Below are positions 1-64,000 of a stretch of 64,000 nucleotides of DNA, one piece after another; position 1 is the stretch's first letter, and every line of letters starts with the position of its first letter. Source of the stretch: Porphyra umbilicalis (Eukaryota > Rhodophyta > Bangiophyceae > Bangiales > Bangiaceae); assembly GCA_002049455.2 (NCBI GenBank), contig KV918875.1, positions 139,128 to 203,127 of the forward strand, in the 5' to 3' direction. The notes beneath the pieces were generated by a model. It made no database searches, was not told the origin of the DNA, and saw only the letters and a program-made list of their open reading frames with translations. Position numbers and translations under genes: made by a program.

Positions 1-438
1 AGTGGACCGAGGCAAGGAGGGTGTACAGGTTGAGGTGGTGGCGCCTCGGCCCCAGATGCTCGTGGTGGAGCCTCTGATATGGGCCGAGTGCGCGCCGCCC
101 ACGGACACGGGCAGGATGGCGCGCACAGGGGATGATCGTCACCGACGCCCAGGGTGCGTCGGCACATACGGCAGAACTGCCGCAGACCGCGCCGGCGCTC
201 CGTTTTTGAGATCGGACGCGGCGCGGGAAGAACCATGCTGCCGCAACGGCCGGTCCTCGCACAGTCCGACGCCTCGTGGGCAGGGAGCGAAAGGCGGCCG
301 CTTCTGCACAGAGCGGCCGCCAAAAAGGTGAGGCAGCCCGCCTTCCGCCGCACCCTCGTCCAAAAACGGTCGGGACCAGCGGCGGGCACAGAGAAAGACG
401 GCCGCCAAGAGCAGCGCACACGCGCACACGGTGCCGCC
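1..438. other. GC-rich flank, no gene seen
   Basis: Open frames exist on both strands but are Arg/Pro/Ala-rich and look like by-products of GC composition. I see no domain, splice pattern or RNA gene. Confidence 0.5.
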
Positions 439-651
439 GCGGCCGCCAACGACAACGGCGGCCGCGAAAAAGCGCGCGGACACGCACGTCCTCCCTCCCG
501 TGATGCAACGCGGCCGCCAACGAAAACGGCGGCCGCTACAAAGCACGCGCGCTCGACGTCTCCTCTCCCGCGCTGCAACGGCGGCCGCTGGCGACGATGG
601 CGGCCGCACGCACGCACGCGGATGCACAATGCTCCTCTCTCGGCGCCGAAC
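439..651. repeat. 71-bp tandem repeat, three diverged copies
   Basis: The 8-base palindrome gcggccgc occurs at 439, 458, 510, 529, 581 and 600. These are pairs 19 bp apart repeating every 71 bp, so there are three tandem copies. The DNA between the palindromes is partly conserved. Sequence just upstream (about 385-435) may be an older degenerate copy. Confidence 0.75.
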
Positions 652-2776
652 GGGTCACGGCCCCGGTGCGGTTGCCCCCGGCGCTGCCACCCCGCCCACA
701 AATGGTCCACAAACAGAGTCTGCCCCCAACGCAAGCGACCGTTCGAGACGATGCGCGGCGCCCCCACCCTGCCACTGCCTAGACGATGACAGAGGGGCCC
801 GCAGGGCTCCACCGCGGCCGTTCTCGACGGTCTCGCAGGTGGCACAACCCCACCGTACGCCCCAAAAACAGGCGGCCGCCCTCGATTGCCCCCTCGCTCG
901 GGGGGAATCGGGCGGCCGCCTTTCTTGCCAGTCACGCTCAGGGGCCCTGCAGGCCACGCCAAGCGTGGCACGCGTGGCCCGCAGGCCTCGCTCAAACGCC
1001 ACAGAGCTCCCTGCGCGACATGTGGCGCCCAGTCGGCCGTTCACGGTGGACGGCCAATCGAGGGTGTGGCCGGGGAGGTGCACAGCGAGAGTGCGTCTGA
1101 CCAATGAGCATGCGGATCGCTGACACAAAAATCGGAGGGGGTCGCACGATTCTGCGGCTCCGCAAGGGACGCGATCGTGCGTGGCCCCTGCCGCGTCTCG
1201 GCAGCCTTGCAGGCCGGGCCGCCCGACCGCCGCAGGCGGCCGCGTGGGAGCCCGCCCTGCGTCACGGTGACCGGCGGACACCACGCGGCCGCCTCACAGG
1301 CGCTTCAGAACAGAATGCTCCAGTGTCGATCGAGGCAAAAGCGCCACCAGATTGCACGCATGCTGTACGTCTGCCGGCTGAACGGACCAATGAGAGACCT
1401 ACAAATCACTGCTGTCAGTCGCGAGATGCGACAGCGCCGCGAGATGATGCGAGATGCTGCCAACGTGTCTCCGACATTTGTGCGTTTGACCTCGTCGTGT
1501 CTACTCGATCGGAAGAATTTGCAGCCATTTGAAGCCTATCGCGCTGCGTGTCTCACTTGACCGGCTCATTTGCTGACGATTGGGGTCCAGATCAGCGTGA
1601 TCGCGAGGTCGATCGATGGCCTGTTTGCTTGAAATGTCGCACTGGACTGTCGGAATGTGGACATCTCACGGGAAAGCCGCTCGCAAGCTCCAGTTCGCAG
1701 GTCGACAACCCAGCAACGTCACCTTCTCCGTTTCCCATACACTGCGATCTGCCGACAGAAGAAAACAAGTACTCTGGATCCGAGCGGAGCGGGTTCGCAG
1801 AGCCTGCGCATATCGCTGCCGAAACGCTTTTGGCCACTCATAGGCGCACACGTTGCGCTCTTAAACGGTTCGCAGATCGTTCGCAACCGACGTTGTTGGG
1901 TGTGCTCTCAGGTGCGAGCACACAGCGCGTTGATGAAATCTCGTGTCAGGTTCCAAGGTATCTGCAACAAGGCCGAACCGTATTGCTGCTCGACCCCTTT
2001 GCGTTCAGAGAGAGATCGAAAATGAGTACATAACTCCTCTTTGCCCAATCTTTAAGGAGAAGTTCACATCCTTCGAGACATATGTTGCGAGACTCGCCGC
2101 AATGATCCCTCGGAGGTCTCGGGGAAGAAGTGGAGCAAGACCCTGACGGAGGAAAGGATGTGACACCGGCCAGCATTGAGGATACATGCCAAAGATGCAT
2201 TGAAAGACACGGTCGCTTTATTGTTGCTCGGCGCGGGCACGGGTGGCAGAGCAGACACGAAATCGATAAGAAAGCCACGGTGTGCTACAGAGTCACGCAG
2301 ACATGTAGCTAACTGCACACAGCCGCAAACTCTGACAGAGCTACAGGCCACCGGACAACAGCAAGCTCACCATGTCAGCGACTCGCGGACACCACGCATG
2401 CATGTGCGTATGACACAAGTTACTCGACTTCGATGTCAGCAACACCCATTGGTTTGCAAAGAAACAGAAGCCAAGAAAGAGGAAGCCATCGCACATATGC
2501 ATGGTAAGGATACATGGGGGACGGGCGAGCGAACACGAAAAAGAAGTACGTGGTCAGTTCATCCAACCCATCCACCACCCACCCACCGCGCGCGTCACAC
2601 TATCCACACTGCGCCAGTGTGGATCCCCACCCAATCGCCACCACCACTAGTCCAGCGACTGCAAACGTCGTCCGGCCCGTCGTAGAGTGACTCCCCCCCG
2701 CCCCCGTGCGAGCTGGAGAGAATGCGTGGGATGGAGGGGATGCAGATAAGAATACGACAGGAACGAGGGCGGTCGG
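652..2776. other. Region without a recognisable gene
   Basis: From 650 to 1,300 the DNA is GC-rich and carries more gcggccgc palindromes (872, 912, 1236, 1285). From about 1,300 to 2,690 it is nearer balanced composition. Only short ORFs with no recognisable protein features are present, and I see no tRNA or rRNA. Confidence 0.5.
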
Positions 2777-2906
2777 CAGGAGGGTGGGCGGGGCGATCGA
2801 ACAGAGGGTGGCCGGGGCTTCCGGCCAGGAGGGTGGGTGGGGCGGTCGACCAGAGGGTGGGCGGGGCGGTCCGCCAGGAGGGTGGGCCGAGCGGTCGGCC
2901 AGGAGA
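2777..2906. repeat. 24/25-bp G-rich minisatellite
   Basis: About five units start with caggaggg or cagaggg followed by tgggcggggcgg-like sequence. They alternate between 24 and 25 bp, giving a higher-order period near 49 bp. ORFs across it are repeat translations. Confidence 0.75.
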
Positions 2907-4744
2907 GCGAGCGGGGATGTTGGCAGCACTTGTGCACTTGGGCGGCAGCCAGGAGCGGGGCTGGGGGCAGCATGGCAGTCACCTGCACACATGCCGAGGG
3001 CGCGCATTGGCGCCGCCCAGCACTTCGAATTATTATTAATCGCCCCGCTATCCCCAAGCACAAGGCTTGACGTTTTCCAGCCCGCTGGTTGGCTGCCCGG
3101 TTGACCGGGGGCGCATCCTGGGTCCCCATTGGTAGCAGACTATCATGCCAACAGGTACTGAACAAAGTCTGGCTGACACAAGCTACGACGGTGAGGCGTC
3201 CGAGCAGAGGTCTCCATGTGCCCGCAAGAATGCATACTGTGTACGCCAAGTCTGCCTTGAACTGGGTGTGAAGGGTGCCGTTTGATCGCGCAAGGAGGAC
3301 CTGCCCCATGACCCTGCCAGAGCTCTGCACGGCAATGCCAGCAGCCGTCCCACTCTAGCGACACCGTTTGCGCCCCCATCCTCCCCGACCCCCTCGGCAT
3401 GTATGTGCAGCCCCCCTCGCCCCCCCCCCCCTGCCAGCAGGAGAAAGGAGTGGGAGAGGACAGGAAAGGAGGCAAGCACAAGTGTCCGTGGTTGGGCGGT
3501 GCCCGCAGCTATTGGGAGTAGACGAGTACGCACATGGGTAGGGGTGACCAGGTGGGTGGGGTAAGAAGGTCTCTGGGGGTGTCAGAAAGCCTTCTCAGAC
3601 AGAGCCTTTTAGAGATCGACACAGCGACATTTGCGAGGATGGTGTCACGAGGTTTGCTGCATGGAAAAACATTTCTCTCACGACCTCTCACGGTTCGCAT
3701 ATATTTTAAGTTCTCCGTGACCCAATTTGACAACGTGCTGTGCACAGCATTCACGGCTGCATTCACGGCGTTCATCCGTGAATGCAATTTTCGGCGTTTC
3801 CTATCTCCCCCATCTGTTCATGCCCACAACTCAACCTTGGGCGCATGCGTAGCCGCATGATGAAGAGCGCCATCATGGTAAGCTCCTCCTCCAGCCAGGG
3901 CCGCATGAACAACGCACCCGGGGAGTCTGGCTCAAGCGCAGCGTCGCCCACCGCCCCGCGTCCTTTCAAACGACCACGCGGTGGCTGCGGGGCGAGCGGG
4001 GGTGACCGACGGCGCGGGCGGTCGTGCCCGCTGGGGGGGGCGCCGCCCGTGAAGGCGGCGGGTGGCGGCGGCCGCCGCTGCTCGGGTCGCCGCGCGGTCG
4101 CCGCGGCGGTTGGCGGCGGGGCCGACCGCCCCGCCGGTGCTGGGGGAGGCGTCGCGGCCGCCACGTGCAGGGGGGGGGGGGGGGCGCCGCGGCGGCGCGG
4201 GCGTGGTGGGGGGTCGACGCCCCCGGGCGGGCGGCGCCGGGGCGCCGACGACCGGCGGGCCGACGCAGACACCCCGGGGGGGTGGCGCCCTACGATGCGC
4301 GGCGCGCGGGCGACGTGGGCGGGTGGCACGGGCGGCGCGACGGGGGCCGCCTGACCGCGCCGCTGTCGTTTGTTGGAAAGCGGGCAGGTGAGGCAAACGG
4401 GAGCGCAAGCCGTCACGCACGCGCGTCGGGGATTCCAGGCTCGCCGATCATCTCCGCTCACGGCAGGCCGACGGGCGGTACTCTGCAGGGCGGCCACCGC
4501 TGCATCATCATTTGTTGCGACACGTCCGCTTTTTGAGCGGGTCCGCGTGCTCTTGGCGTGCGCCCCCCACGGGATGACGCCCGCCGTTGGTCCGCCTCCT
4601 GCTCGGCGGTCGGCGGCGGAGGAGATGGCACATGGGGCAACGGCAGAGGGCCCCAATGGCCACTGGGGCACCATGGTGGCCAGTCTGTGCTGTCGGTGAG
4701 GAAGGAGTGAAAGAGGGAGAAGGAGGCAACTATGGTGTGATATG
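2907..4744. other. Low-complexity GC-rich region, no supported gene
   Basis: Contains poly-C near 3,419-3,432 and G-rich triplet sequence from about 3,970 to 4,350, including a long G run near 4,170-4,184. ORFs on both strands cross it and are Gly/Arg/Pro-rich. A plus-strand ORF starting near 3,870 has a Ser-rich N-terminus, but nothing distinguishes it from chance. Confidence 0.4.
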
Positions 4745-4859
4745 GTCGTTGCGCCAAAAGCTGGACAGTCCCAGACAGGCGGATCGACGTTTGGGCCAAT
4801 CAAACGCACAAAGGCGCCTCTTTGACAGGCCTGGACTCTCCACTTTTTGGCGGAACGAC
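4745..4859. mobile_element. Small hairpin (MITE-like) element
   Basis: The two ends are inverted copies of each other over roughly 35 bp. The left begins gtcgttgcgccaaaa and the right end read backwards begins gtcgttccgccaaaa, with a handful of mismatches. Total length is about 115 bp with a short central loop and no ORF. This is the shape of a miniature inverted-repeat element. I could not find a clear target duplication or a parent transposase, so the class is an inference. Confidence 0.55.
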
Positions 4860-5292
4860 AATAGGACAGTGGCGTAGGTGTAGGTCGCCTGTTGTTTGGG
4901 CGTCCTTGCCCGGTGGTCATGGCACACTGACGGAAGCTGCACGCGCACGCTCTGCCCTCTTTCAAGGTGTGAAATCCAGAGTTTCGCAAGTCCACCGTGT
5001 TTTCGTAAACGCGCTTTCAGTTCACCGAATGTCGGCAAGGATCACTCGTCGGGCTGGGAGCCGACCCGCGCCTCAGCGCCCGAGTGGTGCGTGGGGTTCT
5101 CTGACCAAGGCGGCCGCTGCGACCCTCCCCCCCCTTTCCCCGTCCCCACAACCATCCTCCGCCCCCCACCCCCCCCGCACCCCCCTCGACCGCCTCGTCC
5201 GCCCGCTGCTGCTGCTGCTGCCGTACCCCCCCTCCCCCCCCCCCCCCGCGCGATCGCCCCGCCCGCCCGCGGCGCCACCGCGTCTGCCCACC

Positions 5293-6050
5293 ATGCTCCG
5301 CGCCGCGTCGGTGGGGCGCGCCCGGTCCGCCGCCGCCGCCGTCGCGTCCACCGCCGCGCGCGGCGTGCGGGGCGTGGCGAACCGCGTGTCGGGCCACGCG
5401 GGGTTGACGCGGGACGCCAACCCGCACGAGGTGCGTGGGTGCCCCCGCGTTTTTTTTCTCGTTTTTTTTTGTTTGTTCTTTTGTGTTGTTTGTGGGGGGG
5501 GGGGGAGGGGGGGGGTCTGCCTGCCGCCGCCGCTCGCTCGCGCCCGCGCCCGGCCGTTGCGCGCGGCGCGGGGCGCCGCGGCGCGGGCGCCGCCGCGGCA
5601 GGCTGTGGGCGCGGCCGCGCCGCGGGCGCCGCCCGCGGCGGCGGGCGCCGGCGGGGCGGGTGCCCCGGTCACCCGCCGACGGGGGGGTGCCCCGCGGGCC
5701 CCCCCGCCGACGGGGGGATGGATGGCGCCGCGGTTGCGTGCGGGGATTTTTTTTTTTTTTTTTCTTGCGTGCGCGGGCGGCGGGTGGAGCGTTTTTTTGT
5801 GTGTGGGTGTTTCTTGTCGCTCCGGTGCCGTTGCGCGCCGCGTGCGCGCGTGCGCGCACCGACGGCAACGCCGTTGGCCCCGCGGCCTGCGTGCCGCTGC
5901 GCGCGCCCGTCGTGGCGCCCCCCACAGTCCGTTCCCCCTACTGACACGCCACGTTTGGCCCGTGCCGTTTGCCTGCGCGTGTGTGTGCTGCTTTTTTGCC
6001 GCTGCCGCCGCGTCGGGGGGCTGGCGACGCTGCCATCCCGCCGCCCCGGT

Positions 6051-6145
<95 letters not shown>

Positions 6146-6431
6146 GCAGACGCTCCGTGCCCTCTACGCCGAGACGGCGGCGGCGCTCGACGCCATCCCC
6201 GCGTCGGCCGCGTACCGGCTCAATGTGGAAAAGGTGACGGCGCACCGCCTCGGGCTCGTCAACGCGACGCCCGACGTGGGGGCGCTCGAAGCCAAAATCG
6301 GCGTCGGCGCCGTGGAGGAGGTGATTGCGGCGGCCAAGGCGGAGCTGCAGCTCATTCCGACCATGGCCGAGTGGGCGCCGTGGAAGCTGCCGGACGGCAA
6401 GCAAAAGGTGGAGGTGACGCTCGTGGAATGA
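5293..6431 (+). CDS. NDUFA5: Mitochondrial complex I subunit, NDUFA5 (B13) family; two exons
   Basis: Accessory subunit of the peripheral arm of NADH:ubiquinone oxidoreductase in the mitochondrial inner membrane. Exon 1 is 5293-5430 (46 codons) and exon 2 is 6150-6431 (93 codons plus TGA), giving 139 residues; animal members are near 115 and plant ones longer. The donor is GAG|gtgcgt and the acceptor gcgcag|ACG, in phase 0. Residues 1-35 are rich in Arg, Ala and Ser without acidic residues, a typical mitochondrial presequence. The family signature follows: AGLTRDANPHE at the exon join, then IPASAAYR, PDVGALEAKI, VEEVIAAAKAELQL and MAEWAPWK, close to the known NAAYR, PDVKKLE, LEEVI and MREWKLW blocks. 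The 719-bp intron carries poly-T, poly-G and a GCC array ending at the acceptor. No other gene adjoins it closely. Confidence 0.93.
6051..6144. repeat. GCC trinucleotide microsatellite in the NDUFA5 intron
   Basis: An almost pure run of about 31 GCC triplets ends five bases before the AG acceptor at 6148-6149. It occupies the place where a polypyrimidine tract would normally be. Confidence 0.9.
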
Positions 6432-7176
6432 TTTGAGGGGGGGGGGGGGGGGGAAGGGGGGGGAGAGGCACCGCGCCGTGCCGGTCCCAAGAAGCCCGCG
6501 CGTGCGCTGGGGGAGGGGCGCGCGTGACGGCGGGGAGCCGAGTGGGGGGGGGCCGGCAGCGGCGGGTTCTGCGACCGCGTGTTGGGTGGCGTTGCCTCGT
6601 GCCTGCGGGAGGGTGCCGTGGATGGGGACGGCGCCGCCGGGGGTGGCATGGTGGTGGCGCAACCGCGTGCTTCTCAAAGCCTGTGGCTGCTTGTGTTTTT
6701 TTTGGTCCACCCGTGTTTCTGCTGTTGTGTGCTGCGTGCCACCCCATGTCGAGGGTGGGCTCCACCACCGACGGGCGCCTCGTGCATGGCGCCAACGAGC
6801 CCAACGTGTCTTGTGGGCGGCTCTCCCACGTCCGCCCCCCCCCCTAGCGCTGCCTCCCCCCCTCCCCCGACAGCGCGAGCGCCTCCCCCACCATCTGCGC
6901 GATGCGCACAAATGCTTCCCCCCCCCCCCCCACCCCCCCCCCGCCCCCCCGTGACCGCCGCACCTTGACGGTCGTCTCCTTCCCCCCCCCCCCCCCCCCC
7001 CCTCCCCAAACGAAACCACCACCGCCACGCCGTCGACCGTCGCGCGCATCGTGCGGTCACCGCGGCCGCCAACGTCAACGACGCCCGCCGCGCCACCCGC
7101 CGCAAACGACAGCGCCGTCTCCACCGCCGACCGCGCCAGCGGCAAGCGCAGCGGCGACACATAGTCCGCGCGGTGC
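6432..7176. other. GC-rich stretch 3' of NDUFA5 with poly-G and poly-C runs
   Basis: Long G runs follow the NDUFA5 stop (about 6,435-6,465) and long C runs lie at 6,918-6,950 and 6,981-7,003. On the minus strand two segments read like ordinary protein: about 7,185-7,005 (YVSPLRLPLARS, VDGVAVVVSFGEG) and about 6,920-6,860 (AFVRIAQMVGEALAL). These may be 3' exons of the minus-strand gene annotated next. Confidence 0.3.
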
Positions 7177-9015
7177 TCAGAGGGCGCCGCCCCCGACCGG
7201 CGGCGGCTGCCGGGGCCGTCTGACGCGGAGCGGCGGAGGGAGAGGATGCTGCGGCTCCGCGCCATGCCCCTCCCGCCGCCGCCGCCGCCCGCTGCGCCGC
7301 CGCCGCCGCCACCGCCGCCGTCGGCGGCGGCGGCGGCGGCGGCGGCGCCGTCGGGGGCCCCCCCGCCCCCCGCCCCGCCGGCTGACGCCCACAGCCGCAG
7401 GCGGCTGCGGTGTTTGCCGCCGCCACTCGAGGCCGACGCGAAGGAGGCGTCGGCGCTCGCCGCGCGGGCGCCGGCGCCGCGGGCGGCGCCCGCCGCCGAC
7501 GGGCGGCGGCCGCCCGGCGCGCGCAGCGGGGCGGTCACCTTGTCGCGGGGGTGCGCGTGCCGCGCCGACGCGGCGCGGCTGAGCGACGCTGCCGCCGCCG
7601 GCGTGCCCGCCGCCGCCGAGGGGGGGGGCCGCCGCCGCCGGTGGCGCCCCCACCACGCCCCCGGTGGGCGCCGGCGGCGGCAACGGCGGCAGCGGCGGTT
7701 GCCGCGCCGTCGGGCAGCGACACGCACGCGCGCAAGCCGGCGGGGGGGGGGCGACGGGTGGCGCCGCGTCGGCGGCGGCGGCGGGGATGGCGGGGCGGCC
7801 GGCGGCGGCGGCGCCTTGGGCGGGCCCGTCCCCGGTCGCCGCGCCCGGTGGCCGTGGCGGCCGCCGCCGTGCGGCCTTTGTGCCACCCCGACCGTGGCCG
7901 GCGGCGACACTCACGGCGGCACTCGCGCCGGTGGCGGCAGCGGCGCGCCCACCGCCGACACCGCTCCCCCCCGACGGGCCGACCGCCCCAGGCGTGTCAA
8001 TCTCCACCCACGCGGGTGACGACAAGTCAATCGCCCGCGCCGTCGACCAGTCGCTGGCGGCAGCCGTGCTGCGGCCGCCCCGCTCGGGGCGCGGGGGGCT
8101 CGGCCCGAGCGCCGTCAAGTTGAGCGGCCGCGGCACGGGGCCGCCACCGCCGCCCGGCCCATCGGCGGCGCTCGTAAAAGAGGCGGCGGGCGCCACGGGC
8201 GACGGCACGTAGGAGGAGCCGTCACCGTCCTCGTCGGTGGAGCTCTCCTCCTCCTCCCCCATCGGAAGGGACACGAAAAACGCCATCCGCGCGCCGCCAC
8301 CGTCCGGGGGGGGGGCGGCACCGCTCGCCGCTCGTGGCGCTGGCCCCTCCCCCGGCGGCGGGGAGCGGATGACCAGCGCGGCGGCGGTGGTGGGCGTCCA
8401 CGCCCACCGCCCCGTGTCTGGCGTCGAGGGGGAGGCAAAGGAGGCGTTGCCGCCGCCGCCGCCGCCACTCCCACTGCCGGCGCCCCCCCCATTGCCGCTG
8501 CCACCACTCGCGCCGCCGGCGACCCCCCCACCCCCGCCGGCACGCGTCGCGGCGCCCCGCCGGCGCCCCGCATCCTGCCGCGGCGACGCGGGCGTCAGCG
8601 CAAATGAGTCGTCGTCTTCGGCCGAGCCGACCCAGCCGCCGCGCGTCGCTGGCGGGGTGGCGCCGCCCGCCGGCGGGCGGCCGGTGCGGGCGGCGGGCCC
8701 GCCGGGGGCGCCCGTCGCGGCGGGCACCGTCGACGGCGCCGACGTCCACGAGGTGGACGAGGAGGCAACCGACCCAGACGTGGTCGGCGACGACGCCGAC
8801 GAGCTCGACGGCGACGCGGCGGCGCGGCGGCGTGCCGTCCCACCGCCGGCCGTCGGCAAGTGCAACGACGGTAGCAGCGGGGGTGGCAGCAGCGCCTGCT
8901 CGTCCCCGCCGCCGCGGTCGACGGAGGAGGCCGCGTCGCCCGACAGCATTTCCATCAGGTCGGCATACTCCTCCTCCCCGTCAGACGACGCGGTGGAGGT
9001 GGACGACGTGGACGT

Positions 9016-9051
<36 letters not shown>

Positions 9052-9092
9052 CCCACCGCCACGTCCCCCACGGGCCTTGCCGGTCGCCGCCC

Positions 9093-9144
<52 letters not shown>

Positions 9145-9909
9145 TGCCGCCCCAGCCCCGCGCTCCCGCCGGTCTGCCGACGGTGACGGGGTGTCGGCCA
9201 CGGCCGACGCGGCGGCCGCCTTGGCCGCCCGCCGCCGCCGCCGCGTCGCCGCCTCTGCCGCGCCCGACGGCGGCGCCGCGCCCGCCCGTGCGCGCGGCAG
9301 GGACCCCCCTGACGGGGGCGCCGCCGCGCCCGCGGCGGCGGCGCGGACGGCGCGGAGCTCCGCGGGCGTGGCGGGCGCGGGGGGCGCGGGGGGGGGACCA
9401 CCCCCGCCGCCAGCCGCGCGTCGGTGGCGGCCACCGCCGCCGCCGACGCGGCCGCCGCGCTGTGGGCGCCGCCGGTGGAGACGGGCGACGCGGCGGGGAG
9501 GGCGACGGCTTTGGGCCGCCGCCGCCGCCGCACCTTGGTGCCCTCCGCGCGCGTTTTGGCGGCCGCCTCGGGCGGCGCCGCTACCGCCGCCGCTGCCGCG
9601 GGGAAGGGGTTGCCGCCGCCGCCCGTGGCGGTCAGGGGGGCACCCTGCCACGCGGCGGCCGCATTCTCCTTGTCCGCCGCCGCTGCTGCCGCTGTTGTCT
9701 CCGCCGCCGCCGTTGCCGCCTTTTGCTCCGCCGCCGCCGTTGCCGCCTTTTTCTTTGCCGCCGCCGCCGCCTCTGCCGCCGCGGTGGCCGCCGCCGTCGT
9801 TGCCGCCGCCGCCGCCGACGCGGCAGCCGCCGCCGCCCCCGGCGATGGCACCAGCGGCGCGGGCGCACCCCTGCCGGCACCACGGCGACCCCCCCCCCCC
9901 CCACCCCAT
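7177..9909 (-). CDS. Possible gene for a low-complexity Ala/Gly/Pro/Ser protein
   Basis: A long minus-strand frame; 9909 is its first ATG, and the frame stays open upstream without ATG to about 10,419. I do not recognise the product. It is preferred over the equally long plus-strand frame because it contains mixed, acidic, protein-like stretches: SSDGEEEYADLMEMLSGD, MGEEEESSTDEDGDGSSY and TARAIDLSSPAWVEIDTPG. These are separated by poly-Ala and poly-Gly tracts encoded by GCC/GGC arrays. The carboxyl end runs into Arg-rich sequence, and better-looking protein continues in another frame between about 7,265 and 7,005. A spliced 3' end is therefore likely and the true stop uncertain. It would be a largely disordered protein. 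The antisense frame is probably its shadow. Confidence 0.33.
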
Positions 9910-10370
9910 CCCCACCGGCACCGCCCCCCCCCGCACGCTGCTCCCACACCGACCGCAGCGTGCGCACGCCCGCCTCCCGCGCGTCGTCCATGGCGCCGAC
10001 CGCCGCCGACCGACGGCGGGGCGTCGGCGCGCCCCCGCCGCCGCCGACGAGGCGGTGTCCCCCCCCCCCCACGTCGGCGCGCGGCGCCCGCGCGTCGACG
10101 CGGCGGTGGCGGTGCCCGCCGCGCGGGGCGCTGCGGCCCGCGGGGCGGGCAGGGGCGCGCCACGCGCGGCACAGCGAGCCGCCGCCGCCGGCGCGTGCGC
10201 GTCACGGGGCGGCGGCGGGTGGGGGGGGGGCGGCGCGCGGCGGGTGGCGGCGGCGCACGGGTGGGGGTGGGGCGGGGGGGGGGGGGGGGGGGGGGGTTTG
10301 GCCTTTGGGCCCCCGCCGCCGCGTGGCGGTCGGACGGCGGCCGCGGCGGCGCGTCGCGGCCGCTCCCGGC

Positions 10371-10475
10371 GGGCGGGCTGGCGGGCGGGCGGGCGGGCGG
10401 GCGGGCGGGCGGGCGGCACGGCGGGCGGGCGGGCGGCACGGCGGGCGGGCGGGCGGCACGGAGGGCGGCGGGCGG
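10371..10475. repeat. GCGG tetranucleotide array with 24-bp higher-order copies
   Basis: A long run of gcgg units is followed by three copies of a block ending in cggcacg. On the plus strand this is a dense G-quadruplex candidate. A separate run of about 23 G lies at 10,274-10,296. Confidence 0.8.
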
Positions 10476-11387
10476 GCGGGGCAGCGCCCCGCCCGCGGGG
10501 GACGCTACGCGCCCGCCGCCTGCCGTGTCATCAAGTGCGCGCGGCGGCGGGCGCTGCGGCGGTAGCCATGCGTGCGGCGTCGGGGGGGGGCAGCGCGCCC
10601 GACGCGGCACGCGGCGCGGGGGGGGGGACGCGCGGGGGGGGGGACGCGCGGGGAGAGGCGGCGGGGGCGGGCGACCGCGGCCACTCACGCCCGGCAGGCT
10701 CCGTGCACTTGGCCGCGGCGGTGCTCCGGCAAACGAGTGCAGCACGTTCTCTCCAGGCTTTTTTGCCAGACCGTCATCAAGTGTTCGACATTTTTTCTCT
10801 CTCGTACGATTGTGGCCCCCCCTGTTCGGCTGGCAAATGTGAAAATGCCGTTGCAGCCATCCTGCGCCGATCGTCGCGAAAAGGTACAGTCTGTATCCGT
10901 TATGTAGCTCTGGTAACACCAATTTGTAACGGTAACACTACAACTGACGATCGATTGGACCTCTATTGGTCGGCGGATCGGCCTCCGGCCCTCGATCGAT
11001 GGTCAAACGAACCGACGGAATGGACTATTGAAAATTCATGACGTTAAAAGTGGGCGCCTAACCCACGAAGCGACACAGAGGCGCCCGTCGCACCGCAGAA
11101 ACCCCCGGGGGGGGCGCGGCTGGCCGCATCAGCGGTGGTGGCTGCCGCCGCGGCGATGGGCAAGCAACGGTCGCGGCGGTGGTGGCGTACTCATCCTACA
11201 CAGTGGAAGTGGTCTCCTCTGCGGGCAGACGTTGCAGCAGGCAGTGTTGCCCCCGAGCCAAAAGGATCATTTCGCGGCCTTACGGCATCCGCGCAGGTGT
11301 GAGGCGGTCAGGTGGGCACAACTGGCGTGTTGTGGCTCTGCACGCAACCCGGGAGCACTGTTAAGGGTTGGGGCGTACACAAACTGC
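10476..11387. other. Intergenic, no gene recognised
   Basis: Composition falls from GC-rich to balanced near 10,740. Short palindromic cgatcgat motifs occur around 10,950-11,005. I see no coding signal. Confidence 0.4.
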
Positions 11388-11600
11388 CCTACTAGAACAT
11401 CCAACCAGAAATCCCAAGTTTTATGGCCCAAAATACCAGGTGAAGTGGCACAAAAAACCAGGTTGTGTGGCTCAATATCCCAGGTCGAAGACCTCCACAG
11501 CCCTGAAAAAAAGAACCTCAAGCTCATGCGGAATACCAGCTTGCCTGGGATCAACGGGCATCGCTGTGGCTCAGAATCCCAGGTACAACCTGGGATTGAA
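11388..11600 (-). repeat. Dispersed repeat with cccaggt/acctggga motifs (copy 1)
   Basis: The hexamer ccaggt or its complement recurs across this stretch, including the palindromic aatcccaggtacaacctggg. Read on the minus strand, the block near 11,400-11,450 matches 17,700-17,760 on the plus strand over more than 50 bp with moderate divergence. The two are therefore copies of one dispersed element in opposite orientation. Confidence 0.6.
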
Positions 11601-11907
11601 TGGACTTCGGTTCGCTCACAGGCATCCACGTTGCATAGATGAGTGGCTGAGAGCAATGCTGTTAGACAGCGCAATGGTCCATATTCAAGTATGAGTGCAG
11701 TTGTGACTGCATAGTCTTACACTGGGATACCTTCAAAGAATGTTACATATATGAGTGAAGAATGGTTTTACGTACTGGCATATCAGTTTCCGCTGTGCGC
11801 TGTGTTCGAGTATACTTGACAGCTTGCTATAATAGCAATATTCCGTGTAGTCAAGTATTCATTGATTAGACATTGTTGTCAACAGGTCGGATGGTTGTGT
11901 TTATTCA
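11601..11907. other. AT-richer spacer, nothing seen
   Basis: No ORF of note, no repeat match and no RNA gene found. Confidence 0.4.
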
Positions 11908-13050
11908 CTAGCGATGAGAAGCAAAGAAATCCTGGGCCGACTGGGCACCCGTCGCACTATCAACGGTTGCGTGATCGCTGGCGTTAGTTCCCGATCTGGC
12001 CCGTGCAGCCGGTGACCTCGTCGACGAGGGTCGCACCGACCGATTCGGCGGCGGTGGCAGCGGCCGTGTCGGCGGCGGTGGCAGCCGCCGTGTCGGCGGC
12101 GGTGGCAGCGGCCGTGTCGGCGACGGGAGCGTTGCCCCACCCGCCGTCGCCGCCGTGGCCGCCGCCTGCCCGGCCTGCCCCTTCTTTGCGAGCGCCCTGT
12201 GATAGGCCGCGCTGTTGTTGGCTACCTTAGAAAGTAGACAGCAGGCTCCCCAGCTCCAAACGCAAACGCCCAGCCGCGGCTCGAACCGCTCCAGGTGCCG
12301 GACGGCCACGTCAATGTCCACTCGCGCCTGTGCACAGAAGGTGACGAGGGGGTCAAACACCTTAGCGGCCGACTTTGCCAGCCGCTTGACGTGTATCACG
12401 TCCGGCCCAGAGATGTTGAGGACGTGAAAAACTGGCAGGCGGTTGACGGCGGCTGCGGGTATCGCCACCGCACGCCGCGCGGCATCCGGGTCCGGGTGAA
12501 GATCAAATTCGCACCGACCGTTCGTGGTGCCGCGGGTCCTGCCCGCCCCACGCGACCGAGATGCGACGGGCAGAACCACCAGCGGGCACTCCGCAGAGCC
12601 GTTCAAAACCGCCGCAGGCCCAGCAGGGCTCGCCGGAACGGCCGCAGCCTCGGCGCTGCCGCGTCCGGTCGGGCACGCGGAAGTAGCCCCCGTCGCCGAA
12701 GAGCTTGGCGCACCGGCACCGCTAGGAGAGAGACGCGTTCGCACGGGGGGCGGGGGCAACGCCTCGCGGGGAGAGGACAGCCGACGATTCGGCGGTGGTG
12801 GCGGCGTGGCAACGGCCGCGCGCCGTCGTCCCGAAGTTCGATTCGGCTGCGCTCGCGGGGGTGACGATGCGTCGTTCGACGCGCGGGGAGCCGCCGCCGG
12901 CAGTGCTGCAGCCGTCGCGACGGCGGCGGCGAAATTGCCTGGAAAGAAAACGAAATGGATCGAAGAGAAGGATATCGAGCACAAAGAAACACGACGCAAA
13001 GGAAAGCACTCAAGTATTTCGGTCTCGTCAGTCACCATACCAGTGTGCAT
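11908..13050 (-). CDS. Hypothetical protein
   Basis: Minus-strand frame of 380 codons from the first ATG at 13,050; it is open further upstream without ATG. I do not recognise it. The N-terminal third is Pro/Ser/Ala-rich. The middle (about 12,520-12,230) reads like folded protein, with CEFDLHPDPDAARRAVAIP, VNRLPVFHVLNISGPDVIH, SAAKVFDPLVTFCAQARVD and VRHLERFEPRLG. The C-terminal part contains about four short repeats of the form RPLPPPPT and ends AQDFFASHR. The Pro repeats come from a cggcggtggcagc-type minisatellite at 12,045-12,125. No neighbour suggests a role. The start may be further downstream. Confidence 0.38.
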   Translation of the reverse strand: MHTGMVTDETEILECFPLRRVSLCSISFSSIHFVFFPGNFAAAVATAAALPAAAPRASNDASSPPRAQPNRTSGRRRAAVATPPPPPNRRLSSPREALPPPPVRTRLSPSGAGAPSSSATGATSACPTGRGSAEAAAVPASPAGPAAVLNGSAECPLVVLPVASRSRGAGRTRGTTNGRCEFDLHPDPDAARRAVAIPAAAVNRLPVFHVLNISGPDVIHVKRLAKSAAKVFDPLVTFCAQARVDIDVAVRHLERFEPRLGVCVWSWGACCLLSKVANNSAAYHRALAKKGQAGQAAATAATAGGATLPSPTRPLPPPPTRRLPPPPTRPLPPPPNRSVRPSSTRSPAARARSGTNASDHATVDSATGAQSAQDFFASHR

Positions 13051-13911
13051 TCCCCCCGTATGTACACCATTCTGTCCCGAAAAAAGACAGACGAGGAGGA
13101 CCGGGTGTCCATACAAATATGGGACAGCATATCACACACATATAACACGTGGCCGTACGGGCAAAGAGCATAATCACGCTCAGACCGGGGGATGTTGGGG
13201 GGGAGGGGGGGGTGGGGGCAGTGGATATACATCAGATCCAAAGAAACGAACAACACGTACCGCTAGCACCACGCGCACGCTTGCGGCCGGCCGCCATGTC
13301 CCGGGAGCTCGGGAAAGGATCGGTCCAGGGGTATCGGGGAAGGAGCGTCGAGAGTGCGACGCAGATGACAGGTGCAAAAGGGGCGGGGAATGTGCGTGCC
13401 TTTGTGAGGCGCGACGGTGAAGGCGACGTTGGATGCGACGGGGTGGTGCCTGCGACTGCGGAGACCGCGTCACTCACACCGTGGTAGTCAGTGTGGCCAG
13501 GTGTGCGCTGGCATCTTCTGGGCGCTGGCCAGAATACTCCCAGTGCGCAGGCTCTGAGCGCCCTTCTTCCGTAGAGCGCCCACGAAGCACTGGTGGCGGA
13601 AAGCTGCCGCCGGGCGGTGCTGGTGAACGGGCACCCCCGCCAGAGGCCATTGGAAACCAATGCCGCCACCTCGACCGCTCTCCCGAGATCGTGCGGCCCA
13701 GAGGCCTCCGTGGGCCATGGGTCCGGTCAAGATCTGGTTGGCGTAGAAACGTCACTGGAATGAATCAGAGCTGCAAAGTTTTGCGTGTACAAAGTAAATA
13801 TGGCAGTTGTTCTTGTCTTAGTCACTGCTTTCTATTCTTTTTAGGCAGTTACACGTTTAATTAAATCCAATGACAAGTGGTTTGCGTCCTCTTAGCCCAC
13901 CCCTTCTGGTT
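13051..13911. other. Intergenic, no gene recognised
   Basis: Holds a G-rich run at 13,187-13,215 and short ORFs without recognisable features. The last 130 bp, before the transposase relic, are AT-richer and may be transposon end sequence, but I could not define a terminal repeat. Confidence 0.4.
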
Positions 13912-16900
13912 CTACAGGTCCTCAGAAAACGGCTTCCTATTGAACAACACAAAATGGAGGCCCTCTCTCTCAATCGTGGCGACGACTTCGGCCACGGCGC
14001 CGACTGGTACGTATCCACACGACCCGCCTAGCCCGAGGATACACTCAATCCCGTACTTGGAAGCCGCGTAACCATACCGGCCGGGGCGGTCCTTAGCCGA
14101 CTTAACGCGCTCTACGTAGGCGAAGGCCATTGCTTGGCCATCGATGAACGCGGCCGCGTAGTGTAAGATGGCCCCAAACGTTGAGACTGAGCGCTCCCCC
14201 ACGGAACCGACGGGGAGGAAGAAATGTTCTCGGGAGTTGATCCGTACCAAGTAGTTATGGCGCCGGCGCTTGTCGCAGTCCGACCCGACAGGCCTAGATC
14301 CGGCAATTCTTCCGAACGCCAGCTTAGCTCGGTAGTACTTCTTAGCCAAAACCTGAAGAGGCACTTCGTCGGCGTTCTCTTGGATCATCACTGCCCGCAT
14401 TCTGAAAAGCTTCGCCCCTCCAAGGCCCACCGGCTCGCTCCTAGGTGGTAGCAGCGCGCAGTCAGGGCCGACATCCTGAGGTACCTTCAGGCTGCCGCGA
14501 GGAAGACCGGGCGCCGTCCAACGTTTCTTAGTTGTTTCTGCCCATTCGGTGGGTAACTATTGCTGGCCAAAGGCAGTAATGAGGTCGGCCTTGCATTTTC
14601 GCGTGACATTCTTGACGAGGGTGGCGTGCGGTCTTGAACTGGAGCGTATCAGCTTTCCCAGCGTCCCAATTTTCCGTTCCATCGGAAACTGCCAGACGAC
14701 CCAGGCTGGGCGGCACGCGCGGAGCAGCGGAGCAATGTCCAGAAGAGAAGTAATTGTAGACAGGCAGAGCGGTAACCGCTCGACCGATCCGCGGTATGTC
14801 TTATCGTAGTAGTTTGCCAAGAAGTACATGAGATCGTTGTCAGTTGACTGGATATCCGCCTCAGATACGCCCCTAGGTCGGAATAGCAGACGGCAGGCGC
14901 GGCTTAGTGCCATGAAGATCTTGTAGAAGACACTTGGAATCCGACTTGCCAGCAGTGCTTCTCCGCTGCACAGGATAAAGTGCATCCAGTGGACCGCCTT
15001 GAAGGACCTCTGATGAAAGTCGATATTTCTCAGAGATATGGCCTGGGCCAGGGGCACCGTCTGGCGCGCCTCCCGCAGCTTCTGGCCGATGAGGGCCACC
15101 GTCGCCTTCGGTAAGAAGTAGTGTTTGTCCTTCTTGTTGTTTACCAGCTTAACCCCAGCGAAGAGCTTCCACAGGTGCGGCACAATGCTTAGGAGCACCA
15201 AGTGCATGGTATCGTAGGGGGCGGCGGTAGGACCCATTGTCCATAAGTGTTTCAGGTGCGGGTAGGCGGTGCGCATTGCTGGGCTGGGCGCGAAGAACAG
15301 GCAGTAGCCCTTGACGCCATTCTTCTGCTGCAGCCTTGTCTGGTACGCAACCGATCTGCCTTTTGCACGCGCGTCCTCCACTTCAGCCGCACTTACGGCG
15401 ATACTTGCGGCCGTGCGTCGCGGTACAATGCAGTCTTGTACTTTGAACAGGGACTTGCCGCTGAGATCCTTGGGCGGGAAGTAGACATGGCTACTTGCAG
15501 GAGTGTAGATTCACTGGAAGAGACGAAAACGGTTGCAAATGTAGCTGCTGACGCCAGCTTGCTGACAGAGCTTGTCGCCGCCGGGCTGATCCGTCGTAAA
15601 GTTGAGCACTCCGGCTTTTAACACGACTGGGGTTAGCGAGTTGGCTACTATTACACCGGGAACACCCTTGGCCAGCTCGTTCAACTCTGCCGCAATGGGG
15701 TGTAGAAACGATTCGAGGTCGGCAGGTTGTCTTGGCCCAGGCGTTACGACCAGCAGTAGCTGATACTTCGTGCGCGTCCGTTGGTTAGGGCTCAGACTCA
15801 GGGGTGTGGCCGTAACCGGCCAGCCTTCGAACCCGTTCTGCCGAAAGAACTGAAAGCCGTCGGTTCCACAGTTAACTGGTACGAAAGGGCCGTGATCAAG
15901 TAGTCCTGCATCGCGGTAATGACGGAAGTTCGAGCTGTGGGGGTAGTCGTGGACCCTGTCGGCCACTTCATCCACAGCCTTCCGCGCCGCAGCCATGTTC
16001 TCCATCATTGACTTCCCAATTATGGGGTCGCTGAGAAGGTAAGCCAACCAGGATGTCAAGGACCAGTACGTGACCTGTTTGGCCGGCTTGCCGTTGGCTT
16101 TGAAGCGCGGTGCTCCGCAAGCGTCGCACGTGGTCTGTTGCGCGCGCGTATGGGTGAAGGCCACGCACCCGTGGACGCAACAGTCGACTAACCTTGTCTC
16201 CAAGTTGACGCTTGCATCGACGAAACGCTCCATAAGGTGGGGCGTGCAGTGCGTGGCCGCGGAGGAGCTTAATTGAAGTAGATCCGCAATCGACGCTTGC
16301 GTCAAATCGTGTTGAACTGTAAAGGCATGCAGCGCAAGGTCTGCTCTGCAATCCTTAAACTGGCCCACCGTCAGACGCACTTTGTTCGTGCTGACGGTTG
16401 GTTGGTAAATCGGGATTGGAGGAGCCCCAATATGATCTTCTGGCTCCGGATCAGCGATGAAATCCGGTGGTGGCACGTCGTTTGACCCGTCTGATCCGTC
16501 TGATCCGTCGTTTGACGTGGAATCGCTCGATGCCACACTTGCGTCCGGCGTTTCGTCCGCATCGCATCGGCGCCGGTCCGCCTCGATGGCCGCCTGTGCG
16601 CTGGCGCCGTCATCTTCTGGCGGTTGTCCTCCCTGGCCGCCCGACGGCACCGAAAGCCCGTCGCCCGCTGATGGTCCCCCCCCCCCACAATTGGGAAGTA
16701 GGGCATTTGCTGGACCGCCACCGTGGCCGCCATGCTCCAAAAGACGGCGCTTTTCACGCTGTCGGGGGTTAAAAAAAGTTGACCGACACACCGAGTTGGG
16801 ACCACTGCGGCCGTCGTCCGTGCAGGATGGGCAGTAACAGGCGTACCGCTCGCCGACGCCAGAGGGTACTATGGCCACTGCTGCTTGGGGGTGGAGGTTG

Positions 16901-17013
16901 GGATGGGGGGGGGAGCTGGAGCAGCAGGTCGATGACGAGGCAGCGAAGACGGAGCACCGGCGGTGGCAATGCGAGTGTCGAGGGCTGATGGAACACATCG
17001 TCGGTAAGGCCAT
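13912..17013 (-). pseudogene. CACTA/EnSpm-type (Tnp2-like) transposase, two in-frame stops
   Basis: One continuous minus-strand frame of about 1,030 codons, broken only by TGA at 15511-15513 and TAG at 14557-14559. The first ATG is at 17,013. The N-terminus has a Cys-rich start (CYCPSCTDDG) followed by an acidic, Ser/Asp-rich linker. Then comes the zinc-type block typical of Tnp2 proteins: DCCVHGCVAF, CDACGAPRFKANGKPAKQ and SWLAYLLSDP. The first catalytic Asp is probably in NCGTDGFQFF. The middle part (15,381-14,560) has LWTMGPTAAPYDTMH and the C-terminal part (14,430-13,912) has NYLVRINSREHFF and FGAILHYAAA, both features of this group. Such proteins cut and paste elements with CACTA ends. 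The stops make it inactive unless read through. Family assignment rests on motif order recalled from fungal and plant Tnp2 proteins. Confidence 0.75.
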
Positions 17014-17593
17014 GGGAGACTCTTTTACAGGCAATCAGGGCGAAGCAGTGCCCAATCAAGTGGCAGGATTGCACAGCTGACAGTGGAATGCTCTGGAAGC
17101 TTCCATCGGCATCTAGATCTTGACGGTGGAAGGCCAGACTGGAAGCAGCTCGCTCGTCATAAGCCTCAGGTGTTTCGACCAGGTGGCCACAAGTCTCACT
17201 TTTCCCTTCCAGCACGCACACGAGAGGGGCTCAATGCATCGCTGTGTTGGCCACCTTCCACCCGCTGCACCCCCCCCCTCCTCCAGTCTGGCAGCTCGAA
17301 GCATGCTGGTCCTGATGTCCCCACATGCCGGAATGGTCGCTTGGCGGCGGCCCAGAGCGCCGCCGGCCCGCGTCACCGGACCTTCTGTATCGGGGCACAG
17401 GCCCAGCCGGGGATACCCACCCTCCCTGAAGCCTGACGTGTCACTACGCCGCGGTGGCGATGGGGCAGGCCGAAGGTCGGGAATGTATGAGGACACGGCC
17501 ACTTCACAATTTGTTCAGAGCTGGCGGAGATTGTTGGCGTGCGAAGCGGCATGAGCAGAGAGGCTGAGGATGCCATCCAGTCCGATCCGCGAC
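17014..17593. other. 5' flank of the transposase relic
   Basis: No further protein homology is visible in any frame. The transposon end probably lies here, but no inverted terminal repeat with the 13.8-kb side was found by eye. Confidence 0.35.
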
Positions 17594-17765
17594 ATTGGAC
17601 TCTAAATCCCAGGTCGATCCGCACGGGCCAGGTCGCCGTTGCACGGAATCCCAGGTAAATCGCTCCATGGAAGTGGGTTGGGCTCGGTTTCCCAGGCGAC
17701 CTGGGATTCCGAGGCAGAAAACCTGGGATTTTCGGTCAAAGTTTCTTGTAGGGCCGGCCGAGCGG
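17594..17765 (+). repeat. Dispersed repeat with cccaggt/acctggga motifs (copy 2)
   Basis: Contains at least six ccaggt or acctgg hexamers in 170 bp. The segment from cctgggattccgaggcagaa to the cttgtagggc near 17,755 aligns with the reverse complement of the 11.4-kb copy. Confidence 0.6.
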
Positions 17766-18863
17766 GGGGGGCACAGGCCAGCTCGCGGGCAGTGCCTGTG
17801 CGGCGACAGCGTTTGCCTGTGCGCAGAATCGAGGTGCCCTCGAGAACTCGTGGGAGTACGGGGATGACAGGGACGACCTGTGAGGACAACCAACAATCGA
17901 ACCAACTTTTACCTCAATAAATGCTGGATGGGCCCTGGATGGTTCTCCTAGAAGCACAACGAGCTATGCATGACCCATGCTTCGTGCTGCCCAGACTGTA
18001 CCGTCGAGCTGTACGCAGCAAGCACAAGTTTATTGTTTGCAAACATTGCACAAATTGGACCTTCATAGCAGACGCTGGGACGCTGTTCAAAGCCGCCCCT
18101 AGGAGCACCAAGATAGTTTGACTACCTGCATAAACCTGGCTCTTGTATGGCAGTCACCGCGGGCTTGTAGAGGGACCGTAGAAAACGGACGCCCTGGGGG
18201 GGTCGTTTGGCCACTTTTGAAGAACCCCCCCCAGGGTCCCCCTTGCGACTACTATAGACCACCAGACCAACTTGCGCGGCACAGAAATTCGAAGTCTCGC
18301 GGATGCGGTTTATTGCACCGGGTACAGGAAGCACGCTCTTGGGGTACCTTGGCATATGATTTCTGGCTCGTGGTCATAGCGAGAAGGGCTCAGTAACACC
18401 CTGTTACTGAGAATGGAGAACACCAGTTCTGTTATGTTCGTCAGCTTTGGTAACACAGTGTTACTGGCATGAAGGGGGCTGTATTTTTGGACATGAGGGG
18501 CACGAGCGCGACGAGCATGCTATGGCGAGTCCGGAGGTGCCTCTTTTATCTTGGGCAGGGCATTGCTTCCAACGTCGGTGAACGGTCCCCACAGTCGCCA
18601 TGCAGCCGATCACTTGTGGATGGCACGCCGAAAATAGGAGTATGGTCGCCCCTCCTATGCCTAAAAACGGGGGCTACTGAGCACATCAATCGAGGCCGCG
18701 CACGATCGGAGATCGAATTTCAATCGAATCGCCCGATTGCTGACACATCACAAATTGAAATTATGATAGTAACATGCTGTTGTTACCAAATGGATCTACC
18801 AGCGCGTTCGCTGATCTGCTTAGGCTGAGCTCATGCGACGCTAAGTACTGAGCTCCGTACCTC
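17766..18863. other. Intergenic with one G/C hairpin, no gene
   Basis: A strong hairpin lies at 18,192-18,236, with ccctggggggg and its complement separated by about 22 bases. Short ORFs have no recognisable features. Confidence 0.4.
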
Positions 18864-19305
18864 ATGCGAAAGTTCATCGAGGCGAGCGGAAATGTCGGAA
18901 AGCGCCAGGTGGACTGCTGCCTGAACGGCTGCGTCGCCTTCCCGCACAAACAATCACGCCTGACTTCGTGCGACACCTGCGGCACCGCGCCGTACATGGC
19001 ATCGGACAAGCCGGCCCGGCAGATGACCTACTGGCCCTTGACTTCCTGGCTCATTTATATGCTGATCGACCCAATTTTGGGTCCTGACATGAAGAATGGA
19101 ATGAAGGAAGCGCGCAGCGCAGCCGGCAGGAACTCGGATGGGAAGCACAGGGAGGTGTTGCACGACTGGCAATCTGGAGTGCCTTTTATTGAGGCGCTGC
19201 CCGCGGAACTCTTCCATAAATCTACCGACATTGTCATCAGCGTGTCTACGGACAGCTTGACGGCATGGCGCTCAAAAGGATTCTTTAACAATCAACAATT
19301 GGAAT
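18864..19305 (+). pseudogene. Truncated second copy of the Tnp2-like transposase
   Basis: About 147 codons clearly related to the 13.9-17.0 kb transposase but on the plus strand: DCCLNGCVAF, CDTCGTAPYMASDKPARQ and SWLIYMLIDPILG. It ends at STDSLTAWRSKGFF, which corresponds to the first catalytic Asp block. Just beyond that the 363-bp satellite array begins (about 19,306), so the remainder has been replaced or lost. The upstream part of the gene is also missing. It is a dead fragment. Confidence 0.8.
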
Positions 19306-20335
19306 CACACTGTCCCCAACCCACCTCCCGTCGCCCATCCACCTCCTAAACTCAAACTAGACATGCATTCCGGACCTTTCCCACGCCCTCTACCCGTTTC
19401 CGTCGAGACCTCCGACGTTCCGCATGGTCCTCGTGCCCATGTGCGTCATACCGCCAAAAGACCTAAAAGTGACCTTTTCGACCCCCTAATCCAGAGCTCT
19501 CTTCAACTTTGTCACACCAGCCCCGTGTCCTACGGGTCCTCAAGAGACTTGCATAGCTTCCGCTTTCGCGACACTCCCCAGCCAACTGTCTCGCCCTAAA
19601 ACCAACCTTCATCACTCATTCCACCCGGCACCCCCACTCAGGTTGGCACCACATACTGTTGACACTCTCACACTTTCCCCAACCCACCTCCCGTCGCCCA
19701 TCCACCTCCTAAACTCAAACTAGACATGCATTCCGGACCTTTCCCACGCCCTCTACCCGTTTCCGTCGAGACCTCCGACGTTCCGCATGGTCCTCGTGCC
19801 CATGTGCGTCATACCGCCAAAAGACCTAAAAGTGACCTTTTCGACCCCCTAAACCAGAGCTCTCTTCAACTTCGTCACACCAACCCCGTCCCCTACGGAT
19901 CCCCACCAGACTTGCATAGCTTTCACGTTCGCACCCCTCCCCAGCCATCTCTATCGCCCTAAAACCGACCTTCATCACAAATTTCACCCGACACCACCGC
20001 CTGCGTATGAACCACATACTGTTGTCACTCTCACACTTTCCCCAACCCACCTCCCGTCGCCCATCCACCTCCTAAACTCAAACTAGACATGCATTCCGGA
20101 CCTTTCCCACGCCCTCTACCCGTTTCCGTCGAGACCTCCGACGTTCCGCATGGTCCTCGTGCCCATGTGCGTCATACCGCCAAAAGACCTAAAAGTGACC
20201 TTTTCGACCCCCTCATCCAGAGCTCTCTTTAACTTCGCCACACCAGCCCGGTGTCCTACGGGTCCTCAAGAGACTTTGATAGCTTCCGCGTTCGCGCCCC
20301 TTCCCAGCCAACTTTATCCCCCCTGTATCAACATC
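19306..20335 (+). repeat. 363-bp satellite, array 1 (about 2.8 copies)
   Basis: The conserved start atgcattccggacc recurs at 19,363, 19,726 and 20,089, exactly 363 bp apart. Each unit holds a 78-codon frame beginning MHSGP that is open in the first two copies; copy three has a stop near 20,231. Units begin near cacactttccccaacccacc. Related arrays lie at 32.5-33.9 kb and 38.9-39.4 kb, with fragments at 27.7 and 36.6 kb. Confidence 0.92.
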
Positions 20336-20530
20336 TCCTTTCTTATAAACGGTTGCAGGCTACTTTTCGTCCGCAGACGACCACCCCGTACTTCTGATCG
20401 TTTTACAGTGTCAGTCTTCACTACTGATTGCAGCAAGTGCGCCACTGTTCGCACGTTTTTACGGCTTTCATGACACGGCATGCACATGAAGTGTGGGTCG
20501 GCCGGCATTCCAGCCCCTATGACATGACTT
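20336..20530 (+). repeat. Diverged repeat module A (copy 1)
   Basis: Matches 24,762-24,890 (cttata-acagttg-aggctac, gatcgttt-cagtgtca) and 25,294-25,355 (catgacacggcatgcacatg). In the first copy the two parts are adjacent; in the second they are about 400 bp apart. Confidence 0.65.
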
Positions 20531-20627
20531 TGGGCGAGCGGCGCAGCGCCAAGCCGGCCGCACGCAAGTGGCATTGGTGATTGATTAATTTTATCCAATC
20601 TTCATCCCACATGCGGGCGCCGTGGCA

Positions 20628-20830
20628 AGCAAATCCATTGCGCGACGTGCCCGGATACCTCTGATTTCCCATGTAAACCGCGTCAGTCCATCGCATCGTC
20701 TCAAAGCAATTCCGTGAGACCGGATGAGCTTCCGCACTAGTCCCTGTGTGGCCTACCCCCAGAAAGCTTCCTTCAGGGCACCCCCTCCGCACGGGTGCGT
20801 GCACACCAATTGTGCGTGCCGCCATGCATG
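20628..20830 (+). repeat. Diverged repeat module B (copy 1)
   Basis: Matches 23,557-23,740 with the same order of landmarks: aatccattgcgcgacgtgcc, gtgagaccggat, cttccgcactag, cgtgcacacc and ttgtgcgtgc. No ORF is shared convincingly. Confidence 0.75.
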
Positions 20831-21184
20831 CGTGCGCCGCCGTCAAAGGGGATATGCATCAAGATACATGAAGACCTGCAAGGGCCTTCCTAAATCATCC
20901 CCGAGCGCATAGCAAAACTCACTGGCCCTTGGACGTCGCGTTGGCTGTGCGATCTCGCGTGTTGGATTGATCGATGTATGCAGATAGAGCCGTGCAGTCA
21001 TGCCCCTAATGTGACGACCGGGAGAGCTTGCCCTAATGCTCTGATATATTGTCGTCCGCTCTGTTCGCATTCAGAGCTTCGACCGAAATATCCGCAACGA
21101 GAGCAGCAGAGACCAGGGCAGCGTCAGCTGTTCTTGATCAGCACCGGCCTTCCCGCCGATGCTCTGGCACAGCCCACACTTCCA

Positions 21185-21598
21185 ATGCCCTCTTTTCAAC
21201 GCTTCTTCCTCCTCCCCATTACATTTTCCCTCAAAGCCTTTGCCGCTCCCTTCTCCCCCCCCCTCCCCGAATACGCCCTGCCTGGAATGGAACGTGCGGC
21301 CTGCAGCACCCCCGGGGGGCCCGATGAGGGCCTCTTCCTGGAACCCTTGACAGCCGCGGAAGAAGAGCTCTTTATTGAAGCTCTTTACGCGGCGGAGGAG
21401 GCCTACGTGGCCTCAACAAGCATGGAAAAGGAGGAAGAACAAAAAAAGAAAGAGCCTGAAACTTCCCGCTGGCGGTGTTGCAGCGGGCGGCGTGGCGAGT
21501 CGCTCGGGAAGGGAAGAGGTGCGGGCCCGCGTGGGGGCCGCGGCAAGGGGCACGGTGGCGCTCGTGGTGGGAAGGGGAAGGGCCCTATGGCCGTGTGA
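21185..21598 (+). CDS. Hypothetical small protein with acidic middle and Gly/Arg-rich tail
   Basis: 137 codons from ATG at 21,185. Not recognised. It starts with a hydrophobic stretch (FFLLPITFSLKAFAAPF) that could be a signal or membrane segment. An acidic helix-like part follows (LTAAEEELFIEALYAAEEAY), then a Lys/Glu run. It ends in a Gly/Arg/Lys tail with GRGAGPRGGRGKGHG that resembles RNA-binding RGG tails. Composition is less biased than chance frames nearby, which is the main support. It lies between repeat modules, so it could be a transposon remnant. A second short frame at 21,648-21,950 has no recognisable features. Confidence 0.33.
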   Translation: MPSFQRFFLLPITFSLKAFAAPFSPPLPEYALPGMERAACSTPGGPDEGLFLEPLTAAEEELFIEALYAAEEAYVASTSMEKEEEQKKKEPETSRWRCCSGRRGESLGKGRGAGPRGGRGKGHGGARGGKGKGPMAV

Positions 21599-22196
21599 AG
21601 GCGTGCGGGTCGCGAAGTGATTGAACATATTGGAATGTCGCCTGTGAATGAATCAAAGCAGGGACCTGTGGGAGTTCGAATTGATTGGTCGACGGGAGGG
21701 ATCCATCAAGAAACGAGGAATAAATCTGTTGCCGACGTGTGGCCCCCCGACTTTCAAGGCACCCCGCCTGCAGGGGCGCGTGCACCACGGTTGTGACAGG
21801 CAATGGATGATCCCGTGGATGGAGCCTTTGACCGTGGAACGTGGCACCAGCTTCAAAGAGATGATTCTATTGGCGCACATGATGGTTCAATCTTTGCAGT
21901 GGCCTCCTACTGAGGCGTTTCTACGGACCTGTGCTGGGGCAAGCCTGTGAGCATTTGCTGCATGTCGCGTTTCCCGGCGTGCCGAGAACGGCCTGGAGCT
22001 CTGCAACGCTAGCTCATATGAGGGCAGCGTCCGACCCAGCTCCTCGAAGGAGCCGTAGTGCCAGCGCATCCGCGCCACCCCCTCCCCCCGTCAACACAAG
22101 TGTTTGCCAGTGCCCCGCCTCTCCAAAATCACACTAAGTTTTCCCCCCCATTTCCCTATCCCGGCTCACACGCCCGTTTGTCCGACCGACGACGCC

Positions 22197-23171
22197 ATGG
22201 CCGCCGCCGACCCCGGTGACGACGACCACCGGCGCGAGTGCGCCAACAGCTGCGCCTCTCCCGACCCTTTCGACGAGGGGAAGTGGTGAGGTGACCTGCC
22301 CCCGTTGGGTGCCCTACTAGCGCTGGGCACTCCCCCTCCGATGGTCACTCCCCCCACCACCAGCCGGACCCCGTCCCCGCTGGGCACTCCCCCCACCACA
22401 AGCCGGCCCTCGTCCCCGCTGCCCGTGCACTTCCCATCGGTGGACATGGTGGCGGGCGGAGATTTGGGGCTGGCCGTGGCTGTGGACCCGCCGCCCCCAC
22501 TGTCCCAGCCGCCTACCGGCTCGGCGGGCAGGCGGCTCCTGCTGGCGCCGGGCGCTGTCGCTGGGCGGAATGCGGGCTGTCCGGCGCCGCCACTCCAACA
22601 CCGGGGGGCGGCTGGTCGGGCGGGGGGTGCGTTTTCGGACGGCGGTGGCGCCCCCCCGCCGGCCCCATGCGCCACTTCCGACTCCACGCCAGGAGCTACC
22701 GCTGGGCGGGAGGCAGGCACCCCGGCGCCGCCACTTCAACGCGGGGGGGCGGCTGATGGGGCGGGGGGTGCCTTTACGGAGGGCGGCGCCCCCCCCCCGC
22801 CGGCCTTGTGCGCCACCTCGGACGGCGCGATGGGAGACTGCGTCGGAGATGATGGACGTGCTGTGGCCCCTCTGCGCTCACAGACGGCGCGAGTGGGGCT
22901 GGCGCGCGCGGCAAGACAAGTGAATAAACAAAAACGAAAAAACGGCCCGCCTGTGTGACGGAGTCGGACGTGCCAGATTGCTTGCAACAGCGAAGTTTCT
23001 GTGGATTGTCATATTCGTAGCCGTAGACACTGCACTCGTGTAGCAGCATCGGCCGAGAGACCTTTCTGTGCGGAGTGTGATAGTGAGTTCGATTACATAG
23101 CGACTCTGACGGAGCACAAACTGGGTCGTAGGCATCTCAACGCCGTAGTGAGGAGACATCAAGCACAATAA
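22197..23171 (+). pseudogene. Two-C2H2-finger protein, frame broken by two TGA stops
   Basis: One frame of 325 codons from ATG 22,197 to TAA 23,169-23,171, interrupted by TGA at 22,287 and 22,956. The N-terminus is acidic (MAAADPGDDDHRRE). The middle is Pro/Thr/Ala-rich with internal duplications of about 47 and 141 bp. A basic linker (RSQTARVGLARAARQ) precedes a degenerate first finger (RTCQIACNSEVSVDC) and a canonical second one, CAECDSEFDYIATLTEH plus KLGRRH (C-x2-C-x12-H-x5-H). This layout matches the intact gene at 26,223-27,080. Fingers of this spacing (U1/JAZ type) commonly bind double-stranded RNA or DNA. Both stops would be Arg codons after one base change, so this looks like a decayed paralogue. 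A spliced or recoded gene is less likely. Confidence 0.62.
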
Positions 23172-23556
23172 GGAGGCGCACAGAAGCGCCGTATCGTGTA
23201 ATAAATTTGGTTTGCGGCGCCTCTTTGACGAACCATAACGTCGAAACGGCTGCGCTAAAGGCATTTTTGAGCAGCGCAAAAGGTACTTCGTATCTCATGA
23301 GCTATCCAGGGAGCCCATCGTCGTTGGCAGATGAGCTCTTCTCGCGAAAGTGCAAATGGACCGTCTGGGGCACACCTGTGCCTCTGCATCCCCACCAATG
23401 CGCTTCTCGTAGCTGATCGACAGCCAACCGGGACGCTTCACGTCGATATCGGTTCGAGATTGGGTGGTCACGGGCTGACAGCAGCCGTGATGATACAGTA
23501 CGCGGCTCCATAGCAGCGATCGGGTCCCGCACAAGGGCCACATTAGCAATCAAATC

Positions 23557-23830
23557 CATTGCGCGACGTGCCCGGATACGCCTGATTTCCCCAAGTCAAC
23601 CGAGTACGTCCATCTAATCGTCTGGAAGAAATTCTGTGAGACCGGATAGGCTTCCGCACTAGCCCCCGTATGGCTCACCCCCAGGAAACGTTCTTCAGGG
23701 CACCCTCTCCGTACGGGTGCGTGCACACCGATTGTGCGTGCTTCCGTAATGGCCCCTGTGTGGCCCACCCCCAGTAAGTGCCCGACAGTGCACCCCCTCC
23801 GCACGTGGGCGTGCACAGCGCTCGTGCGTG
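23557..23830 (+). repeat. Diverged repeat module B (copy 2)
   Basis: Homologous to 20,628-20,830. Its 3' part is internally duplicated: the cacccccag, gcaccc and gtgcgtgc landmarks recur about 80 bp further on. Confidence 0.72.
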
Positions 23831-24022
23831 CCGCGCTGCCTGCTTGAACCACCGTGCTGCGTGCCGCTGGCCCGCGTGCCTGAAGTGCGCGCGCGTGCGG
23901 CACTTCTCCGAGCCCACTCGCGCGATCTCGGGGACGGCCCCAAACAACATGAAAGGCCGTGCCAAAGAAGAAAGCAGGGAACCTATATCCCCATCGAGCA
24001 CCGCCTACACCTCACCCCCACC

Positions 24023-24403
24023 ATGGCCTTGGTCTGCAGCGAGAGCGCGCCGCCCTGCCCGCCTCCGTCGCCCGCAGCTACCGCCCCACCGCTGCCGGCT
24101 AACCCCCCGGGGTCACCTGCTCCCTCCCCGGGTCCCCCTGGCCCTGACGCCGCGGGTCCCATCGCGCGTGCCCGCACGCAGCGGCGCAAGCGAGGGCGTT
24201 CTGTGCGGTACAACCGCCCGTCCCCGCGGCCGGTCCCTCCCCTGCGGCTGCCCTCTCCTCTTCCGCTGCCGCCCCTGCCCCCGCCGGCCCCTCCGCTGCG
24301 GGTGCCGTCTGCACCGCGGCAGCGTTCCCCCAGTCCCCTCCGCGCCGCCCCAATCCCCGCGTTCACTCACCCCTTTGACACTTCTGGGGCTGGTTTCTGG
24401 TAG
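24023..24403 (+). CDS. Possible Pro-rich protein (weak)
   Basis: 126 codons from ATG at 24,023. Mostly Pro/Ser/Ala, with one basic block (RARTQRRKRGRSVRYNR) and a short ordinary C-terminus (FTHPFDTSGAGFW). It could be the N-terminal part of another member of the Pro-rich zinc-finger family, but no fingers follow. Support is weak. Confidence 0.22.
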   Translation: MALVCSESAPPCPPPSPAATAPPLPANPPGSPAPSPGPPGPDAAGPIARARTQRRKRGRSVRYNRPSPRPVPPLRLPSPLPLPPLPPPAPPLRVPSAPRQRSPSPLRAAPIPAFTHPFDTSGAGFW

Positions 24404-24439
24404 AATTTTAATGAGGGACCTATATACGACCGCTGTGAG

Positions 24440-24690
24440 ATATTGTTTTCGGGGGGTCTGAGGGGTGGGGGCGCCTCCCTTCCAGCCGCCGAGTGGCGCC
24501 GTGGGGGGGGTCCGGGGGGGGGTCCGAAGGGGAGGGCCGCCTGCCCCCCGGCCGCCGGGTGGTGCCGTGGGGGGGGTCCAGGGGGGCGGGCCGACTCCCC
24601 CCCGGCCGCCGGGTGGCGCCGTGGGGGGGTCCGGGGGGGAGGGCCGCCTCCCCCCCGGCCGCCGGGTGGCGGGGTTGGGGGGGTCCGGAA
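24440..24690. repeat. G-rich minisatellite, about 50-bp units
   Basis: Four to five imperfect units contain cggccgccgggtgg, gccgtggggggg and gagggccgcctcccccc. ORFs across it are repeat translations. Confidence 0.75.
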
Positions 24691-24761
24691 AAAGGCAAGG
24701 CAGAAAATGCACCTCGATTTACAGTGGGCTCTCAGAGCCCGCGCCGGTCCTACCTAGTCAA

Positions 24762-25355
24762 CTCTCTTATAGACAGTTGTAGGCTACTCGTTGTTCGTAG
24801 ACGACTACCCCAGATTGCTGATCGTTTCGCAGTGTCAGGGTTCGCTCCCGATTCCAGCCTGTGGGCCAGTGTTCACACGTATTGCTGATCCCCGAATTTT
24901 GTTTTGGGGGACAGAGACAGAGACTGACTCTGATTAAGAGCACTCTATTGATTTATAACGACAGTAAGAAGGCATCGAAGCCAATAGAAAGACCGCATTC
25001 GGTGCCAGGACCTTGCATCCAGCAGAACTCACTGTTTGTTGCCGCTTGATCCGCTTTTCTTGGCACGGAGCAAGCTGCCCACGCGAAATCTTGAGATTAT
25101 CTACTGTCTCCTTGACAGAAGTGCAGAACAAAAGAGGAGCTGACGTTGATTTTTATGCTGTATGGGCACATGTAAGTAATCAGGAGCACCAAGTCAATCC
25201 CAGGGGCGCATCTGATTGGTGGAGAGAGACGGTCCGCAAGTCAGTCTCTGTCCACCAGGACAAAATTCGCAGATCAGCAATATTTTCGGATGTCATGACA
25301 CGGCATGCACATGAAGTGCTGGTCAGCCGGCATTCCAGCCCCCATGATAGAATTT
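24762..25355 (+). repeat. Diverged repeat module A (copy 2), split
   Basis: The parts at 24,762-24,890 and 25,294-25,355 match the continuous 20,336-20,530 module. About 400 bp of unmatched, AT-richer DNA lies between them and may be an insertion. Confidence 0.6.
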
Positions 25356-25533
25356 TGCACCCAGATTTTGACTCTTTTTCGGACGAATTACCGCAGAAAA
25401 CTAACTATGACAAAACCAACTAGGACAAGCTGCTCACTGGCCGCTCGGACCGCCCGGGTGGTGCGTGACGAAAATCGTGCCCGCCTCTTCACGCTCTCCT
25501 CGCTCCATCTCCGACATGCAACGCGCACCGCCC

Positions 25534-25983
25534 TCATGCACACAAAAACAAGAAAGGCGTGATGGGGTCAGTCGCCCCCATTTCTTCGTCCCGAAGATGG
25601 TGGTTCAGCTCCCACTCCCGGTCCGCCATCATGACGATCTTGGCGGGGATGGTGTGCAGCTCTGTAAGCTCGCCCAATGCCCGCTGGTCAGCCCACCGGG
25701 CGAACCACTCCCCGTAGGACCCGAGCACGTCGTAGCCGAGGAGGTCATTTGACACGAAATCCCCAATGAAGACGTTCGTCCAAACGAAGTCCCAATGCCT
25801 GGAGTCGTCGCCCCCCTCGCTGTAGTCCACCTCCTCCGCGCAGAGCACCTCCGCGCAGAGCACGGCCTCCTCGGCCGCGCTCATCCGGGCGCCAATGCGA
25901 CCGCCACCCCACATCCGACGCCGCTTGCGGAGCCTTTCCAGCTCCGACAAGACGCGGTGGACCTCTGATATAGACCGGCGCAT
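25534..25983 (-). CDS. Hypothetical protein, divergent to the zinc-finger gene
   Basis: 149 codons from ATG at 25,983. Not recognised, but it reads like ordinary globular protein: ISEVHRVLSELERLRKRRR, SRHWDFVWTNVFIGDF, LGYDVLGSYGEWFARW and ADREWELNHHLRDEE. The N-terminal helix is basic with a heptad-like Leu pattern. It is head to head with the two-finger gene that starts 240 bp away on the other strand, so the pair could share a promoter or both belong to one mobile element. No catalytic motif is visible. Confidence 0.42.
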   Translation of the reverse strand: MRRSISEVHRVLSELERLRKRRRMWGGGRIGARMSAAEEAVLCAEVLCAEEVDYSEGGDDSRHWDFVWTNVFIGDFVSNDLLGYDVLGSYGEWFARWADQRALGELTELHTIPAKIVMMADREWELNHHLRDEEMGATDPITPFLFLCA

Positions 25984-26222
25984 AGCAATCCGCAGATGGG
26001 GGGGTAATCGTCAGGGGGGAGAAGGGGGGGGGGGGCAAGGCTGCTTGCCAAGGGTGGAGGGTTTGTGGGTGATGCGAAAGGCGGTAGCAGGCACAACGAG
26101 CCTGGTACTCGCGCTGTAGGCAAGCGGGTGGCCTTTTTTCATGCGCCTGCGGCGCAGTGACACCGCCGGAAAAGGCGGCCGGGGCGCAGCCACCCACGAA
26201 TTTAAGCGGACCCAGCGACACC

Positions 26223-27080
26223 ATGGTGCTCGAACAGCTTTCGACCCGCCAAGCAACCTTCAGTAGCCAGCGCAATGGACTCCCCCCCCCAATTCCCGGG
26301 CCCCGGAGCCCTGAGTTTCGAATCCCCCGCCTGCCGACCGGCACGCACACCCCCTCCCCCGGCGGCCACTCCACGCCAGTCGCGCACACGACGCTGGCCA
26401 CCCCCCCCCCATCACCTGGGCGCGTCGCGGAGGCGACCGACGCCCAGTCGGTCGGCAGAGCTGTGTCATTTGTGCCAGCGCCCGTGCCCTGGGCGGACGT
26501 CGCTGCGCCACCGCCTGGTCGCGACGGGCCCTTCATGCCCCAGGCGCGGCCGGCCGCCTCATCCGAGGCGGCCACCCGGCGGCTGTCGCTTCCGTTGCCC
26601 CCGTGGCCGGGCGGGCTTACAGCGGATTTGGTTTGGGCAGGCGGCCGCGCGACGCAGGGTGGCGGCGGGTCAGCTGTTGGGTTGGTGGAGGAGACGTCTG
26701 ACCTATTTGCTCCTCGCCGCGTGGCGGTGTTTGCGGCGCGTGGCGGCTGGGCCGCCGTCCCAGAGCCCCGACAGGTGGCCGGCATTCGGCCTCGCACGGC
26801 CCGGGCGGTCGAGGCCCGGGCCACGCGCGCCGAAAAAAAGGCGAGGCTACGCAAGCCACAAGTGTGGCTGTGTAAGACTTGCAAAGTCGATTGCAGCAGT
26901 GCCAAAAATATGTTGGCCCACAAAACGTCCTCGCGCCATCAACGCAAGGCAGCCAAGCACGCTGGGACACCCAATTGTGGGACATGTGACAGGACATTTG
27001 AATCAGCTGGCCATTTGGCCACCCACATGCAGAGTCGACGCCACGCTTCGACTGCTGTTCGAATGAATTTGAAGAAGTAA
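26223..27080 (+). CDS. Protein with two U1/JAZ-type C2H2 zinc fingers
   Basis: 285 codons from the first ATG; the frame is open slightly further upstream without ATG. Residues 1-190 are Pro/Ala/Gly-rich and probably disordered. A basic stretch (ARATRAEKKARLRKP) precedes finger 1, CKTCKVDCSSAKNMLAH with KTSSRH, and finger 2, CGTCDRTFESAGHLATH with MQSRRH. Both have C-x2-C-x12-H-x5-H spacing, separated by a basic linker of about 16 residues. The protein ends nine residues after finger 2. In known families such fingers bind double-stranded RNA or act in RNA processing. The target here is unknown. The gene has no stop or frameshift and is the intact relative of the broken gene at 22.2-23.2 kb. 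A related two-finger gene is at 52,960. Confidence 0.68.
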   Translation: MVLEQLSTRQATFSSQRNGLPPPIPGPRSPEFRIPRLPTGTHTPSPGGHSTPVAHTTLATPPPSPGRVAEATDAQSVGRAVSFVPAPVPWADVAAPPPGRDGPFMPQARPAASSEAATRRLSLPLPPWPGGLTADLVWAGGRATQGGGGSAVGLVEETSDLFAPRRVAVFAARGGWAAVPEPRQVAGIRPRTARAVEARATRAEKKARLRKPQVWLCKTCKVDCSSAKNMLAHKTSSRHQRKAAKHAGTPNCGTCDRTFESAGHLATHMQSRRHASTAVRMNLKK

Positions 27081-28094
27081 ATTTTTGTTTCGTGTCTGCC
27101 AGGCGTGACCCCTCTGGAAGTGCACGTGGCTCGGTTGTCAAGCGCCAAACGCTTGGTTGGCGCGCTTCCAGGCGATCCGCTGCCAAATCGGTAGAGGCGG
27201 GCCCCGTGATTTCGAGGGTCGCTTGGATCAGAATCTAGCTGAAACAGTCGTATTTCTTTCGCGCCACAGCAAGAACATTACTGTCACATTTCCTTCGCAC
27301 CACTGTGCCAACGTACGATCAGGTCAGCATGTCTTTGGCGAGTGAAATGTCCGTGCCAGTTCACACTCGAAGTTCTTTGCACCGATAGGTGCGCGGGGCT
27401 GGGGTGAAGCGGGGAGAGTACGGAAGGGTACTATTTTGGAAGACGCATGTTGGAGGCGCACTCAATGAGTGATATGTAGAACTCTCATAAGAACAATCTC
27501 TCTCCAAAAAAACCAAAGCTTTCTGACAGGTATTGAGCGCACCTTTTCCCGCTGAGATTGCTTGGATGCGACCGAGACTCACAAAGACACAAAGCGCTAG
27601 CCGGCCCACGGGCACCTCGTTCATCAAAGTATTCGCACCGCACCTCCGCCCACGTATGCACCAGAGACTTCGGACACTCTGACAGTTTTCGCGTTCGCGC
27701 CACTCCCCAGCCATCTTTATCGCCCTAAAACCGACCTTCATCACAAATTTCACCCGGCACCACGCCTAGTTAGCACTGAGTGCTTGTGCTCTTCTGGGTT
27801 TTCAAGGGCACTGATGCGCCTGGTTGGCTCCTCGTCCCAAATACGATAGCTCATTGGTCACCTGACATTTTGTCAGCTGATCGGGCCGTCCTTCGAATCA
27901 GGCGCCAGATTTCCATGGCGGAATACAACGTGGCCAAGCCCACCCGCTCTCACTGACGCATTGGGACCAGTCGGGCAACGATTGTTTCGAGTTGGTCCGA
28001 CGAAAAGGAAGCGAGGCCGAGCCTCTTCCGGACGTCCCGCAACACTGCGCGACGGATCGTACGACAGTACCAATACCATCGCCACTGTCCGGTG
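27081..28094. other. Intergenic with a satellite fragment
   Basis: 27,683-27,770 matches the 3' half of the 363-bp satellite unit (gcgttcgcgccactccccag, cgccctaaaaccgaccttca). The rest holds no recognised gene. A minus-strand stretch near 28,080-27,960 reads RAVLRDVRKRLGLASFSSDQ and could be a small coding remnant. Confidence 0.45.
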
Positions 28095-29120
28095 TGAGCG
28101 ACTCTCAGAGCCGCGGACGTGCTCAAAACCACTTTCTGACGGCAGATTATGACTCAGTGTCCCCTCAGCACCCATGTAAATATAGGGGGAACTTCTGCAA
28201 CTGTGGCCCGCGTGGCCCATGCCGCACGACACTCAAAATGCAACCGGGTGCAAGTGGTCACGGAGTGGGAAATGCGACTATCTCTGGCTGTGCTTATGCT
28301 ATGGCGGTGTTTTATAGCTCATTCGATAGGTCTCGGCGAGAGGAACGCTGCCGTGCGCACAAATGAACATGAAAATGTCGCAGAAAAAAGATAGTCTGTC
28401 GTTTTCATGTCACTGCCACTTCTCTATGTGAACGACTCTCAGAGCCGCGGACGTGCTCAAAACCACTTTCTGACGGCAGATTATGACTCAGTGTCCCCTC
28501 AGCACCCATGTAAATATAGGGGGAACTTCTGCAACTGTGGCCCGCGTGGCCCATGCCGCACGACACTCAAAATGCAACCGGGTGCAAGTGGTCACGGAGT
28601 GGGAAATGCGACTATCTCTGGCTGTGCTTATGCTATGGCGGTGTTTTATAGCTCATTCGATAGGTCTCGGCGAGAGGAACGCTGCCGTGCGCACAAATGA
28701 ACATGAAAATGTCGCAGAAAAAAGATAGTCTGTCGTTTTCATGTCACTGCCACTTCTCTTTGTGAACGACTCTCAGAGCCGCGGACGTGCTCAAAACCAC
28801 TTTCTGACGGCAGATTATGACTCAGTGTCCCCTCAGCACCCATGTAAATATAGGGGGAACTTCTGCAACTGTGGCCCGCGTGGCCCATGCCGCACGACAC
28901 TCAAAATGCAACCAGGTGCAAGTGGTCACGGAGTGGGAAATGCGACTATCTCTGGCTGTGCTTATGCTATGGCGGTGTTTTATAGCTCATTCGATAGGTC
29001 TCGGCGAGAGGAACGCTGCCGTGCGCACAAATGAACATGAAAATGTCGCAGAAAAAAGATAGTCTGTCGTTTTCATGTCACTGCCACTTCTCTTTGTGAG
29101 CGACTCTCAGAGCAGCAGAC
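28095..29120. repeat. Three near-identical 334-bp tandem repeats
   Basis: The landmark tgagcgactctcagagc (or tgaacg) occurs at 28,095, 28,429, 28,763 and 29,097, exactly 334 bp apart. That gives three complete copies and the first 20-odd bases of a fourth. Copies differ at only a few positions (for example accgggtgc versus accaggtgc). Each holds a 97-codon plus frame starting MSLPLL in copies 2 and 3. The array stops 50 bp from the C-terminal end of the transposase at 29.2-31.9 kb and may be part of that element. Confidence 0.93.
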
Positions 29121-29171
29121 GTATTCAAATCTACTTGTGGCCTAACGGTGGTGTTTTATTTGCCCTAACCG

Positions 29172-31892
29172 TCAGATGGCGCGCTGCATGTGCGCGCCAA
29201 CTGTTGTAGCCGCCTCCTTGGTAATCCCCGCCGCCCACATCTTGCGCTTCTTCGCGGCTTTTCGGCTCTCTGCCCCACAAATTGGGAGCTGCGGCTTGTT
29301 CTCCCGCCGCCGCTTGTCACCGACCTTACGTGCCATGCGGGCCCCCGGTACAGCAGGCTTTCGTCGCGGCGCGTAGCGCGCAAGTACATCAGCCCCTGCC
29401 TCTCGTGCGAGTGCCATAGCCCTCATAAATGCCGCCGCACGCTCCAGCTCCGTGGCACCGGGGTACTTGACAGCACTCTGGCCGTAGCGGCCGTGCCACG
29501 CCTCTAAGCCCTGCTCCCCATACAGCCCGATACTGCCAAAGGACTCCAGAAAAGCCGGAGCATGGCACATCAGGATGTGCAACTTTGGTGAGATGGAGAC
29601 CCAAGGAAAGCTTCCCTTCAGCAAGCGCACTATTGCAGCGGTGTCCGCCCTAAAGAGCGCGGCCTCAGCGCGGGGGATGATCGACGCACGGTTAAGGGTT
29701 TTGCGCACCCGATTCCACAGCGACCACGCCTGTTCGTAGGCATCAAGGTAGCTCTGTGAGACCTTTCCCTTGAGCGCGTTACACACGAGCGCACTGCTGT
29801 CCCCAATAGTGTGACAGTCGCGGCCAATGATGAGCCCGCCATGGTACGGCGTAGGCCGCACGCGCACCTTCTCGTGCAGCAGGCCAACAAGCTCGAGGGC
29901 AAAGCTGGCGCCCGCCTGTCGCCCAGCAGCAGCGCCGTCAGCTGAGCTCCGAAAGGCAATCACCATCTCAACAGCAAGCCGCAAATACCGATGGTTAATT
30001 CCTAGCGTGCAATGCAGTGGAATTGGTGCAATTTGCCGCGGGTTGATGGCAAGTAGGGGGCTTCGCTCCACCGAGCAGTGGTGCTCGGCTGTGCCGGGCT
30101 CCCCCACCACCGCCGCAGCGCCTTCAGCAACCATCCGATCGGCAAAGTGCGTTGCCTCTCGCAGGTGCCTGCGGGTGTCAACGTCTTGGAGGGTGCCATA
30201 GGCATCGTCGAGTACGGCCTGCGCGACACTCGGAGACCGCGTGCTCTTGCATCCCAGGCAGGGCTGCGTCGCAGACGCACCCTTGTGGCCCAGGACGTTG
30301 CACTGCGCTGCGTAGTCGCTGCCGAGCAGCAGCCGCACTGGGCGGTGCACACCGTGCACCAACATCCCATCCCGAAGCAGAGCGTCGACCTGCGGGAGGT
30401 GCGTCTCGAGCATTGCCGCACGCTTCTCGTACTTGTCGTCCTGGCAGGGGCAAACGGCCACCAGTATCGTGTTGGATGGACTGTTGGGGTGGGCTTGGTT
30501 AATAATTGTTGCCACAATTTTCACCGTCCCCGGGTCGCCTCCTTTGTCGAGGCCGAGGGTGATCTGCACGTCGAGTTCAGACGGAGAGGAAGACCCGGGA
30601 AGAACCGCGACCGCCGGTGCTCCGGCGGAGCCACTGGGCTCCCGTTGGGTGTCAGCCAGAGGTCTCTCGACGAAGGCGTCCGCGTCACACAGAGCGGAGA
30701 CCCTCTCCTGGATGGCCGCAGTGAGGGATGCCAGATGGGCGCCCGAGCCCGTGACGATGACCTGCTTCTCCGGTAAATCAGAGAGCTGCCGCCGCGCGGC
30801 CCGGAGCACAGACAAACTGGCTAAGCCACTGCGGCGCCCCCCCAGAGCCAAGCGCCACCGGTTGAACCCGATATGACTCAGTCGCAGGGCCGCTGCCAGG
30901 CCCACCTGCTCGGCCACAGTGAGCCGCACGGGCTCACGGGCGGGTCGCGGGCTGTCGCGCCTCGTCCCCACCATCCCACCGCGCGTGTCTTCCTGCAGCT
31001 TACGCGCGGCAGCGCGGCGCTTGTCATCTTGACTGCTCTTGACCAGAGCCTTCCGCGGCGACATCTGCCGCGCGTACACGACCACGCGTCCATTCGTGTG
31101 CTTGAGCCGGATCTGGGGGCGCTTGCCACGCAGCAAAATTGCGTTGGCAATTGCCTCCAGCACCGACTTGTCCTCCTCCCCGCCTCAATTCCCATCCACA
31201 AGACAGTCAAGTAAGTCCTTGCAGCTTGGAATTGCCGCAGGCTCGGCCGCCTGCGTCGGAGCGGGTAAAGGCTCCGCGCCACCCGTCGCAGCTGGCGCAC
31301 CTTCGTGGGGGTCGGCCGGGGGACACAGCTGCGCGTCTGCGGCCTCGCCAGGCATGGGCGCCGCAGGACGGCCTCGCTCTTGCCGTGCCTGTAGATGACA
31401 CGCGTCATCTGGCTCGTCCGTGACCCGAGCGTTCCCAACGGATGCAGAAGTATCTGTGCAGCCCCCTGAAGGCATCAGGCTGACCACCGGCGCGCTCGTA
31501 GCCATCGTGCTCGAAGCCAGACACGTAGAGGGTCCCCAAACGCGAGACTGCACGCCGGCAGAGGCGGGGGGGTGGGGGGTGGGAGTAGCAGGTGTAGCGG
31601 GCGCCGCGCGACGTGCCGCTCGTGTGCGCCTGGCATAGCACTTGCCGCAACGGCCGCGGGGAGTGCCAGACGCGTCCATGCCAAGCACCTGGGCCCCTTG
31701 TTTGCACAATATGACTGGAAGGCTGGCAACGACGGCATGAGGTGAGCCAGGAGGGTGAGACTGAGCCCACTCCCGCCACGCTTGCATCCCTTTTGTGGGT
31801 TTGAGGAGGAGCCGCATGCAGTCGACGCATTGATAGGCCCACACTGTGCCTTTGAACGCAACGCCAATGTCTGCTGCGGTTGCCCTGTTCAC
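29172..31892 (-). pseudogene. DDE transposase resembling the RAG1/Transib core, one in-frame stop
   Basis: A single minus-strand frame of about 906 codons, open from about 31,892 and broken only by TGA at 31,185-31,187; the true start is not defined. The upstream part has zinc-type pairs (YQCVDCMRLL, CGKCYARR) and a Pro/Ala linker. In the 663-codon downstream part, candidate catalytic acids are D206 (ITLGLDKGG), D283 (LLLGSDYAAQ) and E551 or E555 (GLYGEQGLEAWH). A C-x2-C pair (PCLGCKST) and PIPLHCTLGIN lie between them, and KLHILMCHAPAFLESFGSIG precedes the Glu. This order, with Cys pair and LHC motif between the second Asp and the Glu and an H-x-P-FGSIG block before it, recalls RAG1/Transib, but I could not test it. 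The C-terminus is basic. No terminal repeats were found by eye. Confidence 0.6.
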
Positions 31893-32535
31893 AGTGTAGT
31901 TTCAAGATGCAGCGAAAAGGACAGGTGGCACGCTGACATGCAATAGATTGAAGCATTTGACAGGAGGAAAAGGTGAGCGTAAGTTCCTTTTGCGTGCCCA
32001 ACGCGTCCGTCTTGCGCCCGTCCAGCCCAGGACGAATTTATCGAACCCCGTCAGCCCCGTTGACCCTCCGCTGGTGTGCTTGTCCTGTCAACACGAGCAA
32101 ACGTTACACAACAACAGAACTTACGTCCGGTCTTCATCGTCGTCCGCCATTTTGGGAACCACCACAGGAAGACGGCAACGGCACAGGGAGTACTAAGTGG
32201 CTTCTGAATCACCTGCAGGCGCAACGCGCAGCAGCGCGCGGGCAAGACTTGATCCGGCCGATCAAGTCACACGCCGTCCCCGGCTCATCCTCTGTTGCAG
32301 AGCCCTCTCAAATCGGCCGGAAAGCCCGGTTCGGGTCGCGTCTCCTGTTCCGGCGACCCCTCTCACAGAGGCCGTAGAGGCATAATTGGCGACGCGTCGC
32401 CAATTCTGCCCCTAAGGCCTCTGTGAGTGGGATCACGCTCTCTCGACCACTGAGATTTTAGCACGTTGAAGGAACTATTTTCGAACGTCTCGTGTAAAGC
32501 TCAGACCCAGAAGAGCACGACAAACTAGGCGTGGC
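31893..32535. other. Intergenic, contains a long palindrome
   Basis: Apart from the palindrome at 32,362-32,427 nothing is recognised. The stretch may contain the 5' end of the transposon described just before. Confidence 0.4.
32362..32427. repeat. 66-bp near-perfect palindrome
   Basis: The outer arms are ctcacagaggcc and ggcctctgtgag. The inner 22 bases, centred on ggcgacgcgtcgcc, are a perfect palindrome. Only three or four unpaired positions break the whole 66-bp inverted repeat, so it can form a long hairpin or cruciform. Confidence 0.9.
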
Positions 32536-33902
32536 ACCCCCGCCCGCGTATGCACCACATACTTTTGACACTCTCACACTTTCCCCAACCCACCTCCCGT
32601 CGCCCATCCACCTCCTAAACTCAAACTAGACATGCATTCCGGGCCTCTTCCACGCCCTCTACCCGTTTCCGTCGAGACCTTAGACGTTTCGCATGGTCCT
32701 CGTGCCCATGTGCGGCATATCGCCAAAGGACCTATAAGTGACCTCTTCGACCCCCTAATCCAGAGCTCTCTTCAACTTAGCCACACCAGCCCCGTGTCCT
32801 ACGGGTCCTCAAGAGACTTGCATAGCTCCCGCGTTCGCGACACCCCCCAGCCAACTGTCTCGCCCTAAAACCAACCATCATCACTCATTTCTTGCGGCTC
32901 CCCCGCCCATGTCTGCACCACTTACTGTTGACACTCTCACACTATCCTCAACCAACCTCTCGTCGCCCATACAGCCCTTAAACTCAAACAAGACATGCAT
33001 TCCGGACCTTCCCCACGCCCTCTACCCGTTTCTGTCGAGATCTCCGACGGTCCGCATGGTCCTCGTGCCCATGTGCGTTATACCACCAAAAGACACATGA
33101 GTGACCTCTTCGACCCTCTAATCCAGAGCTCTCTTCAACTTGGCCACACCAGCCCCGTGTCCTACGGGTCCTCAAGAGACTTGCATAGCTTCCGCGTTCG
33201 CGACCCTCCCCAGCCAACTTCATCGCCCCAAAACCAACCTTCGTCACTAATTTCACCCGGCACCCCCGCCCAGGTAAGCACCACATACTGTTGACACTCT
33301 CACACTATCCTCAACCAACCTCTCGTCGCCCATACAGCCCCTAAACTCAAACTAGACATGCATTCCGGACCTTCCCCACGCCCTCTACTCGTTTTCGTCG
33401 AGACCTCCGACGTTCCGCGTGGTCCTCGTGCCCATGTGCGTCATGCCACCAAAAGACCTACAAGTGACCTCTTCGACCCCGTAATCAAGAGCTCTCTTCA
33501 ACTTCGCCACACCACCCCCGCTCCCTTCGGATCGCCACCAGACTTGCATAGCTTCCGCGTTCGCGCTACTCCCCAGCCAACTTTATTGCCCTAAAACCAA
33601 CCTTCATCACTTAATTCCTCCGGCACCCCCGCCCCGGTATGAACCACATACTGTTGAAACTCTCACACTTTCCCCAACCCACCTCGCGTCGCCCATCCAC
33701 TTCCTAAACTCAAACTAGACCTGCATCCGGACCTTCCCCACGCCCTCTACCCGTTTCCGTTGAGACCTCCGACGTTTCGCATGGTCCTCGTGCCCATGTG
33801 CGTCATGCCACCGAAAGAACCATAAGTGACCACTTCGACCCCCTAATTCAGATCTCTTTTCAACTTCGCCACACCACCGCCGTCCTCTACGGGTCCCCAC
33901 TT
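32536..33902 (+). repeat. 363-bp satellite, array 2 (about 3.75 copies)
   Basis: Unit starts (atgcattccgg) are at 32,632, 32,995 and 33,358, with a fourth at about 33,721 (acctgcatccgg). Period is 363 bp. The 78-codon MHSGP frame is open in the first three copies. The fourth unit is interrupted at about 33,902 by the element that follows and resumes at 36,551. Confidence 0.92.
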
Positions 33903-36550
33903 AAGTCTACCCCATTCTATTAGACCCCTCAGAACAGGAATATTTTTGTCTTGCTATAGCTCGTCCGCATCAACAGCTTTTTGCAAGCGGATTTCTCGTG
34001 CGCAATAAAGACCCACTCGACATCCTTGTTTAAGAAAATCGGTCGGATAGGCAGTCGACAAGTGTCTCATCGTCGTGCCTTAACACGGCACAAAACTGTC
34101 TCTGGGGGCTTTTCGCCGTCCCTGCCCGACAAGAAAAGACACCAACAAGGAATTTGGCCTCCAGCCGATGTCCCCGTATCCTGTCGAGTCATACTGGCCA
34201 CTGGTCGCGGTACTCCAGCTGACATGACGGTCTACAGAGGCCTGCCACGAAGGTCGTAGCGAAGAAGTGCAAAAATCTCGCAACGATTGAAAATCATCCA
34301 TCGGAACTGTGGGGCTACTTTGAAGATTTCTTGATCCGCCGAGTGCGCGTTTTTTATCCGAGATCGGCGAGCCTGGGCAATCTGGCGCTTCGCGCGCGCG
34401 CGTTTTTTTTTTGCCCAAGCCCTGCACACTGCGAGCTGCTGTGGCCGACTGAGCCCGTGCGCCGCGCCTCACGCCGCGGCCGCCCCCGACTGCGTCGTGC
34501 CCTTCTGGTTCCCCGCGCGCCCCTCTGCCCCGCACCTTCTCCCAACGCCCTTCCGCTCCACGCCCCCCGGCGCCCCCGAGCCCCCATCTGCTCGCGCCTG
34601 AGTGCTCTGGGTGTTGCCTTGCGCAGTGAGTCGCAATGCCGACCACGCGTGCGGTCGCGCGGAAGCCGCGCACGCGCGTGCGCGCGGTGCGCCGCATCAC
34701 ATGGGAGGTTGTGCTTCTTGTTGGCGGGCTGCGTGCCTTTTTCACCCCAGAACGTGATAACCATGCGGCAGAGGTGCTGGAGTAGCCCGTCGACCGCACG
34801 GCGGCGGCGACTGGGCTGAGCCGCAGCACGGTTATCCGTATCGCGAACGGGGAGTATGCCGATACTCCACCCTTGTCGTGGAAGCGGGAGCGTCGTGTGA
34901 GTAAGTGTTGCGTTCCTGCCTCTGAGATTTCGGGTGTGCGCGAGACCGTGTACACCCAGTACGCAGATACAACTGTTCCCACATTAGCACCCTCGCGCTA
35001 TTGGAGAAAGGGGCAGGTGAGGGCGACGACCTCTCCGACTACAAGTGGTCTCGATCAACGCTTCGCAAAGCAATTACGGACCTGGTATTCAGCTTGACAT
35101 GGGGCCCCAACCACTATGATGAGGCTCGCGAGAAGCGGTCTATCGTCAAGCAACGCTAGAACTTCATCAAGAAGATGCAGGAGTATCGTGCAGACGAGCG
35201 CACTATCTTCTACACCGACGAGACCTGGGCGAACAAGAACATGACGAAGGGGCAGACTTGGACGGACAAGTCGTCACGCGCTCGCCTAAACGTGCCACCT
35301 GGAAAGGGAGCACGGATCATCATCGCGCATGCCGGGTCACGTAAGACAGGCCTCGTGCCAGGTGCAAGTCTCGTCTTCAAGGGCAAGAAGAAGACGGGCG
35401 ACTACAACGGTGAAATGAACTCGGCGGTGTGGCTCAGGGGGCTTCAAGACCAAGTGCTTCCCAAGATTGGCGGTGGGGTGCTTGTCGTCGACCGAGCTCC
35501 CTACCATATGAAGCTGATCGAGGAATGCCGACCGGCTTATTCATCGATGAAGAAGAGCCAACTGGCTGATTGGCTCGAGGAGCACGACGCGGCACCGACC
35601 AACTGGCTGCCTACGTGGCGCCAAGCCAAGACCGTGGCGCAAATGCGCGCCCAGGCCGCCAAGCATCGACCGATTCCACGCTACTTGGTGCAAGACTTGG
35701 CGCAGGAGTTCGACGTCTCAATCATCTTCTCTCCTGTAGCACACCCAGAGCTCAACCCAATTGAGATGGTGTGGGGCACCGTAAAGGTTGCTCTGCGCTA
35801 TGCCAACGTCACTTTCAACCTTACGCGTCTCTAGGAGCTCGTCGACGTGGAGTTCGACAAGATGTCGGCAGCGATCTGGGCGAAGAACGAGGACCACGCC
35901 ATCAGCATGGAGGACTAATACATGGACATGGCGGCCATGAAGGCGGAGGTGGAGGACCGTGCCGATAAGACGGACATTTAGCAGGAGGACGCTGAGGCGA
36001 ACGGTGCGAACGGTTGTAGCTCCAGTGAGGAGGATGGGGAGGATGAGGGGTACGAGGATGAGGAGGATGTGGAGTGAATGCGACTTTGTCGGCGTGGGCA
36101 TGCTTTGATTTGGGCGTTGACAGAGAAATGTTTTGAGGGAGTCACAGATTTTAGCATGTCAAGACGGCTTGCTTGGCGCCAGCGCTTCAATTTATGATGC
36201 GCGGCGCTTCCGGCATCGAAGATCCTTGGATGTGGTCGCGCGAGCATCGCGTGTTGATCAATTGTCTCTTTGAATCTGAGTAAAGTAGCCCCTAAAGTTG
36301 GGATTAAGTTCGTATCGGATTCGACAAAATCTGAGATGGTCCGGAACGAACGGTATCGGTGTGACCAGATCGATGCCGCTGGAGGTGTACACACCACAGC
36401 GGCCGACGAACTGCGCTTCTCAACGTGATTTTTGGTGTGCTCACGCGGAACCCGCCATCGAAGGTTACTACAAAGTTTGAAACCGTTCGGAGCAAGCACG
36501 CTAACGATAGGCTCCAGAACACCAGGTGTCTAATAGAATGCGAGAGACTT
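33903..36550 (+). mobile_element. Tc1/mariner-type element inserted in a satellite unit
   Basis: The flanking satellite reads ...gggtccccac on the left and ta-gacttggatagcttccg on the right, which rejoin into a normal unit when the element is removed. Both termini begin aagtct, and 13 bp of perfect inverted repeat (cattctattagac) follow a few bases inside. A TA abuts the right end (36,551-36,552) and tt/ta abuts the left (33,901-33,903), as expected for TA target duplication with one changed base. Length is about 2,650 bp and it carries the transposase relic at 34.7-36.1 kb. Confidence 0.85.
34704..36077 (+). pseudogene. Tc1/mariner (DDE_3) transposase, several stops and a frameshift
   Basis: The N-terminal helix-turn-helix region is readable (TAAATGLSRSTVIRIANGEY, from about 34,790) but is preceded by TAG at 34,783. 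A frame change follows near 34,960-35,000. The core continues LSDYKWSRSTLRKAIT, then TAG at 35,157. It then runs IFYTDETWANKN (first Asp) and VVDRAPYH (second Asp; the usual Asn is Arg), with a long insert before HPELNPIEMVWGTVK (Glu). TAG at 35,832, TAA at 35,916 and TAG at 35,979 interrupt the acidic C-terminal tail, which ends at 36,077. The family moves elements by cutting at TA sites. This copy cannot make a complete protein. Confidence 0.82.
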
Positions 36551-36668
36551 TAGACTTGGATAGCTTCCGCGTTCGCGACCCTCCCCAGCCAACTTTATCG
36601 ACCTAAAACCAACATTCTTCACTAATTTCACCCGGCACCCCTGCTCAGGTATGCACCACATACAGTCG
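36551..36668 (+). repeat. 363-bp satellite, remainder of the split unit
   Basis: tagacttggatagcttccgc through cagccaactttatcg to the end of the unit near 36,668 completes the unit broken at 33,902. Confidence 0.88.
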
Positions 36669-37234
36669 TTCCACAAAAAACCTAGCACTCCGGCGGGATC
36701 AACAGTGCCCTCGACATCTCACATGCGCCTCTTTTGCCATGCAACGCTCTCGATTTTGGACAGGCGCTCTCGAAAATCCGTTAAACGTGACCAATCCACG
36801 ATTCCAGGAGACGCCCAGCGGTTCTGAGGGACCCTCTCGTGAGGGACTTGAGATTTCTGAAATAAACTTTCGGGGACAGGCGACGCCGCGCCGGACTTCG
36901 GCGCTCGTGGCAGGTCCATTGCTGACATGGCTCCAGAATGTCGCCCGCGTTCTCACGTGGTGGGCACTATCGCGCAGGCCGGCAAATTGTTGCCACAACA
37001 GTTCCCACGGCTCTGCGACCTCATTGGCGCGAGGGTCTAGGAGGCACTGCCCACTTTGTCGGTGATCTGGTGGACCAATGAGAAAGCGCCAGAGCGTCTC
37101 TATTGAGAAAGGTCCCTGCAATAGATACCCCACTTGTCACCGGCTCACGGACTGTGTGGAGGCAGGTCACGACTGAGCGGGTTGGTGCCGTCGGAATCCT
37201 TCACCTGTTTCGGGAATGGCCTCATCAGACGCGG
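36669..37234. other. Spacer, nothing recognised
   Basis: No coding signal beyond short frames. The last part may be the diverged outer end of the fold-back element. Confidence 0.35.
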
Positions 37235-38810
37235 GCTGGTCTGACACACGAAGCAGCACATGACAGCAATGAGCCCTCCATCGCTCTTTCTGGCCAACCA
37301 CGTCGTGGAGCCGGGCCCATCCACCAATCTGGCTGGCTTTTCACTGGCGTTCCTGCCAGGGGTCACACGTCCCGTTTGAATATTCAGAGCGCGAATGCCG
37401 GCCCGTCGGCCACTTTTGGCTGACGGCCGAGTGCGAGGTGGACAGAGACCAGAAGATCTTCTCTTGCGCGCTATCATGGGACGATGGGAAGTCCATTGCG
37501 AAATCATCGGGAATTGCAGCATATTCTGATCCTGGTTTGATCCCTGACCAATGGCCCGACGGTCGAGAACATGGGCCCGTTCTCGGTCGCTCAAAAATGC
37601 ATTTGGAGAGTTGTGACGAGCCGGTCGCATATGTCGACCGGCCGACGGCGTCGCCGATCCGGTCGACATCGCCACCGCGATGCGTTACCCCCCCCCCCCC
37701 CCCGCTCCCCCCCTTCCCCCCGCACCGCCGCCACCGCGATCTGCGCCCCCCCCCCCCCCCCCCTGCCCCCCTCCCCCCCCCACGCCGCAGTCGCCCGGTC
37801 CGCAGACCGCGTCGCTTCCCCGCTCTTGCCCTTTGGTGCCGATCACCGCTGTGGCTGACTTGTCGGTGTTCTCTTTTGCCTGTTGTTTGCTGTGTTGTTG
37901 TCTCAGGATTAAATGGGCTCGAGGTTTTGTTTGTTGTCTCTCCGTACTGGTCCGAGGGCGCATCCCCCTCTCGCTCTCAGCGAGTATGTTATGTGCATTT
38001 TGGAACGGGCCATGAGGAACATTGTCGACAAAGATGCGGTGCACGCAATTGCGGGGCCTCCGCTTTAAGTCCTATAGCAAAGGCGCCAAGACGAGGTGGC
38101 AAAGAAAGAAACAATAGCGAAAGTGATTTACATCTTCAGGCGATACAGTAACAGCCACGTGAATAAGCCAGAGGACAAAAAGAAACGCTCAAAAGAGCAA
38201 AAACGCCAGACGATAGCAGCAACAGCGGTGACGAGCGGATAGAGAATGAGAGGGCCGCGGCGCCGGCGCCGGCCTCGACGGCGGCGGTGGAAGGGGGGGG
38301 TGCGGATCGTGGTGGCGGCGGTGGGGGGGGAGGGGGGGAGCGGGGGGGGGGGGGGGGGTAACGCATCGCGGTGGCGATGTCGACCGGATCGGCGACGCCG
38401 TCGGCCGGTCGACATATGCGACCGGCTCGTCACAACTTTCCAAATGCATTTTTGAGCGACCGAGAACGGGCCCATGATCTCGACCGTCGGGCCATTGTTC
38501 AGGGATCAAACCAGGATCAGAATATGCTGCAATTCCCGATGATTTCGCAATGGACTTCCCATCGTCCCATATTAGCGCGCAAGAGGAGATCTTCTGGTCA
38601 CTGTCCACATCGCACTCGGCCGTTTTCTAAATTGACTGACGGGCCCGCCTCCGCGATCAGAAATTTCAACGGGACAAGTGACCCCTGGCACGCTCCCCAA
38701 TGGGGGACCAGCCAGAATGGCCGATGCGCCCGGCTTCACGATGTGGGGGGCCAGAAAGAGCGTTGGAGCGCTCATTGGTGTCATGCGCTGCCTCGTGCGT
38801 CTGAGCAACA
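37235..38810. mobile_element. Fold-back element with inverted arms of about 530 bp
   Basis: 37,235-37,765 is the inverted copy of 38,290-38,810. The inner 300 bp are almost identical, including catatgtcgaccggccgacg and the gcgatgcgtta before a long C run. The outer parts are more diverged. The spacer of about 520 bp has weak inverted similarity too. Both arms carry the same frame in opposite directions (DQKI, WDDGKSIAKSSGIAAYSD, PVLGRSKMH), but no transposase motif. It fits a fold-back or large non-autonomous element. No target duplication was identified. Confidence 0.85.
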
Positions 38811-38949
38811 GAAGTCTTTGAGCAGAAAAGCGCCTTTGAGAAATGTTCGTTGACACGTCACTGGTTCTCAGCGACGTTTACGCGAAACGAGGAACATATG
38901 AGTGGTACTATTGATCTCGGCTGAGTGCTAGGGGTTTTGAGGAACGACT

Positions 38950-39385
38950 GTAATTTTGACACTCTCACATTCTTCCCGACCCACCTCCCGTCACCCACAC
39001 ACTCCCTAAACTCAAACTTGACATGCATTCCAGACCTTGCCCACGCCCTGCAACCGTTCCCGTCGAGGCCACCGACTTTCCGCATGGTCCTCGTGCCCAT
39101 GTGCGTCATACCGCCAAAAGTACCAGAAGTGACATCTTCGACCACCAAATCCAGATCTCTTTTCGACTTCGCCACACCACCCCCGTCCCCTACGGGTCCC
39201 CTCTAGACTTGCATAGCTTCCGCGTTCGCGACACTCCTCTGCCAATTTTATCGCCCTAAAACCAACATTCATCACTATTTCCACCCCGCACCCCCGCCCA
39301 GGTGTGCACGACATACTTTTGACACTCTCACACTTTCCCCAACCCACCTGCCGTCGCCCACACACCCCCGAAACTCGATTTACCC
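38950..39385 (+). repeat. 363-bp satellite, array 3 (about 1.1 copies)
   Basis: Starts with ttttgacactctcacattc. The unit start is at 39,023, with an open 78-codon frame MHSRPCPRP. A partial second unit breaks off near 39,380. This is the most diverged copy in the window. Confidence 0.88.
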
Positions 39386-39454
39386 GGAGTGTCTCAGGAC
39401 TGCTGCGCCGAGCACGGCCATCCTCGCAGCGATCTGACAACTGCATGATTCGCG

Positions 39455-39930
39455 CCGTCGGCGGCGTGTCGTCGCCCGTGCTCGTGACATGTTGCTGTGC
39501 GTGGTGCCCGCGGCGCAGTGCCCCCCCAGTTTCCGACTCGGTGTTGGCTGCGTGTCGTCGCTTTTGCTCGTGCGCGTGTGGTTTCTCGTGGTGCTCGCGG
39601 TGACGGTGGAGTGCTTCCCCCCTCTCCGGATCGGTGTCGACGGCGTGATGTCGCCCGTCCTCGTGCGCGTGTTGGTCTGCGGGGTGCCCGCGGCAGAGTG
39701 CCCCCCCCGTTTTCGAGTGGGTGTCGGCGGCGTGTCGTTGCCCGTGCTCGTGCGTGTGTTTGTGTGCGTGGCGCCCGCGTCAAAATGCCCCTCCCGTTTC
39801 CGACTCGGTGTCGGCGGCGTGTCGTCGCCCGTGCTCGTGTGCGTGTTGTTGTGCGTGGTGCCCGCGGTGGCGGTGAAGGCCGCCCTCCCTTTCCGACTCG
39901 GCGTCGGTGGCAGGTGTCGCCCGAGCTCGT
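39455..39930. repeat. Imperfect 87-93-bp repeats, about five copies
   Basis: The landmark gtcggcggcgtgtcgtcgcc, or a close variant, recurs roughly every 90 bp. On the minus strand each unit reads TPPTPSRKR with AGTTH/NTRTSTGDD. On the plus strand it is Val/Arg-rich. I cannot tell whether either is translated. Confidence 0.7.
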
Positions 39931-40072
39931 GGGCGAGTTGCTGTGCCTGGTGCCCGCGGCGGAGTGCCCCCACGTTTCCGACTCGGTGCCGGTGGCGTGT
40001 CGGTGGAGGCGCACGTTTATCAGGTGTCTGAGAGGTGAAGCCGCTGAAATTGAGGATTTTTCAGGAGCGTCT

Positions 40073-40579
40073 TCACGGTGTTGGCGCTCTTTCTTCTTGC
40101 TCTGTTATTCTTTCCTGGGCCTCGACTACAAGTTCAACGTGTCCGGGTGCTTGGTTGGCGTTCAACGTGTGGGGTGGGTCGGGTGAGTGCGTGGACGTGC
40201 TCGTCGGCGTCGTGTCGACGCCATCGCTGGTGTCGATGGGCGTCGAGGTGGTCCAGCAGGAGGCCGTGTCGGCCACCAATTCGAGCTCCACATCCAAGTG
40301 CAAGTCGCAGTAGGCGCCCGTGTGCGCGTCCTCGGCGGTGCCGCCCGAGGAGTGCAACGTGTCGGCGGGGTCGGGTGGTTGCGTACACGTGCTCTTCGGT
40401 GCCGTGTCGACGCCGTCGCTAGCGTCGACGGGCGTCGAGGCGGTGCAGCAGGAGCCAGCGTCGGCCGTGATTTTGAGCTCCATCTCTAACTGCAAGCCGC
40501 AGTTGGCGGTGGTGTGCGCGTCCTTCACAGTGTCGCCAACGGAGTGCAACGTGTCGGGGGGGTCGGGCGGGTGGGCCAT
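40073..40579 (-). CDS. Hypothetical protein with 64-residue tandem repeats
   Basis: 168 codons from ATG at 40,579. Not recognised. Two and a half copies of a 192-bp (64-codon) unit: PPDPPDTLHS/PPDPADTLHS, then DAHTTANCGLQLEMELKI/DAHTGAYCDLHLDVELEL, then TPVDASDGVDTAP/TPIDTSDGVDTTP. Copies keep the reading frame and swap similar residues, which argues mildly for translation. It lies head to head with the Myb-like gene, 41 bp apart, so it could be part of the Harbinger-type element or share its promoter. Two stops lie just beyond its end. Confidence 0.35.
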   Translation of the reverse strand: MAHPPDPPDTLHSVGDTVKDAHTTANCGLQLEMELKITADAGSCCTASTPVDASDGVDTAPKSTCTQPPDPADTLHSSGGTAEDAHTGAYCDLHLDVELELVADTASCWTTSTPIDTSDGVDTTPTSTSTHSPDPPHTLNANQAPGHVELVVEAQERITEQEERAPTP

Positions 40580-40620
40580 TGCGTTTTCCGCGGCCGGTCC
40601 CTTCGCATTGTGGGGGCGAC

Positions 40621-41718
40621 ATGAGCTCTTCTAATGATGAGGCGGCGATGCGGTTGGGTTCTGATGGCGGGCAGCGGGACGCGGACGCGGCTCTCTCGGG
40701 GGCAAGTGCCGTGATTGACGACCCTCTGTCCCCCAAACCTCCTGTGGAGGAAGAGGTTGTGAAGGTGCCTACCCCGAGCAAGAAGAGGCGGACGTGGCGG
40801 GGTGCGGAAGCGGAACTGATGTGCGCGATGGCGGTGACGACCGTGGGGGCACATCTAGCCGCGTGGGGACAAGGCGAGAAGATGTATGAGTGGGCGGCAG
40901 CTCTGTTCAACGAGCAGCCGTCCCGGCCATTCGATACAACCGCAAAGAATATCAAGGACCACTTTTCCAACATGATCAAAGATTTCAAAAAGACCGATGG
41001 CGTGGCGGCGTCTCGGAGCGGGGCGTCAGAAACGCAGACGGAGGTGGACGCCCTACGCATGGACGCCAGCTCCGCCATGGAGGACAGCATGCTGCTCGCC
41101 GCGGGGGCCAAGGCTCAACAGTCCAAAGAGGACGAGGCACTCCTGCGGGCGGGCGAAACTGTGCGACCGTCTGCTTTACAACGTCGCTCTGTGCGGCGTG
41201 CGGTTGCTACGGGACCTAAGTCCGCGGCTACCGCCAGGGCGTTAACTCTCTCCGCTCGTGGGGCCAAGGGGGGCAACGGTTCCGGTGGTGATCGATCTTC
41301 CCGTCGGCCACACAATGGAGAAGTTGAAGCGGAGGAGGAGGGTGATGAAGGGGACGCTGACGGACCATCAACGCATCCGGAGGTCTCCCCCCGCCCTGTG
41401 GCTTCGCGTCGGCGCCGATGGGAGGAGGCGGAGGACGACAAATATGAGGCCGTCTTTGAGATGATCGAGCGGAGCGTGAGCGAGCGGAAGGCGCCGGAGG
41501 ATAGGCGCGCTGCGGCGAAGGAGCGGCGCCTCAGGCTGGAAGAGAATCGTTTGCAACACGATAAGCTGGTGCATGAGCACGCGGTGGCAGAGCGCGCCAC
41601 TGCCGAAGTAGCCCGAGCGCAAGCGGCTGCAGCAGCAGCTGCCAATGCTGCCACGGAGAGAGCGGAGCGCGCTCGATCCATGGAGCTGTTGAGCGCTCTG
41701 ATTCGCCGGGTGACGTAG
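40621..41718 (+). CDS. Myb/SANT-like DNA-binding protein of a PIF/Harbinger-type element
   Basis: 365 codons from ATG at 40,621; upstream codons in frame lack ATG. The N-terminus is acidic. A Myb/SANT-like domain spans about residues 45-115: KRRTWRGAEAELMCAMA, WGQGEKMYEWAAALFNEQ and TAKNIKDHFSNMIKDFKK. An acidic linker (EVEAEEEGDEGDADG) is followed by a long charged helix (ERRLRLEENRLQHDKLVHEH and the Ala/Glu-rich sequence after it) that should form a coiled coil. PIF/Harbinger elements encode such a Myb-like partner, which brings the nuclease to the element ends. The partial nuclease lies tail to tail 137 bp downstream, which supports this. The frame is intact. Confidence 0.7.
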   Translation: MSSSNDEAAMRLGSDGGQRDADAALSGASAVIDDPLSPKPPVEEEVVKVPTPSKKRRTWRGAEAELMCAMAVTTVGAHLAAWGQGEKMYEWAAALFNEQPSRPFDTTAKNIKDHFSNMIKDFKKTDGVAASRSGASETQTEVDALRMDASSAMEDSMLLAAGAKAQQSKEDEALLRAGETVRPSALQRRSVRRAVATGPKSAATARALTLSARGAKGGNGSGGDRSSRRPHNGEVEAEEEGDEGDADGPSTHPEVSPRPVASRRRRWEEAEDDKYEAVFEMIERSVSERKAPEDRRAAAKERRLRLEENRLQHDKLVHEHAVAERATAEVARAQAAAAAAANAATERAERARSMELLSALIRRVT

Positions 41719-41854
41719 ACTGCGAGGGGGGAGGGCTGCCGTGTCTGAAGGGGTGGAGTGTCGCGGGGGGGGGGGGGGGGAAGCACTTCAGAGATGGACT
41801 GTCGGCGCCGGAGGCTCAAAGAATATTTATGAGTACGCATCTACACTGCCACAA

Positions 41855-42460
41855 TCAAGGCAGGTTCAAGTATCTCTCCAGGTCGGGGGGATCACAGCGA
41901 AAAGAAGTAGCAATATGGTTCCCATACAGGCGAGTGCGCACGCTCCAAGGCAGAGCAGCACAACGGTAGACGAGCGCTACTGGGCCTTCACGGACTTTGA
42001 GCTTGCGTCTAAAGTCCAAACTTGTAAAAATCTGCTTGACCTCTTTGTACCTCCACTCGACAGACAGGCGTACGCGTGCCATGTCGGTGTTCTGGGCCTC
42101 TTCTTCAGCGTCCACCTCGCCCTCCAAGCGGGTTGGAAAAGCAACCTGCATCCACGGTCGAATCAAGTAGGCCTCGTCTCCGTAGATGCAGTACTGTACA
42201 CCCCCAATGCTCAGGCCGCCTTGCAAAATGTTGCCCATGCCCGCCTCCCGATGGTCAGATACCCGCGAAACCTGACGTCCAAGGGTATCAAGAGTGTTAC
42301 TCGTACTCTCGATTCTGGATAATTCGACACTTTTGACGGTGAATTGACCGGATACTCCCACATCAAATCGATGCCTGGCAATCTGAGCAGAGGCAGAGCG
42401 TGCGATTCGGGCCAACATCACGCATCTGCATGCGCGTGCGAAGCGATGACAGCCCACCAT
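41855..42460 (-). CDS. PIF/Harbinger DDE nuclease (DDE_Tnp_4), C-terminal part
   Basis: 201 codons from ATG at 42,460, which is about half the usual nuclease length. The family blocks are clear: GGVQYCIYGDEAYLIRPWM (second Asp in GDEAY), then MARVRLSVEWRYKEVKQIF (catalytic Glu in VEW), then TRLYGNHIATSFRCDPPDLE at the C-terminus. The region with the first Asp (a DGTH-type motif) is absent in all frames upstream. The gene is therefore truncated, or its 5' exon lies outside an unrecognised intron. The first 60 residues are unlike the family and may be flanking sequence. It pairs with the convergent Myb-like gene at 40.6-41.7 kb. Confidence 0.72.
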   Translation of the reverse strand: MVGCHRFARACRCVMLARIARSASAQIARHRFDVGVSGQFTVKSVELSRIESTSNTLDTLGRQVSRVSDHREAGMGNILQGGLSIGGVQYCIYGDEAYLIRPWMQVAFPTRLEGEVDAEEEAQNTDMARVRLSVEWRYKEVKQIFTSLDFRRKLKVREGPVALVYRCAALPWSVRTRLYGNHIATSFRCDPPDLERYLNLP

Positions 42461-44420
42461 CCACCCTCTTGCGCTCTTAGGCGTCCGTTATCCTTCTCTG
42501 CTCTCCCCGTTCCTCCGCCCCGATCTTCATCCTCGCCCACCACGCGGCGCGGCGGCGGTCACCTTCCCAACCCTCCCGTTCGTCTCGCCTTTCGAGAGCC
42601 TCTCGCTCGCTCCTTGCCCTTCCACCGAGAGTTCCAATCGGTCCTTGGGGTGGACGCACTCGACAGGGCCTGTTGCCCTGATCGCCGCCCGGTCGGACCC
42701 AGCGACAATGCTCGTTCGGGCCGAGGAGCCAACGGAGGTCCGGCACCACGACGACATCAGCCGCTTAACGAATAAATTGGTATCAAAACTACAAATTTAG
42801 CTGCACGAAGGAAATATGCATTCCTGTGAAAGGTATACGCATACCCGCGCCTCGGAACGACATTGGATACCGACGTCCCAAAACTTCAAGGGTACTGTCC
42901 CTGACGCAATTCTGGATTAAGAATACTGCTCTGGAGGATGGCGTTGTTGGATCTCATCGGAGGAAACATCTGAAGACAGATCTGAGAAGGCGCTGAGGAG
43001 AGCTTTCTTTCGTCTACGGCATGTGCTGCCTTTTTTCTCGTTCTTCTTGTCCTTTTGGTAGCTTGAAGTTGTGTTTCATTGATGACCTTCCGTGACACGG
43101 GCGACGCAACTGTGGATCACGGCGAATCGGATTGATTTCGTAGGCTACTTGGCAACTGTGGACGATCGTCAATTGGAGCAGGCGATCGTGTTCGATGCGT
43201 TGGTCGGTCGTGCTCGCCTCCCCATGCCTGTGCACACAGGACGCGTTGCCCCCGCGTCAGGACTACGCCATCACCCGAGCCGCCCCACCCCTCCCTGCGG
43301 CCAGGTTGGCGCGCCTCGGTGGCTCCTTCGCGGCGTCCGCGCCGCCCCAGCCTGCCACCACGCCGGCGCTCCTCGTCGTCGCCGTCGCGGCGGCCGCGCC
43401 ACCCCACACTGCTACCACGCTGGCACGCCTCGTCGGTGCCGTGGGGGCGGACGCGCCGCACTACCATACCACAGCACGGTGCTCGGTATTGTCGTGGCGG
43501 TCGCCCCGCCCCACCGTGCGACAACACCTGCGCGCGTCGTCGGTGCCGTCGCGGTAGCCGCGCCGCCCCACCCTGCCACCACGCCGGCGCGCGCCGTCGC
43601 GGCGGCCGCACCACCGCACCTCACCACCTCGCAGGCCGCTGTCCCGGGCACAGACAGGGGGTGTTGACGGAAAGGGCGCGCGGGCTGGCACTTGGCAGCA
43701 TCGAGTGCACGCGTCGGCGAGAAAGTGCGCGCTCGCGGATGAGTGCCATCCGTGTGGAGGGCCCCCGATCACTGCTCCGGATCACCGGTTTGTGATCCCG
43801 ACCGCGATCGATCGGCCAGATCTGCAATGTTACGAGCACTTAGCGCCGAAAGGACGGCCTCCTTCGGCGCCACCCCGACCGTCTCTGTTTTTTTTCGAGC
43901 ATACGAGCACCCTTGACAGCAAAAGATGCGCCTTCCTCTGGGCTTTCTGTTGGTATGGCGCTTCCCCCTTTTCTGATGGGACACCTTGAGCTTCTGGCAC
44001 CATTTTTTTTTTTGACCCCTCCCAGGATGCCAGAGGGGGGCGATCGAAGATGCTCTGGGCTGGGCTTCTGCAGTTTTTTGTTGCACTCGTGTGGCAAAGT
44101 AAATATTTTTTGAGCCAGTCACGAGAAAAGTCGCCGATTGGTGCGACTCTAGGGGTCCAGTGCTTCAAAACGGGGTAAGCTCAGAGCCACTGTCATCCGC
44201 CATGTGAAAAAAGCTTAGTTCTTTCCTAGTCGGTACCCAGCTTTTTTTCACGCGTCGCCCTGCGGTGTCCCAGATGCAGGTGCCGTTAAATCGACGTCCT
44301 TCAATATGGTCCCAATTGGGACCTCATCCGAAAAAAGCTCAGAAGCTCACTTGGCCTCCTCGGTTCTTTGCTTGTCTGAACGGCCCCATGCGACCTGTGG
44401 CACCCCGGAACGTTCGGGCA
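42461..44420. other. Repeat-rich region without a supported gene
   Basis: 43,330-43,640 is an imperfect minisatellite (gcgccgccccaccctgccac-like units of roughly 50-60 bp) whose frames are Ala/His/Arg-rich. Segments at 42,893-42,917 and 43,954-43,979 are exact reverse-complement matches to 62,515-62,539 and 62,368-62,393. This implies a dispersed element in opposite orientation with about 0.9 kb of extra DNA here. 44,160-44,340 is AT-richer, with gaaaaaagctt inverted motifs. Confidence 0.5.
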
Positions 44421-44835
44421 AGTGGGTGATTCCTCGTTGACGGCTGTTGCCCCCACATGTGTGGGTCGCTGCAGCCGGTGTGTTCTCCCGTCGGCCGCCT
44501 CGGTCAGCAGACCGGTCCTCTGTGCATGTCTCAGACGGGGGGTGTTCTTGCACGGCGGCCCTCCACCGCATCTCGCGACGGGCAGCAGGGGTGCACCAGG
44601 GGACTGTTCTCATTGGCTCTGTTTCTCGCGAAGTCGCCTTGCTGGCACTTCGCGTCCCCCGAGCGTGTTGTCGTGCGTCGTGGTCCTGTTCGTGTCGGCG
44701 TTCGTGGTGCTGGGCCGCGTGGAGATCGTTGTCGGCGTGGGCGCGGCGGCCAGGGAGCTCGCTCGCGGGCTCCGACTGCCTCTGCTCTCGCTTGTGCTAG
44801 TGCTCCTGCTAGCGCTCCTGCTAGGGCTCCCTTCC

Positions 44836-45650
44836 GTGCCCGTGCCCGTGCCCGTGCCTGTGCCCGTTCTCGTGCTCGCGCTCGCGCTCGCGCTCGCGCT
44901 CGCGCTCGTGCTCGCGCTCGTGCTCGCGCTCGTGCTCGCGCTCGTGCTCGCGCTCGTGCTCGCGCTCGTGCTCGTACTCCTTTCGGTGCTCATTTGGGGG
45001 GGGTACCAGGCGGTCGTGGTCGTCAGTGACGAGGTGGCCGTGGTTTCCTCCGGCGACACTTTCGTAGTCGGCGTTGTGCGCGCGGGCGCGGCGGCCGAGC
45101 AGAGGTGCGCGCTCACGGGCTGCAACTGCTCGTGTCTGTGGTCCTGCTCGCGCTTCTGCTTCCGCTTGCGCTTGGCTCTACCTCGAGCTCGCGCTCGCGG
45201 TCCTGCTCGCGGTCCTGCTCGCGCTTGTGCCCGTCGTCGTGCCCGTCGTCGTGCCCGTCGTCGTGCTCGTCGTCGTGCTCGTCTTCGTGCTCACCCTCCC
45301 GCTTGTGCTTGCGCTATTCCTCGTGCTCGCGCCCCAGCTCGCGCTTGTGCTCGCGCTTGTGCTCGTCGTCGTGCTCGTCGTCGTGCTCACCCTCCCGCTT
45401 GTGCTTGCGCTCTTCCTCGTGCTCGCGCTCCAGCTCGCTCTTCAGCTCGCGCTCCAGCTCGCGCTTCAGCTCGCGCTTGTGCTCACCATCGTGGTGAACG
45501 TCGGGCTGCGCGGACTCGTGTTCGTCTTTGTGCACGTCGGGCTGCGCGCACTCGTGCTCGTGTTTGTGCACCTTGTGCTGCGCGAGCTCGTGCCTGTGTT
45601 CGTGCACGTCGTGCTGCGCGAGCTCGTGCTCGTGATCGTGCTCGTGGCCG
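44836..45650. repeat. Hexamer-based arrays (cccgtg; gtgctcgcgctc; gagcac-type)
   Basis: 44,836-44,870 is a cccgtg run. 44,870-44,985 is built from ctcgcg and gtgctcgcgctc units. 45,170-45,650 is a looser array. On the minus strand the last part reads His/Glu-rich (HEHELAQHDVHEHRHELAQH), similar to the plus-strand translation of the arrays at 53.4-54.5 and 61.5 kb. Long frames across it on all strands are composition effects. Confidence 0.8.
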
Positions 45651-45867
45651 TTTCGGCGTCGCTGTGGAGGGCTGGAAGGAGGTCGGGGTTGTCGGTGACG
45701 AGCTGCACGTGGTTGTCGGCGGCGTCGCATCCGCGCGCGCGCTGGTGCTCGTCCTCGTACCTTTGTTTCTGCGCGTGTGTGTCGTTCGGCAGGTAGGACG
45801 TCGTGGTGACCGTCCGCGTGGCGCCCGTCGTTTTCAGCAGCGCCCTGAGCTGGAGGCAGGAGTCATC

Positions 45868-46668
45868 ATGACTCGGTGCCTGCTGTGCGGTTTTGACTCG
45901 AAGGGCAAGACCGGCCACGGGCAGGTGTCATGCGACTTGCGCAAACTACCGTGCCGCCGTACGCTTCCCGCCGGGAACCCCTTCAAGCGCCACATCACAC
46001 AATGCACCGACCTGGCATATGTTTGCAGGCAGAAATGCCCATCATGCGACATTATGGGACATTCGAACCGAACTCTCGCAGTCAGCGGCACGCACTACCG
46101 CAGCGGCACGGGCGGCAGCATTTTGCGCAAGGAGAGCGCACCGCCGTTGCGCGGGGCGGATTACGTTTGTGGCCTCATTCACGACGCCGAGGCCGAGGGC
46201 TTTCGCGTGGCCGCGGTTGCCCACTACAAGAAGAAGTTGGATGAGTCAGCTCGTCTGGCAGGTGCCGCGGAGGAGCTCGTTGGCAACGCGTCGCAGTCGG
46301 GGATGAACCCAGCGGCAAGCCTGGCCCGCATGGAGGAGATGGGAATGAAGGCCGCTACCCTGGATCCCTCCAACCGGGCACACTTTGACGAGTCGTCGCG
46401 TCTCCTGGAAGACCCTAATGTGTCTGCTGTGGATGCAGCCTTGGGGGCATGCGGCGTGTTCGTCGGTTCGACGCGGCCTTCGGCAGTAGGCCCCGTTGCG
46501 GCAACGGGACCAACGGGACCTGTCGTTGGCGCCCCTGCGGCGCACGGCGTCGCGGCTGCCGTTAGAGCAGCCGCTCGGGCTGCTCCGCCAACGCCAAACA
46601 ACCAGTCGGACAACAGGCCATGCCGCGGTCACGCGGCGGCCAGACGTCGCGAGGGAGCTCCCTCGTAA
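45868..46668 (+). CDS. Protein with a Cys/His-rich putative zinc-binding module
   Basis: 266 codons from ATG at 45,868. Residues 4-75 hold a dense Cys/His pattern: CLLC, GHGQVSC, LPC, RRTL, then KRHITQC, YVC, KC-PSC and MGH. The spacing is C-x2-C-x14-C-x6-C-x16-C-x6-C-x3-C-x2-C-x4-H. The same pattern starts the protein at 51,010, so it is a real domain. I know no named family for it. The rest is helical and Ala-rich, with a stretch reminiscent of an adaptor (DYVCGLIHDAEAEGFRVAAV, KKKLDESARLAGAAEELV). The last residues look wrong, and better sequence continues in a different frame at 46,620-47,324. An intron or a frameshift near 46,560-46,620 is therefore likely. Confidence 0.55.
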   Translation: MTRCLLCGFDSKGKTGHGQVSCDLRKLPCRRTLPAGNPFKRHITQCTDLAYVCRQKCPSCDIMGHSNRTLAVSGTHYRSGTGGSILRKESAPPLRGADYVCGLIHDAEAEGFRVAAVAHYKKKLDESARLAGAAEELVGNASQSGMNPAASLARMEEMGMKAATLDPSNRAHFDESSRLLEDPNVSAVDAALGACGVFVGSTRPSAVGPVAATGPTGPVVGAPAAHGVAAAVRAAARAAPPTPNNQSDNRPCRGHAAARRREGAPS

Positions 46669-47324
46669 GCGCGCAGACGCTCTTTGGCGCCAACAACTTG
46701 TCAATGGCGCAAGCTGGCATAGATACTGCTCGCCGTCTCTCTTTGACGGGGTCTGTATCGACGCGGCCAGCGTCACGAGCCGCCAACGCGACGACTGGCA
46801 CGGGTAGTGGGACGCGGTCGTTTGAGGTGGCGGCGAGCCCCTTTGCGTGGCCGCCGGGCGAGCGCCAGCGCTTTGAAGAGTCTCTGGGTGCATTTGAGCA
46901 GCCGTCGCTCAGCGTCATGACGTCAGAAGAGCTGGCGGTGGCGGCGCACAAGGGATCGCTCGGCGACGCCATGGCGTCTAAATTGCCTGAGGTGAAAGCA
47001 GACTTCATCGATGGCGCCCGGAACAACATGCTCCTGGGCGTAATGCTCACTTGTGGTGTCGTGACGCCGGCGCGCTTCGCGGAGCAGCTGTGCTCGTCTC
47101 GGCTGCAGAAGCCGCACACGAACTTGCTGATGATGCTTGCGGTCTGGATGGTCAAGATACACAAGGAAGCGGAATTGTCAGCGCCAAAGGAGGGGCGGCC
47201 TCGCAAGCGCTCGCGGTCCGGTGACATTGTGGGTGGGTCGGGATGCGTCAGCGGTAGTGGTGGAGACGACAGTCCTGATGGAGAAGGACCGTTTGATGTT
47301 GACGAGGGTCCACCCCACGTGTGA
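46620..47324 (+). CDS. Probable continuation of the Cys/His-module gene
   Basis: 234 codons in the frame that takes over where the preceding one degenerates; it overlaps it by 49 bp. The sequence upstream of this ATG in the same frame (KQPVGQQA) also reads well, so the junction is probably a frameshift or small intron. The content is ordinary protein: SLVSAQTLFGANNLSMAQAG, SVMTSEELAVAAHKGSLGDA, ADFIDGARNNMLLGVM and LQKPHTNLLMMLAVWMVKIH. A basic cluster (RPRKRSRSGD) that could be a nuclear signal and an acidic end follow. I do not recognise a fold. Confidence 0.5.
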   Translation: MPRSRGGQTSRGSSLVSAQTLFGANNLSMAQAGIDTARRLSLTGSVSTRPASRAANATTGTGSGTRSFEVAASPFAWPPGERQRFEESLGAFEQPSLSVMTSEELAVAAHKGSLGDAMASKLPEVKADFIDGARNNMLLGVMLTCGVVTPARFAEQLCSSRLQKPHTNLLMMLAVWMVKIHKEAELSAPKEGRPRKRSRSGDIVGGSGCVSGSGGDDSPDGEGPFDVDEGPPHV

Positions 47325-47553
47325 CGGTGGACGACTTGGTGGAAGAATACACTGTTAGTTTTGGTCTCCTCGTGTCTCATATCTTCGGCTATTAATGCGC
47401 CCCCCACGAAGTGCGTCGACGGCGAGTGCGCTTCAGGTACGTCGTGCAATACGACCGCGATTGATAGCATTCGGCGTCAGCAACAAGTGCCCCGTGGCAA
47501 CCTCAAAGCCACGTCTGCCTGTTGGGTCCAGGGGCACCCCTGCAAGAAAGAAG

Positions 47554-47999
47554 GCGAGACACCCTGCGACTTACGCACCAAACGGGCCGGCAACACCGCT
47601 GCTGATGCAGAGCCACGCCCGCAAGAGAAACAGCGAGACACCCTGCGACTTACGCACCAAACGGGCCGGCAACACCGCTGCTGATGCAGAGCCACGCCCG
47701 CAAGAGAGACAGCGAGACACCCTGCGACTTACGCACCAAACGGGCCGGCAACACCGCTGCTGATGCAGAGGCACGCCGGCAAATGAAACAGCGAGACACC
47801 CTGCGACTTACGCCCCAAACGGGCCGGCAACACCGCTGCTGATGCAGAGGCACGCCGGCAAGACGAACAGCGAGACACCCTGCGACTTACGCACCAAACG
47901 GGCCGGCAGCACCGCTGCTGATGCAGAGCCACGCCCGCAAGACAAACAGCGAGACACTCTGCGACTTACGCACCAAACGGGCCGGCAACACCGCTGCTG
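47554..47999. repeat. 79-bp tandem repeat, five copies and a partial sixth
   Basis: The landmark gcgagacac is at 47,554, 47,633, 47,712, 47,791, 47,870 and 47,949. Units contain accaaacgggccggcaacac and ctgatgcagag. Differences concentrate in a short variable stretch (ccgcaagagaaac, cggcaaatgaaac, cggcaagacgaac). As 79 is not divisible by three, the overlapping frames are artefacts. Confidence 0.95.
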
Positions 48000-50900
48000 T
48001 GGGGAAGCTTCTGACTGAGGGTCTCCAGCACTTCGTCTCTGTCGCAAGTCGATCGATTCCAAAAGCACTCGGGACAATATTGGCTTAAGTCTTTCACAAC
48101 CCGTCAACCGATTGCAAATTCATGTCGAACACTTCGAAACTTGCGCTGATGGTCAGATCTTTTTCCAGTCATGACGCCGATGGTCAGATATTTTCCATTC
48201 ATGACGCACACAACACGGGTGAGCCATGTCCTTTGAAATAAGTTCATTGTCCACAGACCCTGTCGAAAAGCATTCACGGAAGGCGGGGCGCCTTCAGCAG
48301 CACGCGGATGCATGTGATGAACATAAATTCAACGATGGTCGGCAGGTCCAAAGCACTTTCATCGCAAGATATCTGAAATGCCACTTGACAGGAATGGTTG
48401 TCCTATGGCCCGACATGGACCGCAGCTAAGAGTCGCTGACGGGTGTGATGCGGGAGTGCCATTCCAACCCTGAGCATTCGCCCCGGCAGACTCACGAGCA
48501 CCCACCCCCTCACCAGGACCGACCACTCCGTCTCGGTGCATCCACCGCGATCATCAACCGCGTGCTCAATCACATGCCGACCGCGCATGTGGGCGCCGTA
48601 CAATGGCGACGCGTGGGACCGCGAAAGCACGATACAACCGCGCGTTTCCAGCAGCTCCAGGGCCGCCGCTATGGCGGTGACCGTCACGCGGTGGCGGCGC
48701 CCACGCCGCCCAGCGCCGTCGGCAAAACCGCCGCTGCCGCCGGGCGACCGTCACGGACTGGCGAGCGAGCTGGTGGCCATAAACCCGGCGACGCGTCGCC
48801 GGCAGTGTCGCCGCGCACGACGCCCGATGGCGATGCTGTCTGACCAGCCGTGGACGCCACAGAGAGATCAAAGACACTCGCCGCGAGGAGATTCCTCACT
48901 GAAGCGGGCAGCAGAAACGCTGTCGGCACGCGCAGTGCGGCACGCCGCCATCTCCGCCCCCGTCACCACTACCCTTTCTCACAGCGCGCCGGGCGCCCTC
49001 AACTGACCTCGCTTGCGCATTACCCACGCAGGCGGGCGCCAGCGCGGGACCCACAGCTGCTGCCGGCCGCAGAGGTTGCGAACGGCAAAAGAGGCCTCGC
49101 GAACGCGGCCGCTTTCGCTCCTGTGTTGTCGCGGCCGCGGAGCTGGCGACTGCTGCCAGTTTTTGCAGCTTTGCAGGCGCCGGCACAGGCAGCTCTCCCG
49201 TCTCGCTTGCGCCCCCGCGCATGATATCGGCGCTTGCGCTGTCCCTTGAGTGCGATGGTGCCAGCGCCGACGCAGAGGCGGCGGCTGCGCCGCTGGCCGC
49301 GGCGCGTGCGACCTGCAGCGACGGTCGACATCGCCGCCGTCGGCCGCGTGTTCGCAATTGTACACAGCACAGGTTATTGAACTCCGGGAGCGGCTCTTCT
49401 CCCTCGGAGACAGGCCACGAAGGCGCATCTAAGGACTTCATTTCGCGAAAAGAAATTGATTCTGCTTCACGGTCTAATTCTTCAATGATCCGACATTTGT
49501 GCAAGCAACAGCAGACAGGATGCCTGGATGACGCGACATGGAAGGTTAGCTCGATCGCGATCGCGACATCATCCCATCGATCGTCGGCACACTCATCGTC
49601 AAAATGCAATCCGTCGACCGATCATTGACTTGGGAAAACTCGGAAGCCTCCACTTTCCGACCATGACCCTCATCGTGGTGAGCACACACATGTCTCGGAA
49701 GAAACGCAGGCCGTGCACATGAGTACGAACGTCCCGTTGCACGGGGCGAACAATGTGCCTTCGTTGGACCCGGGCGAAAGGGCCGCTACTGCTCCCTTAG
49801 CCGGTGTGGAATACGTCCATGACGGGTGTGCCGCGAGCTGCATCGCGAACTGCGCTCGCCCAATACTTAGTCCCTGCGGAGACAGTCTTGAGGAAACTTT
49901 CCCTGCCATCACTCTGAGTCGAGGGCCCGGTGTATCGAAAATCATCCGAGCACAGTTCCTGCGCTATCGCATGTGTCTCTGCGGTACGCCATGGAAACCT
50001 TCCCGTTGCAGGCGACCGCGGATCATTTCGAACTAGTATCCCACTGAGGACGCGGGCGGCTCTCGACGCCGCACACTTCAGACGTCACCAACTTAGAAGC
50101 AGCACGACCTGCATTGTGCCATAGTCGCCGTTTGTCGTCGATGGTACTGCGATTGTCGGCGACAGGTGCAACCTATAACGCACCAGTTCTCCTCAACTGA
50201 TGCGCAGTGGGCGCCCATTGCATTTTTGTGACCAAACCCAGCGGCAAAGCTTGGCCTTGAACCCTGGGGGGGTCTGTTGCTGTCGCGAGGCACTTCTTTA
50301 ATTGTCCGTCAAGTCACCCTCCATGCATTCCACCTTCCAGCCAGCTTGCGTGACCCGACATGTTGGGATCCGGATGCCGTGGACACGAGCTGTGCTGGCC
50401 CTCAACGAATGTGGGCGGGTCGACTGCGTCGATCGAGGTCAGTGTTTGAGGAGAGAAAATTGATGAAGTAGACCTCGTTTTCTGGTGATTCGTGAGCTCA
50501 CATGCAGCGAGTATCTCGTCAGTCCGTCGTCGTCGGCCCCACAGCAACCGACGTCAGCCGTCACGTTCCAGTCTTCCACGTGGTCCTGTGCGTTTGTCCC
50601 GCGCCCCTGCCGCCGCTGCCGCCGTTGCTCTTGTATTGTAGGGCGACGAGCAGCCAACACGCGCACCTAGTATCGTGTCTCGTAGCGCTTTGAGACAGGT
50701 TCTTCTTCTTCTTGTCAGCATCAGGACGTGCCCGGTGCCTGCGGTGTGGTTGCTCGGCTGCCGCCTGGTTGTGGCGTATGCTCTCAGCATCGTCTTGCAG
50801 GTAAGCTATTGGTGGTGATGCTCTGATGTTCGTCTGCTTTCGTGTGATTCGAACAGTGCTCTTTGTAGCACTGAGAGTTGGTATCGCTGGACACCATGCC

Positions 50901-51009
50901 CGATGGTTCCTGGGGAAATGATCTGTGTGTATTGACGGTACTCTCTTGTGCTCGTTCGTTTTCTTGTGTCGTCTTTGCTTGTTATTGCGTTGCGACCAGT
51001 GCTTTCAGG
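48000..51009. other. Three kb without a supported gene
   Basis: Short and medium ORFs exist on both strands, the longest on the minus strand at 49,609-48,896 with Ala/Arg-rich sequence. None shows a domain or conserved motif. 50,900-51,005 is T/C-rich and ends tttcag just before the ATG at 51,010. It could be an intron 3' end or a core promoter of the next gene. Confidence 0.4.
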
Positions 51010-51384
51010 ATGAATCAGTGCATTTTCTGTTTGGTGGTCGCGCCGTCGGGTCATCGGCATCACAACGACAGTACCTGCCCTCACGCCGATTTTGCGTGTC
51101 GGCACACGCTGCAGGAGGACGATCCGTTTTTCCTCCCTCTCCGAGTGCATAGCTGCAGAGGCGACGGCTGGACTTGCAAGCGCATCTGTTCCGTTTGTGG
51201 CGGTCGGGGTCACGAGCCGTGCTCTCAGTTGCCGCGCGCTGGTCGGTGGGAGCTTCGCAACGGAGCTAGTGTGCCCGCAAGCCCCCAGCGTCCACTGGAG
51301 CCCGCCGACTTTGCGTGCCCGCTCCACTGCTTAGATGTGGACCCTGCTGATCGACAAGCAGACGAGCCTCGAGTGGACCCGTGA
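51010..51384 (+). CDS. Small protein with the same Cys/His-rich module
   Basis: 124 codons from ATG at 51,010. Residues 4-77 repeat the module of the 45,868 gene: CIFC, then HRHHNDSTC, FAC, RHTL, then VHSC, WTC, KRIC-SVC and GRGH. The spacing is C-x2-C-x15-C-x6-C-x18-C-x6-C-x3-C-x2-C-x4-H. Only two inter-cysteine gaps differ from the other copy, by one and two residues. After the module come 45 residues ending ADFACPLHCLDVDPADRQ, with two more cysteines. The upstream T/C-rich stretch ending in tttcag suggests a 5' exon may exist. Function is unknown; the pattern implies bound zinc. Confidence 0.5.
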   Translation: MNQCIFCLVVAPSGHRHHNDSTCPHADFACRHTLQEDDPFFLPLRVHSCRGDGWTCKRICSVCGGRGHEPCSQLPRAGRWELRNGASVPASPQRPLEPADFACPLHCLDVDPADRQADEPRVDP

Positions 51385-52959
51385 TCTAGGCTGTTGTCGG
51401 AGTGTCGCGTCGGCTGTGGGATGGGTTCTGCAGTATGCACTTGCAACTTTTTCACACTCATTCCAACTGTCTCTAGATGGTTTCCATAGACGTGCGGCTC
51501 TTCCTCCAGCCTCCCGTCTCTCAACCCATGCCAGGAACGCAGCTCAGAAAGAAACAACTCCTTCGCTGACGGGTCGCCTCGACGGGTCGCCTCGATGGCA
51601 GTGGTCTATCGGTGACCCGCACGCATTCAGGCTTGTGACCGTGGACGGCCTCGCCCATCGAAAATCTGTAGCGACGCCGTCTCAGTTGGGCTCATAACGG
51701 AGGTTAGGCTGGTGCTCGTCCGTGTCAAACAATGGCAGTCGTCCCTTTCAAGGTGCTCGTGCTAGAGGCCGTCAAAGATTACAACGCCCGCCCGGTCGCC
51801 GTTGTCCTGCGCGGAGAAGGCTTCGATGCCGTCGGCCGCAACGAGCTCGCAACCGATGCCGCAAAGCACTTGTGATCGTTGGCCTTCACTACTTACTCTG
51901 GTGGACCCGAAGGTGGTCACGGTCCTTCGCAGCTCAGCGGTGGTTCTACAAAGGTTCACGGTCGATCGTTCTCTCGTACCGATTTGTATTTGAAAGCACT
52001 TCAACTAACTTGATGTATTGGTGACTCAGCTCCACCGATCAGATGTAGTGGTGCCTCAGCTATTCAAGCGACCTCCGCCTGGGGAGAGAGGGGAAGACTT
52101 TCCCGCCGTGCGATGGACACGCCTTCTTGCAGGCGTGGGCAGCGCGGGCGCCCACGGTGCCCCGCCGACAGCCACTGCGTCTGCAGGCGGTCGGCACTGG
52201 TCCTACTGGGCGTCCTGGTACGTTGTCGGGCACGACCCGAGTGATCCAGGCTGGTAGACGAGGGATTGACTGAGGGCGACGAACACTACGCACTGAGCGC
52301 GGCTTTCTGTTGCTGGGTTTCTGCCTGACCACCCTCCCCCCTTCCGGCTGCCCAGTTACCGGAATGGCCGCTGTCGTCTTCGCTGCCGTAGAAAGAAACT
52401 GTCCAGCTGCCCCGATCCGCGGGCGTTCACGCAGGAGGGCTTGCGCCGGCCCCGAGCGCGGTCCCTGTCGGAACCCGACGGCCGGCAGCCGCCCCTGCGC
52501 GCCGCCCCGGTGGCGGAGGCGACGGCTACGCAGTCGCCGATAAGACATTGCCTAGGAAATTGGCCGTCAGGACGAGTGCGACCGATGGCCACGGGATTGC
52601 GGCACGGCTGGACGCACCTGCGTTCCAGTCACGTTTTCAAGTCCGCAATTGTCTATCGAACCGCACGTCTCATTGGGCCACGGTATCTTCGGACGATTTC
52701 CAAGGCGCCGTAATTGCTGTAGGCGGAAAGTCTCTCGATGCAATCCTCCAGCCACTAACAGAATGCAGGCAACAGCGCTGTCGCGCGTCTGGCCTCAGCA
52801 CTCGATATGAGGTGGTCTCGCCCGACATCGCAGCGCCGCCGCCTCCGGGCCCCGGTTCCCACAATCGCTCTACATCACGCACCCCCCCGCGTCGGGACCT
52901 GGCGGTCCACGCTGTCTTGTTGTTGCGTTCCCCTCTATTGTTTTGACGCCTGTTTCGTC
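51385..52959. other. Intergenic, no gene recognised
   Basis: Only short frames on both strands. The 45 bp before the next ATG (cttgttgttgcgtt...) resemble those before the 51,010 ATG (cttgttattgcgtt...), so the two genes may share a 5' element. Confidence 0.4.
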
Positions 52960-53478
52960 ATGGACGAGAACAACAACAACCCTTCCCGTGTGCCACCGCC
53001 GCCGGGACCGAGGCATCCAGGCTCCTACATGTGCAGCATCTGCACCATCGTGCTGACGGGTGAGACGAGCTGGAAACAGCACGTCCGCGGGAACCCACAC
53101 AAGAAGCGGGCGCAACGCGCTGCTTCCATCGACGTCGCGAGCAACCACAACGCCCCCTCTCTGCGCTGGACGTGCCCGACGTGTTTGGTGTGCAGCGCCT
53201 CGGCGGCGGGCCTCTTCGCCCACGTCGGGGGCGCAGTCCACCGCCGGGCCGTCTCGGTGCTGACAGACGCCGGTCGTGCAGGGGAGCTTCAAGCCCTTCT
53301 TCCTCGTCTCCGTGAGGCAGCGCTACAGGTTCTCCGGTCGGGCGGTGACCACGACCGCTGCATCGAGCTTCTCCATGAGACGGAGGCCCATGCAGGTGCG
53401 CAGGCGGCAGGCGGTCGAGCACATGCACCGTGGCCAACACGAGCACGAGCACGACCGCATCGCCGCCGAGCACGGTGA
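52960..53478 (+). CDS. Protein with two U1/JAZ-type C2H2 zinc fingers
   Basis: 172 codons from ATG at about 52,960 (MDENNNNPS). Finger 1 is CSICTIVLTGETSWKQH plus VRGNPH and finger 2 is CPTCLVCSASAAGLFAH plus VGGAVH, both C-x2-C-x12-H-x5-H. The linker is about 27 residues. After the fingers a helical segment (LQALLPRLREAALQVLR, DRCIELLHETEAHAG) leads into the 78-bp repeat array, where the frame ends at 53,478. Another plus frame continues through the array with QHEHEHDRIAAEHGDLVDAG-like repeats, so a frameshift or splice could extend the protein. The finger type matches the 26.2-kb gene; the rest does not. A nucleic-acid-binding role is inferred. Confidence 0.58.
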   Translation: MDENNNNPSRVPPPPGPRHPGSYMCSICTIVLTGETSWKQHVRGNPHKKRAQRAASIDVASNHNAPSLRWTCPTCLVCSASAAGLFAHVGGAVHRRAVSVLTDAGRAGELQALLPRLREAALQVLRSGGDHDRCIELLHETEAHAGAQAAGGRAHAPWPTRARARPHRRRAR

Positions 53479-54560
53479 CCTCGTTGACGCTGGCCAACGC
53501 GCGCACGAGGCGCCACGCCAACACCAACATGGACGCCTCGTCGTCGACGACGGCGTGCCTATGGACTCAATCAGGCACGCACACATTGTCCAACACAAGC
53601 ACCTGCTCGACCGCCTCGATGCCGCCAACTCGTCAACTGCGCGCTCGTTGACGCCCGCCAACACGCGCCCCTGATGCATCACCAGCACCAGCTTGACCGC
53701 CTCGCCGCCGACGACGGCGACAACCTCAACATCCTCCAACACGCGCACCTTGCGCCACACCGACAGAAGCATGACCGCCTCGTCACCGACGACGATGAGC
53801 TCGTTGACGTCTACCAGCACGCGCACCGGGTGCCACACCAGAAGCAGCACGACCGCCTTGACACCGACGACTGCGACCACGTACATGACCTGCAGCACCC
53901 CCACACCGACGATAGAGACAACGTTGACGACCTGCAAGACGCCCACCTTGCAGACGGCGAGCGCGCAGACGACCGCCGTGCCGCCAGCACAAGCACCTGC
54001 TCGACCGCCTCGATGCCGCCAACTCGTCAACTGCGCGCTCGTTGATGCCCGCCAACACGCGCCCCTGATGCAGTACCAGGACCAGCTCGACCGCCTGGCC
54101 GCCGACGACAGCGACGACCTCATCATCCTCCAACACGCGCCCCTGATGCAACACCAGCACCAGCTCGACCGCCTCGCCGTTGACGACGGCGACAACCTCA
54201 ACATCCTCCCAAACGCGCACCTTGCGCCACACCGACAGAAGCATGACCGCCTCGTCACCGACGACGATGAGCTCGCTGATGCCCACCAGCACGCGCACCG
54301 GGTGCCACACCAGGAACAGCACGACCGCATTGACACCGACGACGGTAAAGTCGTTCACGCACTCCAGCACGCGCACAGAGGCCAGCAGGGGCACGAGCTC
54401 GACCGCCTCGCCGTAGAGCACGGCGACCTCCTTGACATCTCTAAAAGCCGGGACCTCGCCCAACACGAGAGCCAGGTCGCCCGCCTTGCCGCCGAAGACA
54501 GAGGCCACATGTAACCACTCCAGCACGCGCTCGCAGGCCAACGCAAGCACTAGCAGAACG
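53430..54560. repeat. 78-bp repeat array with a higher-order duplication
   Basis: Units centre on cagctcgaccgcctcgccgc and cgacgacggcgac, period 78 bp (26 codons). Two blocks are duplicated: one is spaced 394 bp apart (53,597 and 53,991), the other 472 bp (53,719 and 54,191). The difference is exactly one unit. Plus-strand translations read DRLAADDGDNLNILQHAHLA; minus-strand translations read VVGGEAVELVLVLHQGRVL. Both strands stay open over most of its length. Confidence 0.88.
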
Positions 54561-54646
54561 CCTTTCCGACGTCGTCGGCGCCCATGTTGGCACACTCCAA
54601 CGCGCGCATCTCCCCCAACACAAAAAATGCCACGACCGCCCGGTCC

Positions 54647-57600
54647 TCACACCCACCCAGGCACGTCGTAGCCATAGTCGAAGAAGAGCTCCTCTCCGGG
54701 AGCCAACGGAGCCCGGGCAAATAAGCCGACCCTGATTTGGCCGCTCACGTTTAACAGCTTTGCCTCAACGTTGGCGAGCTCCTTTCTTCGGTGATTGATG
54801 AACTTCGTCCGATTGCCCTTGTACTTGGCATCGATGTTGACCGTCTTCGTGACAGAGTACAGGAAGCTGACGCCCATTGCGTCGTAGACGCGCCCTCGTG
54901 CATGTGCCTCCCCGTTGGAGAGTAGCTCGCCAACATACTCACCGACAAAGTCCCCGGCAGCCGCCGGCTCAGCTGCAAAGACCCCAAGACCGTGTGCGCC
55001 TGAGCGGCCGAGCACACAGCGAACTCGAGCACCGACCTGTAGTTGAACATTCCGGCAACGGCGCCGACCGACCGCCTCTCCAGCAGCCATGCCGTCGCTA
55101 GCAACGTCCGCTTCAATAAGGAGCCCAGCCCCACGCAGAGGCGGTACACCGGCGCTTGGGCCAGCTTGACCGGGTGGTGTTGGCAGCCCGTCGACACCAG
55201 TATCCGGATTCCAGTGTGCACCGCACGTGAGACACGCATCGGGGTCGCACTCCCGGTCGACGCTGAAGCACGGGCACTCGTCCGTCGCACACCGTGACGG
55301 CGGCACGCATGCGCACCAGGTGCGCCGGTTGCAGTGCCGAGACGCAGAAGCTGGCGCGGCGTCGATGAGCGCCAACGAGGTGCCCGCCGACGACGCAGAC
55401 CGCCCCGCCGCTGCCCGACAACCAAGAGCGCACCAGCACGACTTCTCGCACGACAGTCCCACCCTTGCGCACCTGCAGCGCTCTGCCGTGCACGCACCGA
55501 CGTGAAAACACGGCATGAAGTCATGCACCTTGTCAGGCGCGTCGGGATCCTCCTGACTGCTGCCGTTCGTGGTTCTCCCAGGCGAGGAAAACGCACCCAG
55601 GGACAACGGCGGTGAAGCCGGATGCGTGTGAGTTTGCTGCAAGCCACGTGCAAACGCCGCCCCAGCCCCCGTCACGGGCGTGGAGCTGTCGCGTGCGGCG
55701 GCATCCACGTCGACATCTTCGTCAGGCGGCTGTACGTGCGACATGCCCCGCCCAGTCCACCCCGCCCCTGCAATGTAGTCAGCAACGCCGCGACACGTCT
55801 TGCCAGGAATAAATCTGGCGAGAAGACAAGTGTCTCCGTCCCCGACAATGTCTGCGCCTAGGTGAAGAAGCGCCACCTGTGCGTCACTCCAATCATCGAC
55901 GGTCGGCTTCTCGTACGTCATGGCCGCCTTCACGCGAGCGTCGTGGCGACACTCCGCGCACCCACTGGCTGCTGCGGCAATGGAAGCATGCAAAATACCT
56001 GCGCGACCACCACGGCGACCATCCGACACGGAGGGCCGTGCGAAGACGGGTACATCACTGTCGGGAACGTGGTCGTCCTCATCATTGACCACGAGGCTGT
56101 CAATGCCTCCACACAAACGGTCCAAAACGCCTCTCGAAGAGCCAACAACGTTCTCGCACGCGGCAGGATGACCCGCGCTGACGCCTTCGACGCCAAGACC
56201 CACACCAGGACAGGGAGCGCTGCCAGCCGCGACACTGTCAGCGTCACCGTCGCTGTCGCTGACAGCCACATTACGAGAGGGAGCGCTGCCAGCCGCGACA
56301 CTGTCCGCGTCACCCTCGCTGTCGCTGAGCACCCTGCGACGGCGATGCCGCTCGCGGTGCGCGGAGGACGCCGCGTGGAATGACGCTCTCCACTCTCCAG
56401 GGACGACCCCCGCAACCCGATCTGGGTCCGCGCGCGCGTTTGCATCACGGCCTCGACACGCATCATCACGGCGAGCGACAGGTACAGACGACGACGGCTC
56501 CACCGTGTGCGTGCCGTGCACGCGACAAGTGTAGCGCAGGCACGTTCGACACAACAGACGCAAGAAGACTTCTCTCGACGTCCCATAAAAGTCGAACGCC
56601 GGCGCACACTCGGAGGCGACAGCGTCTGCGCGGTCCACATGGTCCGTGGAGAACAGAGCGCCCATACACGGCAGAAGCGTGACCGCGGCAGGACCCTCTG
56701 GAGCACGAAGGGCAGCGTGAACAGACCGCAGCGCGGCATCGTCGGCCCGCAGCGCGCCGTTGTCGGCGTGCGACTCTCGTACAAGTGCGGCTTCCCGCGT
56801 CGCCCACGCGCGACTGGCGGGGGGAAGACCAGCAGCGAGCACGTCAGACGCAGCTGTCGTCGCAGCGACGGCGAGCGCCACGGCCGCGGCCTGATGACCA
56901 TGAAGGTCCTCATGGCCGAGGCGCCCGACCTGTGCCACGCACTCACCGACCGATGGACTGACGACTTGCTCCCTTACGGCTCCAGTGCCGAGAACGACGG
57001 CGAGGCTTGCACCGCCCGTCAAGCGCTCGATCGCCGCTCGGCTCTTGGCGCGCGCGGCTCGACCCGCAGAAGCCCGGCGGTGGTCAGCCGCTCGACGCTT
57101 GATGAGTTGTATGACGTGGGTCAGGAAGGAGACGGTCTCGCCCAATGCGCTGCTCATAGCGCTCACCACCGCAGGTGATTCACCCAGGGCCTCCACGACA
57201 GCTTGCACCCCCGCCCGCTGCGCCGACCGACACGTAAGCGACGGGAGCGATCGGTAGTGACCGTCGTGATGAATGGTGTCCGGATCAGACGCGTCGCTGC
57301 CGTCACTGTTCCACTCGGGGGGCGCCCATCCGTTCTTTCGCATGATCTTGTCCGCCTTTGCATGCGCCTCGTCCGAGGGGCCAAGGTATGGCGTGAACTT
57401 GGCGGGAGGCACGTGCTCAAGCCGTCGCCAAGACCGACGCAATGACGTGTAAGCAGTCGCCGATGGGAGACGCTCAGCTGCTGGAAGAATCGTGACGACC
57501 ACAGCGTCGTCCGCGGCGGTGGCGCTCGGCGCCACCCGCGCGCGCCGTGCGGAGCGCAGGTAGTCGAGAATAGTGCGCTGCACCTCTCGGGGGGGGCGCC

Positions 57601-58117
57601 TCTCGTCGTCGTCAGGTTGCTCAGCGCGTGCCCCATTCTTCCGGCTGCTCCTCTCCAGGAGGCTTCCATACACCACATCCCCCCCACCCGGACTCAAAGC
57701 CTCCCCGCGACAGCAACTCGGGCCAACTCTGCTGGATGATGCCACAGTACTGGCATAGCGACTATCAACGTCGGGGGCACCAACACGCGCGAGCAACGCG
57801 GACGATGTGGGGGCCTGCTCAACAGGGCGGGAGACGGCAGCCACAGACACCGCTGCCGCGGCGCGGGCGTAGCGCTCAGCCGCGGCCCGATTCACCGCAA
57901 TGGCTATGCGACCCTCCGCGCGACGACGCCGACGAGCGCGGCGCCCCGCTCGGCCATACAGACGAAGGATGACACGCTTCAGAATAGTGCCGTCCCCAGA
58001 GGCGGCAGCCACAAGGTCGGCAGCTTCAGCATCGTCGTCCACATCGGACAAAGGCCCCTCATCGTTGGGCCAATCCTCCACATAGTTCTCCTCGGGGACA
58101 CAGCGCATTGTCGCCAT
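54647..58117 (-). CDS. Enhancer-of-zeste-type histone H3K27 methyltransferase (PRC2 catalytic subunit)
   Basis: 1,156 codons from ATG at 58,117 (MATMRCVPEEN); the frame is open to an ATG at 58,243. No intron or stop. The E(z) domain order is complete. A zinc-binding pair of the MCSS region lies near 56,550 (FLRLLCRTCLRYTCRVH). SANT follows near 55,890-55,770 (DDWSDAQVALLHLGADI, LLARFIPGKTCRGVADY). The CXC domain is at about 55,510-55,215 (CEKSCWCALGC, DECPCFSVDRECDPDACLTC). SET is at about 55,050-54,650 (GLGVFAAEP, FVGEYVGELLSNGEA, SFLYSV, GEELFFDYGYDVPGW). E(z) methylates H3 Lys27 with ESC/EED and Su(z)12 and silences genes and transposons. The normal NHS-x-x-PNC motif reads NHRRKELAN, two residues longer. 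The N-H pair is kept but the Ser and PNC are not. The linker before CXC is long, acidic and partly duplicated. Confidence 0.9.
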   Translation of the reverse strand: MATMRCVPEENYVEDWPNDEGPLSDVDDDAEAADLVAAASGDGTILKRVILRLYGRAGRRARRRRRAEGRIAIAVNRAAAERYARAAAAVSVAAVSRPVEQAPTSSALLARVGAPDVDSRYASTVASSSRVGPSCCRGEALSPGGGDVVYGSLLERSSRKNGARAEQPDDDERRPPREVQRTILDYLRSARRARVAPSATAADDAVVVTILPAAERLPSATAYTSLRRSWRRLEHVPPAKFTPYLGPSDEAHAKADKIMRKNGWAPPEWNSDGSDASDPDTIHHDGHYRSLPSLTCRSAQRAGVQAVVEALGESPAVVSAMSSALGETVSFLTHVIQLIKRRAADHRRASAGRAARAKSRAAIERLTGGASLAVVLGTGAVREQVVSPSVGECVAQVGRLGHEDLHGHQAAAVALAVAATTAASDVLAAGLPPASRAWATREAALVRESHADNGALRADDAALRSVHAALRAPEGPAAVTLLPCMGALFSTDHVDRADAVASECAPAFDFYGTSREVFLRLLCRTCLRYTCRVHGTHTVEPSSSVPVARRDDACRGRDANARADPDRVAGVVPGEWRASFHAASSAHRERHRRRRVLSDSEGDADSVAAGSAPSRNVAVSDSDGDADSVAAGSAPCPGVGLGVEGVSAGHPAACENVVGSSRGVLDRLCGGIDSLVVNDEDDHVPDSDVPVFARPSVSDGRRGGRAGILHASIAAAASGCAECRHDARVKAAMTYEKPTVDDWSDAQVALLHLGADIVGDGDTCLLARFIPGKTCRGVADYIAGAGWTGRGMSHVQPPDEDVDVDAAARDSSTPVTGAGAAFARGLQQTHTHPASPPLSLGAFSSPGRTTNGSSQEDPDAPDKVHDFMPCFHVGACTAERCRCARVGLSCEKSCWCALGCRAAAGRSASSAGTSLALIDAAPASASRHCNRRTWCACVPPSRCATDECPCFSVDRECDPDACLTCGAHWNPDTGVDGLPTPPGQAGPSAGVPPLRGAGLLIEADVASDGMAAGEAVGRRRCRNVQLQVGARVRCVLGRSGAHGLGVFAAEPAAAGDFVGEYVGELLSNGEAHARGRVYDAMGVSFLYSVTKTVNIDAKYKGNRTKFINHRRKELANVEAKLLNVSGQIRVGLFARAPLAPGEELFFDYGYDVPGWV

Positions 58118-58243
58118 TGTGGCAAGGCGAGACGGGGTCCGCGGCCGCGACCAGCCACAACGAGATGCCGACAGCTGACAATGGGATGCCGACAGCTGAC
58201 CGTGCTCCCCCCGACGCACCTCAGCAGGTGTCGTGACCTGCAT

Positions 58244-59833
58244 TTGTCGCTCAAGTGCTCAAATCACCAAAATTCCGCGCCCCAGTTGCTGCGTGGACCA
58301 ATCATGCTGATCTGGGACAGGCTAATTGCGAGGCATGTCAGTTGTCATTTCACAATTCGTGCGTAATGGTTCGTCGCCCGTCGGCGTGTCAGTGGCAATG
58401 CCGCTGAGCGTGGCGGCCGGGAAGCGGCTGGCGCCTGAGGCCGCGGCTGCCGCGGTTGTGCGGCCGCCCCGCGGCCGCACGGCCGTAAGAAGCGGTCGCC
58501 GTCGCAGGCGACGATGACGTGTCGGGGGGGGACGCGGGGGGGGGTACGTAAGGCCGCTACCTCGACGCAATTGGCTGTCGCGCCGCCGTCGCCTTGGTAC
58601 TCTCGTCGCCCGCCGCCACCGATGGCGGAGCTACACCGCTTCCATCGGGGGCGGTGCCGGGCGTCACACCCTCCGGCGGCCCGTCGCCCGAGGGTGTGAC
58701 GCCGGCCGCGCGGGTCTGCACACCCTCGTGGTGGCCGCAACCGTCGGCCCGCGCCGCTGACAGGCGGCTGGCGCGTTGCCGCCGCAAGTGTTGGTAGCGG
58801 CGGGTGCGCCTGCCTGCCCGTGGCCAGCGGCGGGCGGCTGCACGTAAGACAGCTGCGAGTGGCCTATTCGTCGCTGGGGCTGCCACGGCCGCAACCGCGG
58901 TGGCCCCGCCGTAGCTGGCAACGCGCGACAACGCCGTGCGGCGACGGCGAGGCGCTTTGCCACTAGTGTGATGCCCACCTATGCCAACCGATGGCCTCCA
59001 GTCTGGTGCCCGCCTGCACCACTCCTCACAGCTCCAGAGCACGACTGTCACTCGACGCAGCCGCCTGTGCAAGTAAAAGCAGAACGCTTGCTACGGCAGT
59101 GACTTGGGAGTCGTGCCTCGTAGCATGTCACCGTGCAGTTGCCGCCCCAGCGCTCATCGACCGGCGAGCACTACGGCACATGGTCCTAGCACTGTCCCTA
59201 GCACTGTCCCTCGTGTAGCATACCAAACAAACACCAGCTGTGGCACACAGTCGATGTGATGGGCTCCCAAATGGCGGCGCGATGTCCCTGTTCATGCCAC
59301 CTTCAGCACAGAAAAGCACAGAGTTGCTGCCAACGGATCCCGACGGCATCGACTTTCCACAATCTCCAGCAAGTTTCTTCTTTTGTCGATCTCAAAGATT
59401 TCAAATGGCTCGACTTCTGTGGGGAAGCTTCGGTTTCAATGGCGCAGGACTTTCTATTTCAAAAGAGTGCAACAAATAAGTTTTCATGAGCAGGCTCCGA
59501 TCACCACCCCTTGCGTCCCATTCGCAAAGTCACAGATGGCACCTGTTGTGTCCCCTTGGCCAAGTCCCAGATGGCACCTGTTGCGTCCCATAGGTCAACT
59601 GCGTCTTCCTGGCGCCCTGCATGACACGCTACACGACAGTCATGGTCAGCACTGCTAGAGTGCGTCGCCACCCTCACTGCTCCAGTGCCATGGGTACCCG
59701 ACACAACCCTCTCTTGCGTCTGTCATATCTACAGGTCATGTTCGTGTGCATGTCGTGTGTGGCCCACACACACACACACGTGTGTGGGTTTTGTTTTCGG
59801 GAGGCCATGGATTTTTGGTCTACATCAACAGTT
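58244..59833. other. Upstream of E(z); no gene recognised
   Basis: 58,380-58,900 is GC-rich with gcggccgc-type palindromes. 59,515-59,590 holds two to three short direct repeats (cagatggcacctgttg, about 40 bp apart). A short (ca)n/(tg)n palindrome lies at 59,762-59,790. No coding or RNA signal was found. Confidence 0.45.
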
Positions 59834-60931
59834 TTAGAAGCACTGCCCGGCCGCAACACGGGCGAGCTTCTCTTCGACTCTAGAGAACTGCCCTACTATC
59901 TGTCGACGCGTGATGAGGCTTGCCGCCAGGGCCTGCAAACGAACGCCGTCTTCGAGGAAATGCGGGTTGAAGTACACCAGGTTCCGAATGATGACCTTTA
60001 AGTCGTTGAACACACCCTCGATGGGCTGCAGGTCGGGAGAGTAGGGCGGTAGCCGGATGAAGGGGATCCCATTGATCTCCAAGAAGGCGTCGCCAGCAGC
60101 ATCGTGGATTGGCGCATTGTCGAAGAGCAAAACGCAAGCTGCTGCTTGAAGGTTCCAAGGGACCCCAGGGGTGTACCGACCCATCTTTTGGATGACACGA
60201 CCCAAGAACAGGCGCCAGTCGTTGCTCGTCAGTGCACGCTCACACGTGACCGAGTGCAAGCCCAGGATGCGCCCGTCTGACGACACCGCCATCGTCGTGC
60301 TGACGCGCTCGACGTGCCGAGGACTGATGTCGAGCATGTCAACACGCTCTTGTCGGAGAGCACGCCCGTACCTGCGGAGAACGTCGCGACCGTCTGTGTG
60401 GGTCTCGTCGACGGATACGATGCAGCCGTTCCCGACCATCTGACGCAACACTGCGTGCTCGCGGCGACGCTCTCGGTTGGCCGCTCGGTACAAGCGGATG
60501 ATGACCTTCCGTGTGAAGCCGAGCCGTCGCAGCATGCGGTCCACCGTGCTCCTAGACACACGCAGATGGGCAAACTCACCCGACGGCAGCGCCCGCATGG
60601 CCGTCATCATGGATGTGTGCTCTCTCAGAAGTGCCAGTGGATGTTCTTGAACGAGAGCGATGATAGCACGCAGCAGTGTGTCGTCCTCCCAGCAGGAATC
60701 TTCGTGACGATTTTGTCGCTCAGGTACGCGCCACACGCTCTCGCTGCGCCTCCAATAGCACAGCCAACGCTCAAGCTGCGCAGAGCGAACTCCAATAACC
60801 GCCGTGATGGTTGAGCGCGGAACACCGTGGTGCACCATCGATATCGCTGCAAACCGCAGAGCTGCCACATACATCCTGAAAACAAGTGCTTCCCCGGACA
60901 AACCCGCAGGTGCCTTGCCCAACGCCAGCAT
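59834..60931 (-). CDS. Intact Tc1/mariner-type (IS630/DDE_3) transposase
   Basis: 365 codons from ATG at 60,931, the usual length for the family, with no stop or frameshift. The N-terminal half carries helix-turn-helix segments (VPRSTITAVIGVRSAQLERW; VSRSTVDRMLRRLGFTRK). Catalytic residues are visible: D175 in SVDETHTDG, D271 in LLFDNAPIHD and E305 in PPYSPDLQPIEGVFNDLK. The transposase would bind the inverted ends of its element and insert it at TA. The ATG is directly abutted by the 102-bp array at 60,932, and the minus-strand frame stays open through that array, giving a 611-codon frame. The element ends were not found by eye. This is the only undamaged transposase in the window, and it belongs to a different subgroup from the one at 34.7 kb. 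Confidence 0.88.
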   Translation of the reverse strand: MLALGKAPAGLSGEALVFRMYVAALRFAAISMVHHGVPRSTITAVIGVRSAQLERWLCYWRRSESVWRVPERQNRHEDSCWEDDTLLRAIIALVQEHPLALLREHTSMMTAMRALPSGEFAHLRVSRSTVDRMLRRLGFTRKVIIRLYRAANRERRREHAVLRQMVGNGCIVSVDETHTDGRDVLRRYGRALRQERVDMLDISPRHVERVSTTMAVSSDGRILGLHSVTCERALTSNDWRLFLGRVIQKMGRYTPGVPWNLQAAACVLLFDNAPIHDAAGDAFLEINGIPFIRLPPYSPDLQPIEGVFNDLKVIIRNLVYFNPHFLEDGVRLQALAASLITRRQIVGQFSRVEEKLARVAAGQCF

Positions 60932-61543
60932 GACCACGTCGACGCCGACGACAGCGACCACGCCGACGCCCGCGAGCACAGGCACCTCCCCAAATACAAG
61001 CACCACCACGACCGCCTCGCCGCCGACGACGGCGACCACGTCGACGCCGACGACAGCGACCACGCCGACGCCCGCGAGCACAGGCACCTCCCAAAATACA
61101 AGCACCACCACGACCGCCTCGCCGCCGACGACGACGACCACGTCGACGCGGACGATAGCGACCACGCCGACGCCCGCGAGCACAGGCACCTCCCAAAATA
61201 CAAGCACCACCACGACCGCCTCGCCGCGGACGACGGCGACCACGTCGACGCCGACGACAGCGACCACGCCGACGCCCGCGAGCACAGGCACTTCCCCAAA
61301 TACAAGCACCACCACGACCGCCTCGCCGCCGACGACGGCGACCACGTCGACGCCGACGACAGCGACCACGCCGACGCCCGCGAGCACAGGCACCTCCCCA
61401 AATACAAGCACCACCACGACCGCCTCGCCGCCGACGACGGCGACCACGTCGACGCCGACGACGGCGACCACGCCGACGCCCGCGAGCACAGGCACCTCCC
61501 CAAATACAAGCACCACCACGACCGCCTCGCCGCCGACGTCGGC
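60932..61543. repeat. 102-bp tandem repeat, six copies
   Basis: Units start at 60,932, 61,034, 61,136, 61,238, 61,340 and 61,442, exactly 102 bp apart, with one to four differences each. The plus strand reads 34-residue units (DRLAADDGDHVDADDSDHAD, then AREHRHLPKYKHHH). The minus strand reads Val-rich units (VDVVAVVGGEAVVVVLVFGE). Neither strand has a stop in these two frames. The unit looks like the 78-bp repeat of 53-54 kb with eight extra codons. Confidence 0.96.
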
Positions 61544-61805
61544 GAGCTCGTGGACGCGCTGATTCGTGCACCTTGGCCAACAGAAGCACCTGCACGACCG
61601 CCTCGCCGCCGACGACGCGAACCTCGTGCACGCAGTCCAACACGCGCGCCCTGGCCAACACCAGCACAAGCTCGACTGCCTCGCCGCCGACGACGGTGAC
61701 CACGCTGCCGCCTTCCTACACGCGCACCTTGCGCATCACCAGTGTGACCGCGTCGTAACAGACGACGGCGCGCTCGTTGACGTACTCGACGAAGCGCACC
61801 TCTAG
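61544..61805. repeat. About three 78-bp repeats of the 53-54 kb family
   Basis: Follows the 102-bp array without a gap. The plus strand reads HLHDRLAADDANLVHAVQHA and HKLDCLAADDGDH, matching the 26-codon unit at 53.4-54.5 kb. Confidence 0.75.
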
Positions 61806-63219
61806 TAACCCCGGCATGCCAGAGTCGCCGCCGACGACGACGAGCTCCTCCCCAGCACCAAGCACGAGACCAGCGGGCCGCACGCAGACTCTGGGCGGGA
61901 AGACGTCGACGTTGTTGCTGTCACGCTGAAAACCGATCGCGTTTTCACAGACGAGCACGACGCCGTCGGACCAAACGACGGCGACGGCGCCCGCCGTCCC
62001 GCTCGCAACCACCCCAGCCCCGGTGCTGAGCACGATGACGATCTCAATGACCGACGATGCCCCCCATACAGCCGTCGACCACGGCCGTGTTAGGCAGGCA
62101 GCGCGACAGCGGCCGCTTCGCCGACCGTGATCGCGACGGTTTCACCGCCGACGACGACGACGAGCGCGAGCACGCTACTGCGCGACAAAATGGGAGATTC
62201 GGGTCCTGTGGGTTGCGAATTTGGCGATGGAGGCTTGCAGCAACTCGTGCCTTCGAGCTGTCTGCTGAGTCAACGGCGGGCCTGCGCTCCAGGCACGCCA
62301 TTGGTCAATTTGGCTAGAAAAAAAAAATGCGGACTACCCCTCCTCACTGTAACCACTAAAGCGATCGCCATCAGAAAAGGGGGAAGCGCCATATGTTTTC
62401 TCCCCCACCGCTGTTTTATTTTTGTAGCAGCGCCGAAGAAGAGAGAAAAAGCAGTAAAAAGACGGGCAAATGAGCTGGAATCGAAGATTCCGGTGATCCA
62501 GCTTTGCGTCGCTGATCCAGAATTGCGTCAGGGACAGTATGTACTCTTGATACCCGTTCTGTCAGGTTTGAGCGATACTCATACAGTCATTCTCCATTCC
62601 TGTGACATCCTTCCTTGGGCACCGGTGCCTAGTAACGAATGTAGGTCGACCGGGCTCTACGGTGCGATCAAGGCCGATCTTGAGCAGCGATCGTCCTCTT
62701 CGACACGAAAACCCGGGGCCACTTGCACTCAGTTGTGGATTGAATGGCTGCCACAAAGGGTGCCTTCGAATGGAGAAAGACTGTACTCGGACGTCTAAAA
62801 TCCGGCTCACTGTCAGCCAATACTCGGTGGCTGGATCCGAGCCACATACCGTACTCGTGGCTGAAACTGATACCCTTGGTGAGGCCTGGTTGTTACAGTA
62901 CTGGGGCTGTCACGCGGCGTGACTCACACCCCGGCCGTGATGCTGCCCCCCCTTCGCCCAACTCGTCGAGCGTCTTGCCCCCGCCGCACCCTTCATTCCG
63001 TCGGGTGTTTCCCACTGGCCCCACGCCGTCCGCGACACCGGCCATGCCAGGCCACTGGGCGTCCCGCGCCCGCTCCCCGCCCGGCCACGCCGGCCTCGCC
63101 GCCGCCGCCGCCGCCTTTGTCGGTACCCCCCTCCCCGCGGTGCTGCGTCGCGGCGCCCCCCCCCCCTCCCCCCCCCCACGTGCACCTCATCCTCTACCCA
63201 GTCACGGCGGCCGCTGACG
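61806..63219. other. Intergenic; dispersed-repeat remnants, no gene
   Basis: 61,806-62,180 continues with degenerate gccgacgacgac motifs. 62,320-62,640 contains the two exact matches to 42.9-44.0 kb. 62,640-62,930 is unremarkable. 62,930-63,219 is C-rich and is the likely promoter and leader of the HAD gene. Confidence 0.45.
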
Positions 63220-64000
63220 ATGGGGACGCCGACGCCCCCCCCCCCGCCCCCCCCCAACCTGCTCGTCACCTTTGACCTCGACGGGACGCTCCTCAAGTCC
63301 GCCTCCCCCGGCGGCAACCGAGCGCACAAGCGCGCCCTCGAGGCCGCCATGGTCGACGTGCTGGCGGGCACGCCCCACGCGCTCGCGGCGCCCCCCGCCA
63401 TTGACGCGGTGCCGCACGCGGGCTCGACCGACCCGCTGATTGTCGCGGCGGTGCTCGGGCGGGCGGGCGTGCCGCCCCCCGTCGTTGCCTCGTCCATGGC
63501 GGCCATCCTCGACCGCGCCACGGTGGGCATGCCCGCCGCCATGGCCGCCGAGGCCGCCACTGGCGCCGCGCCGCCGACCGTCTTGCCGGGCGTCGTGCCG
63601 CTGCTCGCCGCCCTCGTCGACGCGCGGGTGGCGGTCGGCCTCGTGACGGGGAACCTCGAGGGGATTGCGTGGGCCAAGGTCCGCGCGGCGGGCCTCGGTG
63701 CCTTTTTTGGGGGGGGGGGTACGGCAGCGACGATGCGGACCGGGGGGTGTTCCTCGGCGCTGCCATGCGCCGCGCGGGGACGGGCGGGTGGGCGGCGGGC
63801 TTTCGGCTCGTCGAGTCGCCCGCCGACGGTGGGGGGGGGGGGGGGCGGGGGGGGGGGCGGGGGGGGCCCGCCCCCCCGCGCGCGCCGCTACGCCAATGTC
63901 GTGCACGTGGGCGACGCGCCGACGGATATGAAGGCGGCGGTCGACGCGGGCGTGCGGGGGTTGGGCGTCACGACGGGGGTGTTTGGGGCGGAGGAGCTGT
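63220..64000 (+). CDS. HAD-superfamily phosphatase (phosphoglycolate-phosphatase-like), 3' end outside the window
   Basis: Starts at ATG 63,220 and runs off the right edge. All four HAD motifs are visible. Motif I is VTFDLDGTLLKS (nucleophile Asp, then general acid Asp). A helical C1-type cap follows. Motif II is VGLVTGN, motif III the Lys in GIAWAKVRAAGLGAFF, and motif IV VVHVGDAPTDMKAA. The family hydrolyses phosphate esters, often phosphoglycolate; the true substrate is unknown. The frame is broken by homopolymers. After AFF a run of 11 G (63,709-63,719) throws the reading off, while YGSDDADRGVFLGAAMRRAG, as expected next, lies in another frame. A second G/C tract (63,829-63,880) restores the first frame before motif IV. 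This is either a sequence-length error in poly-G or two short introns or indels. No targeting signal is obvious. Confidence 0.82.
   Translation, partial: MGTPTPPPPPPPNLLVTFDLDGTLLKSASPGGNRAHKRALEAAMVDVLAGTPHALAAPPAIDAVPHAGSTDPLIVAAVLGRAGVPPPVVASSMAAILDRATVGMPAAMAAEAATGAAPPTVLPGVVPLLAALVDARVAVGLVTGNLEGIAWAKVRAAGLGAFFGGGGTAATMRTGGCSSALPCAARGRAGGRRAFGSSSRPPTVGGGGGGGGGGGGPPPRARRYANVVHVGDAPTDMKAAVDAGVRGLGVTTGVFGAEEL

Follow-up and report, generated by a model that had tools for sequence, protein, structure and literature searches.

Unequal ends have already been published for RAG-like and Transib elements. Passages of PMC8289069 describe the ProtoRAG transposon of amphioxus as carrying unequal bipartite ends of 27/31 bp, whose lengths matter for activity and whose CAC is critical, while the part of PMC9435367 that deals with Transibs attributes unequal ends to all members of Subgroup I, and an excerpt of PMC8355894 gives 12/23 ends for some Transibs. 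Chapaev transposons are close relatives of these elements. A portion of PMC4079192 lists as their hallmarks a target-site duplication (TSD) of 3-4 bp, CAC/GTG termini and the motifs C(2)C, LH and H(4)H, and the Pfam domain DUF1280 corresponds, in a passage of PMC3985635, to the Chapaev transposases of animals, placed in the same clade as RAG1. Other authors have put Chapaev inside the Transib superfamily (an excerpt of PMC4411706), and a section of PMC12730594 unites it with EnSpm, Mirage, Transib and RAG1 in a CMCT clade. We found no report of unequal or asymmetric ends in Chapaev in the literature searched, outside which lie most subscription papers and Repbase Reports, and no paper on Chapaev in algae among the matches listed. 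The new point of the red algal element described here is its pair of ends, in which spacers of 8 and 18 bp separate the same two sequence boxes.

Anatomy of the element and its transposase

The window, that is, the whole stretch of 64,000 nucleotides of Porphyra umbilicalis contig KV918875.1 that was analysed, contains a complete element of 4773 bp (27761..32533) that begins with CAC, ends with GTG and is flanked by a target duplication of 4 bp. The alignment boundary at 32533, on the transposase-5' side, is sharp and common to seven other copies (L009-L015), and the 3' boundary at 27761 is common to the five copies whose fetched stretch or contig extends that far. Because similarity to the other copies stops sharply on both sides, we take the 4773-bp element to be the unit. 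Its transposase frame (909 codons plus a stop, measured from stop to stop) lies on the minus strand at 31901..29172 and is broken by an in-frame TGA at codon 239 (31187-31185, minus), a position that is open in the frames of several other copies. The features are as follows, with residue numbers that count along the 670-aa part after the TGA.

27757..27760, no strand: target-site duplication GCAC (+ strand), left copy, equal to 32534-32537
27761..27799, minus strand: transposase-3' terminal repeat, composed of an outer box at 27761-27769, a spacer of 18 bp at 27770-27787 and an inner box at 27788-27799
28093..29136, no strand: 334-bp tandem repeats, 3.1 copies, within the element; the copy number differs among window-subfamily copies
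29172..31184, minus strand: transposase core, 670 aa after the TGA, with a predicted dimerisation/DNA-binding part, RNase H core, zinc insert and C-terminal part
29502..29504, minus strand: predicted catalytic E561 (GEQGLEAWH), 20 residues past H541, like E962 past H942 in RAG1
29562..29579, minus strand: H536-x4-H541, second half of the predicted zinc site
30249..30260, minus strand: C309-x2-C312, first half of the predicted zinc site
30315..30317, minus strand: predicted catalytic D290 (LGSDYAAQ)
30546..30548, minus strand: predicted catalytic D213 (GLDKGG)
31185..31901, minus strand: N-terminal part of the transposase frame, 238 codons plus the TGA
about 31608-31877, minus strand: N-terminal zinc-type domain, C-x2-C...C...C-x2-C
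32355..32434, no strand: near-perfect palindrome of two 40-nt arms, loopless, within the transposase-5' end region
32505..32533, minus strand: transposase-5' terminal repeat, composed of an inner box at 32505-32516, a spacer of 8 bp at 32517-32524 and an outer box at 32525-32533
32534..32537, no strand: target-site duplication GCAC (+ strand), right copy

A preliminary description of this DNA had singled out the motifs GLDKGG, LGSDYAAQ, C-x2-C, PIPLHCTLGIN and FGSIG...GEQGLEAWH, and all of them are present on the minus strand within the 670-aa part after the TGA. Its residue numbers (D206, D283 and E551/E555) were 6-7 too low and become D213, D290 and E557/E561. The word 'relic', which it also used, suits the window copy with its one stop but not the family, since 24 of the 67 places matched in the genome belong to frames that run without a stop for at least 860 codons. 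The window-subfamily frame has no ATG ahead of its first C-x2-C motif (window 31810-31990, minus), and another subfamily begins MGNRATT at the position matching this ATG-less start; a short spliced first exon is likely for the window-subfamily transposase.

Tandem arrays occupy the same place, in the 3' part of the element, in three subfamilies (L010, L020 and L016), with periods of 334, 333 and 321 bp, respectively. The 334-bp unit of the window has no detectable similarity to the 333- and 321-bp arrays of the other two subfamilies and no match in 16 loci of other subfamilies. We rejected the idea that these repeats are arrays of binding sites, the exact inner box being found only at the two ends of L010. 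The palindrome is also present in L010, which belongs to the same subfamily as the window copy, and was discarded as a general feature because it was not found in the end regions of L020, L025 and L028, which represent three other subfamilies.

A 363-bp satellite of 3.8 copies adjoins the element (window 32533-33896). By eye, the left flank near 27720-27760 is similar to it, so the insertion seems to have taken place within the array or at its border. The window also holds another CMC transposon, in the form of a CACTA-type transposase region (15511-17034, minus; Transposase_21, 1.5e-7), two DDE_3 transposase frames (35160-35834, plus, and 59834-61735, minus; 6.4e-10 and 4e-14) and a 1203-aa frame with CXC and SET domains (54647-58258, minus; SET 4.3e-16), which resembles an E(z)-type histone methyltransferase.

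End spacing across the family

The transposase core matches at least 67 places, 42-100% identical, in the 83.8-Mb assembly of 665 contigs, a lower bound in which some places are two pieces of one copy. Phycobiliprotein genes gave 11 matches in this assembly, 10 of them on a single 185-kb contig (best 199 bits), the picture that a red algal plastid would give; of 14 control genomes, a cyanobacterium alone had a match. Two of the copies, L009 and L010, show only 4 differences in 5109 aligned bases, a near-identity that suggests recent movement.

In every terminal repeat, a spacer separates the outer box CACGCCTAG from the inner box GCTCTTCTGGGT. Both ends were located by pattern in 15 full elements (six of the window subfamily, five of the L020 subfamily, L018, L025, L028 and L029), and in all 15 the spacer at the transposase-5' end measures 8 bp, that at the opposite end 18 bp. 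A genome-wide search for the exact boxes separated by 0-30 bp returned 176 ends, against none for the reversed pattern. Fixed searches place 175 of these in two classes (89 ends with an 8-bp spacer and 86 with an 18-bp spacer), the single remaining end has by elimination a spacer of 0-7 bp, and exact ends with spacers of 9-17 or 19-49 bp are absent from the genome. One of the 86 long ends is a nested start before an 8-bp end and was removed, leaving 174. Among these, with four close neighbours in non-convergent orientation also left out of the count, 49 pairs of neighbours converge within 15 kb, 43 of them no more than 6 kb apart, and all 49 combine an 8-bp with an 18-bp end. Random pairing would produce 49 mixed pairs out of 49 with a probability of 2e-15, a value that is merely a guide given common descent. 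The pattern extends to the 29 convergent pairs under 2 kb (789-1777 bp): every one of them is 8/18, and since they leave no room for the transposase frame they are non-autonomous. As in the 12/23 arrangement, there are thus two classes of ends about one helical turn apart, always paired unlike.

Lineages whose proteins are about 40-70% identical to the window copy keep the 8/18 spacing. L034, 45% identical to the window core, does so with a different inner box and a different 10-bp insert; L035 (41% identical) has 18 bp at its 3' end and 8 bp at its decayed 5' end, and L036 (39% identical) has 8 bp at its 5' end. The 5' outer box has decayed in both L016 and L035 and stands 8 bp from the inner box. 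L017 showed no 5' end, the ends of L030, L031 and L033 were not found, and the 3' inner box of L032 was not recognised. Two chance matches to the loose pattern inside loci (L010 at 2192, 20 bp; L029 at 2496, 29 bp) were left out because they bound no element. The letters of the spacers vary widely, as a comparison of L034 and L035 with L009 illustrates, and many 18-bp spacers share the partly conserved letters TTAAG and CAGTG. That the spacing of the ends is constrained is well supported by these observations.

Both ends of L027 carry a MITE-like insert that interrupts the outer box at its TA, yet their inner spacing is still 8/18; one outer end of this element reads CAT. The two inserts (L027 2836-3519 and 7122-7805) are about 680 bp long and lie in opposite orientations, with arms that are 96% complementary and a 4-bp GCAT outside. 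A copy 91% identical to this sequence is found at one element end in L036 (1026-1706). Either repeated targeting of the outer-box TA or conversion between ends may account for these inserts.

With ends set from the repeats alone, a 4-bp TSD flanks 12 of the 15 full elements (all except L010, L013 and L024), where 0.07 would be expected from mixed pairs, and likewise 10 of 10 fetched non-autonomous elements. A 5-bp match, the length looked for in Transib and RAG-like elements, occurs in one of the 15 full and one of the 10 non-autonomous elements, and a 3-bp match, the length for CACTA/EnSpm, in one and two, respectively. The duplications of L032 and L034 come from a search that weighed the TSD itself and so stand outside the 12 of 15; they are included in a set of 25 duplications whose G+C content of 73%, against 63% in the loci, differs too slightly to claim a base preference of the target sites. 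Where boundaries were taken from the window-subfamily alignment, CAC begins all eight transposase-5' ends and all six 3' ends. The remaining ends were found with a pattern that itself begins with CAC and so give no independent test of the termini; the 4-bp TSDs abut these pattern-found ends.

Class assignment and relation to RAG1

An alignment of 16 proteins from the alga's own genome, 39-97% identical to the window core, shows D213, D290, C309, C312, H448, G449 and G450 to be identical throughout. H391, the histidine of LH, is conserved in 15 of the 16 and its leucine in 12 (V in three, S in one); H536, H541, S551, G553 and E557 are conserved in all 15 proteins that reach that far, and E561 in 14 of these, all but L027, whose broken frame stops at that point. 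Within this alignment, the pattern of motifs is more than chance, and it comprises the three motifs of Chapaev, with C(2)C in 16/16 proteins, LH, and H(4)H in 15/15. At E<=1, 15 of the 16 proteins match DUF1280 (best 3.6e-8), the window core itself giving 4.2e-5 and 23.7 bits, borderline for a cut-off of 25. At E<=0.001 the domain is found at 25 places in this genome and in none of 14 control genomes; 24 of the 25 score above the cut-off, two of them only together with neighbouring pieces. The same 16 members have no match at E<=1 to Transposase_21 or DUF1258, nor to the RAG1 family of Pfam. Three proteins searched against NCBIfam and three against PHROGs gave no match, and none of 11 pattern matches in viral contigs is a relative. 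Weak Pfam matches, to Fe_hyd_lg_C among others (best E 0.017), were set aside as chance.

Given the DUF1280 match and the presence of the hallmarks, we file the family as Chapaev. In class, fold and anatomy it is very probably a Chapaev-type cut-and-paste DNA transposon, from the part of the CMC group nearest to RAG1/Transib, whose copies have multiplied in a red alga; DUF1280, the motifs, the termini and the TSD suggest this assignment. The DUF1280 match spans just 47-65 of 220 profile positions, and C(2)C and H(3-4)H are, in the relevant lines of PMC12730594, common to CMC members, one of which has left a CACTA-type gene elsewhere in the window; a position in another CMC branch (CACTA/EnSpm, Mirage), or in a new branch beside Chapaev, is nonetheless unlikely in view of the missing Transposase_21 and DUF1258 matches and of a TSD of 4 bp, as opposed to the 3 bp that the same text gives for EnSpm. 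We consider it very unlikely that the family is a Transib or RAG-like (RAGL) element instead. Sections of PMC9435367 present unequal ends as the typical form in RAGL and Subgroup I Transib, RAGL is present in the alga Aureococcus, and the nearest solved folds are RAG1 and HzTransib, but the TSD has 4 bp here and 5 bp in AanRAGL (same sections), and the Pfam match at E<=1 is to DUF1280, without the RAG1 family. Moreover, the fold is possibly common to the wider clan and so does not decide membership.

The fold search with the predicted structure nevertheless places RAG1 and HzTransib far above other transposases, and the predicted catalytic fold is that of RAG1/Transib, with an identity of 12-15% in the structure alignments with RAG1. 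We know of no solved Chapaev structure, which means that the search was unable to return one. The match to the P element is far weaker than that to RAG1 or HzTransib; the ends of the P element are also unequally spaced, so this trait alone does not identify a member of the RAG clan. The D708-C727-C730 and H937-H942-E962 spacings of RAG1 are identical in the algal family, and both share the GSIG block. In hhalign, the family profile scored 31.3 against residues 925-1003 of mouse RAG1, compared with 25.7 for the best of 200 shuffles of the fragment and 14.0 for its reversal. Because searches of PDB sequences (phmmer with the core, and the family profile) found no transposase, it is the predicted structure, the motif spacing and the hhalign comparison that link the family to RAG1. 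The preliminary description had proposed a RAG1/Transib relative or a sister DDE lineage, and the predicted fold and the spacings agree with this, although the name, given DUF1280 and the 4-bp TSD, is Chapaev. The structural comparison with RAG1 that it called for gave the match described above, whereas the unequal ends had escaped it. The profile searches it suggested lifted the RAG1 fragment above its shuffles yet returned DUF1280, not the RAG1 family, from Pfam, and the terminal repeats it anticipated on other copies were found, with duplications of 4 bp rather than 5 bp.

A possible synapsis of unlike ends and its parallels

From the computed element, ends, duplications, family, spacing and predicted fold, we infer movement by cut-and-paste through DDE chemistry. 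The predicted transposase would have a RAG1/Transib-type RNase H core with D213, D290 and E561, and a zinc insert held by C-x2-C and H-x4-H. It would cut at the outer CAC of each terminal repeat, probably forming hairpins on the flanking DNA as in RAG and Transib, and join the ends to target DNA with a 4-bp stagger. The outer box would then be the cleavage site and the inner box a putative second binding site, which lies deeper at the 3' end than at the 5' end by 10 bp, or about one helical turn. On the likeliest reading, a transposase dimer would hold one short and one long end, as in the RAG 12/23 arrangement, while a second, flexible DNA-binding part would span the unequal distances to the inner boxes. 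With an offset of 10 bp, the inner box stays on one and the same helical face, which would fit a clamp-like second DNA-binding part; the candidate binder is perhaps the N-terminal zinc-type domain or, in the full-length model, the stretch of residues 227-307.

We lean towards the view that the unequal (8/18) pairing is required. It might instead be merely inherited from an ancestral 10-bp insertion in one end that binding tolerates, a reading that we hold to be possible though doubtful. All copies are related by descent, the letters of the long spacers are partly conserved, and the two ends of an element are copied together, so that pairs are mixed by default. What speaks against simple inheritance is that no exact end has strayed to 9-17 or 19-49 bp across a family of 39-97% identity, despite widely differing spacer letters, and that the non-autonomous pairs under 2 kb are still 8/18 in 29 of 29 cases. 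It is highly improbable that the 10-bp difference serves a promoter, silencer or the like at the transposase-5' end and not synapsis: the short end does lie at the start of the transposase in 15/15 full elements, but 8/18 is kept in copies too short for the transposase frame, and the length of the other end is equally fixed.

Required pairing of one short with one long end might go back further, as the ancestral working rule, offset by one turn, of the whole Chapaev/Transib/RAG clan, which we regard as rather unlikely. If true, the 12/23 rule would be a late form of an end-pairing rule already in place in red algal transposons, in the absence of a vertebrate immune system and, perhaps, of RAG2. 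This family brings the origin of the 12/23 rule within reach of experiment: with copies that are almost identical and apparently recent, transposase frames that are open and ends that fall cleanly into two classes, altering the spacers would put the rule to a direct test. A predicted RAG1-type fold with the zinc and acid spacings of RAG1 in a red alga also bears on the age of the clan.

Among the known systems, the ends of HzTransib are described as symmetric in the lines of PMC8289069 devoted to them, unlike the 8/18 ends here. ProtoRAG has ends that differ by 4 bp, a 5-bp TSD and RAG2L, compared with a 10-bp difference and a 4-bp TSD in the alga. AanRAGL of Aureococcus anophagefferens, as portrayed in excerpts of PMC9435367, shares with the algal family CAC-starting bipartite ends, unequal spacers and a RAG1-type catalytic protein; its spacers are 4/13 bp, as against 8/18 in the window copy (or 3/13 with both boxes drawn longer), and it has a 5-bp TSD and a RAG2-like gene where the TSD here is 4 bp. 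Animal Chapaev has in common with the algal family the DUF1280 region around the first Asp, C(2)C, LH, H(4)H, CAC...GTG and a 4-bp TSD. The host here is a red alga, the terminal repeats are bipartite with 8/18 spacers, and a large N-terminal extension with its own zinc-type domain may set the algal protein apart. In vertebrate RAG1, the enzyme that shuffles human antibody genes, 108 residues separate the first Asp from the second and 254 the second Asp from the Glu, compared with 77 and 271 here, and the algal enzyme, unlike RAG1, belongs to a mobile element. The algal ends nonetheless resemble the signals of RAG1, whose 12/23 spacers differ by 11 bp, about one turn, like the 8/18 spacers of this family.
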